DNA of 47,561 nucleotides from Candidatus Thalassospirochaeta sargassi (lineage in GTDB: Bacteria; Spirochaetota; Spirochaetia; UBA9216). The stretch lies in NCBI GenBank assembly GCA_028532855.1, contig JAQQAL010000041.1, positions 1 to 47,561 of the forward strand, given 5' to 3'. Below, piece after piece: positions 1-47,561 of this stretch (positions are counted from its first letter, which is position 1; every line of letters begins with the position of its first letter). The position numbers and the translations under genes are program-made. The notes beneath the pieces were generated by a model that saw only the letters and a list, made by a program, of their open reading frames with translations, was not told the origin of the DNA and ran no database searches.

Positions 1-46
1 GATCTACATCTTCATAAAATTCTTCTTTCGTTGTAAACTCACTCAT
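1..46 (-). CDS. Partial unknown gene, N-terminal 15 codons only
   Basis: An ATG at 46 reading leftwards opens a frame that stays open to the window edge and begins MSEFTTKEEFYEDVD. A weak purine stretch (AAGGG) lies about nine bases upstream of the ATG. No stop is met, but fifteen codons are too few to assign a family. It lies 86 bases downstream of the Dabb-domain gene on the same strand and could be co-transcribed. Treat it as a plausible but unproven gene start. Confidence 0.4.
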   Translation of the reverse strand, partial: MSEFTTKEEFYEDVD

Positions 47-132
47 AGAGCATATCCCTTTTGTATTGGTTTTGTCACCAATTATTTTACAAAAGGATTT
101 GCTCTTTTTTTACCCCCATCCACAACTTTTGA

Positions 133-354
133 TTATATCTCATCCAGTGCTGCCTGGGATTCAAATTCAGTGTACAGAACAACATCCCAGGTTGAGCCGG
201 GCAGATCAATACCGATTCCTACTTCAACTTTTTTTAGCTCCGGTATTTCACCCGATAGGGCCTCAAGTTTTTCCTTTATTGTCGCTGCATTCTCTGCCAT
301 TGTACCATCTTCTGTTTGTTCCTTAAGTTTCCACATAACGATATGCTTTATCAA
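133..354 (-). CDS. Dabb (stress-responsive alpha/beta barrel) domain protein, short form
   Basis: A protein of 73 residues matches the Dabb ferredoxin-like fold: it opens MIKHIVMWKLKE, as these proteins typically do, and carries a central IGIDLPGSTWDVVLYTEF strand-turn-strand. Dabb proteins are small dimeric barrels; many are of unknown function and some act as cyclases. I chose the TTG at 354 because it recreates the usual first residues MIKHIV and sits seven bases after AAGGAG. The ATG at 360 would put the ribosome-binding site directly against the start. The protein stops at about the residue where family members continue another 15-20 residues (usually with an HP-x-H motif), so it is truncated or atypical. 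It lies about 210 bases downstream of tlyA. Confidence 0.7.
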   Translation of the reverse strand: MIKHIVMWKLKEQTEDGTMAENAATIKEKLEALSGEIPELKKVEVGIGIDLPGSTWDVVLYTEFESQAALDEI

Positions 355-408
355 AATCATTCTCCTTAAATCATTATTCTTGAATATATTGAATATATGC
401 TCCATCAT

Positions 409-563
409 AAATGAAATGAAATTTGCTGAACATAACCTACAAAACCAATTTATTGAATATACCTACAATAATGAGGAATCAAAGAGTATAAAGAAAGCCA
501 AATTCTCTCTTTCCTGAAGCTCAATCATTTTTGAGTTTCCTGGATATTAAAATTGAATAATTC
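409..563. other. Intergenic spacer between tlyA and the Dabb gene
   Basis: An AT-rich spacer with no convincing gene. It contains one imperfect hairpin at 515-540 (CTCAA/TTGAG core with flanking pairs) and, on the minus strand, a 21-codon frame starting MIELQERENL with no ribosome-binding site. Neither a good promoter nor a canonical intrinsic terminator is visible. The Dabb gene may be read through from tlyA or from a weak promoter here. Confidence 0.4.
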
Positions 564-1355
564 TTAATGAGTTGAAATAAAAGCAGCAACGATCTTTTCA
601 TTTTCGATCATTTCACTGCATTCAACCTTCCGGAGATCGAAAATGAATTCTGTGTTACCCTTTCCACCTTTTATTGGGGATTCAAGAACGGCCTTTATTT
701 CAACCCCCTCATTCTGAAGGGATAAGGCAGTAGCTACCAAAACCTCATACAAGAGGTTTTTATCACGGATAATACCGTCAAAGTTTTCAATATCAGTAAG
801 TTCAAACTGAGGTTTAATAAGTGCAAGAAGAAGGTTTTCTTTAGTAAGGTTAAGGATATGCGATGCTGCACCTGTAATTGAACGGAAAGACAGATCCGCG
901 ACAGCGAAGTCAGGCTGAGGTGAAAGTTCAGTAAGCGACATGATATTAGTTCGCTCAAGCACACTCACCCGGTCATCAATCCTCAACTTATAGTCAAGCT
1001 GATTATAACCGACATCTACCGAATAAACATGTGATGCGCCGCGCTGCAGCAGACAATCAGTAAATCCTCCAGTTGAGGAACCGGCATCTATAACGGTTTT
1101 CCCAGCTGCATCGATGCCCCAACTGCTTAATGCATACTCAAGCTTCTCACCGCCCCTGGAAACCCATTTACGGGCAGTAAGTGTAATCTCAGCCTCAGGA
1201 TTAATCTTACAGCGTGGAGCACGGATAGTTTCACCGTTAACCTTAATCTCACCGCACATTATCATTGAATACAATTCTTTATGAGAATACTCTTCAAATT
1301 TTTCTTCGAGAAACTCAATAAAAATTTTTCTATTTATATTTTTTCTGCCACCCAT
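564..1355 (-). CDS. tlyA: TlyA-family rRNA (cytidine-2'-O)-methyltransferase
   Basis: A 263-residue protein with an N-terminal S4 RNA-binding domain (about residues 5-65, with a GEIKVNGETIR turn) followed by an FtsJ/RrmJ-type SAM-dependent methyltransferase. The family linker SRGGEKLEYAL is at 66-76, the SAM-binding loop DAGSSTGGFTD at 90-100, and catalytic-type motifs ADLSFRS and LIKPQFE follow. TlyA proteins methylate ribose 2'-OH of cytidines in 16S and/or 23S rRNA, which affects capreomycin sensitivity. The ATG lies four bases after the ymdB stop, with no clear ribosome-binding site of its own, so translational coupling to ymdB is likely. It is the last gene of the rny-ymdB-tlyA operon. 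Length is typical of the family. Confidence 0.92.
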   Translation of the reverse strand: MGGRKNINRKIFIEFLEEKFEEYSHKELYSMIMCGEIKVNGETIRAPRCKINPEAEITLTARKWVSRGGEKLEYALSSWGIDAAGKTVIDAGSSTGGFTDCLLQRGASHVYSVDVGYNQLDYKLRIDDRVSVLERTNIMSLTELSPQPDFAVADLSFRSITGAASHILNLTKENLLLALIKPQFELTDIENFDGIIRDKNLLYEVLVATALSLQNEGVEIKAVLESPIKGGKGNTEFIFDLRKVECSEMIENEKIVAAFISTH

Positions 1356-1359
1356 TGGC

Positions 1360-2151
1360 TTACAGACTTTTCTCGCTGATACGTTCTATTCCGGTTGCCT
1401 TTCCTGTCGTTTTATTGATAGTAATCAGGACTCCGTTCAAAGTAGCTGGCAAATCCTCAATTTCCATCTTGAGCGGCATCTGGGTCTGCTGCCTCTGAAC
1501 TGCAATCTCACTCTTTGAACCGATAACGCCCCCCATAGGTCCTGTCATGCCAATATCTGTCATGTAAGCAGTACCATTAGTCAGGATTCGCTCATCTCCA
1601 GTCTGAATATGTGTGTGCGTACCTGTAACTGACGAAACCTGCCCGTCAAGATATAAACCAAGGGCTTCTTTTTCTTCAACATTCTCTGCGTGAAAATCAA
1701 CAATGATTATTTTTGTTTCTTTTCGTAGTTTTCTGACCTCTTCTTTTCCAACTACAAATGGGCAGTCAATATTGGGCAAATCAACACGGCCCTGAAGATT
1801 CAAAAATCCAATTCGGGTCCCTTTAATATCCACAACACAACTGCCGTGACCTGGAGCTTTCTTGGGGTAATTTGCCGGCCTCAACAGCTCAGCCCTGGAA
1901 CCCAGCAATGGGTAAATTTCTTTTTTCTGCCAGACATGATTGCCTGTTGTTATTACATCCGCACCGCTGGAGAAGAACATCTGAACGTTTTCCGGAGAAA
2001 TCCCAAAACCATCAGCAGCATTCTCACCGTTAATCATAACCACATCGGCTTTATAATTTTTGATGAGTTTCTTTAATCCAATAAAAACAGCCCTGCAACC
2101 CGGTTGACCTATAATGTCTCCGAGCAGCAAGGCCTTGATTGTATCAGCCAT
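1360..2151 (-). CDS. ymdB: YmdB-family metallophosphodiesterase
   Basis: A 263-residue calcineurin-like phosphoesterase of the TIGR00282/YmdB family. Metal-binding motifs are in order: LLLGDIIGQPG near the N-terminus, INGEN, TTGNHVW, VDFHAE and GTHTHIQT. Bacillus YmdB hydrolyses 2',3'-cyclic nucleotides and influences RNase Y-dependent RNA levels, sporulation and biofilm choice. It sits directly after rny here, as it does in Firmicutes, which supports a shared RNA-decay role. I chose the ATG at 2151 because GGAG lies five bases upstream; an in-frame GTG two codons earlier is less well placed. Fifteen bases separate it from rny. Confidence 0.93.
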   Translation of the reverse strand: MADTIKALLLGDIIGQPGCRAVFIGLKKLIKNYKADVVMINGENAADGFGISPENVQMFFSSGADVITTGNHVWQKKEIYPLLGSRAELLRPANYPKKAPGHGSCVVDIKGTRIGFLNLQGRVDLPNIDCPFVVGKEEVRKLRKETKIIIVDFHAENVEEKEALGLYLDGQVSSVTGTHTHIQTGDERILTNGTAYMTDIGMTGPMGGVIGSKSEIAVQRQQTQMPLKMEIEDLPATLNGVLITINKTTGKATGIERISEKSL

Positions 2152-2166
2152 CAACACTCCAAGGTA

Positions 2167-3696
2167 CTATCTGGCGTATTCGGTGACCCTTGTTTCTCGG
2201 ATTATAGTTACCTTAATCCTTCCCGGGTACCTTAATTCATCTTCAATTCGTTTGGCGATATCTTTTGCAAGAATCTTAGAATCATCATCTGATACTGATT
2301 CATTATTTACCATTATTCGGAGTTCACGACCAGCCTGAATTGCAAATGCTTTCGACACACCATCAAAATCTTCCGCAATATTCTCAAGATTCTCCAAACG
2401 CTTAATGTAGTTGTTTAGAGTTTCACGTCTTGCACCAGGTCTGGATGCAGAAATTGCATCTGCAACCTGAACGATGATTGCTTCAATTGATGAAGGTTCC
2501 ACATCATTATGATGTGCGATTATAGCATTCACAATCCTGGGGTCTTCCCCCATCTTTTTAGCAAGACCGGCTCCTAGTTCTGCATGGTTCTCATCACCTT
2601 CGCTTTCAATACCCTTTCCAATATCATGCAGTAATGCTGCTCTTTTAGCAATTTCCCTGTCGGCGCCAATTTCCGCTGCTATCATACCTGCTATAATTGC
2701 AACTTCTTTAGAGTGATTGAGTACATTCTGAGCGTAGCTGGTTCTATAATGCAAGCGTCCCAGAGCTCTGACACCATCCTGTGGAATATTATGCATTCCA
2801 AGATCGAAAACGACCTTTTCACCTTCTTCCGCTATAGTCTGATTAATCTCTTTGGTAACTTTATTAACAACTTCCTCAATCCTTGCCGGATGAATTCTAC
2901 CATCTGAAATAAGTCTTTCAAGAGCTGTTCGCGCGATTTCCTTTCTGATAGGATCAAAACAGGATATAACTACAGCCTCAGGGGTATCATCAATAATTAT
3001 ATCAACCCCGGTAAGAGTTTCGAGTGAACGAATATTACGTCCCTCCCGACCGATTATTCGACCCTTCATTTCATCATTCGGAAGATTGACAGATGTTATT
3101 GTCACGTCAGAACTGACTTCTGTAGCAATCCTCTGAATTGTACCCATTACGATGCTGCGGGCTTTTTTCTCGGCATCTTTCTGCGCTTCCTGTTCTACCT
3201 TGTTCACAAGAACCAAGGCATCCTTCTTTGCTTCACTTTCCATGGATTTTATAATCAAATCCTTGGCTTCATCCGTAGAGATTCCAGCAATTTTTTCGAG
3301 TTCCACCTTCCAGCGATCCTCTTCTTCCAGTAAAAAACGTTCTTTTTCTTTTAATTTATCCTCTCGTCCTGCAATAGCACGCTCTTGATTTTCTAGAGAA
3401 GCTGATTTCCGATCCAGATTTTCTTCTTTCTGAATCGATCTTCTTTCCAATCTCTGAATCTCATTACGTCTTTCCCTAAGCTCTTTTTCCTGTTGAGCTC
3501 TTTCCTTAAGCAGTTCATCTTTCGTCTCAAGCATAAGCTCCCGCTTTTTGGCTTCTGCTTCTTTAACAGCATCCTGATTGAGTCTTGCTGCTTTCTGCTC
3601 GATTGAAGATAACTGAAATCTGGCATAAAGCCATCTTACTATCCAACCTAGAACTATTCCTGCGAGAGGAAGTATTATCAACTTTAAATCAAGCAT
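2167..3696 (-). CDS. rny: Ribonuclease Y
   Basis: A 509-residue endoribonuclease that starts mRNA decay. An N-terminal membrane helix (residues 5-22) anchors it to the inner membrane. A long charged coiled coil (about 30-165) follows, then a KH RNA-binding domain (about 200-270, containing GRIIGREGRNIRSLE) and an HD hydrolase domain with the catalytic HDIGKG motif. The C-terminal tail RIKVTIIRETR is typical of the family. Start is the ATG at 3696 behind GGAGG. Length is normal. It is the first gene of the rny-ymdB-tlyA operon and has its own strong promoter overlapping the end of the upstream gene. Confidence 0.97.
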   Translation of the reverse strand: MLDLKLIILPLAGIVLGWIVRWLYARFQLSSIEQKAARLNQDAVKEAEAKKRELMLETKDELLKERAQQEKELRERRNEIQRLERRSIQKEENLDRKSASLENQERAIAGREDKLKEKERFLLEEEDRWKVELEKIAGISTDEAKDLIIKSMESEAKKDALVLVNKVEQEAQKDAEKKARSIVMGTIQRIATEVSSDVTITSVNLPNDEMKGRIIGREGRNIRSLETLTGVDIIIDDTPEAVVISCFDPIRKEIARTALERLISDGRIHPARIEEVVNKVTKEINQTIAEEGEKVVFDLGMHNIPQDGVRALGRLHYRTSYAQNVLNHSKEVAIIAGMIAAEIGADREIAKRAALLHDIGKGIESEGDENHAELGAGLAKKMGEDPRIVNAIIAHHNDVEPSSIEAIIVQVADAISASRPGARRETLNNYIKRLENLENIAEDFDGVSKAFAIQAGRELRIMVNNESVSDDDSKILAKDIAKRIEDELRYPGRIKVTIIRETRVTEYAR

Positions 3697-3733
3697 AATC
3701 TTCCTCCATTATATTGTCTTACTGACCTGCTAA

Positions 3734-3762
3734 ATTATATGTAAAGAATATACATTGGTCAA
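3734..3762 (-). promoter_or_regulatory. Sigma70 promoter for rny-ymdB-tlyA
   Basis: Minus-strand TTGACC (3762-3757), exactly 17 bases, then a perfect TATAAT (3739-3734). The predicted start is about 30 bases before the rny ATG. The -35 element overlaps the stop codon of the acidic-repeat gene (3759-3761), so the RNA-decay operon is expressed independently of it. Confidence 0.85.
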
Positions 3763-6700
3763 GCAAGTTGTTTTGTTAAAATTCTAATATAATCAATTAG
3801 ATTCCTGTCTGCTGTCTTCAACCCTGCAAACAGGTAAGCATCTCTCTCCTGAAATTTAACCGGTATATAAAGATAACCGCTAAAATGTACCCGGTCCTCC
3901 TTCTTTATTTTATTATCAATTCCATCTATTCCGGATTCGTTTCCATTTATAAAGAGAAATGCTTTTTTCTCAAGAATCTGTGTGTACATAGGCTCATCCT
4001 GTCTTACGGCCATCAAATTCCGTCCTTTAGAGTCCATACCGACGGAATATTCCACCTTTAATTTATTTCCCTGCGGTGTGACCAACGCTGCACATAAAGC
4101 ATCCAATTTCTGAGAAACTCTCAGCAACGATTTTGAAATACCTGTAATATTCATACTATAATCTTCAAGAAACATGTCATAATCAAGGCCGGAAGCTGTC
4201 AAAAGAGATGTAGCTTGTTCTGTTTCTGCTGTGTTTTCATCGACGGCAATATCAACACTCAAATCAAGCAGATTTACCTCTCTATCGTCAAAAATTGAGC
4301 CGTTTTCCGAAACTGATTCATCCCCCGAACCGATGACAGAATCAACAAGCACTTTAAAATCTTTATTCTTTACATCAGAGCCTCTTATCACATCTTCAGC
4401 GATATAAAATACACCATCTTCTTCTTCGATGCTTTGACCATCGGCGACTTTAAAATAGGATATAATTTCCTCAATACTTGAAATCTCAATACCGTCATCC
4501 TTTTTTTCTTCAAGAGAATTCACGAAATCATATTCATCCGGAGTCATTGATCGCTGTTTTACAGTTGTATTTGACGATTCTTCCATAGCTTTTACATTTG
4601 TGCTTTCTTCAGACGGAATTTCCGGAGGTTCAGCTGATGTTTCAACTTCTTCTAATAATGCTTCATCTATTTCATGTCCGTCAGGGGTACGGCCTTCCTT
4701 AATAGCTTTGAAATCTATATTATAGTTATATTTAGGATAAAAAGAACTTGATTTACTACTTCCATAAGGATTGTCTATTTCAATAACAACAACATCATCT
4801 ATATTCTCATCTGGCTCCTGAGCCTCTAATTCTTCAATAAGCTCCTCAGGAGATTCATCTTCAACAAGCTCCTCAAGCTCCTCAGGAGATTCATCTTCAA
4901 CAAGCTCCTCAAGCTCCTCAAGCTCCTCAAGTTCCTCAAGCTCCTCAAGCTCCTCAAGTTCCTCAAGTTCCTCAAGTTCCTCAAGTTCCTCAAGTTCCTC
5001 AAGTTCCTCAAGTTCCTCAAGTTCCTCAAGTTCCTCAAGTTTTTCAATAAGCTCCGAAGGTGAATCGTCTTCTGCTTCCTCTAACTCTTCGAGGTCATCA
5101 TCGCCCAATCCATCTACCAAGGCGTCACTTTCAAATTCTTCAAGCTCTTCAACAAACTCACTTTGTAGAGAATTGTTGCTTAAATCTTGTTCTGCTACAG
5201 CTTCAAGTTCTAACTCATCCTCAAATACGGCTATATCACCTACCGCCGACTCATTCTTAAATATTTCTTCTAAATTTAACGGTTCACTATGAAGAATATC
5301 CTGAGACGGATACAACTCTTTTAACTTTTCTTGAAGACTTATAATTGCTTCTTCTTCCGGATCTTTATCCAATTCTAAAAATATTGGCTCATCAAACTCT
5401 TTGACATAAATTTTTTCTACAGAATAAGATTCAGGTTTACTAACAAATGAATCTTCTATTTCTTCTCTTTCAACAAGTTCTGCAGTGGACTCATCCTCAA
5501 CAAGCTCCGCAGGAGATTCATCCTCAACAAGCTCCGCAGGAGATTCATCTTCAACAAGTTCTTCAAGTTCTTCAACAAGCTCTGCAGGTAATTCATCTTC
5601 AAGTTCTTCAAGTTCTTCAACAAGCTCTGCAGGTGATTCATCTTCAAGTTCTTCAAGTTCTTCAACAAGCTCCGCAGGAGATTCGTCCTCAACAAGCTCC
5701 TCAGGAGATTCATCTTCAACAAGCTCCGCAGGAGATTCGTCCTCAACAAGCTCCGCAGGTGATTCATCTTCAAGTTCTTCAAGTTCTTCAAGTTCTTCAA
5801 GTTCTTCAAGTTCTTCAAGTTCTTCAAGTTCTTCAAGTTCTTCAAGTTCTTCAACAAACTCCGCAGGAGATTCATCCTCTATATCATCTATTTCTTGAAC
5901 TTCTTCTACTATTCTCTCTTTTTTTATAACAGATGCTTCATCAGCATTTATTACAAAATTACTCTTTGATATTGCTTTCTGTATAATTGTTTCAATGTTT
6001 TTAAGGTCTATTTGCTGTACTGGTTCTGATTGCTTTTTGTCACTTAAAATTTCAAGGATCTCAGACCAGTTCTTATCTAATAAATCATCATACTCTTCAT
6101 TCTTTACTGCTTTCCCCAGACCTTTTCGTATTTCTTTATTAATCTCATCTTTGTGAAGCTGGATATTATCGTGTACAGTACTCCAGTTCAACTCATCTTT
6201 TTTACTAATGTATTCCTTTAAGAAACTAAGCTGTAACGTTTTTATTCTATCCAGAAGAATTGTTTCAGAATCCTGCTTTATATTAAAAAACAGGAATACA
6301 ATTAAAAATAATGTAATTCCAAACGATGCAATAAGAAGATATTTCAAACCAGCAGATAAAACAAATTCATCTGAATCTACTTTCATTCCGCTGTAACCTG
6401 TATACTTAGTTTTTGAACAGAAAATATAGACACTGGTATCATCAATCTTGAGGGGTATCATAAAGACTTCAGCAGTTTCAGAAGCTAATTGCTCTTCAAT
6501 TTCAGCAGCAACGCTGACACTTATCGGATCAAGGTTGATGATATATCCGTTTTGAACAATGTTAAGAGTATTACCGAGTTCGAGCACAGACTCTTTTATC
6601 AGATATTGGTAAAGGTTTTTCATTGATGTATAAAAAACAGCTATACCCTTAACATTTTCCAGATTATCAATTACAGGAAAAGCATATATTATTTGATTAT

Positions 6701-7205
6701 TAACAGAATCAAGTCTAATCAATCCTTCCTGGGTTATTTCTTCATAATCATTTTTGTAATCCCATCCTTCATCTTCAACAGAATAGTTACTATAAACTCT
6801 TTTAAATCGAGATCTTTCTTTTATATCTCTTTCCAGATTGCTGTAGTGTATTTTATAATCTTTATCAAGTATTCTCACATAAAGAGCACCCGAGGCTTCT
6901 TTCATTATTGTTTCAATAAGATTGTCAGTATTAAAAATATCTTCTTGGCTGAGATTGGGAAGAAAGTTTCTTGATAGTAATGTATTATCATATATTATTT
7001 TAAACGTATTTAGATTTTTTTCATGATATTTGTCTATAAATTCAGCAATTCTAATCGATTCGTTCTCATTTAATTCTTTTACACGGGTATGATAAAATGT
7101 AGTTTCAATATAATCAAAGAAACCGGAATAAGATATTACTATAAAAGCTGCAAAAATGATTACGCTGATTAACAAACTCAACGCAACTCTTAATCCCGAC
7201 TTCAT
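3759..7205 (-). CDS. Membrane-anchored acidic-repeat protein with sensor-like outer domain
   Basis: A 1148-residue protein I cannot name. Residues 9-30 are a membrane helix. Residues 31-300 form an extracytoplasmic mixed domain resembling a Cache-type sensor (with RILDKDYKIHYSN and YAFPVIDNLENVKGIAVFY), closed by a second helix at about 301-325. The cytoplasmic part starts with a short helical stretch. Two acidic repeat regions follow: about 442-580 (ELVEDESPA nonapeptides plus LEE tripeptides) and about 717-795 (LEE runs plus ELVEDESPEE). They are separated by a non-repetitive acidic segment. The C-terminal 145 residues look globular (DALCAALVTPQGNKLKVEYS, then FSGYLYIPVKFQERDAYLF), consistent with a GAF-like fold. 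There is no kinase, methyl-accepting or cyclase motif. A perfect sigma28-type -10 box lies upstream. The start has GGGAG 14 bases away, so the exact start is less certain. Confidence 0.85.
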   Translation of the reverse strand: MKSGLRVALSLLISVIIFAAFIVISYSGFFDYIETTFYHTRVKELNENESIRIAEFIDKYHEKNLNTFKIIYDNTLLSRNFLPNLSQEDIFNTDNLIETIMKEASGALYVRILDKDYKIHYSNLERDIKERSRFKRVYSNYSVEDEGWDYKNDYEEITQEGLIRLDSVNNQIIYAFPVIDNLENVKGIAVFYTSMKNLYQYLIKESVLELGNTLNIVQNGYIINLDPISVSVAAEIEEQLASETAEVFMIPLKIDDTSVYIFCSKTKYTGYSGMKVDSDEFVLSAGLKYLLIASFGITLFLIVFLFFNIKQDSETILLDRIKTLQLSFLKEYISKKDELNWSTVHDNIQLHKDEINKEIRKGLGKAVKNEEYDDLLDKNWSEILEILSDKKQSEPVQQIDLKNIETIIQKAISKSNFVINADEASVIKKERIVEEVQEIDDIEDESPAEFVEELEELEELEELEELEELEELEELEELEDESPAELVEDESPAELVEDESPEELVEDESPAELVEELEELEDESPAELVEELEELEDELPAELVEELEELVEDESPAELVEDESPAELVEDESTAELVEREEIEDSFVSKPESYSVEKIYVKEFDEPIFLELDKDPEEEAIISLQEKLKELYPSQDILHSEPLNLEEIFKNESAVGDIAVFEDELELEAVAEQDLSNNSLQSEFVEELEEFESDALVDGLGDDDLEELEEAEDDSPSELIEKLEELEELEELEELEELEELEELEELEELEELEELEELEELEELEELVEDESPEELEELVEDESPEELIEELEAQEPDENIDDVVVIEIDNPYGSSKSSSFYPKYNYNIDFKAIKEGRTPDGHEIDEALLEEVETSAEPPEIPSEESTNVKAMEESSNTTVKQRSMTPDEYDFVNSLEEKKDDGIEISSIEEIISYFKVADGQSIEEEDGVFYIAEDVIRGSDVKNKDFKVLVDSVIGSGDESVSENGSIFDDREVNLLDLSVDIAVDENTAETEQATSLLTASGLDYDMFLEDYSMNITGISKSLLRVSQKLDALCAALVTPQGNKLKVEYSVGMDSKGRNLMAVRQDEPMYTQILEKKAFLFINGNESGIDGIDNKIKKEDRVHFSGYLYIPVKFQERDAYLFAGLKTADRNLIDYIRILTKQLA
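4905..5039 (-). repeat. 9-bp tandem repeat array A (LEE tripeptides, GAG-rich codons)
   Basis: Fifteen consecutive 9-base units, each reading TTCCTCAAG or CTCCTCAAG on the plus strand and encoding Leu-Glu-Glu on the minus strand as CTT GAG GAA or CTT GAG GAG. The nine units nearest the gene start are identical to each other. The array stays in frame, so copy-number change in steps of one unit would not break the protein. Confidence 0.95.
5470..5880 (-). repeat. Composite repeat array B (DESPAELVE nonapeptides and LEE tripeptides)
   Basis: A block of 27-base units encoding ELVEDESPA variants interleaved with 9-base LEE units. At 5775-5846 there are eight identical units reading TTCTTCAAG on the plus strand, i.e. 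CTT GAA GAA on the coding strand. Codon choice differs from array A (GAA here, GAG there), which indicates that the two arrays expanded separately. Confidence 0.93.
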
Positions 7206-7252
7206 TTATTCTTTTTTATCTCCCGGTTTAAAATATACTACTATTCATTACT

Positions 7253-7275
7253 TTATCGGCATTTATTTCGTCGTC
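7253..7275 (-). promoter_or_regulatory. Candidate sigma28 (FliA-type) promoter of the acidic-repeat gene
   Basis: Minus strand 7260-7253 reads GCCGATAA, a perfect match to the sigma28 -10 consensus, 48 bases before the ATG. The -35 position carries only CTAAG instead of TAAAG at the right distance. An 8-base match is expected roughly once by chance in a window of this size on two strands, so the evidence rests on its location. No good sigma70 promoter is visible in this spacer. Confidence 0.4.
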
Positions 7276-7289
7276 TTAGAGAAAAAGAC

Positions 7290-7318
7290 AAAAAAAAAGA
7301 CAGTCGTATGACTGTCTT
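7290..7318 (-). terminator. Intrinsic terminator after rplQ
   Basis: A perfect 9-bp stem AAGACAGTC/GACTGTCTT (7297-7305 with 7310-7318) with a four-base loop, followed on the minus strand by a run of nine T (7298-7290, overlapping the stem foot). It lies 28 bases after the rplQ stop and closes the whole ribosomal-protein block. Confidence 0.95.
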
Positions 7319-7346
7319 CTTTTAGTTCAAATAATCTATGTTATAA

Positions 7347-7916
7347 TTATTCTGACTTCTTTTCTTCAGCTTCTTCAGCAGGTGCTGGTGCTGACTCTTC
7401 AACAGAAGCTTCTTCTACCTTTTCTTCAGCTGCAACTTCTACAGCAGGTTCTTCTTCAGCTGCAGTTTCGTCAGCTACAACCTCTTCTTTTACAGGTTCA
7501 GCTTTCTTAGGTGCTGATTTCTTAGCAGCAGTCTTCTTCTTAGCTTTCTTTGGTTCAGCTTCATCAAGAATAAGCTCGAGAATAACCATTTCAGCTGCAT
7601 CGCCTTTTCTGAGACCCGTTTTAAGAATTCTCGTATAGCCTCCGGGCCTGTTAGCATTAACCGGTCCGATTTCAGTAAAAAGCTTATTCAGTACTTCAGC
7701 ATCTTTAATGTCTTTATTTACAACTCGTCTGTTATGTACTGAATCAACCTTAGCGCGGGTAATCATTTTCTCGGCAGTCTTTCTGACCTCAAGCGCCTTT
7801 GCTTTGGTTGTTGTAATTCTTTCATATCTGAATAGAGAGGTCACCATGTTTCTGGTCATGGCTCTTCTGTGACTTGTTTTTCTACTGAGCTTGTTATAAC
7901 CAACCCTATTATGCAT
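7347..7916 (-). CDS. rplQ: 50S ribosomal protein L17 with long charged tail
   Basis: The first about 120 residues are canonical L17 ([17 protein letters not shown] start, [22 protein letters not shown] near the end). L17 sits near the peptide exit tunnel. The protein then continues for about 65-70 residues that are not part of the usual fold: a Lys/Ala-rich stretch like histone-type tails, then Ala/Glu-rich acidic sequence to the end. The family is usually about 120-130 residues; this one has 189. The ATG overlaps the rpoA stop by eight bases, which suggests translational coupling. It is the last gene before the terminator. Confidence 0.96.
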
Positions 7917-8961
7917 TTTCTTCTTCCTTCTTCGACTGTAATTTGCGTGAAGTCTTAAGTACGCTATAATCAGTCATACCGAGACTTAAACCCCACTCAC
8001 TCAGTTTCTCTTTAATTTCAAGAAGCGATTTCTTACCAAAGTTTCTTGTTTTAGCAATTTCGTCTTCGCTTCTTCTTGTAAGATCACCGATTGTCTTTAT
8101 GTTTGCGTTTTTCAGGCAGTTGCTTGAGCGAACTGATAATTCGAGCTCTTCAACCGGAGTATCAAGAATAGTCTTAATTCTCTCTTCTTCCTCATCAACT
8201 TCTTCATCGCCACCGATTGTATCTTCATCAAAGTTTATAAAGATCGTGAAATGATCTTTAGCAATCTTTGCAGCCTCTGCTACTGCGTCTTCAGGAGAAA
8301 TTGTTCCGTCGGTTTCAACATTAAGCACGAGTTTATCGTAGTCATTTCTCTGACCGATTCTTGTATTCTCTATCTCATAACTCACTTTAACTATGGGTGA
8401 GAAAACGGAATCGATAGCAATTGTTCCGATAACCTCAATGTACTTTTCGTTAATTTCCGCAGGAACATAACCCCTGCCAAGATCTATCTGAACTTCGATA
8501 TCAAGGTTTCCACCTTCCATCATTGTAGCAATCTTGAGATCTTCGTTAAAAATTTCGATTTCATCATCAACCTTAAATGCTGCAGCTGTAATTTCACCAG
8601 CACCTTTAAGCTCAATGTTTATAATCTTCTGCTCAACATCTTCGGGTAACTTTATTTTTAACGCCTTAAGATTGTTTATGACCTCGGGTGTATCTTCAAC
8701 AATTTCAGGGATTGCCTCAAATTCGCTCGAAATCATATGAGGATTTCCTTCCTCATCATAACTTGTAATCTTAATTGCTGAAACTGCATATCCCTGGATT
8801 GAAGAAAGAAGAATCCTTCTTAAGGTATTACCAATTGTAGTACCGTATCCACGCTCAAATGGATAAGCAGTAAACTTACCTATGTTACTGCCTACCTCAC
8901 TGTGCTCAAAGGATATACCTTTCGGCTTCTTAAATCCTTTTAAAAGATTTTTTCGCGCCAT
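7909..8961 (-). CDS. rpoA: DNA-directed RNA polymerase alpha subunit
   Basis: A 350-residue alpha subunit. The N-terminal dimerisation domain (to about 235) carries [20 protein letters not shown], which docks beta and beta'. An acidic linker follows ([18 protein letters not shown]). The C-terminal domain has the helix-hairpin-helix DNA/UP-element contact region ([19 protein letters not shown], then [12 protein letters not shown]). I chose the ATG at 8961 because it gives the normal [10 protein letters not shown] start with GGGAG six bases upstream. An earlier in-frame start would overlap rpsD. Last-but-one gene of the alpha operon. Confidence 0.97.
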
Positions 8962-8977
8962 GTGCACTCCCTGTTTT

Positions 8978-9613
8978 TTATCTTGAATAGAGCTCAACGA
9001 TCAGCTGTTCATTAAGATCAGCAAGATCAGCTACATCACTTCTAAGCGGTAATGCTTTAACTGTTCCCTTCATTGCATCCGGATCAATATCAATCCACGG
9101 ATAAACACCGGATTTGGTATATTCTTTGAGGCTTTCTTTAATTACAAGCAGGTTCTTGCTGCTGTCTTTAACCTCAATAACATCGCCTTCACGAACGATG
9201 TATGAAGAAATTGTTACCTTCTTTCCATTAACCCTGATATGTCCGTGAGATACTAACTGACGGGCCTGATTTCTGGATGATGCAAATCTCATTCTATAAA
9301 CAATATTATCAAGTCTTCTCTCAAGAAGAATAATCAGGTTCTCACCTGTTTTGCCCTTCATGCGGTCAGCTTTTACAAAAAAGATCTTGAACTGCTTTTC
9401 AAGCATTCCATATGTTCTTTTCAGCTTCTGTTTTTCACGAAGCTGTAGACCATAGTCGGACATCTTGCCGGCTCTGGTTCTCGGTCCCTTTCCGGGGGGA
9501 TTCCTCTTCTTTGTAATAGGGCATTTAGATCCTTTACATCGATCGCCCTTGAGATATAATCTTTTCTTTTCAGCACGGCAAAGCCTGCACTGAGGTCCTG
9601 TATTTCTTGCCAT
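8978..9613 (-). CDS. rpsD: 30S ribosomal protein S4 (zinc-binding form)
   Basis: A 211-residue S4, a 16S assembly initiator. The N-terminal four-cysteine cluster is intact: C9 and C12, then C26 and C31. This is the zinc-binding form rather than the Cys-free form. The S4 RNA-binding domain is at about 100-160 ([20 protein letters not shown], then [11 protein letters not shown]). In E. coli S4 represses the alpha operon by binding its mRNA. Gene order rpsM-rpsK-rpsD-rpoA-rplQ is the standard alpha operon. Confidence 0.98.
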
Positions 9614-9623
9614 GTTAGTCTCC

Positions 9624-10004
9624 TTATACCCTTCTGCTCTTTCTGGGTCTACAGCCGTTATGCGGTATGGGTGTCATATCAACAATACCCTTTACCCATA
9701 AGCCTAAGTTACCAAGAGAGCGGATAGCCGACTCACGACCAACTCCGGGACCTTTTACATATACGTGAACAGACTGAAGACCATAATCCATAGCCTTTTT
9801 TGCTGCTGTCTCCGCTGTAGTTTGCGCTGCATACGGAGTAGACTTTTTAGCACCTCGGAAACCGAGTCCTCCTGCACTAGCCCATGAAACAGCGTTTCCG
9901 TTCAGGTCGGTAATTGTAACTATAGTATTATTGAAGGTTGCCTGAATATAGACATTCCCTTCGTGAACCGTCTTCTTCTCTTTCTTTTTCTTAACCTTTG
10001 CCAA
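9624..10004 (-). CDS. rpsK: 30S ribosomal protein S11
   Basis: A 126-residue S11 of the platform near the mRNA exit. Conserved stretches are [31 protein letters not shown] and the C-terminal [14 protein letters not shown]. The N-terminal lysine-rich segment is short, and the length is normal. It is preceded by an AGG-rich ribosome-binding site and follows rpsM by 15 bases. Confidence 0.98.
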
Positions 10005-10019
10005 ATCACTTACCTCCGG

Positions 10020-10394
10020 TTATTTAGCTGCTTTCTTCTTGCCAGCAACTGTCTTCTTCTTACCTTTTCTAGTACGTGCATTGGTTTTTGTCCTCTGTCC
10101 ACGTACGGGTAATCCTCTTCTGTGTCTGAGACCTCTGTAACAACCTATGTCCATCAATCTCTTGATGTTAAGTGCTGTCTCAGTTCGAAGCCGTCCTTCA
10201 ACCTTGTATTCGTTATCAAGTATCTGACGAAGTTTAGCTACATCATCACTTGAAAGATCATTCATTTTACTGTCGGGATCAACATCGAGTTTTTCGCAAA
10301 TCTCGAGAGCCGTAGTCCGGCCGATACCGAAAATATATGTCAATGAAATCTTAATTGATTTATTAGGAAGGTCTACACCTGAAATTCGTGCCAT
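10020..10394 (-). CDS. rpsM: 30S ribosomal protein S13
   Basis: A 124-residue S13, which contacts the large subunit and P-site tRNA from the 30S head. It starts [14 protein letters not shown] and carries the conserved [19 protein letters not shown] and a basic C-terminal tail of lysines. The ATG at 10394 follows a GGGGG stretch; a TTG one codon earlier is possible but unnecessary. It is the first gene of the alpha operon, directly after rpmJ. Confidence 0.98.
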
Positions 10395-10404
10395 CAATAT
10401 CCCC

Positions 10405-10518
10405 CTATTTCTGTCTCTGTTTATGTTTTGGGTTAGTGCAGATAATTCTCAGCACACCCCGTCTTCTAATAACCTTGCATTTATCACACATGGGTTTAAC
10501 ACTTGCTCTTACTTTCAT
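10405..10518 (-). CDS. rpmJ: 50S ribosomal protein L36 (zinc-ribbon form)
   Basis: A 37-codon gene between secY and rpsM. The product begins [19 protein letters not shown] and ends KHKQRQK. The zinc ligands are C11, C14, C27 and H32, so this is the zinc-binding type. AAGGGA lies six bases before the ATG. It occupies its usual place at the end of the spc operon. The genes adk, map and infA, which often lie between secY and rpmJ, are absent; only ten bases separate the two genes. Confidence 0.97.
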
Positions 10519-10528
10519 CTGTTTTCCC

Positions 10529-11851
10529 TTAGAGATTTCTCGATTTAATCTTGCCTTTCTTTACAAAACCTTCCTGATGGTGCATCCGCAGATGACCCTC
10601 AATCTGTGACATTGTATCAAGGTCAACACCTACCATAATCAGAAGTGAAGTACCACCCAGCAACATTGCCGCGCTTGCGGGGAAGTTGAACACTGCCTGA
10701 ACAATAGTTGGAATAATCGCTATAAATGCGAGAAATATGGCTCCGGGCAGAATAATTCTATTAAGAATCTTTGTCAGATATTCTTCAAGTTTATCTGCAC
10801 GAACACCCGGTATTGAGCCACCGTTTTCTCTTATCTGTCTTGCAATTTCCATAGGATTCAGGGTTGCCTGAGTATAAAAATAAGCAAAAAAGATAATCAA
10901 TAGCGTATATATAATTAAATAAGCTGGACCACTGGGCCTCAGCCAATATGAAAAGTTACCAAGCCACTTGATATCACTACCCAAACTGTTGCTTATCTGA
11001 AGCAGGAAAGTAAGAATAGATGATGCAAAAATAACCGGAATAACACCAGAGGGGTTAATCTTAAACGGTATGTAAGTGCTCTGTGCACCGTACATTTTAC
11101 GTCCGACTACCCTTTTGGCATAATGCACGGGTATTTTTCTCTGCCCCTGCTGCTCATAGATGACCAGTGCTACAACCGCAACAAACATTGCAAGAACAAT
11201 GATTACAAAGACAGGGTTTAGTGAATCTTCCCTAACTGCACGTAAGATAGAAGCGAATGCATTGGGCATTCTTGCAACAATACCTGCAAAGATTATCAAG
11301 GAAATACCGTTTCCGACACCACGCTGTGTAATCTGTTCTCCCATCCACATCAGAAATACTGTACCTGCTGTTACAGTAAGCATAGCAATCAACGAATATG
11401 GAAGTCTTGCCATTGTAATAGCATCAGGAATCTGATTGGCGTAAACCGTTACAACATAAGACTGTATCAAACATACAATAACTGTTCCGTACCTGGTGAA
11501 CTTCTGTATCTTTTTCCTGCCGCCGTCCTCTTCTGAAATTTTCTTTAGGAAAGGAAAAACCATCAAAAGAAGCTGCATTATAATGGACATCGATATGTAA
11601 GGCATAATACCAAGCATAAAGATTGAGAAGTTTTTAAAACCACCGCCGGAAAAGAAATCAATATATTCCGTAATTCCTATCGCATTTGCACCTTCCTGCG
11701 CCATAAAGTATAGCTTCAAGGCATTTAAATTAATGCCAGGAATAGGTATAGCAACACCGAGTCTGTAGACTACCAGCATTAGTATTGTGAAAAGGATTCT
11801 ATCACGCAGATCCTTTACACGCATCATATCAGCGAGCTTGTTACCAGCCAT
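10529..11851 (-). CDS. secY: Sec translocon channel subunit SecY
   Basis: A 440-residue integral membrane protein with about ten predicted helices, the central pore of the Sec export machinery. Landmarks are the N-terminal [19 protein letters not shown] helix, the plug region near GINLNALKL, the conserved [15 protein letters not shown] and [12 protein letters not shown] segments, and the cytoplasmic loop [12 protein letters not shown] that contacts the ribosome and SecA. Its ATG lies one base after the rplO stop (coupled translation). SecE is encoded in the same block about 23 kb away. Confidence 0.98.
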
Positions 11852-11852
11852 T

Positions 11853-12296
11853 CTAACCTTCTTTGACTATGCTTCCGCCGGCCTTTTCAATCTTTTCGAC
11901 TGCACCTGCTGAAACTTTTTCAATGTCAACTTTGATTTTCTTGGTGAGTTCTCCGTCACCGAGGATCTTTACCTTTACGTTCTTACCCTTTACAATCCCT
12001 TTCTCTTTGAGGGATTCCAGGCTGACTGTTTCACCGTCATCGAACTTGGCTTCAATCTCACGAAGATTAACGGCCTTGTATTCAACTTTGAAAGGATAGT
12101 TTGAAAAACCCCTTCTGGCTACTCGTCTGTATAAAGGCATCTGCCCGCCTTCAAACCCGGGACGAACACCTCCGCCGGAGCGGGCATTCTGTCCGTTGGA
12201 ACCTCTGCCGCTTGTACCACCGCGAGTTGAACCGTTTCCACGGCCTATTACTCTTTTCTTTTTGGTTGCACCCTTAGGTGCTCTAATTTCATCCAT
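11853..12296 (-). CDS. rplO: 50S ribosomal protein L15
   Basis: A 147-residue L15. The glycine/arginine-rich extended N-terminal arm is clear (KKRVIGRGNGSTRGGTSGRG) and inserts into 23S rRNA. It is followed by GFEGGQMPLYRRVARRGF and the globular C-terminal domain with the SAGAVEKIEKAGG motif. It lies two bases after rpmD. The usual first residues are shortened relative to E. coli. Confidence 0.97.
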   Translation of the reverse strand: MDEIRAPKGATKKKRVIGRGNGSTRGGTSGRGSNGQNARSGGGVRPGFEGGQMPLYRRVARRGFSNYPFKVEYKAVNLREIEAKFDDGETVSLESLKEKGIVKGKNVKVKILGDGELTKKIKVDIEKVSAGAVEKIEKAGGSIVKEG

Positions 12297-12298
12297 AA

Positions 12299-12496
12299 CT
12301 AACCAATCTCCTCAACTTTCACAAGGTGTGAGACAGTATTAACCATACCCAGTATTGCAGGATTTGCTTCCTTGACTACCGACTGATTCAGCTTTCGCAG
12401 TCCAAGAGCCTTAAGTGTAGCTCTCTGATTGGGTTTTCTGCCTATACCGCTTCTTACAAGCTCTATTTTAACCTGTTTCATTTTCTTCTTGGCCAT
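12299..12496 (-). CDS. rpmD: 50S ribosomal protein L30
   Basis: A 65-residue L30 with the conserved [20 protein letters not shown] core and C-terminal VSHLVKVEE. The ATG at 12496 gives the [11 protein letters not shown] start and lies two bases after the rpsE stop. An upstream GTG inside the rpsE end is unlikely. The slightly longer lysine-rich N-terminus is the only departure from the usual 60 residues. Confidence 0.96.
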
Positions 12497-12498
12497 AA

Positions 12499-12993
12499 TT
12501 AACCCCACATATCGGCGAGAGTTTTACCCCTGCCCTTTGCAATCGCTCTGGCGTTCATCATGTTCTCGAGTCCGTTGAATACAGCTTTTGTAATATTCAT
12601 TGTATTTCCTGAACCGAGTGATTTACTCAGAATATTGTTAATTCCGCATACTTCCATTACAGCACGAACCGGACCGCCGGCAATGATACCGGTACCTGGA
12701 GCTGCGGGTTTAAGAATAACCCTTGCACTCTTATATTCACCAACATATTCGTGGGGGACTGTACTGTTTTTAATAGGTACGCTAATCATGTTGTTCTTGG
12801 CTTTTTCAACAGATTTCCGGATAGCTTCAGAAACATCATTCGCTTTACCGAATCCGTATCCTACCCGTCCGTTCTGATCTCCGACAACTACCAGTGCCGA
12901 GAAAGAAAATCTTCTACCGCCCTTTACAACCTTGGCAACCCTATTGAGTTTAACGAGCTTTTCAATATACTCTTTATCGTTTGCAGCTTCCAA
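12499..12993 (-). CDS. rpsE: 30S ribosomal protein S5
   Basis: A 164-residue S5, a translational-fidelity protein and the site of spectinomycin-resistance mutations. It has the N-terminal double-stranded-RNA-binding-like domain ([32 protein letters not shown]) and the C-terminal domain ([20 protein letters not shown]). The start codon is TTG, placed six bases after a perfect AGGAGG at 13000-13005. There is no ATG at an equivalent position. Length is normal. Confidence 0.96.
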
Positions 12994-13003
12994 CTTCTTC
13001 CTC

Positions 13004-13363
13004 CTAAATGGTTATACCTGACTTACGGGCACCGTCGGCAATGGCTTTAACCTTACCGTGATAAACGTATCCGTTTCTGTCAAATACTACATTGGTTATC
13101 TTCTTCTCTTTAAGTCTTTCACCGATGAGTTCTCCGAGCTTTGCTGCACCTTCTACACTCGAAGGAATAGACTTATTATCTTTTTCAAGATTATTTGCAT
13201 ACGCAATAGTCTTTCCGCTCAGGTCGTCAATAACCTGAATGTATAGATGTCTGGAACTCTTGTAAACGCTCATTCTAGGTCTTTCAGGTGTGCCCTGTAC
13301 AACCTTACGAACATGCTTTTTTCTTCTGACTCTTCGATTTGCTTTCTGTATCAGCTTCTTCAT
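13004..13363 (-). CDS. rplR: 50S ribosomal protein L18
   Basis: A 119-residue L18 that binds 5S rRNA together with L5. Conserved segments are a basic N-terminus (RRVRRKKHVRKVVQGTPERP), RMSVYKSSRHLYIQVIDD and the end RNGYVYHGKVKAIADGARK. It follows rplF by nine bases and overlaps nothing. Confidence 0.97.
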   Translation of the reverse strand: MKKLIQKANRRVRRKKHVRKVVQGTPERPRMSVYKSSRHLYIQVIDDLSGKTIAYANNLEKDNKSIPSSVEGAAKLGELIGERLKEKKITNVVFDRNGYVYHGKVKAIADGARKSGITI

Positions 13364-13372
13364 TTAATTACC

Positions 13373-13909
13373 CTACTTAATACCTGACTTACCAATCTTG
13401 CGTCTGATATTTTCATCATCGTACCTGATACCCTTACCCTTGTACGGCTCAGGCGGTCTAAGCGACCTGATTTCAGCACTCACCTGACCTACTCTCTGCT
13501 TATCGACACCGGCAACAGTCACCTTGTTACCTTCAGCGGTAACGGTTATACCGTCTTCAATGTAGTAATCGATAGGCTGTGAATAACCAAGATTCAATGT
13601 AAGAATATCTTTGTTAACTTCGGCTCTGTAACCAACGCCGTTGATAACCAGACTCTTTGAGTATCCCTGAGATACACCGACTACCATATTACTAATAAGC
13701 GAGCGATAAAGCCCATGATATGAATGAGCGGTTTTAGTATCTTTCTTTACGCTTACAGTTACTTCTTTTTCTTCAACCTTGATTTCAACTTCCGGCTTAT
13801 AATCCTGTTCAAGTTTTCCCTTGGGGCCTTCAACAGTGATCATGTCATCGGTAACTGAAACTTTGACTCCCTGCGGAATCTCTATCGGTAATTTTCCTAT
13901 TCGTGACAT
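13373..13909 (-). CDS. rplF: 50S ribosomal protein L6
   Basis: A 178-residue L6, near the GTPase centre. It contains the two duplicated L6 domains, starting MSRIGKLPIEIPQGV and ending with the signature RPPEPYKGKGIRYDDENIRRK. Start is the ATG at 13909 with GGGGGA upstream. Standard length and standard place between rpsH and rplR. Confidence 0.98.
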   Translation of the reverse strand: MSRIGKLPIEIPQGVKVSVTDDMITVEGPKGKLEQDYKPEVEIKVEEKEVTVSVKKDTKTAHSYHGLYRSLISNMVVGVSQGYSKSLVINGVGYRAEVNKDILTLNLGYSQPIDYYIEDGITVTAEGNKVTVAGVDKQRVGQVSAEIRSLRPPEPYKGKGIRYDDENIRRKIGKSGIK

Positions 13910-13922
13910 AACTCCCCCAATT

Positions 13923-14321
13923 CTACCAAACTGAACAAATCAGTTCGCCGCCGACTTTCTTTTCAGCAGCCTTCTTACCGGTTGTAACACCTGCGGAAGT
14001 TGAAACTATAAGAGTACCGTAACCATTAAAGATACGTGGCATCTTCTTATAACTCGAGTAAATTCTTCTTCCCGGTTTTGATATTTTCTTAATACCGTGG
14101 ATGATCGGCTGATCCTCCTCTGCATACTTCAGAAAAATTCTTATGAAGTTGATACCGTCAATCGTGGTTTTCTTAAAGTTCTTAACATAACCTTCGTTCT
14201 TCAAAATCTTTACTATTTCAAGTTTAAGTTTTGAAGTTGGTATATCAACCCTGTCAAATCGCGCGCTATTCGCGTTTCTAATTTTTGTCAACATATCAGC
14301 TACAGGATCTGAAACTGCCAT
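13923..14321 (-). CDS. rpsH: 30S ribosomal protein S8
   Basis: A 132-residue S8, the central-domain assembly protein that in E. coli represses the spc operon by binding mRNA around the rplE start. It begins [17 protein letters not shown] and has the conserved C-terminal [20 protein letters not shown], where many S8 proteins have STSxGxMTxxxA. Length is normal. Confidence 0.98.
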
Positions 14322-14331
14322 ATTATTCTCC

Positions 14332-14517
14332 CTACCAGCTGGATTTAGTTACGCCCGGGATAAGACCCTCACTGGCGTATTTTCTGAAACAAACTCTACA
14401 CATTTTAAACTTCCGCATATAACCTCTGGGTCTTCCACAGACTTTACATCTGTTGACCTTTCTTGTGCTATACTTTGGAGTCCGGTTAGCTTTTACAATC
14501 ATTGATTTTTTAGCCAT
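14332..14517 (-). CDS. rpsN: 30S ribosomal protein S14 type Z
   Basis: A 61-residue zinc-binding short S14. The two CxxC pairs are C24/C27 ([10 protein letters not shown]) and C40/C43 (CRVCFRKYA), followed by [11 protein letters not shown]. This is the zinc form found in Firmicutes, Thermus and spirochaetes rather than the 100-residue Cys-free form. It follows rplE in the spc operon. Confidence 0.98.
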
Positions 14518-14528
14518 TATCTATGCTC

Positions 14529-15083
14529 CTATTTACTGAACGGCATGCCGAGCTTCTGAAGAAGGCTCTTGGCTTCCTGGTCGGTCTTTGCGGTTGTAAC
14601 TATTGCAATGTTAAGTCCGCTAACCCGCTCAATCTTGTCATAATCGATTTCAGGAAAAATTATCTGCTCAGTAATACCAAGCGAATAGTTTCCGTTGCCG
14701 TCGAAAGCGTTAGGGTTTGTACCTCTAAAGTCCTTAACTCGCGGAAGAGCAACACATGTGAATCTTTCAAAAAATTCCCACATATAAGCGCCGCGCAGAG
14801 TTACCTTTGCGCCAACTTCCTGTCCTTCACGGAGCTTGAAGTTGGATATTGATTTTCTTGCCTTTGTTTTTACAGCCTTCTGGCCGGTCATAAGTTCAAG
14901 TTCAGCTACTGCTGATTCAAGAAACTTTTTATTGGCTATTGCATCTCCGCAGCCTACACTGAGGATGATTTTCTCTAAATTGGGAACCTGCATGGGAGAT
15001 TTGTAGCCGAATTCTTCCTGAAGTTCTTTAAAGACTTTGTCTTTGTAGAACTGCTTTACTGTTGGTACGTATACTTCTGCCAT
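14529..15083 (-). CDS. rplE: 50S ribosomal protein L5
   Basis: A 184-residue L5, the 5S rRNA-binding protein that touches P-site tRNA. Conserved are [40 protein letters not shown] and the [19 protein letters not shown] region. The ATG at 15083 shares one base with the rplX stop (TAATG), so translation is coupled; the upstream in-frame start lies within rplX and is not used. Confidence 0.97.
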
Positions 15084-15391
15084 TAGATTGTATCCCCGCA
15101 TTTCTTACAGATTCTTGTCTTTTCCTTTCCGTCAATTTTATATCCAATTCTGGTAGGTCCGCATTTTTTGCAGATTACCTTTACATTCGATATATCCATA
15201 GCTGCCTCTATACTGATAATACCACCCTTATCATTCTGGCTTTTCGGCTTCTGAGCCTTCTTAACAATGTTTACACCCTGAATGATAATTCGGCCGTTCT
15301 CAGCATCTACTTTGACAACCTTGCCGGTTTTACCCTTATCTTTTCCACAAACGACTTTAACTGTGTCGTCTTTCTTTATCTTTGTACCCAT
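15083..15391 (-). CDS. rplX: 50S ribosomal protein L24
   Basis: A 102-residue L24 with the KOW motif at the N-terminus ([20 protein letters not shown]), an assembly initiator of the large subunit. The C-terminal [15 protein letters not shown]...CKKC has two CxxC pairs, a zinc-ribbon-like feature seen in some L24 proteins. Two consecutive ATG codons exist (15394 and 15391). The second lies seven bases after AGGAG and is preferred; the first would be four bases away. Confidence 0.95.
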
Positions 15392-15403
15392 CATAGAACT
15401 CCT

Positions 15404-15772
15404 TTAAAGAACCTCAGGTGCGAGCGAAACAATCTTCATGAATCCTTCATCACGAAGTTCTCTTGCTACCGGACCGAAAATTCTCTTTCCTTTCGGAGCC
15501 TGATTGGCGTCAATAATAACGCAGGCATTGTCATCAAATCTAATATAAGTACCATCAGGTCTTCTGAATTCCTTACTGGTTCTGACAATAACCGCCTGCT
15601 GAACATCACCTTTCTTGATGGCCGCGTTAGGTAAAGCATCTTTTACAGCTACAACTATGATGTCACCGATTCCCGCAGTCATTTTATGACTACCGCCGAG
15701 AACCTTTATACACTGGACCCTTTTAGCTCCGCTGTTATCTGCTACGTTCAGATACGTTTGCATCTGGATCAT
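15404..15772 (-). CDS. rplN: 50S ribosomal protein L14
   Basis: A 122-residue L14 with textbook ends [19 protein letters not shown] and [12 protein letters not shown]. It lies at the subunit interface and forms bridge B8. The start follows AAGGAG by seven bases. It is the first gene of the spc group and is separated from rpsQ by an 83-base spacer with a small hairpin. Confidence 0.98.
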
Positions 15773-15831
15773 ATCATCACTCCTTCAAGTATGCCGGCCT
15801 GATATCGCTACCTGCACACTATAAATCCTGT

Positions 15832-15846
15832 GAGCGAAAACCGCTC
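15832..15846 (-). promoter_or_regulatory. Small hairpin in the rpsQ-rplN spacer
   Basis: GAGCG/CGCTC (15832-15836 with 15842-15846) around a five-base loop, just after the rpsQ stop. No T-run follows on the minus strand, so it is not a terminator. A TATAGT on the minus strand further into the spacer has no acceptable -35. It may mark the S10/spc junction as an RNA-processing or regulatory structure, but nothing in the sequence proves this. Confidence 0.35.
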
Positions 15847-15855
15847 GTGAGCAGT

Positions 15856-16131
15856 TTATTTTGCTCTCTCTACAATTTCAACAAGACGCCAGCACTTATC
15901 TTTGCTGATAGGTCTGGACTCAATAACACGTACAGTATCACCGATATTGGCTTCATTCTTTTCATCATGTGCCTTGAGCTTCTTACTTCTTGCAAGATAC
16001 TTCTTGTAAAGTTTATGAAGCTTTCTTGTATTAACCTGAACAACGATAGTTTTATCCATCTTGTCGCTTACTACAACTCCGGTATATGTCTTGTTATAAC
16101 CTTTGGTTCTTTCTACTGCATTAGCATCCAT
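15856..16131 (-). CDS. rpsQ: 30S ribosomal protein S17
   Basis: A 91-residue S17, an OB-fold primary 16S-binding protein. Conserved are [18 protein letters not shown], the [20 protein letters not shown] segment and [18 protein letters not shown] short hydrophilic N-terminal extension ([12 protein letters not shown]) precedes the fold. Last gene of the S10 group. Confidence 0.97.
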
Positions 16132-16145
16132 AATAATCTCCTGTC

Positions 16146-16346
16146 CTAAGCCTTACGAATACCCAAAGAGTACTCATGGATAATCGTATTAAGTCTTGTA
16201 ATCTGTCTTCTGACAGTTCTTACCTCAATAGGACTCTCGACGTGTCCAAGAACCTTGCTGAATCTACTATCCATATGCTTCTTCTTAAGCTCTTCCCGCT
16301 TATTCAGAAGTTCTTCGTATGTTAAATCATTAAATGAATCTTTCAT
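16146..16346 (-). CDS. rpmC: 50S ribosomal protein L29
   Basis: A 66-residue L29 at the peptide exit tunnel, where signal recognition particle and trigger factor dock. It is a two-helix coiled coil starting [20 protein letters not shown], with [17 protein letters not shown] towards the end. It lies two bases after rplP. Confidence 0.96.
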
Positions 16347-16348
16347 GA

Positions 16349-16768
16349 TTAATCAAGACTCCTTCTTTCAGCAAATTTCACCTTAATAGGTAATTTGTTA
16401 CCAGCAAGCCTCATAGCTTCACGGGCAAGTTCAACATCAACACCGGACATCTCAAACATGACTGTACCGGGTTTAACTTCTGCAACCCAATATTCAGGGT
16501 TACCCTTCCCCTTACCCATTCGGGTTTCAGCAGGCTTCTTAGTATAAGGAATATCGGGGAAAATTCTAATCCAGACCTTTCCACCTCTCTTGATATGCCT
16601 TGTCATCGCGATACGCGCTGCTTCTATCTGCCTATTGGTAATCCATTTATTCTCAAGAGAAACCAGACCGTAGTCGCCGAAGGCAATTGTATTGCCTCTC
16701 TGAGCGACTCCTCTGAGTACGCCTCCCCTCTGCCTTTTCCTAAATTTCGTTCTTTTCGGACTAAGCAT
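16349..16768 (-). CDS. rplP: 50S ribosomal protein L16
   Basis: A 139-residue L16, which helps position A-site tRNA. Conserved are [15 protein letters not shown] at the start, [40 protein letters not shown] and [18 protein letters not shown]. Length is normal. Five bases separate it from rpsC. Confidence 0.98.
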
Positions 16769-16773
16769 CTCGA

Positions 16774-17475
16774 TTAACTCCTTGCAGAGGACTTATCTCT
16801 CTGTTTTTTAACGAGAAGACCCGCATCCTCTTTCCGATCTCTTTTGTACACTTCGCCGGTGAAAACCCAGACTTTTACGCCGATAAGACCGAAAGTTGTG
16901 TCAGCTTCAGCAAAACCGTATTCAATGTTAGCTCTAAGAGTATGCAGAGGAACTCGTCCCGCCTTGTACTGCTCAGTTCTTGACATTTCGGCGCCGCCGA
17001 GTCGACCTGAAACTTTAACCTTAATGCCCTGAATACCAGTTTTCATAGCGTTGTTAACTGCCATCTTAAGAGTTCTTCTGAAAGAACTTCTGGATTTAAG
17101 CTGTCGCGCAATATTCAGTGCGATAATCTGTGCATCACTTTCCGGCTGCTTAATTTCCTTAATCTTGATCTGAATCTTTTTACCTGCAATTGTCTGCAGT
17201 CTATTTCCGATCTTTTCGATATTGGAACCCTTAGCACCGATAATTATTCCGGGACGTGAAGTCTGAATAACTACAGTAATTCTCTGCGGATGTCTGATAA
17301 TTTCGATATCTGAAATATCGGCACCCTTGGTTTCGGGACAGTTCAGAAGAGTTTTTCTGATAACAAGGTCTTCATGCAGTGTATCAGCATACTCTCTGGG
17401 GTCCACATACCATTTAGATTTCCAGGTCTTGTTTATACCGATTCGTAAACCTATTGGATTAACTTTCTGACCCAT
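16774..17475 (-). CDS. rpsC: 30S ribosomal protein S3
   Basis: A 233-residue S3, part of the mRNA-entry helicase. It begins [16 protein letters not shown], has the KH domain ([20 protein letters not shown]) and the C-terminal domain ([19 protein letters not shown]). The ATG directly abuts the rplV stop, and the GGGGGAG that serves as its ribosome-binding site lies inside the rplV 3' end, so the two are coupled. Confidence 0.98.
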
Positions 17476-17838
17476 TTACTCCCCCACACTCGCAATTTCG
17501 TCTACAACAACTGTTATATGACTCATTCTTTTTAAAAGAATGTCTCTTCTTCCGCGGCCCCTTGCCCAAACTCTTTTCATCCGGGGGCCTTCATCTATCA
17601 TAAGAGTCTTGACGTAGAGCATTTCTTCATCAAGATTCTTGTTCTGGAAGAGAGCGTTCGCAGCTGCCGACTGGATTGTCTTGCGAAGATAAACAGCACC
17701 TTTCTGAGGAAGACTCTCTAAAATTGCGACCGCCTCAGTGTAAGGCTTATTCCTGACTACATTAGCTACGCTTCGCAGCTTTGTAGGTGCAATCATAAGG
17801 TGTGTTGATTTAGCTTTATAACCTTTCTTTGCTTCCAT
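17476..17838 (-). CDS. rplV: 50S ribosomal protein L22
   Basis: A 120-residue L22; its beta-hairpin lines the exit tunnel and is a site of macrolide-resistance changes. Conserved are KSTHLMIAPTKLRSVANVVR and the hairpin region DEGPRMKRVWARGRGRRD. Two adjacent ATG codons exist (17841 and 17838). The second is seven bases from AGG and is preferred. Confidence 0.95.
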   Translation of the reverse strand: MEAKKGYKAKSTHLMIAPTKLRSVANVVRNKPYTEAVAILESLPQKGAVYLRKTIQSAAANALFQNKNLDEEMLYVKTLMIDEGPRMKRVWARGRGRRDILLKRMSHITVVVDEIASVGE

Positions 17839-17846
17839 CATAATAC

Positions 17847-18128
17847 CTATCTCTTACCAGCTTTTTTATCTGAACCTGCATGACCTCTGTAGAATCTAGT
17901 CGGTGCAAATTCACCGAGCTTATGACCTACAAGGTTTTCCGTGATATACACAGGCACCCAGGTTTTTCCGTTATATACGGAAACTGTAAATCCTACCATT
18001 TCAGGGAAGATAGTTGATGATCTTGAATAGGTTTTCACCATCTTCTTATCACCTGACTTCGTCATCTCAACGATTCTTTTGTACAGCTTCCTTTCTATAA
18101 AAGGACCTTTCTTTATTGACCTAGCCAC
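17847..18128 (-). CDS. rpsS: 30S ribosomal protein S19
   Basis: A 93-residue S19 of the 30S head, partner of S13. It begins [19 protein letters not shown] and carries [20 protein letters not shown] and [15 protein letters not shown]. Standard length and position between rplB and rplV. Confidence 0.98.
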
Positions 18129-18139
18129 TGTCTATTCTC

Positions 18140-18964
18140 CTACTTCCGCTTCTTAACAATAAACTTGCTAGAAGATTTGCTTTTCTTACGTGTCTTGTAA
18201 CCCTTGGTAGGTTGACCCCATGGTGAAACAGGATGACGTCCACCAGAAGTTTTACCTTCACCACCACCATGCGGATGGTCGTGCGGATTCATAACAACAC
18301 CCCTGACTTTGGGTCTTTTACCCATCCATCTTGAGCGGCCGGCTTTACCGATTGTCACATTCATGTGATCCTCATTGCCAACCTCACCGAGTGTAGCTGA
18401 ACACTTCTTGAAAACCATTCTCATCTCGCCTGATGGAAGTTTCAGAGTTACATAATCGCCTTCCTTAGCAACTACGGATGCACCAAGACCGGCAGCCCTA
18501 ACAAGCTGTCCACCTCGCCCAAGTTCAAGTTCGACATTATGAACAGTATGACCGAGAGGTACGCTTTCAAGCGGAAGAGTGTTTCCGATTTCAATCGGAG
18601 CACCAGGACCGCTTATAACCTCACGTCCCACCTGAATACCTTTCGGCGCAAGAATATATCTTTTTTCACCGTCGGCATAAACAACAAGTGCGATGTTGGC
18701 AGTACGGTTGGGATCATACTCTACAGTAGCAATCTTCCCCGGGATACCAACCTTATCTCTCTTGAAGTCAATAACTCTATATTTTCTTTTGTGTCCGCCG
18801 CCTCGTCTTCTTACAGCAATCCTACCGCCGGCGCCACGACCTGCGTTTTTGCTGATTCCAACAGTAAGCGATTTTTCAGACTCGTTAGTTGTAATCTCAT
18901 CAAATGTAAGTCCGGTTTTATACCTGAGACTTGGTGTTCTAGGATTATACTTCTTAATTCCCAC
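18140..18964 (-). CDS. rplB: 50S ribosomal protein L2
   Basis: A 274-residue L2, essential for subunit association and peptidyl-transferase activity. It has the OB-fold and SH3-like domains and ends with the conserved [20 protein letters not shown], including the histidine needed for activity, and [15 protein letters not shown]. The start [16 protein letters not shown] is normal. Confidence 0.98.
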
Positions 18965-18978
18965 TCTCGCCCCCTAAC

Positions 18979-19281
18979 CTACGCGCCTTCGACCGTATCG
19001 ATCTTATCGCCGGCTTTCAGTGTGATAATTGCTTTTTTCCAGGGAGTGGTCTTACCATAGCGCATACCTGATTTAGTCCGAGACATTCTTGGCTTGGACT
19101 TAACATTTACGATATTGCAGGCTACAGGCTGAACATTAAAAAGTTCCTTCACTGCTCCCATTATCTGAATCTTATTTGCTCTTGGATCAACCTTAAAAAC
19201 ATATTTCCTGGTTTCACCATCGCGCATTTCATTCGTTTTTTCAGTAAGGACAGGTTCAATAAGTACTTCCATTGCTTCCAT
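18979..19281 (-). CDS. rplW: 50S ribosomal protein L23
   Basis: A 100-residue L23 at the exit tunnel, the docking site of trigger factor and SRP. Conserved are LTEKTNEMRDGETRKYVFKV and KSKPRMSRTKSGMRYGKTTP. The ATG at 19281 lies two bases after the rplD stop; a second in-frame ATG is three codons later. The GGGGAGG in the end of rplD would serve either. Confidence 0.95.
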   Translation of the reverse strand: MEAMEVLIEPVLTEKTNEMRDGETRKYVFKVDPRANKIQIMGAVKELFNVQPVACNIVNVKSKPRMSRTKSGMRYGKTTPWKKAIITLKAGDKIDTVEGA

Positions 19282-19283
19282 AG

Positions 19284-19919
19284 TTATTTAGCCTCCCCTT
19301 TACCGTAGAAATCGTTCAGATTACCGGCAGCAGTCTCGAGAACCACAATCTTTTTTCCATAAAAAAGGTCATGTGCATTCAGCCTGTTATAAGACAAAAT
19401 GCTGAGTCCCGGGATATTTCTTCCGGCTCTTCTTACCATCTCATCATCATCCTTAAGAATGACTACCGAGCGTCCTTCAATTGATAAACTCTTCAGAATC
19501 CCAACGAGATCTTTAGTCTTTCCACTTTCAATGCTGAAATCTTCAACCACAACCAGTGAATCGTTCTGAGCCTTAAGGCTGAGAATGGATTTCAATGCTG
19601 CCCTTTTCATTTTCTTGGGCATTGTGTATGAATAATCTCTAGGCTTGGGACCGAAAACGGTTCCTCCGCCAACCCATACAGGAGACTTCTTGCTACCTGA
19701 TCTTGCATGACCGGTACCTTTCTGGCTCCAGGGTTTTGCACCACTGCCTCTGACTTCTGATCTTGTCTTTGTGCATGCTGTTCCGACTCTACGGTTAGCA
19801 AGCTCGTTTCTTATTGCATAGTAAATCGATCCTTCGCTTACTTCGCGACCGAATACGTCGTCACTGAGAGTTATATCTTTTATCTCTTCGCCTTTTATCG
19901 AAAAGACCTTTGCTTTCAT
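19284..19919 (-). CDS. rplD: 50S ribosomal protein L4
   Basis: A 211-residue L4. In E. coli it also represses the S10 operon by attenuation and repression. The internal extended loop that reaches the exit tunnel is clear (RRVGTACTKTRSEVRGSGAK, PWSQKGTGHARSGSKKSPVW). It begins MKAKVFSIKGEEIKD and follows rplC. Confidence 0.97.
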   Translation of the reverse strand: MKAKVFSIKGEEIKDITLSDDVFGREVSEGSIYYAIRNELANRRVGTACTKTRSEVRGSGAKPWSQKGTGHARSGSKKSPVWVGGGTVFGPKPRDYSYTMPKKMKRAALKSILSLKAQNDSLVVVEDFSIESGKTKDLVGILKSLSIEGRSVVILKDDDEMVRRAGRNIPGLSILSYNRLNAHDLFYGKKIVVLETAAGNLNDFYGKGEAK

Positions 19920-19933
19920 ATTCTCACCCTTTA

Positions 19934-20554
19934 CTATTTCTTCTTGGCGCGTCTAACAAGTACAACACTATCACGTGTTCCCGGCACCGCGCCCTTAACA
20001 AGAATAATCTGCTTCTCTGCATCAACCCTGACAATTTTCAGGTTCTGCACCGTTTTTCTCTCGCCGCCCATTCTTCCTGGCATCTTCGTTCCCTTGATAA
20101 CCCTGGAAGGATATGCAGCCATACCAGTAGAACCATTCGCTCTGTGAAACTTTGAACCATGTGTTTTTCGTCCACCGCCAAAGCCGTGTCTCTTCATTAC
20201 ACCCTGGTATCCCTTTCCCTTTGAAGTGCCTATAACATCTACAAACTTAAGTTCTTCAAAAAGTTCCACACCGTATTTTGTTCCAATTTCTGTTTCAAGA
20301 TCAAAATCTCTCATTTCATACAGAAATTGTTTTGGTTCTACTCCTTCAGGAAACTGTCCGCCATAAGGTTTTGTAACCTTCTTAGCTTTTTTATCAACAG
20401 TTCCCAACACACAGGCTTCGTATCCGTCTTTATCGACGCTCCGCTTTCCTACAACAACATTATCTTCGAACTTGATAACTGTGACAGGGGTCATTGTGCC
20501 CTGTTCATCGTAAACCTGTGTCATTCCGACTTTCTTGCCGATTAGCCCTAACAT
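19934..20554 (-). CDS. rplC: 50S ribosomal protein L3
   Basis: A 206-residue L3 starting MLGLIGKKVGMTQVYDEQG, with the loop reaching the peptidyl-transferase centre (GFGGGRKTHGSKFHRANGS) and KMPGRMGGERKTVQNL. I chose the ATG at 20554 because it gives the normal start with GAGG six bases upstream, rather than an in-frame ATG four codons earlier. The loop lacks the glutamine that is methylated in E. coli L3 (here GMAAYP). Confidence 0.97.
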   Translation of the reverse strand: MLGLIGKKVGMTQVYDEQGTMTPVTVIKFEDNVVVGKRSVDKDGYEACVLGTVDKKAKKVTKPYGGQFPEGVEPKQFLYEMRDFDLETEIGTKYGVELFEELKFVDVIGTSKGKGYQGVMKRHGFGGGRKTHGSKFHRANGSTGMAAYPSRVIKGTKMPGRMGGERKTVQNLKIVRVDAEKQIILVKGAVPGTRDSVVLVRRAKKK

Positions 20555-20584
20555 CGTATACCTCAAATAAAACTAAAATTACTG

Positions 20585-20896
20585 TTACTGCTTAATCTCT
20601 ACATCAACGCCAGCGGGAAGCTCTAAGGTCATTAAAGCGTCCATGACTTTTGAAGTAGGGTCTAAAATGTCAATCAGTCTCTTGTGTGTTCTCATCTCAA
20701 ACTGTTCTCTGGACTTCTTATTAACATGAGGAGACCTAAGAACAGTATACTTATTAATCCGGGTTGGCAGAGGGATAGGGCCTGCGACTTTTGCACCAGC
20801 CTTACCTACAGTCTGCACGATTGACTTCGCGCTCTGATCAACAAGTTCTACGTCAAAACCTCTTAATCTAACTCGGATCCTATCATTATTGGCCAT
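20585..20896 (-). CDS. rpsJ: 30S ribosomal protein S10
   Basis: A 103-residue S10 (NusE), which also takes part in transcription antitermination with NusB. Conserved are [40 protein letters not shown] and [20 protein letters not shown]. The ATG at 20896 follows AGGAGG. The hairpin spacer between tuf and rpsJ lies just upstream. Confidence 0.98.
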
Positions 20897-20916
20897 TGTT
20901 CCTCCTGACAAATAGA

Positions 20917-20941
20917 GTCCTGGTTTTTTAACGACCAGGAC
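20917..20941 (-). promoter_or_regulatory. Hairpin in the tuf-rpsJ spacer
   Basis: A perfect 7-bp stem GTCCTGG/CCAGGAC (20917-20923 with 20935-20941) with an 11-base loop. On the minus strand it is followed by TCTATTTG rather than a T-run, so it is unlikely to stop transcription fully. It may partially attenuate, or protect the tuf mRNA 3' end after processing, thereby setting EF-Tu above S10. Confidence 0.55.
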
Positions 20942-20954
20942 CCCTGTCTTATCC

Positions 20955-22139
20955 TTACTCTACGATCTCAGATACCTGACCGGAGGCAACTGTTCTACCA
21001 CCCTCTCGGATAGCAAATCTCAGCCCCGGATCCATAGCAATCGGGTGAATAAGTTCAACCTCAAGCTCAACATGGTCGCCGGGCATAACCATCTGCTTAT
21101 CAGCAGGAAGGTTAACTGTTCCAGTAATATCTGTAGTTCTGAAGTAGAACTGAGGTCTGTAACCACCGAAGAACGGAGAGTGTCTACCACCCTCTTCTTT
21201 GCTGAGTACATAAGTAGTACCCTTGAACTTCATGTGCGGTGAAATTGAACCGGGTTTAGCAAGAACCTGGCCTCTTTCTACTTCTTTCTTATCAGTACCT
21301 CTAAGAAGAGCACCGATATTATCACCAGCCTGACCTTCATCAAGAAGCTTATTAAACATCTCAACACCGGTACAAGTAGTTTTTGCAGTATCCTTAATAC
21401 CTACGATTTCAATTTCATCTCCAACGTGGATAATACCTCTTTCAACACGACCGGTAACAACAGTACCACGGCCCTGAATTGAGAAAATATCTTCAATCGG
21501 CATCAGGAAAGGCTTATCAACATCACGTTCAGGAACCGGAAAATATGAATCCATTGCATCAAGAAGTTCCTGAATACATGCAGTCTTCTCAGCATCATCC
21601 GGGCTTGACATAGCTTCAAAAGCTGAGCCCTTGATAATGGGACAATCAGAAGGGAATTCATATGATTCAAGCAGTTCCTGCACCTCAACCTCAACGAGCT
21701 CAACAAGCTCAGGGTCCGCCAGGTCCATCTTGTTAAGAAAAACTATGAGCTTGGGCACTCCAACCTGTCTTGCAAGAAGGATGTGCTCTCTTGTCTGCGG
21801 CTCGGGACCGGAATCAGCAGCAACCAGAATGATTGCACCATCCATCTGAGCAGCACCTGTAATCATATTCTTGATATAGTCGGCGTGACCCGGACAGTCA
21901 ACATGAGCATAGTGTCTTTTATCTGTTTCATACTCAATATGACGTGTATTAATGGTTATACCACGAGCTTTTTCTTCCGGTGCATTGTCGATGTCATCGT
22001 AATTCATAACCTTACCACCCTGCTTCACTGAGCAGTACATGGAAATAGCAGCAGTAAGAGTAGTCTTACCATGGTCAACGTGTCCGATAGTACCTACGTT
22101 AACATGATCCTTCGTTCGTTCAAACTTTTCTTTAGCCAT
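20955..22139 (-). CDS. tuf: Translation elongation factor EF-Tu
   Basis: A 394-residue GTPase that delivers aminoacyl-tRNA. The G motifs are [10 protein letters not shown] (19-28), DCPGHADY and NKMD, followed by the beta-barrel domains 2 and 3 ([41 protein letters not shown]). An AAGGAGG lies just before the ATG. It follows rpsG after a 374-base spacer with its own promoter. fusA, usually between rpsG and tuf, is not present here. Confidence 0.98.
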
Positions 22140-22431
22140 TTATATCCTCCTTACTACGATCCTAATGGCTCCAAAATTGCACGACAAGTGTGCAACCGTA
22201 ACGGCAAACTGCCGCCATAAGGCTGCTCATCAAGTTGTCTACAATATATTAGCAATTTCAGGATAAACCTGTTGTCACCAGACTTCGCCTGTATAACTGC
22301 AAGTGAGAAGATAGTAACGTAATCGGCTATAAGTATTAACTACAGCTAAGAACAGAACCACCTTACCACCCTATTGACAGCTCAAAAGGACGATTGGTTT
22401 GGCAAACATTGGACTGAGATTTCCCAGTCCT
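22140..22431 (-). promoter_or_regulatory. Long structured 5' leader of tuf
   Basis: From the predicted start (about 22431) to the ATG there are about 290 untranslated bases. The leader begins with an 8-bp hairpin (GGACTGGG/CTCAGTCC, one G-U pair) near the 5' end at about 22411-22430. Nearer the gene it has CGGCA/TGCCG (22202-22214) and TTGCAC/GTGCAA (22177-22195). The last is followed by TTTT on the minus strand, like a weak attenuator. A 22-codon minus-strand frame (22162-22230, MSSLMAAVC...) spans the last two hairpins but has no ribosome-binding site. The plus strand of this stretch shows no gene. Confidence 0.6.
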
Positions 22432-22438
22432 AGGTCGC

Positions 22439-22467
22439 ACTATAAATAAAATAGTACTTTAAGTCAA
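22439..22467 (-). promoter_or_regulatory. Sigma70 promoter of tuf
   Basis: Minus-strand TTGACT (22467-22462), 17 bases, TATAGT (22444-22439). It lies 47 bases after the rpsG stop. It lets tuf and the whole S10-spc-alpha block be transcribed independently of rpoBC and rpsLG. Confidence 0.88.
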
Positions 22468-22513
22468 GCACAAGGACGCCGCAACGCCCAAAGTGCGAAT
22501 AAAAACAATTCTT

Positions 22514-23369
<856 letters not shown>

Positions 23370-23413
23370 TTACGTGTAATACTCCCTAATACACAAATAT
23401 TTTCGTGAGCTTG

Positions 23414-23442
23414 ACTCTAACAGTCCGCCTGAAAAAAGTCAA
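23414..23442 (-). promoter_or_regulatory. Sigma70 promoter of rpsL-rpsG
   Basis: Minus-strand TTGACT (23442-23437), 17 bases, TAGAGT (23419-23414), about 45 bases before the rpsL ATG. The -35 hexamer and the AGT end of the -10 match those of the tuf promoter. Confidence 0.85.
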
Positions 23443-23637
23443 GCCCGCAGCCCTTACGACCGGGCAGGCCGGTACGCTTCGGGTTAATGGCGGGTTTCAG
23501 CAGAAACCTGTGATTCCTGACGGAAACCTTGATATCCGGTGCATTTGCGGCTGAATATCCTCACGGACTCAGCATGAAGCCGCAACACCAAAGCAATTCC
23601 GTTTACACGGAATCACGGTTATACATTTAAACCGATT
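23443..23637 (-). other. rpoC 3' region with several hairpins
   Basis: A GC-richer spacer between the rpoC stop and the rpsL promoter. It holds no open frame of note. On the minus strand it contains ATTCCGT/ACGGAAT with a GTAA loop (23596-23613), a longer GCGGCT/AGCCGC stem, and GGTTTC/GAAACC around TGCT. None is followed by a T-run, so termination after rpoC, if any, is not of the simple intrinsic type. Confidence 0.45.
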
Positions 23638-26600
23638 CTATTCTTCAGAAGGATTCGGTTCGTTAAAAATCCCGGCCTCGGACAAAGCCTGTTCTATTCC
23701 GGTTCCAGCAAGCGAAAGATCATTCTTGGCCTCTTCTGCTTCACCCTCTTCTTCGGCAGCCTCTTCAGCTGCTTTTTCAGCCTTCCTGAGCTCAAGAATC
23801 TTTGCAATTGAAGCATCAAGATCTTCACTTGTATCATCAAAAAGTCTTACATTCTTATAAGATCTCATTCCAGTTCCAGCTGGTATCGGATGTCCGATAA
23901 TTACATTCTCTTTCAATCCGCGAAGGTCATCTACACTACCGGCAATTGCCGCATTAGTAAGAACCTTCGTCGTCTCCTGAAAAGAAGCAGCTGACAGGAA
24001 TGAATCAATATTGAGCGAGGCTCTCGTGATACCGAGAAGCAGCGGCCGTGCAACGGCAGGCTCACCACCCTCTCTCATAACCTTCTTGTTTTCAAGATGA
24101 AACTTGTATTTATCAACCTGCTGACCATAGATAAAGTTGGTATCACCAACCTGACGTATCTCAACCTTCCTCATCATCTGACGAACGATTACACCGATGT
24201 GCTTATCATTTATAACAACACCCTGCATTCGATAGACTTCCTGAACCTCATCTACAAGATAAGACTGAAGTTCGTTTTCTCCAAGAATGTCGAGTATATC
24301 ATGCGGATCAACTGCACCATCACAAAGCGGTTCACCTGCTTCAACAAGGTCGCCGTCCCGAACAAGAAGATGCTTCCCCATAGGCACAAGATGCTTATAT
24401 ACTGTTGCATCCTTACCGTCTATCTGAGCAAAATCATCTTCAATCTCAACAACACGCTTACCTTTAACTATACCCTTCAAATGAATAGTACCGCTGATTT
24501 TGGCAAGCACCGTAGGATTCTTCGGCTTTCGAGCCTCGAAAAGTTCTCCAACCCTCGGCAGACCACCAGTAATATCCCTGGTTTTAACAGATTCTTTAAG
24601 AAGCTTTGCAAGCGTCTTACCGATATCCACCTTGGCGCCGTCATCAACGTTAAGATAAGCACCACCCGGCAGATAATAAGAAGCAAGTTCCTCACCATCT
24701 TCACCGACAACAAGCAGCATCGGCTGCAGCGTTTCGAGAGCATGCTCAGTTATCTTCTTATCAACATTTCCAGTGTCTTCATTTATCTCTTCTTTAAGAG
24801 TTGTTCCAAGAATAATGTCTTTATATACTATAGTACCCTCTACCTCAGCAATAATTGGTTCTGAGAAGGGGTCGAATACTGCAATTGAGTCTTCGGCCGG
24901 AACAACAGAGCCTACACCGACCATCAGCTTCGCACCTGTCCTGATATCAATCTTCTGATCCTGGGCTACAAGAACCACCTCATCATCAAGCACCTGAACA
25001 AATCCAATCTCCTCCGCCTTTAAAACTTCGGAACCGTTCTTAACTACATCATCACCCGGCACTACTTTAACACCATTCTCAACGAGCACCTTTCCGCCCT
25101 TTGTAATAGGAATCTGCTGTAGTACCTTTGCGACAATAACATTACCTTTTCTTGTATACAGAACGTCTCCGTTCTCAAGAGCAACTGTTGTACCGTTAAC
25201 TTCCTTAATAAGAGACTTATAATGGAGGTAAGTTCTATTTTCCTCACTTACCTTTGTCGCAGCACCGCCGATATGGAAGGTTCTCATTGTAAGCTGAGTA
25301 CCGGGCTGACCGATAGACTGTGCGGCAATGATTCCAACCGCCTCACCTATTTCAACAGTCTTGTTATTTGCAAGATTTCTACCATAACACTTTCGACAAA
25401 CGCCGTGCTCTGCTTCACAGGTAAGAACTGTTCTAATTCTAACTGTTTCAACTCCTGCATCTTCGATTGCCTTTGCAATGTCGTCGGTTATCTCCTGGTT
25501 AACATCTACCATTATTTCACCGGTAATAGGATGCTTTACTCGCTCAAGAGTAAATCTACCCTGAATACGATCAGAAAGAGATTCAACAACCTCTTCACCG
25601 TCTTTAATTGCCCTAATTTCTATACCGTTAATAGTTCCACAGTCATCTTCATTGATAACTACATCCTGGGCAATATCAACAAGACGTCGAGTCAGATAAC
25701 CTGCATCAGCCGTTTTAAGAGCAGTATCTGCAAGCCCCTTACGAGCTCCGTTGGTTGAAATAAAGAACTCTATAATAGAAAGACCTTCTTTAAAGTTAGA
25801 TCTAATCGGAAGTTCGATAATATCACCTGAAGGTTTGGCCATAAGGCCACGCATACCGGCAAGCTGCCTAATCTGTGTACGGCTACCACGAGCGCCAGAA
25901 TCTGCCATCATGTAAACGGGGTTAAAACCGCCCTTGTCTTCTTTCAGCGTTGTCATCAGCACATTAGTAAGATCTTCATTCGTCTTACTCCATACCTCAA
26001 CAACCCTGTTGTAGCGCTCTTCAGTAGTTATATGTCCCTGCTGATACTGTTCCTGTATAACTGTAACCTCTGCGTTTGCGGATTCTATCATTTCCTTTTT
26101 CTCAGTAGGAATAACAATGTCCTGCATTGAAATAGTAGCACCGAAAACGGTCGCATATTTAAACCCGGTATCCTTTACTGCATCAAGCATTTTTACGGTT
26201 ATCGAAGGACCATGTTTCTTGATTGTGTCAGCTATGAGGGCTCTAAGTTCTTTATCACCGAGAGACCAGTTAACATAACCTATTTCTTCAGGAAGCGCCT
26301 TATTAAAAATAATCCGGCCTGCAGTAGTTTCAATATATTCACCTTTGACTTTTACCTTACAAAGAGCCTGAAAATTCACCGCACCGGCTTCCTGGGCAAG
26401 AATAATCTCATCACCGGAACCGAACCATTTACCTTCACCATGAACACCAGTCTTAGCTCTGGTTAAATAGTTTATACCAAGAATCATATCCTGTGACGGG
26501 AACACAACGGGGCTTCCGCTTGCAGGGTTTAGAAGGTTGTTAACTGAAAGCATCAGCGTCCAGCACTCAATCTGAGCCGCCTGAGTCAGGGGCACATGAA

Positions 26601-27969
26601 CAGCCATCTGGTCGCCGTCAAAGTCAGCATTATAAGCGTGACAAACAAGTGGATGAAGCTTGATAGCCTTACCCTGAACCAATACCGGCTCAAAAGCCTG
26701 AATACCAAGTCGGTGCAGAGTTGGCGCACGGTTAAGAAGCACCGGATGTTCACGAACAACCTCATCAAGAACCGCCCAGACCTCGGGTGTTTCCTGTTCT
26801 ACAAGGTTTTTTGCCTTCTTAATATTATACACAACGTCTTTTTCAACGAGTTTTTTCATTATAAAAGGCTTATAAAGCTCTAAAGCCATCTTGGTAGGCA
26901 GACCGCACTGATGCATCCGGAGATCCGGACCAACAACAATTACAGAACGACCGGAATAGTCTACACGCTTACCAAGAAGGTTCTGCCTGAATCTACCCTG
27001 CTTACCTTTAAGGAAGTCGGAAAGAGATTTCAGAGGACGGTTTGATGCCCCCTTAACAACACGCTTCTTCTTTGAATTATCAAATAGTGCGTCAACAGCT
27101 TCCTGAAGCATTCGTTTTTCATTCCGGATAATAATATCAGGAGCATTAAGCGCCATCAGTCTCTTAAGACGGTTATTCCTGTTGATAACCCTTCTGTAGA
27201 GGTCATTAAGGTCTGAAGTAGCAAACCTGCCACCGTCAAGCTGAACCATCGGTCTGAGCTCAGGCGGTATAACCGGTATAACATCAAGAATCATCCACTC
27301 AGGACGGTTCTGTGAATCACGGAAGTTTTCTACAATTTCAATCCTCTTCAAAAGGCGCTTATCAGCCTTGGCTCCCTTTTCCACCATCTTCGCACGAAGC
27401 TCAACGGATAGAAGGTCAAGGTCAATTCGCTCAAGAAGGGTTCTGATAGCTTCTGCACCTATTCCGGCGCTGAAACTCATACCATATCTTTCACGGGCAA
27501 TATTGTACTCTTCTTCAGTCAGAAGCTCCATCTTCTTCAGATCCGTATCACCCGGATCAATTACGATGTATTTTTCGTAGTATAGAATTGATCTAAGCGC
27601 CGCCACGGTTAAATCAAGCAGCAGACCCATTCGAGACGGTACAGAGCGGTAGTACCAGATATGGGATACGGGAGAAGCAAGCTCAATATGCCCCATTCTT
27701 TCACGCCGCACCTTGAAGTGTGTTACTTCAACACCACATCGGTCACATATAACACCCTTATAACGAATAGATTTGAACTTACCGCAGTAACATTCCCATT
27801 CCTTTGTTGTGCCGAATATACGCTCACAGAACAAGCCATCCTTCTCCGGACGGAGTGTTCGGTAATTAATTGTTTCCGGCTTTTTTACTTCACCGTAAGA
27901 CCACGCCCGAATCTGTTCGGGCGATGCGAGCATTATACGTACCTGATCAAAATCCTGTATTTCTCTCAT
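23638..27969 (-). CDS. rpoC: DNA-directed RNA polymerase beta' subunit
   Basis: A 1443-residue beta' subunit, the largest protein in the window. The first zinc site is C60, C62, C75 and C78. The catalytic magnesium motif NADFDGD is at 447-453. The bridge helix and trigger-loop region ([20 protein letters not shown]) is near 706-725, and the second zinc site is C777, C851, C858 and C861. The C-terminus is acidic ([18 protein letters not shown]). The ribosome-binding AAGGAG overlaps the rpoB stop codon, and the genes are 11 bases apart. Many long frames on the opposite strand here are shadows of this gene. Confidence 0.98.
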
Positions 27970-27980
27970 TCATTTACTCC

Positions 27981-30900
27981 TTAGAACTGCGATCCCTGAC
28001 GGGTTATCAGTTCTTCATCCCTTTCGGTAAGCGGAACCCTCTTCCCTTTCGAATCGTAGATTGTCAAATCAAGAGCAAGTCCCCTCAATTCCTGAACGAG
28101 AACATTAAATGATTCGGGAACTCCGGCACTTGATGCCGGCTCTCCCTTCACAATGCTTTCATATATTTTTGCACGTCCGGCCATATCGTCGGACTTAATT
28201 GTAAGCAGTTCCTGGAGTGTATTCGCGGCACCATAAGCTTCAAGCGCCCAAACCTCCATTTCTCCTAATCTCTGACCACCAAACTGTGCCTTTCCGCCAA
28301 GCGGCTGCTGAGTGACAAGTGAATAAGGACCAGTTGAACGGGCATGCATCTTATCGTCAACAAGATGATGAAGTTTCAGCATGTAAACCATACCGCAGAA
28401 AACATCATTCTCAAACGCAATACCTGTTCGCCCATCCCTGAGCTTTGTCTTGGAGCTTGTAGGAAGACCTGCATCCTTAAGCTTCTGCTCAATCTGTTCG
28501 TTCGACGCAGACTGGAAAACAGGGGTGGAATACCACTCGCCCAGCTTGGAACCGGCCCAACCGAGCTCAGTCTCAAGAATCTGACCAAGGTTCATTCGCG
28601 ACGGAACACCAAGAGGGTTCAGACAGATATCAAGAGGAGTTCCGTCTTCCATATACGGCATATCCTCTTCCGGGAGAACACGGGCTACAACACCCTTGTT
28701 ACCGTGCCGGCCGGCCATCTTATCACCCTCACGCAGTTTACGCTTAACTGCAATAAGAACCTTCACAACCTCATCCACTCCGGGGGACAGATCATCACCT
28801 TCAGAACGTTTAAGTCTCTGAACATCAATTACTGTTCCTTCAACACCATGAGGAAGCCGGAGAGAGGTATCTCTAACCTCTTTAGCTTTCTCTCCGAAGA
28901 TTGAATTAAGCAGTTTAAATTCCGGGGTTGTCTCGGTTTCAGACTTCGGCGTTACCTTACCAACAAGAATGTAACTCGAACCCACCTTTGCACCAACCCG
29001 GATAATTCCCTCTTCATCAAGCTGATCAAGGGCTTTTTCATTAACATTCGGTATATCACGAGTAAGCTTTTCTGGTCCAAGCTTAGTCTCGCGAACATCA
29101 ACACTGAATTCTTTAATATGAATAGATGTAAAAATATCTTCCTTAACAACCTTTTCAGAGATAAGGATAGCATCCTCATAGTTGTAACCGTTCCAGGGGA
29201 CAAATCCAAGCAGAACATTCCGCCCGAGAGCAAGCTCCCCCTGATAGGTAGCCGGGCCATCAGCAAGAACCGAACCTACTTCAACATGCTGTCCAAGCTT
29301 GACAAGCGGCCTCTGGTTAAAACATGTATCCTGGTTCGTACGCTGATATTTTATTATTGTGTATTCATCAACCTCATCAGGATCTGTCGCATCGTCCGGT
29401 TTTACAATCACCTTCTTCGATGTAACATAGACAACCTCTCCAGCACGCTTGGCTTTAGCAAGCACTCCTGAATCATAGGCGGTTTTCCCCTCCATTCCGG
29501 TACCGACAATCGGCGGCTCCGGAAATACAAGAGGCACAGCCTGACGCTGCATATTTGAACCCATCAAAGCACGGTTGGCATCATCATGTTCAAGGAACGG
29601 GATAAGCGAGGTGGCAACTGAAATTACCTGCTTCGGTGAAACATCCATGTACTGTATATCTTTGGGCTCTTTTGAAACATAATCGCCAGCCTTTCGAACA
29701 GCAACAACCTCATCCTTAAACTCACCCTTTGAGTTAATCCTTGCATTACCCTGAGCGACAAAATATTTTTCTTCATCCATTGCTGATAGATATTCAACCT
29801 CCGAGGTTGCCTTACCATCAATAACCTTTCTATAGGGTGTTTCAAGAAATCCGTAGTCATTCACCCTTGTGTAATTTGCAAGAGAAACAATAAGACCGAT
29901 ATTCGGACCTTCAGGTGTTTCAATCGGACACATTCGTCCGTAGTGGGTATAGTGTACGTCTCTGACCTCAAAACCCGCTCTATCTCTTGAAAGACCACCG
30001 GGTCCGAGAGCATTAAGTCGTCTCTTATGCGTAAGCTCTGAAAGCGGATTTACCTGGTCCATAAACTGAGACAGCTGTGAGGATCCGAAAAACTCCTTCA
30101 CCGCAGCAACTATAGGTTTGATTGAGATCAAATCCTGGGGCTTAACAGTGTCGGTTTCCTTCAGAGACATTCTCTCCTTGGCAATCCTTTCCATCCTTGT
30201 GAAAGCTGTCTTCAACTGATTAGCGAGAAGCTCACCAACCGATCTGACGCGCCTGTTGCCAAGATGGTCTATATCATCCACATTAGATTCGCCGATATAA
30301 ACCTTAATAAGAAAGCCCATTGTGTTTACAATATCTTCCCTGGTCAGAATCGACTCTTCGAGTGGATTTTCATAATCAAATTTTTTATTGAGTTTATAGC
30401 GCCCGACACGACCCAGATCATAACGTCGGGTTGAAAAGAACATAGTTTCCAGATCTTTCTGTGCGCTTTCGATTGTAATAGGCTCACCAGGCATCAATAC
30501 CGAGTAAACCGATACAATTGCATCTTCGCGAGTAGGTTCATCCACGCCCGGTTCATCCCGTGTGAATTTTGAATCTTCCCGCTCGAAACAGTTCAAAATA
30601 ATCTGAGAATGCAAAGATTCCGGATTATCATCATCGATGACATCAACCTCTGTAACGCCTGAATGCACAAGCTCATCAATATCATGAGGATGAAGTTTCT
30701 CACCGGCCCGATAAAGCTTTTTGCTTTCTCCTTCAACCTCTATGAAAACAGCACGCGATAAAACCTTACCTACAAGCTGTTCTTTTTCGGCTTTATCATC
30801 TGAGAAAACAATCTTTTTAGATTCATAAAAAAGATCAATTATTTCTTCACGGGTTGAGTATCCAAGCGCTCTTAGAAAAAGGGTTCCGAGAATCCTCTTC

Positions 30901-31481
30901 TTTCTATCAATTTTAGCGTAAACGAGTTCTTTTTTCTGATCTATTTCAAACTCAAGCCAGGAACCCCTGTAAGGAATAATCCTTGAAGAGTACACACCCT
31001 TTTCATGAGAAAAAATTACACCCGGAGATCTATGTATCTGACTTACAACAACACGCTCAGCCCCATTTATAATAAAGGTTCCACGTTCTGTCATCAGAGG
31101 AATATCACCAATATAGATATCCTTCTGCCTGATTTCCCCCGTCTCTGTAAACAGGAGATTAATCCGGGCTTTGATAGGAACAGCAAAACTGATACCTTTC
31201 TGTTTACATTCAGCTTCGGAGAACTTCATATTTTCTTCATCAAGAAAATACCTATCGTACTCCAGGATCATGTCGCCGTTCGGACTTTCTATTGGGAAAA
31301 CCGTCTGAAAGACCTCTTCCAGCCCCATATCGTGCGGAAGGTCAAGATTGCTGACCAGACCCCGCTGGAGAAATTTTTCATACGATGAAAGTTGAATATC
31401 AACAAGATCCGGCAGATCCAGAACCTCGTAATATTCCATTCCTATATATGTTCTCTCTATGGTTTTGCCACTATTCAGCAT
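27981..31481 (-). CDS. rpoB: DNA-directed RNA polymerase beta subunit
   Basis: A 1166-residue beta subunit. The rifampicin-binding region is [20 protein letters not shown] followed by [20 protein letters not shown]. At the position of E. coli Ser531 there is Asn (codon 30012-30014), the residue linked to natural rifampicin resistance in Borrelia and Treponema. Other conserved blocks are [38 protein letters not shown] and [20 protein letters not shown]. The ATG at 31481 lies five or six bases after GGGGGG; a GTG two codons earlier is less likely. Confidence 0.98.
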
Positions 31482-31507
31482 CACCACCCCCCTGGTTTTA
31501 TATAGCT

Positions 31508-31546
31508 AATCAATTCATTAAGGAGAAACCCTGCTGTGAATTGATT
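31508..31546 (-). promoter_or_regulatory. Hairpin in the rpoB leader
   Basis: A perfect 10-bp inverted repeat AATCAATTCA/TGAATTGATT (31508-31517 with 31537-31546) with a 19-base loop, lying between the rpoB promoter and the rpoB ribosome-binding site. It could regulate rpoBC translation or mRNA stability. Confidence 0.6.
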
Positions 31547-31578
31547 CTGGAGTTTTTCACAACCGCATTAAATCGGTA

Positions 31579-31607
31579 ATAAAAACCTCCAATTTGCCTA
31601 TTGTCAA
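31579..31607 (-). promoter_or_regulatory. Sigma70 promoter of rpoB-rpoC
   Basis: Minus-strand TTGACA (31607-31602), 17 bases, TTTTAT (31584-31579). It lies directly after the rplL terminator and about 100 bases before the rpoB start. The -35 is perfect and the -10 matches four of six. Confidence 0.7.
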
Positions 31608-31621
31608 TAAATACAACAAAC

Positions 31622-31645
31622 CCACCGAGAGATCCCCCTCGGTGG
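31622..31645 (-). terminator. Intrinsic terminator/attenuator after rplL
   Basis: A perfect 8-bp GC-rich stem CCACCGAG/CTCGGTGG (31622-31629 with 31638-31645), followed on the minus strand by GTTTGTTGTATTT. The T content is moderate, so it probably terminates part of the transcripts. This would lower rpoBC expression relative to ribosomal proteins, as attenuation between rplL and rpoB does in E. coli. Confidence 0.8.
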
Positions 31646-31684
31646 CTTATTGAGTATTAAATACTGTTTTTATCCCGCAATCGA

Positions 31685-32062
31685 CTATTTAATTTCAATA
31701 GTAGCGCCGGCAGCTTCAAGTTTTTCCTTCATCTGAGCAGCTTCATCTTTTGAAACGCCCTCTTTAAGGGTTGACTCTCCGCCTTCAACCATTTCCTTGG
31801 CTTCTTTAAGACCAAGACCGGTAATGCCTCTAACTTCCTTGATTACAGGAATCTTCTGACCGTCTGCGAAGCCCTTAAGAACTACGTCAAACTCAGTCTT
31901 TTCTTCAACAGCTTCAGCAGCAGCACCGGGTGCCGCAGCAGCAACTGCAACGGGTGCAGCAGCAGTAACACCGAATTTTTCTTCCATGTCAGAAATGAGC
32001 TCAGAAAGCTCAAGAACTGTCATACCTGCGATTGCATCTAAAATTTCTTCTTTTGTAGCCAT
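31685..32062 (-). CDS. rplL: 50S ribosomal protein L7/L12
   Basis: A 125-residue stalk protein that recruits translation GTPases, normally present in four or six copies per ribosome. N-terminal dimerisation domain, Ala/Pro-poor hinge ([18 protein letters not shown]), and the C-terminal domain [20 protein letters not shown] and [20 protein letters not shown] lies before the ATG. It is separated from rplJ by an unusually long 177-base structured spacer. Confidence 0.98.
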
Positions 32063-32248
32063 ATTACCTTCTCCTTATTATTTTATTTCATTTAAGCGGC
32101 AATAGCATGAGCTACCATGAAGACTAATACCGCTTTCTAAAATTAAAAGTTTCAACTTTTAATTTTTCTAACCATTTAATGCTGGACGTTTCAAGCTCAG
32201 CCTGCAACTCCATAAAGAAGACTGAAAAACTATTTGTTATTAGTCTTC
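32063..32248 (-). promoter_or_regulatory. Structured rplJ-rplL spacer with competing stems
   Basis: The spacer holds no gene. Its left arm at the rplJ stop (minus strand 32250-32238, AAGAAGACTAATA) can pair in two mutually exclusive ways: locally with AGTCTTCTT (32223-32215, 9 bp) or distally with TATTAGTCTTC (32129-32119, 11 bp). Between them is a perfect 13+13 bp AT-rich inverted repeat (32139-32166). The ribosome-binding site of rplL follows. The arrangement resembles a switch that sets L12 output. Confidence 0.6.
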
Positions 32249-32773
32249 TTTCGAATCTGCGTAAGCCTTAAGTGTCCTTACAAACTTCTCAGGCACAGCG
32301 TTGAGAATGTAAACAAGATTCTGAACAGGAGCGTTCATTGTACCCATAAGCTTTGCAATAAGCTCTGTCTTCGACGGGAGCTTGGAATATGCCTCCATCT
32401 CTTTGTTATCAAAAACATCACCGCCTATAATTCCGCCCTTGATTTCAACCGGAGCATCTTTTGCAAAAGCAAACAGCTCTTTTGCAGCAGCACCTGCTTC
32501 CTCACCAGAGATAACCACTGCAGTCGGACCAACAAGCATGTCGCCTACTTCAGGTTTTTCAAGCTCTTCAAGAGCAATCTTAGCAAACCTGTTTTTCACA
32601 ACCTTATATGAAGCACCGGTTTCCCGCAACTTACTTCTAAGCTCGGTAATCTGCTCAACAGTAAGACCTCGGTAATCCGTAAAAATAAAATTATCAACAC
32701 CTTCGAAATCAGCCTTAAGAGCATTAATAGCTTCGACCTTCTCAGGCTGGATTTTAACTGTATAATCTGACAT
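32240..32773 (-). CDS. rplJ: 50S ribosomal protein L10
   Basis: A 177-residue L10, the base of the L7/L12 stalk. N-terminal rRNA-binding domain with VDNFIFTDYRGLTVEQITEL and YKVVKNRFAKIALEE, followed by the C-terminal helix that binds L12 dimers (NLVYILNAVPEKFVRTLKAY). In many bacteria L10 represses this operon by binding a leader upstream of rplJ. Here only 17 bases separate rplA and rplJ, so such a leader is not present in the usual place. Confidence 0.97.
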   Translation of the reverse strand: MSDYTVKIQPEKVEAINALKADFEGVDNFIFTDYRGLTVEQITELRSKLRETGASYKVVKNRFAKIALEELEKPEVGDMLVGPTAVVISGEEAGAAAKELFAFAKDAPVEIKGGIIGGDVFDNKEMEAYSKLPSKTELIAKLMGTMNAPVQNLVYILNAVPEKFVRTLKAYADSKED

Positions 32774-32790
32774 CTATAATCTCCTTCAGC

Positions 32791-33471
32791 CTAATTAACG
32801 TCAACGAACTCAACGCGAACGCCGGGTCCCATTGTAGAAGAAAGCGCAACAGACCTGATAAAGTCACCTTTAACCTCGGCCGGCTTCTTCTTGGCTATCT
32901 CATTTACAATATGCTCTGCATTCTCTTTCACCTTTTCAGGGTCCATCGAGACCTTTCCGACAGCAAGATGTACAACACCTGTCTTGTCTGATCTAAACTC
33001 AACCCTGCCCTTAGAAAGCTCAGCAAGCGCACCCTTGATATCAAAGGTAACAGTCTGAGTCTTAGGGTTTGGCATAAGCCCTCTCCTACCCAGAATAGGA
33101 CCGAGGCGACCAACATCTTTCATCATATCGGGAGTAGCAACGGCTACATCGAAATCAAGCCAGCCGCCCTTAATCTTTTCGATAAGATCATTATCTCCCA
33201 CGTATGCAGCACCTGCTTCCTTAGCCTCTTCAACCTTATCGCCTTTTGCGAAAACAAGCACACGCTTTTCCGCGCTGAACTGTGCAGGAAGAACTGTTGT
33301 ATCCCGTACAGTCTGACTCTTCTTAAGGTTAAGTTTTACAGAAAGCTCAATAGTTTCATCAAATTTAGCAAAAGCAAGATCTTTCACAAGCTTTACGGCA
33401 TCTTCGTAGCTGTAAACCTGCTGCTTATCGAATTTCGCTGCAGCTTCAGTATATTTCTTTCCGCGCTTCAT
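32791..33471 (-). CDS. rplA: 50S ribosomal protein L1
   Basis: A 226-residue L1 of the mobile L1 stalk that helps release E-site tRNA. Conserved are [40 protein letters not shown] and [11 protein letters not shown]. In E. coli L1 represses rplK-rplA by binding the mRNA leader. Its ATG directly abuts the rplK stop codon. Confidence 0.98.
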
Positions 33472-33903
33472 CTAGCCCTCCACTTCAACGCCCATACTTC
33501 GGGCTGTACCAGCGATAATCTTTACCGCGGCATCTACATCGTTTGAATTGAGATCAGGCTTCTTCATTTCAGCGATCTCTTCAAGCTGTGCTCTTGTAAT
33601 CTTTCCGACCTTAACCTTGTGAGGTTCAGCCGAACCGCTTGAAAGATTAATAGCTTTCTTGATAAGCACTGCTGCAGGAGGAGTCTTTGTAATGAATGAG
33701 AATGACTTATCTGCATAAACTGTGATTACAACCGGAATAGTTAACCCCGGTTCAAATTTGCTTGTCCTGTCGTTAAACTGCTGACAGAACTGCGGTGCGG
33801 GAACACCGTGAGGACCAAGTGCCGGCCCTACAGGTGGAGCCGGAGTAGCCTTTCCGGCAGGTACCTGGAGCTTAATCATCCCCGTAACCTTTTTCTTTGC
33901 CAT
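33472..33903 (-). CDS. rplK: 50S ribosomal protein L11
   Basis: A 143-residue L11 of the GTPase-associated centre, needed for RelA activation and bound by thiostrepton. N-terminal domain with [20 protein letters not shown] and C-terminal rRNA-binding domain with [26 protein letters not shown] lies before the ATG. The spacer to nusG contains a possible L1-binding leader. Confidence 0.98.
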
Positions 33904-34006
33904 CTATATCTCCTTTGTGGTATTAACACGCAACTGCTCAATAAGGCAGCCGCGCTCCCATCTGCGACAAACAGCCCGAAAGCTTATGCTCCGGGTTGTG
34001 TAACCG
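33904..34006 (-). promoter_or_regulatory. rplK leader, candidate L1-binding region
   Basis: A spacer of 103 bases. It contains a stem built from CCCGGAGC and GCTTTCGGG (one bulge) around ATAA, and then the minus-strand segment GATGGGAGCGC, which resembles the GGGAG-containing loop of the L1 site on 23S rRNA. L1 autoregulation through this spacer is known in E. coli; here it is only an inference. No promoter is visible. Confidence 0.35.
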
Positions 34007-34561
34007 CTATAATTTTTCGACCTGGAGAAAATCAAGCTCAACGGGGGTAGCTCGGCCGAAAATTCCAACCATAACCCTCAACTTGCCTTTCTCAAGGTTA
34101 ATCTCTTCTATCGAACCGGTAAAAGTATCAAAGGGACCGTCGATAATCCTTATAGTCTCACCGACAGCAAAACTCTGCTTGGGTTTAAGAACCTTATCAG
34201 ATTTAATTTCTCCAGCCTTCTGAAGGATGGCTCTCGCCTCATCCTGACTGATAGGCTGAGGTTTAAACCCTTTTCGCGCACCTACAAAACCGGTAACCCC
34301 CTGGATTAGACGAATCTTAGAACAGGCATCTTCCCAACGCACATCGGGAAGATCCATTTCAACCAGGATATAACCCGGAAGGAATTTCTTTGAAGAAATC
34401 TTCTTCTTTCCGTCTTTTACCTCGACCACATCTTCTGCAGGAACCTTGATGTCAAGAATTACCTCAGCAAGCTCAGGCTCTTCCATCAGAAGCCTGATGT
34501 ATTTTTCTACTTTATTTTCGTACCCGGAGTATGTATGAACAACATACCAGCCTTTAGCCAT
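34007..34561 (-). CDS. nusG: Transcription elongation/termination factor NusG
   Basis: A 184-residue NusG that binds RNA polymerase and couples it to ribosomes or Rho. N-terminal NGN domain with MAKGWYVVHTYSGYENKVEK and LPGYILVEMDLPDV, and the C-terminal KOW domain with ETIRIIDGPFDTFTGSIEEI. I chose the ATG at 34561, two codons after a GTG, because it fits AGG spacing and the usual start. The upstream spacer carries three tandem hairpins. Confidence 0.97.
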   Translation of the reverse strand: MAKGWYVVHTYSGYENKVEKYIRLLMEEPELAEVILDIKVPAEDVVEVKDGKKKISSKKFLPGYILVEMDLPDVRWEDACSKIRLIQGVTGFVGARKGFKPQPISQDEARAILQKAGEIKSDKVLKPKQSFAVGETIRIIDGPFDTFTGSIEEINLEKGKLRVMVGIFGRATPVELDFLQVEKL

Positions 34562-34578
34562 ATTCACCTTTCCTTAAA

Positions 34579-34627
34579 GACCGTCAAAACGGTCCGACTG
34601 CTGAAGCAGTTTTATTGCTGAAGCAAT
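34579..34627 (-). promoter_or_regulatory. Three tandem hairpins between secE and nusG
   Basis: In transcription order: ATTGC/GCAAT with loop TTCA (34627-34614), ACTGC/GCAGT with loop TTCA (34610-34597), GACCGT/ACGGTC with loop TTTG (34594-34579). The last ends just before the nusG ribosome-binding site. Two neighbouring stems share the same loop and near-identical arms, which suggests a duplicated protein-binding or processing element. Confidence 0.65.
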
Positions 34628-34671
34628 CCGATTGCCGGAACATATGCCCCTTCAGCGGCTGTAAGTATTTT

Positions 34672-34854
34672 TTAACTGAATAGCTTATCAATTCCTGTAA
34701 CAAGCAGAAAATCCACAAGACCAAGAATCGCCGCAAAAATTACAACGGAAACAACAACAACCCTAGTGCTTGAAGCTACTTCCTCACGGCTGGGCCATGA
34801 AACTTTCTTAAGCTCAGAAATACTATCTTTGAAAAACTGTATGATCCTCTTCAT
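34672..34854 (-). CDS. secE: Sec translocon subunit SecE
   Basis: A 60-residue short-form SecE with one membrane helix (about 27-52, TRVVVVSVVIFAAILGLVDF) preceded by the conserved amphipathic helix FFKDSISELKKVSWPSREEV. It clamps SecY. GGGAG lies upstream of the ATG. The context tRNA-Trp-secE-nusG is conserved in bacteria. Confidence 0.97.
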   Translation of the reverse strand: MKRIIQFFKDSISELKKVSWPSREEVASSTRVVVVSVVIFAAILGLVDFLLVTGIDKLFS

Positions 34855-34871
34855 TTTGAGCTCCCGTCAAT

Positions 34872-34904
34872 AAAAAGTCGCACTGCGGCATTCAGCCGCA
34901 CTGC
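34872..34904 (-). terminator. Terminator-like attenuator between tRNA-Trp and secE
   Basis: A stem of six pairs TGCGGC/GCCGCA around TGAAT, extended by three more pairs after one mismatch (34880-34904), followed on the minus strand by GACTTTTT. It sits 40 bases after the tRNA and 18 before secE. It probably terminates part of the transcripts so that tRNAs exceed mRNA. Confidence 0.65.
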
Positions 34905-34943
34905 AGCTTCTCAAGTCCGCTTTGCGAACTAGTATAAAAAATA

Positions 34944-35017
34944 CAGGCCAGGTAGGATTCGAACCTACAACATCCGGTTTTGGAGACCGGCGCTCTAGCC
35001 GTTGGAGCTACTGGCCT
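34944..35017 (-). tRNA. tRNA-Trp (anticodon CCA)
   Basis: A 74-base cloverleaf with a 7-bp acceptor AGGCCAG/CTGGCCT and discriminator G. The D arm contains AGCTCCAACGGCTAGAGC, the anticodon loop is CTCCAAA giving CCA, and the T loop is TTCGAAT. The 3' CCA is not encoded. It lies between rpmG and secE, nine bases after the rpmG stop. Confidence 0.97.
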
Positions 35018-35026
35018 GTATGTTAA

Positions 35027-35203
35027 TTACTTGATTTTAGTTTCTACATGCAGAGTATGCTTATTGTCCCACTTACAGTACTTCTTAAGCTCCATCTTCC
35101 CCTGCATATTTCGTCTGTTTTTCTGAGTAGTGTAATTACGGCGATTACACTCACTACACTTAAGAGCAATCTTCTCAATTGCGCCTTTACCTTTTTTCGC
35201 CAT
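35027..35203 (-). CDS. rpmG: 50S ribosomal protein L33
   Basis: A 58-residue L33 starting [20 protein letters not shown]. The first zinc pair C16/C19 is present, followed by [12 protein letters not shown]. The second pair is reduced to one cysteine (C43) and an Asp at the fourth-ligand position ([11 protein letters not shown]), so it lies between the zinc-binding and zinc-free forms. GGGAG lies seven bases before the ATG. It sits between tRNA-Thr and tRNA-Trp. Confidence 0.96.
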
Positions 35204-35254
35204 ATCAGCTCTCCCGATTATCTACTAACGATCTGACTTACATCAGCTATTTAG

Positions 35255-35327
35255 AGCCTCCGACCGGATTTGAACCGGTGACCCCATCCTTACCATGGAT
35301 GTGCTCTACCAACTGAGCTACAGAGGC
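35255..35327 (-). tRNA. tRNA-Thr (anticodon GGT)
   Basis: A 73-base cloverleaf with acceptor GCCTCTG/CGGAGGC (one T-G pair), D arm GCTCAGTTGGTAGAGC, anticodon stem CATCC/GGATG around ATGGTAA giving GGT, and T arm ACCGG TTCAAAT CCGGT. The discriminator is T and CCA is not encoded. It is the first gene of the rpmG-secE-nusG transcript. Confidence 0.97.
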
Positions 35328-35343
35328 GCGACATAGTTGCATG

Positions 35344-35372
35344 AACATAACAAAGATATTTTTTTTTGTCAA
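35344..35372 (-). promoter_or_regulatory. Sigma70 promoter of tRNA-Thr-rpmG-tRNA-Trp-secE-nusG
   Basis: Minus-strand TTGACA (35372-35367), 17 bases beginning with an A-tract, TATGTT (35349-35344). The predicted start is about ten bases before the mature tRNA-Thr. Confidence 0.9.
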
Positions 35373-35418
35373 TAAGAATTAGCGTGTTTTTGCACTACCC
35401 TGTCGGTTTGAATATTAG

Positions 35419-35424
35419 TATAAT
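35419..35424 (+). promoter_or_regulatory. Possible -10 box for the HD-domain gene
   Basis: A perfect TATAAT on the plus strand, 120 bases before the HD gene start, but without a recognisable -35 at 16-18 bases. Transcripts starting here would have a long leader containing the hairpin ACTGCC/GGCAGT (35511-35528) just before the ribosome-binding site. A 14-codon His-containing frame (35440-35484) begins two bases after AAGGAG, which is too close to be convincing. Confidence 0.4.
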
Positions 35425-35543
35425 AAACGAAAAGGAGCAATGCATAAATTTCACATCCATGCTCAATTTATGTCTGAAGTGTGAAACATTTTCAAACTTC
35501 AAACACAAACACTGCCGTCCATGGCAGTTTGGAAGAGGTATAC

Positions 35544-36344
35544 ATGAAATCACCAAAAGAAACGGCTCTTGATCGAAAAATTCTGAAAGAGATCAATGGG
35601 AAATGCCGCAGGACTGTAGAGTATATGATTAACGACCCGGAAATCAAGCATCTTCAGGATTATGCAAATACAGTCTCCATCAAGCGTCTGCACTACAATG
35701 ACCACGGCCCGGTACACATGCGGATGGTTGCACTTAATGCAGTACACATGGCAGTACTACTTAGAGAAAAAGGAATCGCTTTCAGCCTAGAAAATGAAGG
35801 TTGCGGAAGTTTTGATGACAGTCTTACCGCTATACTGATTGCGGCCTTTCTGCACGATATAGGGATGTCAATTGGTCGTCATGATCATGAGAAAAACTCA
35901 GTCGTTCTTGCCGCCCCGATAATAGACCGAATACTTCGCCATATTTACGGCAATAATATAGAAAGGATTATTATTTTACGCTCACTGGCACTTGAATGCA
36001 TAAGCGGTCATATGGGCACGCAGAAAATTCATTCTCTTGAAGCTGGTCTGCTGCTTATTGCTGATGGTCTTGATATGGAAAAAGGCAGAGCTAGAATTCC
36101 AATGATGATTGACTCTGGCGCACAGGTCGGCGACATACATAAGTACTCTGCTGCGGCAATCGAAATGGTTACAATAGAAGAAGGCAGGCAAAAACCGCTT
36201 AAAATTATAGTTGAAATGAGCGAATCAATAGGCTTATTCCAGATAGAAGAGGTTTTATTTGCCAAAATAAATTCAAGCCCTATGAAACAGTATATTGAAC
36301 TCTACGCCACTATTGCCGACCAGAAACCGAAACGGTATCTATAG
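35544..36344 (+). CDS. HD-domain phosphohydrolase of unknown substrate
   Basis: A 266-residue soluble protein of the HD superfamily. The metal-binding pattern is H50 and H54 (LHYNDHGPVHM), H104-D105 (AFLHDIGMSIG), H113 and H115, H156 (ISGHMG) and D174/D177 (IADGLDMEKGRARIP). HD enzymes hydrolyse nucleotides or phosphoesters; the substrate cannot be told from sequence. The C-terminal 80 residues form a mixed alpha/beta domain of their own. I chose the ATG at 35544 because GAGG lies five bases upstream; the longer frame would begin in leader sequence. It is the only plus-strand gene in the left 40 kb and diverges from the tRNA-Thr promoter. Confidence 0.85.
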   Translation: MKSPKETALDRKILKEINGKCRRTVEYMINDPEIKHLQDYANTVSIKRLHYNDHGPVHMRMVALNAVHMAVLLREKGIAFSLENEGCGSFDDSLTAILIAAFLHDIGMSIGRHDHEKNSVVLAAPIIDRILRHIYGNNIERIIILRSLALECISGHMGTQKIHSLEAGLLLIADGLDMEKGRARIPMMIDSGAQVGDIHKYSAAAIEMVTIEEGRQKPLKIIVEMSESIGLFQIEEVLFAKINSSPMKQYIELYATIADQKPKRYL

Positions 36345-36407
36345 ATAGAATGGTTCATAATCAGCAGCCCCCCCTTTTTCACACAATCAAGAACCCGTAG
36401 ATTATTC

Positions 36408-37859
36408 CTAATTGCGACAAACGCGGATTCCCCCCATTTGAACCTCGTTATATGTCGGGGAATAATTACGCATACCAACACGGAGATTTTCTGTCGCATC
36501 CCAAGCTGACCCACCTCTTATTATACGCCCGGAACCTGATTCAGCCCCAATAGGATCTGTCTGCGGTGAATCTGAATAAAAATCATACCAGTCCCAACAA
36601 AACTCCTCCACATTACCGCTCATATCATAGATCCCAAGCTCATTCGGTTCTTTGCCGCCAACGGGATGGCTTCCATCTGAACTATTCCCACCATACCAGG
36701 CTACAGTGTAAACATCATTACTACCGGCATATAAACCATCTGTATCATACCCCCCCCCTCGTGCAGCAAATTCCCATTCTGCTTCTGTAGGCAGTCGATA
36801 CCCCTCTCCTGACCAATTGCATTCTGAATTATCGCATACAAAACCACCATCATCACTGGAATCAGTCACCACAGCACCGTCATAAGTATAAGAAGGCTCC
36901 AGTCCAGTGAACTCACTCAATGCATTACACCACACAACCGCATCACGCCAATTAATCCATTTAGCAGGCAGTCCATTATAAAAGTTAAAATCAAATGAAT
37001 AATAACTACCCGAATTTTGAAAATTATACCCGTTAGCAATAGCCCATTCATAAACTTCGCTCCACTGCTCCCAGGTTATTTCATACTTACCTATTTCAAA
37101 ACCTGAAACGGTTACCTCATGCAGAGGAGAAGCCCACTCTTCATCTCCCATAATAAATGAACCGCCCGAAACCGGAACCAGCTCAATTTCTTCTATGTTG
37201 AAACTTCCGAGACTCCATGCTGAGACCTGCCCCTCAGAGTTTACGACCCGTACACGCCAATAATGGAGTTGATCAACAGCTAACGCTTCATTCGGTGTAA
37301 AATTATTTAAGAATACGATTTTTGAAACAGCAGTATCTAATTCACTTTTGGTATCAGCAGTCTGGATTTCATAGTAGTCAGCCCCGTCCACCGCATCCCA
37401 GCTGAATTCCGGGGTTCTATCGAGATAACTGTCACCCTCGGCTGGAACGGCATTGGTAATAATGTTTACAAATGAAACTTCTCCGATATCACTCCAGACT
37501 CCCCAACTGCCGTCCTTCAAAGCTCGTACTCGATAATAATAAATCTCTCCGACAATAAAATCATGTAGAGGAACCATTACATTGGAATCAAAATCATCCT
37601 TATTGAATAGAAGCTCACCAGAAAAATCTTCTATATTGGATATCTGCAACTGATAAGCCGTTGCGTCAAATATTATATTCGATCTAAATATACACCAACA
37701 GGTTTCATCATCCGGGATAAGAGCAATATTATCCTTATCTTCAGTAGTCAAAAACCCTTGATATTCGGGGCTCTCGACATCTACCGGATTAAAATATTCA
37801 TAGGAGCATGATGTCGCCAGAATCAGTAGAAGAAAAAATCTCAAATAAGATATTTTCAT
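36408..37859 (-). CDS. Lipoprotein with fibronectin-like and FGE-fold domains
   Basis: A 483-residue protein with a lipoprotein signal peptide (lipobox LATSC, Cys18), so an outer- or inner-membrane lipoprotein. Residues about 40-230 form two fibronectin-III-like domains (IYYYRVRALKDGSWGVWSDI; LHYWRVRVVNSEGQVSAW). Residues about 232-483 are a formylglycine-generating-enzyme-type (SUMF1) domain: VSGGSFIMGDE, EVTVSGFEIGKYEITWEQW, RLPTEAEWEFAARGG, GIYDMSGNVEEFCWDWY and RIIRGGSAWD. The two catalytic cysteines of true FGE are absent at the C-terminal end (RVGMRNYSPTY), so activation of sulfatases is unlikely and a binding or other role more likely. The start overlaps the stop of the CsgG-like gene by four bases (ATGA), so they are translated together. 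Confidence 0.9.
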   Translation of the reverse strand: MKISYLRFFLLLILATSCSYEYFNPVDVESPEYQGFLTTEDKDNIALIPDDETCWCIFRSNIIFDATAYQLQISNIEDFSGELLFNKDDFDSNVMVPLHDFIVGEIYYYRVRALKDGSWGVWSDIGEVSFVNIITNAVPAEGDSYLDRTPEFSWDAVDGADYYEIQTADTKSELDTAVSKIVFLNNFTPNEALAVDQLHYWRVRVVNSEGQVSAWSLGSFNIEEIELVPVSGGSFIMGDEEWASPLHEVTVSGFEIGKYEITWEQWSEVYEWAIANGYNFQNSGSYYSFDFNFYNGLPAKWINWRDAVVWCNALSEFTGLEPSYTYDGAVVTDSSDDGGFVCDNSECNWSGEGYRLPTEAEWEFAARGGGYDTDGLYAGSNDVYTVAWYGGNSSDGSHPVGGKEPNELGIYDMSGNVEEFCWDWYDFYSDSPQTDPIGAESGSGRIIRGGSAWDATENLRVGMRNYSPTYNEVQMGGIRVCRN

Positions 37860-39118
37860 GAATCTATTCCTCCACTCAATTCCGATAATTCATACGACAA
37901 ACGGCCAAGCTCTTTCTCCATAGATTCGCGATTCTTATCTTTCCATGGAATACAGGCACCTATGAGAGTTCCGATAGAACCGCTCACAAGTCCCGCAGTT
38001 TCTAAATTCGCATAGACTGCAAGCATATCTCTGCTTTCTGCGGCGGCCTCTGAAGTTTCTGCATTGTTATATATTTCAAATTCAGATTCGCCAATAATAT
38101 ATATAATTCCAGATGATAAAAACCCAATACCCCCGGCCCCGAATGCAGCACATCTTAATAAGTTCAAGGTTTTCATCCGTCTGTCGGAATCTGAAATAAG
38201 CATATCAAGTTCATCAATCCTGTTTCTAATGGCAGTTTTAAGGAGCTGTTCCCCTTTAAAAATCAAATCTTCAGAACTATCGATTTGTTGATCAATATCC
38301 TCTATATGCGACCTGACTTTTTCAAGCTCAGATCCGGGGTCCCGGCTTTGGCATATGGTATCAGCAAGCAAGTTATTTTCAATCTCAAGATATTCGACCT
38401 TGTAAATGAGTTTGGGCATAAGCATACATGGCTCAAGTCTATGCACTGTGATACTATCTACATACGGCTCGAAATTCTCGCCTGTGATCTCAACTGAATA
38501 AATTCCGACCGGTAAATCAACTAAACCTCTACCAGAGATTCTTTCATCAACCATGATACCTATAATCCTACATTCCGCTCCGGGAGATATATCATACTGG
38601 ATCTCGCCCAATGCAACTGCAGTATGTTCTACACCTCCGGTGTTCCCGGTAAAACCAGCGATCTTGTAAGCTAATAATGGAATTGCTGATTCAGTCAGTT
38701 CGACAATATCATCAGCCGCTACAAAATCCGCATCTACATTACGCCCAAGTTCAACATCAATTATCTTTACATTGGCATAATAGCGTTCACCAGCTTTTGA
38801 CAATTCGCCGAGAATTATAAATTCTGCGGATAACAACTTTCCAACTTCAACAGCGCAGCTATCATCAGTACAACCGGAGAGTGAGACAGCCTGAGCATCA
38901 AGAATCTCTCCCATCTGATTCTGTTCTATGATTCTGAAAACTTCAGTCTTTACAAGTGCCGTTTCAAAAAGACCTGAAACTATACGCCCTTCCGATGCAG
39001 GCGCATCAATCACAGAGAATGGAATAATAGCCAGCCGCGGTTTATCTTGAGAATATAGCTGAAATATACACACCGAAAACAGAAATAGAAGAACAGCAGA
39101 AATTTTTTTTCTTTTCAT
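37856..39118 (-). CDS. Secreted CsgG-like/PEGA-domain protein
   Basis: A 420-residue protein with a signal peptide (residues 1-23, ending LYS before QDKP). Residues about 25-165 resemble the CsgG/LpoB-type envelope domain: RLAIIPFSVIDAP, SGLFETALVKTEVFRIIE, SAEFIILGELSKAGERYYAN. It includes a Cys pair (SGCTDDSC) that could form a disulfide. Residues about 170-240 look like a PEGA domain (LVDLPVGIYSVEITGENFEP). A coiled coil and two glycine-rich hydrophobic helices follow. Start ATG at 39118 has GGGGGG seven bases upstream. It forms a two-gene operon with the FGE-fold lipoprotein; the joint function is unknown but must be in the cell envelope. Confidence 0.82.
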   Translation of the reverse strand: MKRKKISAVLLFLFSVCIFQLYSQDKPRLAIIPFSVIDAPASEGRIVSGLFETALVKTEVFRIIEQNQMGEILDAQAVSLSGCTDDSCAVEVGKLLSAEFIILGELSKAGERYYANVKIIDVELGRNVDADFVAADDIVELTESAIPLLAYKIAGFTGNTGGVEHTAVALGEIQYDISPGAECRIIGIMVDERISGRGLVDLPVGIYSVEITGENFEPYVDSITVHRLEPCMLMPKLIYKVEYLEIENNLLADTICQSRDPGSELEKVRSHIEDIDQQIDSSEDLIFKGEQLLKTAIRNRIDELDMLISDSDRRMKTLNLLRCAAFGAGGIGFLSSGIIYIIGESEFEIYNNAETSEAAAESRDMLAVYANLETAGLVSGSIGTLIGACIPWKDKNRESMEKELGRLSYELSELSGGIDS

Positions 39119-39143
39119 CCGACATCCCCCCAAATTTATCTTA

Positions 39144-39149
39144 ATTATA
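39144..39149 (-). promoter_or_regulatory. Possible promoter of the CsgG-like/FGE-like operon
   Basis: A perfect minus-strand TATAAT (39149-39144), 25 bases before the ATG of the CsgG-like gene. No good -35 is visible at the proper distance, so an activator or another sigma factor may be needed. Readthrough from prs, which ends 80 bases upstream, is possible. Confidence 0.45.
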
Positions 39150-39198
39150 GAACGGGATCCGAATGAAATTATGGGAGTAATTACCTATAAAATAGATT

Positions 39199-40434
39199 TT
39201 ACGACGGGCCCAAGTGCCTGTTGATTATCTTTGTATTATCAAGAAGTGAGCTTAATGAGTTACCGTGGTGTACGCGAGAGATTGTTCTTGCGAAGAGTTC
39301 GCTGATACAGGCTGAAACGTACCATTCCCGTCCCAGACCAACGGCGGTATGATATACTGCGTTTGTTCCGATAATTCTGTCAAACAGCCCCTTCTGATAT
39401 GCTTCTTCAAAATTTTCTACTGCGTCTCCGGTAAACAGGGGAAGACTGACTGCACAGATTATCTTTTCAGCGCCTTCCTTCTTCAGCATTTCCATTGCCT
39501 TGATGAGGGTTCCGCCGGTGCCGAGCATATCATCAGCCATAAAGACAGTCTTACCTTTAACGTCACCGAGCATCTTCATATTCGTGATATTGTTGGCTTT
39601 TGCGTTGGAGCTGACTTTGGAATAGTCGCGTTCTTTGTAAATCATCGCCAGCGGTTTATTAAGAGTTCCGGCAAAAAATTTATTCCTGTCGACGGCTCCG
39701 GTATCGGGCGATACAACTACAAGATCATCGCTTTCAAGATCAGCAAGCTCTGAGAGTTCCCGTATAATCTGGTATGAAGCATGCAGGTTTTCAAGGTGAA
39801 GAGACTGAAAAGTCATTTCAATTGCCTTGGAGTGAATATCGAGGGTAATAATTCTTGAGACTCCCATCTGTTCACAGGTGCGGCCGAACCAGGAGGCGGT
39901 TAATGCCTCACGGCCTTTCTTCTTATGCTGTCTGCTGTACGGAAAAAGAGGAGCAACAACAGTTACGCTCCTGGCTCCTGCACCGATAACGGCATCAATG
40001 GTAGTAAACATAACCATCAGGTGATCATTTACCGACATGGAAACCTCATTGCCGTCCTGGTTAATATCCATTGGATAATGGTTGCCCGGATCCTGTACAA
40101 TATAAATATCCATATCCCTGATGGACATCTGAATTTCCGATTTCACTTCCCCATTTGCAAAGCGTGTAAATTTCATCGGGATCTTGTAATTAGGAGCCCT
40201 GTATTTAGCCACATCCTTAGGGCGCTGCCCCTTTCGGGAGGTGAGCTCATTTACAAAATTGATATTCCTGATCACTTCTTCCCTGCTGTAACCATAACGG
40301 GAAACAAGAGAATCAGCAGTTTTCTTATAATATTTCAAATAGATTGATTTTAAATCGGAAATAATTTCTTCGGTTATCTTTTCAGCACCGGGACAGGCGA
40401 TCACACCCAACAGAGACGACCTCGTAAAAACCAT
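39199..40434 (-). CDS. prs: Ribose-phosphate pyrophosphokinase, N-terminally extended form
   Basis: A protein of about 411 residues that makes PRPP from ribose 5-phosphate and ATP for nucleotide, His and Trp synthesis. Core motifs are RFANGEVKSEIQMSIRDMDI, LFPYSRQHKKKGREALTA (ATP site), TLDIHSKAIEMTF with the catalytic histidine, VVSPDTGAVDRNKFF, flexible loop YKERDYSK and the PRPP-binding MADDMLGTGGTLIKA. Normal enzymes have about 315 residues with about 38 before the FxxGE motif; here there are about 90-110, so the N-terminus carries an extra helical region. The start is uncertain: ATG at 40434 has GGTGGG upstream, while a TTG at 40488 would add 18 residues but has no ribosome-binding site. 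Confidence 0.92.
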   Translation of the reverse strand: MVFTRSSLLGVIACPGAEKITEEIISDLKSIYLKYYKKTADSLVSRYGYSREEVIRNINFVNELTSRKGQRPKDVAKYRAPNYKIPMKFTRFANGEVKSEIQMSIRDMDIYIVQDPGNHYPMDINQDGNEVSMSVNDHLMVMFTTIDAVIGAGARSVTVVAPLFPYSRQHKKKGREALTASWFGRTCEQMGVSRIITLDIHSKAIEMTFQSLHLENLHASYQIIRELSELADLESDDLVVVSPDTGAVDRNKFFAGTLNKPLAMIYKERDYSKVSSNAKANNITNMKMLGDVKGKTVFMADDMLGTGGTLIKAMEMLKKEGAEKIICAVSLPLFTGDAVENFEEAYQKGLFDRIIGTNAVYHTAVGLGREWYVSACISELFARTISRVHHGNSLSSLLDNTKIINRHLGPS

Positions 40435-40488
40435 ATAACCCACCAGATTTTGATAGCTGACTGTATCATATAGAAGAGTCGTTTTCAA

Positions 40489-40633
40489 TGGCAGGAAAGG
40501 AATAATTTGAGATTCTATATCTCTGATTATCCCGATTTATCGATATTGCCAAAAATAAAAAATGCTTTTTTCTACGACATAGGCCAGTTGATCTGGATTA
40601 ATTGTTAGCTAACTGTTAAAAAAATAACCAATT
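40489..40633. other. Divergent spacer between prs and the Na/Pi transporter
   Basis: A 145-base AT-rich spacer. It contains the perfect 10-bp palindrome GTTAGCTAAC (40604-40613) 20 bases before the transporter ATG, a candidate operator. Towards prs (minus) there is TTGGCA and GATAAT with a short 15-base gap, a weak promoter. No strong promoter is seen for the transporter. Confidence 0.4.
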
Positions 40634-42304
40634 ATGATTATCTATTCGATTTTAAAGATCGCAGGAAGCCTTGGCCTGTTCCTATACGGCATGAAGGTAA
40701 TGAGTGACGGAATTCAGAAAACTGCCGGAGACAGACTGCAGAAGGTTCTGAATTATATGACAATCAACCGCTTCGCGGCTGCCCTTACAGGTTTTGTGGT
40801 CACGACCCTTGTCCAGTCTTCGTCGGCTACTACAGTTATGGTTGTTTCTTTTGTAAATGCCGGACTATTGTCTCTGACTCAGTCGATTGGCGTAATTATG
40901 GGCGCAAATATAGGTACAACCGTAACCGGATGGATAGTAGCGCTTATAGGTTTCAAGTTCAGCATCGTTACCATAGCCCTGCCGGCTATAGGTATAGGTC
41001 TTCCGCTTGTATTTTCAAAACGCCTTGGCAAACAGGATCTAGGTGAGGTTCTGATTGGATTTGGAATATTATTTCTGGGGCTAGACTTTCTAAAAGGCTC
41101 TGTGCCGGATATTAAACACCATCCGGAATATCTCGAATTTCTTGCACATTTTGCAGACTGGGGCTTTCTGTCGTTTATTCTCTTTGTAGCAGTCGGAGCA
41201 GTTCTCACTATTGTAATACAGTCATCATCAGCCTCAATGGCAATAACACTTACAATGGCATATACCGGCTGGATAGACTACAACACAGCTGCAGCCGTAA
41301 TAATCGGGTCAAATATAGGAACAACGGTTACTGCCTATCTTGCATCCATCGGGGCTAATACAAACGCGAAACGGGCATCCAGGGCTCATATTTTATTCAA
41401 CCTGCTTGGCGGAGTTCTAATTACTATATTTCATAGTCCCTTCCTGCGTCTTGTTGATATTATCATCCCCGGAGATCCCACAACGGGTGCTTCGATTCCG
41501 GAGCATCTTGCAATGTTCCATACCCTTTTCAATATTGCTAATACCGCCGTATTTATCTGGTTTATACCTCAGCTTGCGAAACTAGTTGAATATATGGTTC
41601 CTGAATCAAAGGATGATTTCAACGTAAAATACGAGTTTAAATACATTTCAACAGGAATTCAGGATACAGCGGAACTTAACCTGATGAAGGCTAAATCGGA
41701 AATATCAAAAATGGCCGGCATTACCGGTGAGATGTTTTCAAAGTTCGAGAAGGTTGTTATGCGACCAGAGGATAAGCTTGGAAAGCATGTCCGGAAAGTT
41801 AAGGACATGGAAGACTTCACCGATCAAATGCAGGAACAGATTACTTTCTACCTCATAGAATGTTCAAGTGAGGGCTTAAATGAGAACGGAATGAGAACCT
41901 CAACCGCCATGATTAGAATAGTCAACGAACTTGAGAGCATAGGCGATAGCTGCTACAACCTAATCCTTGCATCTGAACGAAGATACAATAAAGAAATGGT
42001 CTTCCCCTCAGAAGCTCTGGACGCATTGAAGCCGATGATAAAAACGGTAAAAGAGTTTATTGAGTTTATCAAAGCCAACCTTGATCAGCATTTATCCGAG
42101 TCCAAGATGCAGGAAGCTCTCAAACTAGAGGCCAAGGTAGACAAGGAAAGAAAAACTCTAAAAAAAGAGTCAAGAAAGAGAATTCAGAAGGGCTCGGACG
42201 TAAAAACAGAGCTTTTATATCTTGACATAGTGAAGCATATAGAACACATTGGCGATTACGCATTGAATATCGCCGAAGCACTCAAAACAAACTACGAAGT
42301 TTAA
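40634..42304 (+). CDS. Na+/phosphate cotransporter with PhoU-like domain
   Basis: A 556-residue NptA/PitH-type (PNaS, SLC34-like) transporter. The family duplication is visible: QSSSATT at 61-67 with GANIGTT at 90-96, and QSSSASM at 196-202 with GSNIGTT later. There are about eight membrane helices in the first 320 residues. Residues about 345-555 form a helical PhoU-like domain (TSTAMIRIVNELESIGDSCYN; LDIVKHIEHIGDYALNIAEA), which regulates phosphate uptake in related proteins. The ATG at 40634 lacks a ribosome-binding site. Its stop codon overlaps the argH stop codon on the other strand. Confidence 0.93.
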   Translation: MIIYSILKIAGSLGLFLYGMKVMSDGIQKTAGDRLQKVLNYMTINRFAAALTGFVVTTLVQSSSATTVMVVSFVNAGLLSLTQSIGVIMGANIGTTVTGWIVALIGFKFSIVTIALPAIGIGLPLVFSKRLGKQDLGEVLIGFGILFLGLDFLKGSVPDIKHHPEYLEFLAHFADWGFLSFILFVAVGAVLTIVIQSSSASMAITLTMAYTGWIDYNTAAAVIIGSNIGTTVTAYLASIGANTNAKRASRAHILFNLLGGVLITIFHSPFLRLVDIIIPGDPTTGASIPEHLAMFHTLFNIANTAVFIWFIPQLAKLVEYMVPESKDDFNVKYEFKYISTGIQDTAELNLMKAKSEISKMAGITGEMFSKFEKVVMRPEDKLGKHVRKVKDMEDFTDQMQEQITFYLIECSSEGLNENGMRTSTAMIRIVNELESIGDSCYNLILASERRYNKEMVFPSEALDALKPMIKTVKEFIEFIKANLDQHLSESKMQEALKLEAKVDKERKTLKKESRKRIQKGSDVKTELLYLDIVKHIEHIGDYALNIAEALKTNYEV

Positions 42305-43665
42305 ATAAGCTCAACATCATCGCCGGCGAGGGCGGTTACTGCATCAAGCAGGACTGCTTTCGCATCGGCAGTCTTACTTCTTAAATCAGCAATATCCTTA
42401 TTTACTTTATCCAACCCGAGTTTTCCAGTTGTACCGGTTGAACTGCGGCTTTCATTAATCTCAGCCGGGTTACGGGTGCCAAGTGCTTCCAGATTCAAAC
42501 CGACTTCCTTATACGCGTCCCTGAAGCTGGCTCCGCCTGCAACCATTTCTATTGCAACATCAGTTGCATATATTTCTGGAGTAAATGCTGCCTCGAGCCT
42601 GTCTCGATTGACCTGCAGGCGGGAGAATGTCAGGTCCATTATTTCTATACACTGTGCCGCAAGTTCAAGACCGTTCATGTAGGGTTCCTTGGTTTCCTGA
42701 AAATCCCGGTTATATCCGGACGGAAGAGAGCGGACAACCTGCTTGACCTGCATGGCGCAGCTTGAGATTGTAGCCGACTTGGCGCGCATAAGCTCGAGTC
42801 CGTCGGGGTTTTTCTTCTGCGGCATGATGCTTGATCCTGTACACAGTTCCGCGGGCAGGCTGAAATATCCGAATTCAGGCAGTGAGAACAGGATTAAATC
42901 CTGGGCTGCTGAACTCAGTATGAGCCCGATATGTTCTACAGCGTTCAGAACAAGCGAATCAAGCCTTCCGCGCGAGTTATTCACATAGAGCACATTATTC
43001 TGAACCTTTGCGAAGCCGAGAAGTTCTGCCGTCATTTCCCGGTTGAGCGGAAGCGGGGTTCCATAGCTTGCCGCGGCGCCAAGGGGGCAATGATCAACGA
43101 GGGCATAGACCGAAATAAGATTTTTAAGGCTGTCTACAACTTCTTCCGCCCAGGCACCTGCCCAGAGCCCGATAGAAGACGGCATTGCAATCTGCATATG
43201 TGTTCGCCCCGGCATGGGGATATTTTTATTTGTTTCAGCAAAATTAACCATACATTCCGCAAGACTCAGCCCTTTCTCAAGCAGGCTCAGTATTGATGCC
43301 CGGCTGTACATTCGAAGTGCCGTCTGAACCTGGTCATTACGTGAACGCCCGGTATGGATTTTTTTACCGGCGGCGCCGGCATTTACTGTAAGATAATTCT
43401 CGATAGCCGTGTGACAGTCTTCATCCGACTGCTTAATGGTAAAATTGCCATCCTTGAAGTCGCTTATGATTGTCTTCAGAGCATTCTCAAGCTTATCAAG
43501 TTCAGCATCGGTCAGGAGACCTATCGAATTGAGCATTCTGGCATGGGCAATTGATGCTGTACAGTCGGGGATAATTAATGCATTATCAAGTATATAATCA
43601 CGGCCGACAGTAAATCGTTCAACAAGTTCATTCAGTTCATAATCTTTTTGCCATAGCTTTGCCAT
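42301..43665 (-). CDS. argH: Argininosuccinate lyase
   Basis: A 454-residue fumarase/aspartase-superfamily enzyme that splits argininosuccinate into arginine and fumarate, the last step of arginine synthesis. Key motifs are KIHTGRSRNDQVQTALRMY, the substrate loop PGRTHMQIAMP, and the signature GSSIMPQKKNPDGLELMRAK with the catalytic serine. The start has GGGAGG five bases upstream, but this site can pair with an upstream complementary segment. No other arg genes are in the window. Base composition looks more GC-rich than in the ribosomal block. Confidence 0.97.
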   Translation of the reverse strand: MAKLWQKDYELNELVERFTVGRDYILDNALIIPDCTASIAHARMLNSIGLLTDAELDKLENALKTIISDFKDGNFTIKQSDEDCHTAIENYLTVNAGAAGKKIHTGRSRNDQVQTALRMYSRASILSLLEKGLSLAECMVNFAETNKNIPMPGRTHMQIAMPSSIGLWAGAWAEEVVDSLKNLISVYALVDHCPLGAAASYGTPLPLNREMTAELLGFAKVQNNVLYVNNSRGRLDSLVLNAVEHIGLILSSAAQDLILFSLPEFGYFSLPAELCTGSSIMPQKKNPDGLELMRAKSATISSCAMQVKQVVRSLPSGYNRDFQETKEPYMNGLELAAQCIEIMDLTFSRLQVNRDRLEAAFTPEIYATDVAIEMVAGGASFRDAYKEVGLNLEALGTRNPAEINESRSSTGTTGKLGLDKVNKDIADLRSKTADAKAVLLDAVTALAGDDVELI

Positions 43666-43666
43666 A

Positions 43667-43716
43667 AAAGCCTCCCGGTGTTCATTATCCAGGCATCATA
43701 CTAAAAAGGAGGCTTT
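43667..43716 (-). promoter_or_regulatory. Possible ribosome-binding-site sequestering stem of argH
   Basis: On the minus strand AAAGCCTCC (43716-43708) is perfectly complementary over nine bases to GGAGGCTTT (43675-43667), which contains the argH ribosome-binding site. The loop is 32 bases. Pairing would hide the site. The TTTT before the ATG could alternatively make this a terminator for clpB transcripts. Confidence 0.5.
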
Positions 43717-43762
43717 ATTTCAACGATGCAAAGCTTTCAGTTCCACATCTCATTTCCACTTA

Positions 43763-46336
43763 TCAGGTATGAAACTCGAGCCCCTCTGAGCCTTTTATAA
43801 CCCGAACAGTATCGCCTTCCTTAATCTTGCCGGCAAGCATCAGTTTGGCCATGGGATTCTGAATCAGGTTTTGAACTGTTCGCTTAAGCGGCCTTGCCCC
43901 GAAAACAGGATCATAGCCCATTTCGGCAACCCAGCTTTCGGCTTCGGGCTCAAATTCCAGGGTAATCTTCTTTGATTCAAGCCGCTTTTTTAGAATCTGA
44001 AGCTGGATATCGGCAATCTTTACTATCTGTTCGCGCCCTAAACGCTTGAAAGATATGATCTCGTCGATTCTGTTCAGGAACTCAGGTTTAAAAGTAGACT
44101 TCATTAATGCTGAAATCTGCTCATCCGCATCCGCCGGGTCATCTGCCTGAAGTAGAAACTCCGAACCGAGGTTGCTTGTCATTATTATAATTGCATTACG
44201 GAAGTCAACGACCCTTCCCTGGCTGTCAGTAAGTCTGCCGTCATCGAGCATCTGAAGCAGGATGTTGAAAACATCCGGATGAGCCTTCTCTATCTCGTCG
44301 AAAAGCACAACTGAGTAGGGCCTACGCCTCACAGCCTCGGTAAGCTGGCCGCCTTCATCATATCCGACATAACCAGGGGGCGCTCCAACCAGTCTTGAAA
44401 CAGAGAATTTCTCCATGTATTCGCTCATATCTATACGTGTAAGAGCTTTCTCGTCACTGAACAGAAAATCAGCCAGGGTCTTTGCAAGCTCGGTTTTTCC
44501 TACTCCGGTGGGGCCGAGGAATATGAATGAACCGAGGGGCCTGTCGTCATCGGCCAGGCCGGTTTTGTTTCGCCTGATTGCATCGGACACAGCTGTTATT
44601 GCACCTTCCTGCCCGACAACCCGCTTGGATAGAATTTCTTCAAGTTTCAGATATTTTTCCATTTCAGACGCAAGCATCTTAGATACAGGGATCCCTGTCC
44701 AGGTTGAAACAACCCGTGCAATATCCTCCTCTTCGACCTCTTCACGCAGAAGGCTTGTGCCGTCCTGCAGTTCATCCAGCCTGAGGCTTTTTGCTGCAAT
44801 TTCAGCCTGCTTACGGGGCACTAGACCGTGTTTGATTTCAGCTGCCTTCTGAAGGTTACCCTCACGCTCATATCTCGCTTCTTCCGACTTCAGCTCCTCA
44901 AGCTCCGCCTTGAGTCCGCGAATCTCCTCAATTACCGACTTTTCATTCTTCCACTGCAGATGCATGGCATCCCGCTCTCCCTGCAGCCCTGAGAGCTCAG
45001 CATTTATACTGTTCAGTCTTTCAGCCGATGCCTCATCATCTTCCCTTGAAAGCGCCTGTTTCTCAATATTAAGCTGCAGGATCTTACGTTCTATTTTATC
45101 GAGTTCAGTAGGCTGGCTTTCAATTTCCATTTTCAGCCGGCTCGCTGCTTCATCAACCAGGTCAATAGCCTTGTCAGGCAGAAACCGCGATGTCACATAG
45201 CGATCGGAAAGCACGGCTGCCGCTATCAATGCTTCATCCTTGATCCTCACGCCGTGGTGCACCTCGTAGCGCTCCTGAAGCCCCCTGAGAATGGATATAG
45301 AGTCTTCAACCGACGGCTCCTTTGTATATACGGGTTGAAAACGTCGTTCAAGCGCGGGATCCTTCTCTATATGCTTACGGTATTCATCAAGTGTTGTTGC
45401 ACCGACAGCATGGAGCTCTCCACGGGCAAGAGCCGGTTTCAGCAGATTTGACGCGTCAGTTGATCCCTCTGCCGCTCCAGCGCCGACGAGGGTATGCAGC
45501 TCATCGATGAAAAGTATTATCTGTCCGTCCGCTGCGGCAATTTCAGATATAACGGCCTTCAGTCTTTCCTCAAACTCACCCCTGAATTTTGCTCCGGCTA
45601 TCATTGCGCCGAGATCAAGAGCAAGCAATTTCTTGTTTTTGAGGGAATCCGGAACGTCGCCGGTTACAATCCGCCCGGCAAGGCCTTCTGCAATTGCTGT
45701 TTTACCGACGCCGGGCTCACCGATTAAAACGGGATTGTTCTTTGTCCGTCTGGAAAGCACCTGCATCACCCTGCGGATTTCTTCATCCCGTCCTATGACC
45801 GGATCGAGCTTGTCACGCGCGGCAAGCTGTGTGAGGTCTTTACAGAACTTATCAAGTACCTGATATTTTCCCTCAGGGTTCTGATCTGTAACCCGCTGAT
45901 TTCCCCGCAGTCCCTGTAGAGCACTGAGAACAGCGTCCCGGCTGATACCGTTCTGCCTCAGGATGTCGGCTGTTGCCGAATTGGTCTTCAGGATACTGAG
46001 GAATATATGTTCGGTGCTGACGTAGTCATCCTTCAGCTTTTCAGCCTCTTTTGTTGCCGCATTGAGGGCGCTCGAAAGGGCCGGAACAAGATGAACCTGA
46101 GTATTGCTACCGTAGACCTTAGGAAGACTCTGCAGTATCGATTCAATCTCCTGTGAAAGCCGGTATTTATCAGCACCCAGCTTATCAAGCAGCGGCGGAA
46201 TGACTCCGTCTTCCTGCTCAAGCAGCGCCTTGATGAAATGAGGGATATCAATTCCCTGATGATTATATTCGTGCGCTACACCATCTGCGTCCTGCAGGGC
46301 CTCCTGCGCTTTAAGTGTAAATTTATCGTATCTCAT
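43763..46336 (-). CDS. clpB: ATP-dependent disaggregase ClpB
   Basis: An 857-residue AAA+ chaperone that, with DnaK, extracts proteins from aggregates. N-terminal Clp repeat domain (about 1-150, [17 protein letters not shown]), NBD1 with Walker [14 protein letters not shown] and Walker [11 protein letters not shown], the middle coiled-coil domain (about 395-520), which separates ClpB from ClpA/C, and NBD2 with [13 protein letters not shown] and [15 protein letters not shown] chose the ATG at 46336 because the family starts at this residue. There is no ribosome-binding site; a promoter placed six bases upstream suggests a leaderless mRNA. A TTG 13 codons earlier is in frame but less likely. 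Confidence 0.96.
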
Positions 46337-46342
46337 GTAATA

Positions 46343-46371
46343 AAGGTAATCAGATTGATCCACGGCGTCAA
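46343..46371 (-). promoter_or_regulatory. Candidate clpB promoter placing the start at the ATG
   Basis: Minus-strand TTGACG (46371-46366), 17 bases, TACCTT (46348-46343). The -35 is good (5/6) and the -10 weak (3/6). Six bases separate it from the ATG at 46336, so transcription would begin at or next to the start codon. Confidence 0.5.
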
Positions 46372-46405
46372 ACAATTTTTACAATCTGCTATATTCTAAA
46401 AGTTA

Positions 46406-46434
46406 ATGACAAACCGTCCGGCGTGTAATATTAT
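46406..46434 (+). promoter_or_regulatory. Candidate prsW promoter placing the start at the ATG
   Basis: Plus-strand ATGACA (46406-46411), 17 bases, TATTAT (46429-46434); both hexamers match five of six. Six bases separate it from the ATG at 46441, as at clpB on the other strand. Confidence 0.6.
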
Positions 46435-46440
46435 ACCGTC

Positions 46441-47109
46441 ATGAACTTTCTTCTTCTGAATATTCTACTTGCCATCCTCCCTGCCCTGGCTCTTATATTG
46501 TATTTTTACCGCCGCGACAGCCAGAAAAAAGAGCCGGTAGTATTGATTTGGAAGATCTTCGTCATAGGATTTTTCTCAGTTTTTCCAGCCGTCCTAATAG
46601 AACTTGTCCTAGACGAGTTTGCAGGCTCCAGCAACAGCCTTCAGAATATTTTTGTCAGAGCCTTTGTCGTAGCTGCGCTTGTCGAAGAAGGGATAAAATT
46701 GGCGGTTGTACGTTTTTTCGTATTCAACAGAAACGATTTTGACGAGATTACCGACGGCATCATATATACAATAACTGCAAGCATGGGATTCGCCTGTTTC
46801 GAAAACATACTATACAGCACCGGAGGACTCTCTACTGTACTGCTGCGGGCGTTCACCGCTGTCCCGCTGCATGCAATTGCTTCCGGAATAATGGGTTATT
46901 ATATTGGATATTCAAAGTTCAGTGACACAAATGCGATAGCAAAAGGACTTCTGATTGCAGTGGTAATACACGGCCTGTACGACTTTGTACTCTTCACGGG
47001 AACAGCACTGGGCTTCCTGGTTATCCCGCTGCTGATTATATGCTGGTTTATACTCAGGAAACTGATGAAGAAAGCATTGCTGCTCGACAGGATGACAGGA
47101 AGAAGTTGA
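46441..47109 (+). CDS. PrsW-family intramembrane protease
   Basis: A 222-residue membrane protein with about seven helices. The catalytic pattern of PrsW glutamic-type proteases is complete: EE at 82-83 followed by K (VEEGIKL), F-x3-E in FACFENILY (E121), H144 in VPLHAIASG and H177-x3-D181 (HGLYD). Bacillus PrsW cleaves the anti-sigma factor RsiW. The substrate here is unknown and no sigma or anti-sigma gene lies nearby. It is divergent from clpB with a 104-base spacer and has no ribosome-binding site, so it is probably leaderless. Confidence 0.9.
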   Translation: MNFLLLNILLAILPALALILYFYRRDSQKKEPVVLIWKIFVIGFFSVFPAVLIELVLDEFAGSSNSLQNIFVRAFVVAALVEEGIKLAVVRFFVFNRNDFDEITDGIIYTITASMGFACFENILYSTGGLSTVLLRAFTAVPLHAIASGIMGYYIGYSKFSDTNAIAKGLLIAVVIHGLYDFVLFTGTALGFLVIPLLIICWFILRKLMKKALLLDRMTGRS

Positions 47110-47159
47110 GAGTCCGTAATGACCAACTGAATTATTATTGAAAATCTTCTTAATTATTG

Positions 47160-47188
47160 TTGACACAAACATTAAATATCATTATATT
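47160..47188 (+). promoter_or_regulatory. Sigma70 promoter of the initiator tRNA
   Basis: TTGACA (47160-47165), 17 bases, TATATT (47183-47188), about eight bases upstream of the predicted transcript start, which lies near 47195. The mature tRNA begins at 47203. Confidence 0.9.
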
Positions 47189-47202
47189 TCCTATCACAAC
47201 GA

Positions 47203-47275
47203 CGCAGGGTAGAGCAGCTGGCAGCTCGTCGGGCTCATAACCCGGAGGTCGCAGGTTCGAGTCCTGTCCCTGCTA
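47203..47275 (+). tRNA. Initiator tRNA-Met (anticodon CAT)
   Basis: A 73-base cloverleaf with anticodon loop CTCATAA. Two features mark it as initiator: three consecutive G-C pairs in the anticodon stem (GGG/CCC), and an unpaired first position (C1 against T72, where E. coli has C1 against A72). D arm AGAGCAGCTGGCAGCTC and T loop TTCGAGT are typical. CCA is not encoded. It is followed by an integrase gene, so its 3' end is a probable attachment site. Confidence 0.95.
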
Positions 47276-47302
47276 TACAGCAAATCGTTACTAGATAGCG
47301 GT

Positions 47303-47366
47303 TTACAGATTCATCACCGGAAAGACCGGCGTTTTATCAATCTGACTTACAGATGGGGTTACAGAT
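47303..47366 (+). repeat. Three TTACAGAT direct repeats between tRNA and integrase
   Basis: TTACAGAT occurs at 47303-47310, 47347-47354 and 47359-47366. The last two are 12 bases apart, about one helical turn. The third lies in the loop of a 5-bp stem GGGGT/ACCCC. Spacing and place fit arm-type binding sites of a tyrosine integrase. Confidence 0.6.
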
Positions 47367-47389
47367 GACCCCTCTGAGAGGAGAGCGAA

Positions 47390-47561
47390 ATGCGCCGGTT
47401 TTGTGTTTTTAGACGTCGCGGACAGAGAATCTACTACGCCCAAATCAAGAACCCTGAAACAGGAATGTACCTCCCCGCTCGCTCCACCGGAACCACCGAC
47501 GAGAGTGAAGCCTACATGATTGCAGCTGATTGGGTCCGTGATGGCTTGCCAGCTGTACAGA
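47390..47561 (+). CDS. Integrase, N-terminal part (runs off the window)
   Basis: The ATG at 47390 has GAGGAG six bases upstream and opens a frame to the window edge (57 codons). The start MRRFCVFRRRGQRIYYAQIK and the segment NPETGMYLPARSTGT resemble the N-terminal arm-binding domain of tyrosine site-specific integrases, especially those in treponemes. The catalytic domain lies outside the window. The position right after a tRNA gene supports this. Many codons look more GC-rich than in the ribosomal block, consistent with acquired DNA. Confidence 0.75.
   Translation, partial: MRRFCVFRRRGQRIYYAQIKNPETGMYLPARSTGTTDESEAYMIAADWVRDGLPAVQ

Follow-up and report, generated by a model that had tools for sequence, protein, structure and literature searches.

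An exported CsgG/LpoB-like adaptor and an FGE-fold lipoprotein as a candidate cassette of a modular envelope ligand-binding system in Spirochaetota

Two overlapping genes of Candidatus Thalassospirochaeta sargassi encode an exported protein with a CsgG/LpoB-type domain and a lipoprotein with an FGE fold, which raises the question of whether their products work together and, if so, at what. The genes lie in a stretch of 47,561 nucleotides (contig JAQQAL010000041.1), referred to here as the window, and the initial annotation proposed for them either an unknown envelope assembly or a surface-recognition system. Our analysis favours the second part of this proposal, since recurring adjacency, the natural occurrence of fusions and an orthologue coupled to a diversity-generating retroelement (DGR) indicate a unit of the surface-recognition type, whereas nothing points to a role of the first protein, called adaptor below, in assembly or as an export channel. 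On balance, we lean towards a modular system for ligand binding at the envelope, in which a constant adaptor is combined with an exchangeable head; the pair would be one cassette of it and probably belongs, as a single unit, to a ligand-binding repertoire.

The overlapping gene pair

Both reading frames were recovered on the minus strand with the ATGA overlap described initially (Table 1), and the proposed export of both products agrees with a cleavable-type signal peptide of the adaptor, recognised by eye, and with the lipobox ATS-C18 of the lipoprotein. An alternative TTG start at 39133 would extend the adaptor by five amino acids. A scan for promoters and terminators gave scores no better than those of shuffled sequences. 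The pair is flanked by a ribose-phosphate pyrophosphokinase-like gene (39199-40488) and a gene for an HD domain protein (35481-36344). The nearest two-gene orthologue of both window genes (locus L032) was found in 'Spirochaetales bacterium MAG2' (JAEINK; genome G006). Neither flanking gene was evident beside this orthologous pair; thus, no conserved third gene was found.

Table 1 Features of the gene pair in the window (all on the minus strand; aa, amino acid positions in the respective protein)
Feature	Coordinates	Strand	Basis or remark
CsgG/LpoB/TolB-N-like exported adaptor gene	37856..39118	-	420 aa; ATG start 39118
CsgN domain, aa 26-158, TolB-N/PelC/FlgT/LpoB fold	38645..39043	-	Pfam CsgG 8.2e-6; VIA fold Z
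Cys pair GCxDxxC (C83, C88)	38855..38872	-	alignment, 24/25 sequences
PEGA-like beta-domain, aa 168-233	38420..38617	-	model pLDDT >90 over most; Pfam 0.064; significant PEGA in relatives
C-terminal helical stalk and predicted membrane hairpin	37871..38398	-	predicted model; hydrophobic segments
Hairpin helices of adaptor stalk	~38093-38149 and ~37949-38005	-	predicted
ATGA stop/start overlap	37856..37859	-	sequence
FGE-fold lipoprotein gene	36408..37859	-	483 aa
Lipidated cysteine C18, lipobox ATSC	37806..37808	-	sequence
NPVD tether motif, common to lipoproteins encoded after CsgN genes	37779..37790	-	motif counts
First Ig/Fn3-like domain (weak)	37467..37763	-	fn3 0.013, aa 68-125
Second Ig/Fn3-like domain	37212..37418	-	Ig_Rha78A_N 1.5e-7, aa 148-216
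FGE-sulfatase / C-type-lectin-like head	36420..37184	-	PF03781 3.9e-39, aa 226-480; best PDB match 2y3c TvpA
Equivalent of DGR-target variable region, not diversified here	36426..36509	-	NNC codons; genome copy search

A constant adaptor with exchangeable heads

A scan of genome contigs with the single adaptor protein gave no relatives, whereas an alignment-based scan did. We gathered 84 CsgN ORFs from about 80 loci in the genomes of relatives; the window's own genome contains nine homologues of the adaptor. The gene following CsgN encoded a lipoprotein in 29 of 45 cases, compared with 32 of 370 other ORFs (p=1e-16, paralogues included). These lipoproteins often carry a tether motif of the form (D)NPxDP: NPxD was present shortly past the lipid cysteine in 19/29 of them and in 2/32 other lipoproteins (p=1.4e-6). 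As the motif had been picked after seeing these data, we ran both comparisons again on an additional set of loci, taken from other genomes in the phylum, and obtained 11/21 versus 9/112 for the lipoprotein (p=7.6e-6, paralogues included) and 7/11 versus 1/9 for the motif (p=0.028). The motif test was run on proteins because DNA patterns do not find the cassettes: NPxDP searched as a DNA pattern gave 22 sites in the window's own genome, and none of the 12 that were read back (one strand) lay in a lipoprotein.

In many loci, the adaptor and the next gene overlap by ATGA or are separated by near-zero gaps. The window's own genome has four CsgN genes with a lipoprotein partner, the partners being FGE, Kelch, DUF5122 and one without an assignment, and a fifth fused to FGE (L029). 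For about half of the CsgN genes, no lipoprotein is encoded next door; the adaptor must therefore also serve other purposes or have partners encoded elsewhere. The initial annotation had named the separate occurrence of the two genes in most genomes as an argument against it. This argument applies in part: most FGE genes have no CsgN neighbour, and the adaptor is paired more often with non-FGE lipoproteins than with FGE. CsgG and FGE as separate adjacent genes occur in few loci (window, L032, L076, L297 and L302), two of them bicistronic units in distant families (L297, L302). The frequent pairing with non-FGE lipoproteins is of interest precisely because the head is exchangeable.

Indeed, the adaptor is constant, and the lipoprotein head changes from locus to locus. 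Besides FGE (window, L032, L076), the partner heads comprise RCC1 propellers (L035, L039), Kelch (L037, L047; sub-threshold in L043), DUF5122 (L038, L068), BNR (L060, sub-threshold), laminin-G (L056, L058, L062, L078), Fn3 arrays (L067, L084), InlB/List_Bact repeats (L034, L054, L077) and DUF1566 (L044; sub-threshold in L034). In a tree of the CsgN domain, which is based on few columns and has many open forks, L034 and L035 are sisters (support 97) with wholly different partners, and L038 and L048 are sisters (support 93) whose partners differ, the CBM96 match of the L048 partner being weak. A CsgN subgroup whose members (L049, L070, L081, from three genomes) all lie upstream of one particular gene looks like a separate orthologous group; L049 has no Cys pair, and the downstream gene product starts with MNIDPTKL and was judged by eye to be possibly a formate-THF ligase.

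CsgN and FGE were also found in a single chain (L029, L042, L064, L169, L319), and three of these proteins (L029, L169, L319) are compact fusions of 413-432 aa with no lipobox, tether or stalk. The link between adaptor and lipoprotein is drawn from adjacency together with these natural fusions. CsgN is further fused to a Peripla_BP_6 periplasmic binding protein (L087, 2018-3628) and to EF-hands (L090, 3338-5413), which suggests that it is joined more widely to ligand-binding or sensing domains. A third FGE protein of the window's own genome combines PEGA and FGE with an N-terminal membrane anchor and has no CsgN (L030, 5430-6998, contig C52).

The main rival to a ligand-binding cassette is a dedicated chaperone or localisation factor, which would recognise the NPxDP tether in the periplasm and help to carry or flip the lipoprotein to the outer surface. 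A constant adaptor, one common motif close to the lipid anchor, the variety of unrelated heads and the position of the adaptor gene as the first of the pair would all fit such a factor. However, the compact fusions join CsgN covalently to the FGE head in the absence of lipobox and tether; the role of CsgN thus goes beyond exporting a separate lipoprotein, and many CsgN genes have no neighbouring lipoprotein to be carried. We therefore regard this explanation as unlikely, albeit the strongest of the alternatives.

The FGE-fold head and DGR-coupled relatives

The initial annotation described the lipoprotein as two fibronectin-like domains joined to an FGE fold lacking the cysteines for formylglycine formation. 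The FGE assignment is sound, and no cysteine occurs between C421 and C481, where FGE has its catalytic pair. The fibronectin-like part stands less firmly: the second domain was matched well by Ig_Rha78A_N and the first only weakly by fn3. The model has pLDDT <50 at residues 19-153 and is good only from about residue 220; because the N-terminal Fn3-like part is so poorly modelled, the call of two Fn3 domains comes from sequence. A decayed copy of a normal FGE, considered initially as a refutation, was ruled out, as the frame is intact and all 17 of the residues invariant across 21 homologues are retained in the alignment. In this clade, the FGE cysteines are normally missing, so that their lack is no sign of decay.

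The closest solved structure to the head is TvpA (2y3c), with 5.1e-34 by sequence and 1.9e-23 by fold. TvpA is the DGR variable protein of Treponema denticola and is predicted to be located on the cell surface (PMC4891356). In the genome with the nearest two-gene orthologue, the lipoprotein gene is directly followed by an HRDC gene (1.1e-16) and an overlapping gene for a DGR-type reverse transcriptase (RT) (L032, 8255-9467; G006:C22). The best PDB match of this RT is 8ub7 (1.7e-34), itself an RT of the DGR type. With the RT at G198:C1:2303438-2304121, a position that agrees with the one published for T. denticola (PMC4891356), the G006 RT shares 53% identity. The T. denticola DGR has the order target, template repeat (TR), HRDC and RT, with HRDC and RT overlapping (PMC4891356), and the gene order and the HRDC/RT overlap in G006 match it. 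The G006 RT is cut near a contig end built of a repeated unit of 30-45 bases, and this is probably an assembly end. The G006 assembly yielded no template repeat, and a search with the variable region (VR) for a template or remote targets in this genome gave one 30-base match only. Since no template was found in the assembly and the contig ends inside the RT, DGR activity in G006 is putative. The variable region of L032 has a mild excess of NNC codons (p=0.007).

Two FGE proteins with a CsgN or CsgN-like domain have identifiable templates. The complete case is L288 (G256), from elsewhere in the phylum, where CsgN, three PEGA domains and FGE form one chain. Its CsgN domain reaches only 0.0048 with Pfam LpoB and 3.4e-13 with the CsgN model built here, and the Cys pair is present. 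All differences between the 3' end of this gene and a template located between the gene and the RT are at template adenines (26/26), and judged from its sequence this is a textbook DGR target. In L322 (G087), a CsgN-like (0.0016, GCGAESC) FGE protein, the proportion is 24/25. As a control of the method, the T. denticola TR/VR pair was recovered with 19/20 differences at template adenines, and shuffled sequences gave none. The NNC codon bias of the variable region was p=7.5e-6 for TvpA and p=5e-6 for L288.

Weaker cases were kept apart. CsgN matches in two other DGR targets (L272, L277) were weak (22 and 27 bits, no Pfam match) and do not serve as main evidence, and the RTs of G002 and G004 were set aside, since no FGE, HRDC or CsgN was recognised beside them on their short contigs. 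A CsgN-PEGA-FGE fusion in the DGR-bearing genome G006 (L064, 1636-3837; G006:C108) shows an NNC excess in its variable-region equivalent (p=2e-4) and could be a DGR target, either remote or former. Four tandem FGE genes next to a DGR-like RT and HRDC (L275, 7995-12565; G186) are apparently possible DGR targets.

The window copy itself was rejected as a DGR target. No RT was found in its genome (G000, assembly about 100% complete), no copy of the 3' end of the lipoprotein gene elsewhere in this genome and no TR/VR pair between 30 and 45 kb in the window. The variable-region equivalent has no NNC bias (3/26 codons versus 59/422, p=0.73). The window gene is a fixed, non-diversifying version.

Alternatively, the head might be an enzyme of a different kind, resembling PvdO or EgtB, with envelope components as substrates and the adaptor holding it in position. 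Catalysis is possible in FGE folds that lack the Cys pair, and the structural neighbours of the head include PvdO, CarF and EgtB. Nevertheless, TvpA, a non-enzymatic variable protein, is nearest by a wide margin, DGR rewrites the equivalent surface in relatives, and paralogues fill the equivalent slot with propellers, laminin-G or Fn3 domains, which makes an enzyme improbable.

Adaptor fold, proposed role and comparison with known systems

For the adaptor, the CsgG/LpoB-type domain and the Cys pair named in the initial annotation were both found again. The Pfam matches are CsgG (PF03783, 8.2e-6, 62 aa) and LpoB (0.013), and G82, C83, D85, C88, E91 and G93 are conserved in an alignment of 25 adaptor relatives, the Cys pair being present in 24 of them. 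The PEGA domain is upheld in part: a beta-domain is seen in the AlphaFold model (mean pLDDT 87.7), and PEGA matches are significant in close relatives, but the window adaptor stays below the Pfam threshold. A long C-terminal helix and a membrane hairpin, absent from the initial description, were predicted by the model (helices H261-351, H356-389 and H395-416, with two hydrophobic stretches), and two hydrophobic C-terminal segments are present in 33 of 84 adaptor relatives. In these 33 relatives, the flanks of the hairpin (37949-38149 in the window) contain on average 4.2 K/R and the loop 2.0, the loop being acidic with a mean net charge of -4.2. Because this charge pattern is the reverse of that expected from the positive-inside rule for an adaptor with a periplasmic N-domain, the membrane and the topology are unsure.

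In fold comparisons (VIA Z), the CsgN domain scored 12.6 with TolB, 12.2 with PelC, 12.0 with FlgT, 11.4 with LpoB (C-terminal fold; 108 residues, rmsd 2.5) and 10.4 with CsgG, and its modelled rmsd was 2.5-3.5 to TolB-N, PelC, FlgT and LpoB versus 4.9 to CsgG. Going by the predicted model, the domain is better called TolB-N/PelC/LpoB-like than a CsgG pore. The Pfam CsgG match would suggest a channel of the CsgG type in the outer membrane, through which the lipoprotein or some other substrate is exported. Such a channel is thus very improbable: the match spans aa 45-106 only, short loops connect the modelled strands 100-109, 112-121 and 126-135, no membrane beta-hairpin inserts of the CsgG type are seen in the model, and a pattern search found no lipobox. 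Finally, that two unrelated envelope genes are neighbours by chance, as the handful of loci with the exact separate pair might suggest, is hardly credible in view of the significant recurrence, the ATGA or near-zero gaps in many loci and the natural fusions.

Under the ligand-binding cassette that we favour, the adaptor would consist of a periplasmic TolB-N/LpoB-like domain with the Cys pair, the PEGA-like domain and a coiled-coil stalk with the membrane hairpin, and the lipoprotein would bear its FGE-type C-type-lectin binding head on the lipid-proximal (D)NPxDP tether and Ig/Fn3 spacers. Spirochaete lipoproteins are expected to be surface-exposed, and we infer that the head would bind a ligand at the cell surface or beyond it. 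The adaptor, held by stalk and hairpin, would contact the lipoprotein near the tether and couple it, possibly with signalling, to the cell wall or inner membrane. Specificity would change when one head fold is exchanged for another or, in some relatives, when a DGR hypermutates the FGE head. More tentatively, Spirochaetota might possess an unrecognised envelope receptor repertoire, with several TolB-N/LpoB-like adaptors per genome, often in one operon with lipoproteins whose heads are swapped and in some cases DGR-hypermutated, and with recognition passed from the surface to the periplasm via the adaptor; this wider proposal is possible rather than probable.

We know of no partner or downstream pathway of DGR variable proteins in spirochaetes. 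The function of TvpA itself was given as unknown (PMC4891356). A constant partner beside or fused to the same lectin-like head, DGR forms included, offers a handle on what the variable heads are connected to. Moreover, with one adaptor serving many unrelated heads, gene neighbourhood alone could be used to detect surface ligand-binding lipoproteins of uncultured spirochaetes. In the openly licensed literature, we found neither this cassette described nor any CsgG/LpoB-like partner of an FGE variable protein; the single parts are familiar, and their arrangement appears to be new.

The first domain of the adaptor shares its fold with TolB-N, LpoB, PelC and FlgT, which are periplasmic partner-binding domains. 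Its closest kin are TolA- and PBP1B-binding scaffold or regulatory domains, and such kinship alone is no argument for ligand reception. Unlike LpoB and PelC, the window adaptor is no lipoprotein, and unlike TolB, it has no beta-propeller in its chain (Pfam, model); it adds the Cys pair, the PEGA-like domain and the helical membrane hairpin. With the CsgG curli channel it has in common the weak Pfam match and probably the core fold, the predicted fold being closer to TolB-N, PelC and LpoB. It differs from CsgG in its lack of lipobox and modelled membrane inserts, and no curli gene was recognised among the neighbours examined.

With TvpA, the window lipoprotein shares the FGE-type C-type-lectin head (PDB 2y3c), and many DGR targets are predicted surface lipoproteins (PMC4891356). 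In contrast to the T. denticola DGR, the window genome has no RT or template, and the window head comes with Ig/Fn3 spacers and a paired adaptor; no CsgN adaptor was detected within about 4.5 kb upstream and 7.5 kb downstream of T. denticola TvpA (L274). The nearest analogues in print are DGR-linked FGE domains in NTP-dependent conflict systems outside this phylum, namely the VMAP ternary conflict systems (PMC7159879) and the DGR antigen sensors of multicellular bacteria (PMC10907252), in which a hypermutated FGE/C-type-lectin domain is likewise linked or fused to a constant partner. By comparison, the constant partner in the Spirochaetota cassettes is an exported LpoB/TolB-N-like protein, most copies of which are not linked to a DGR.
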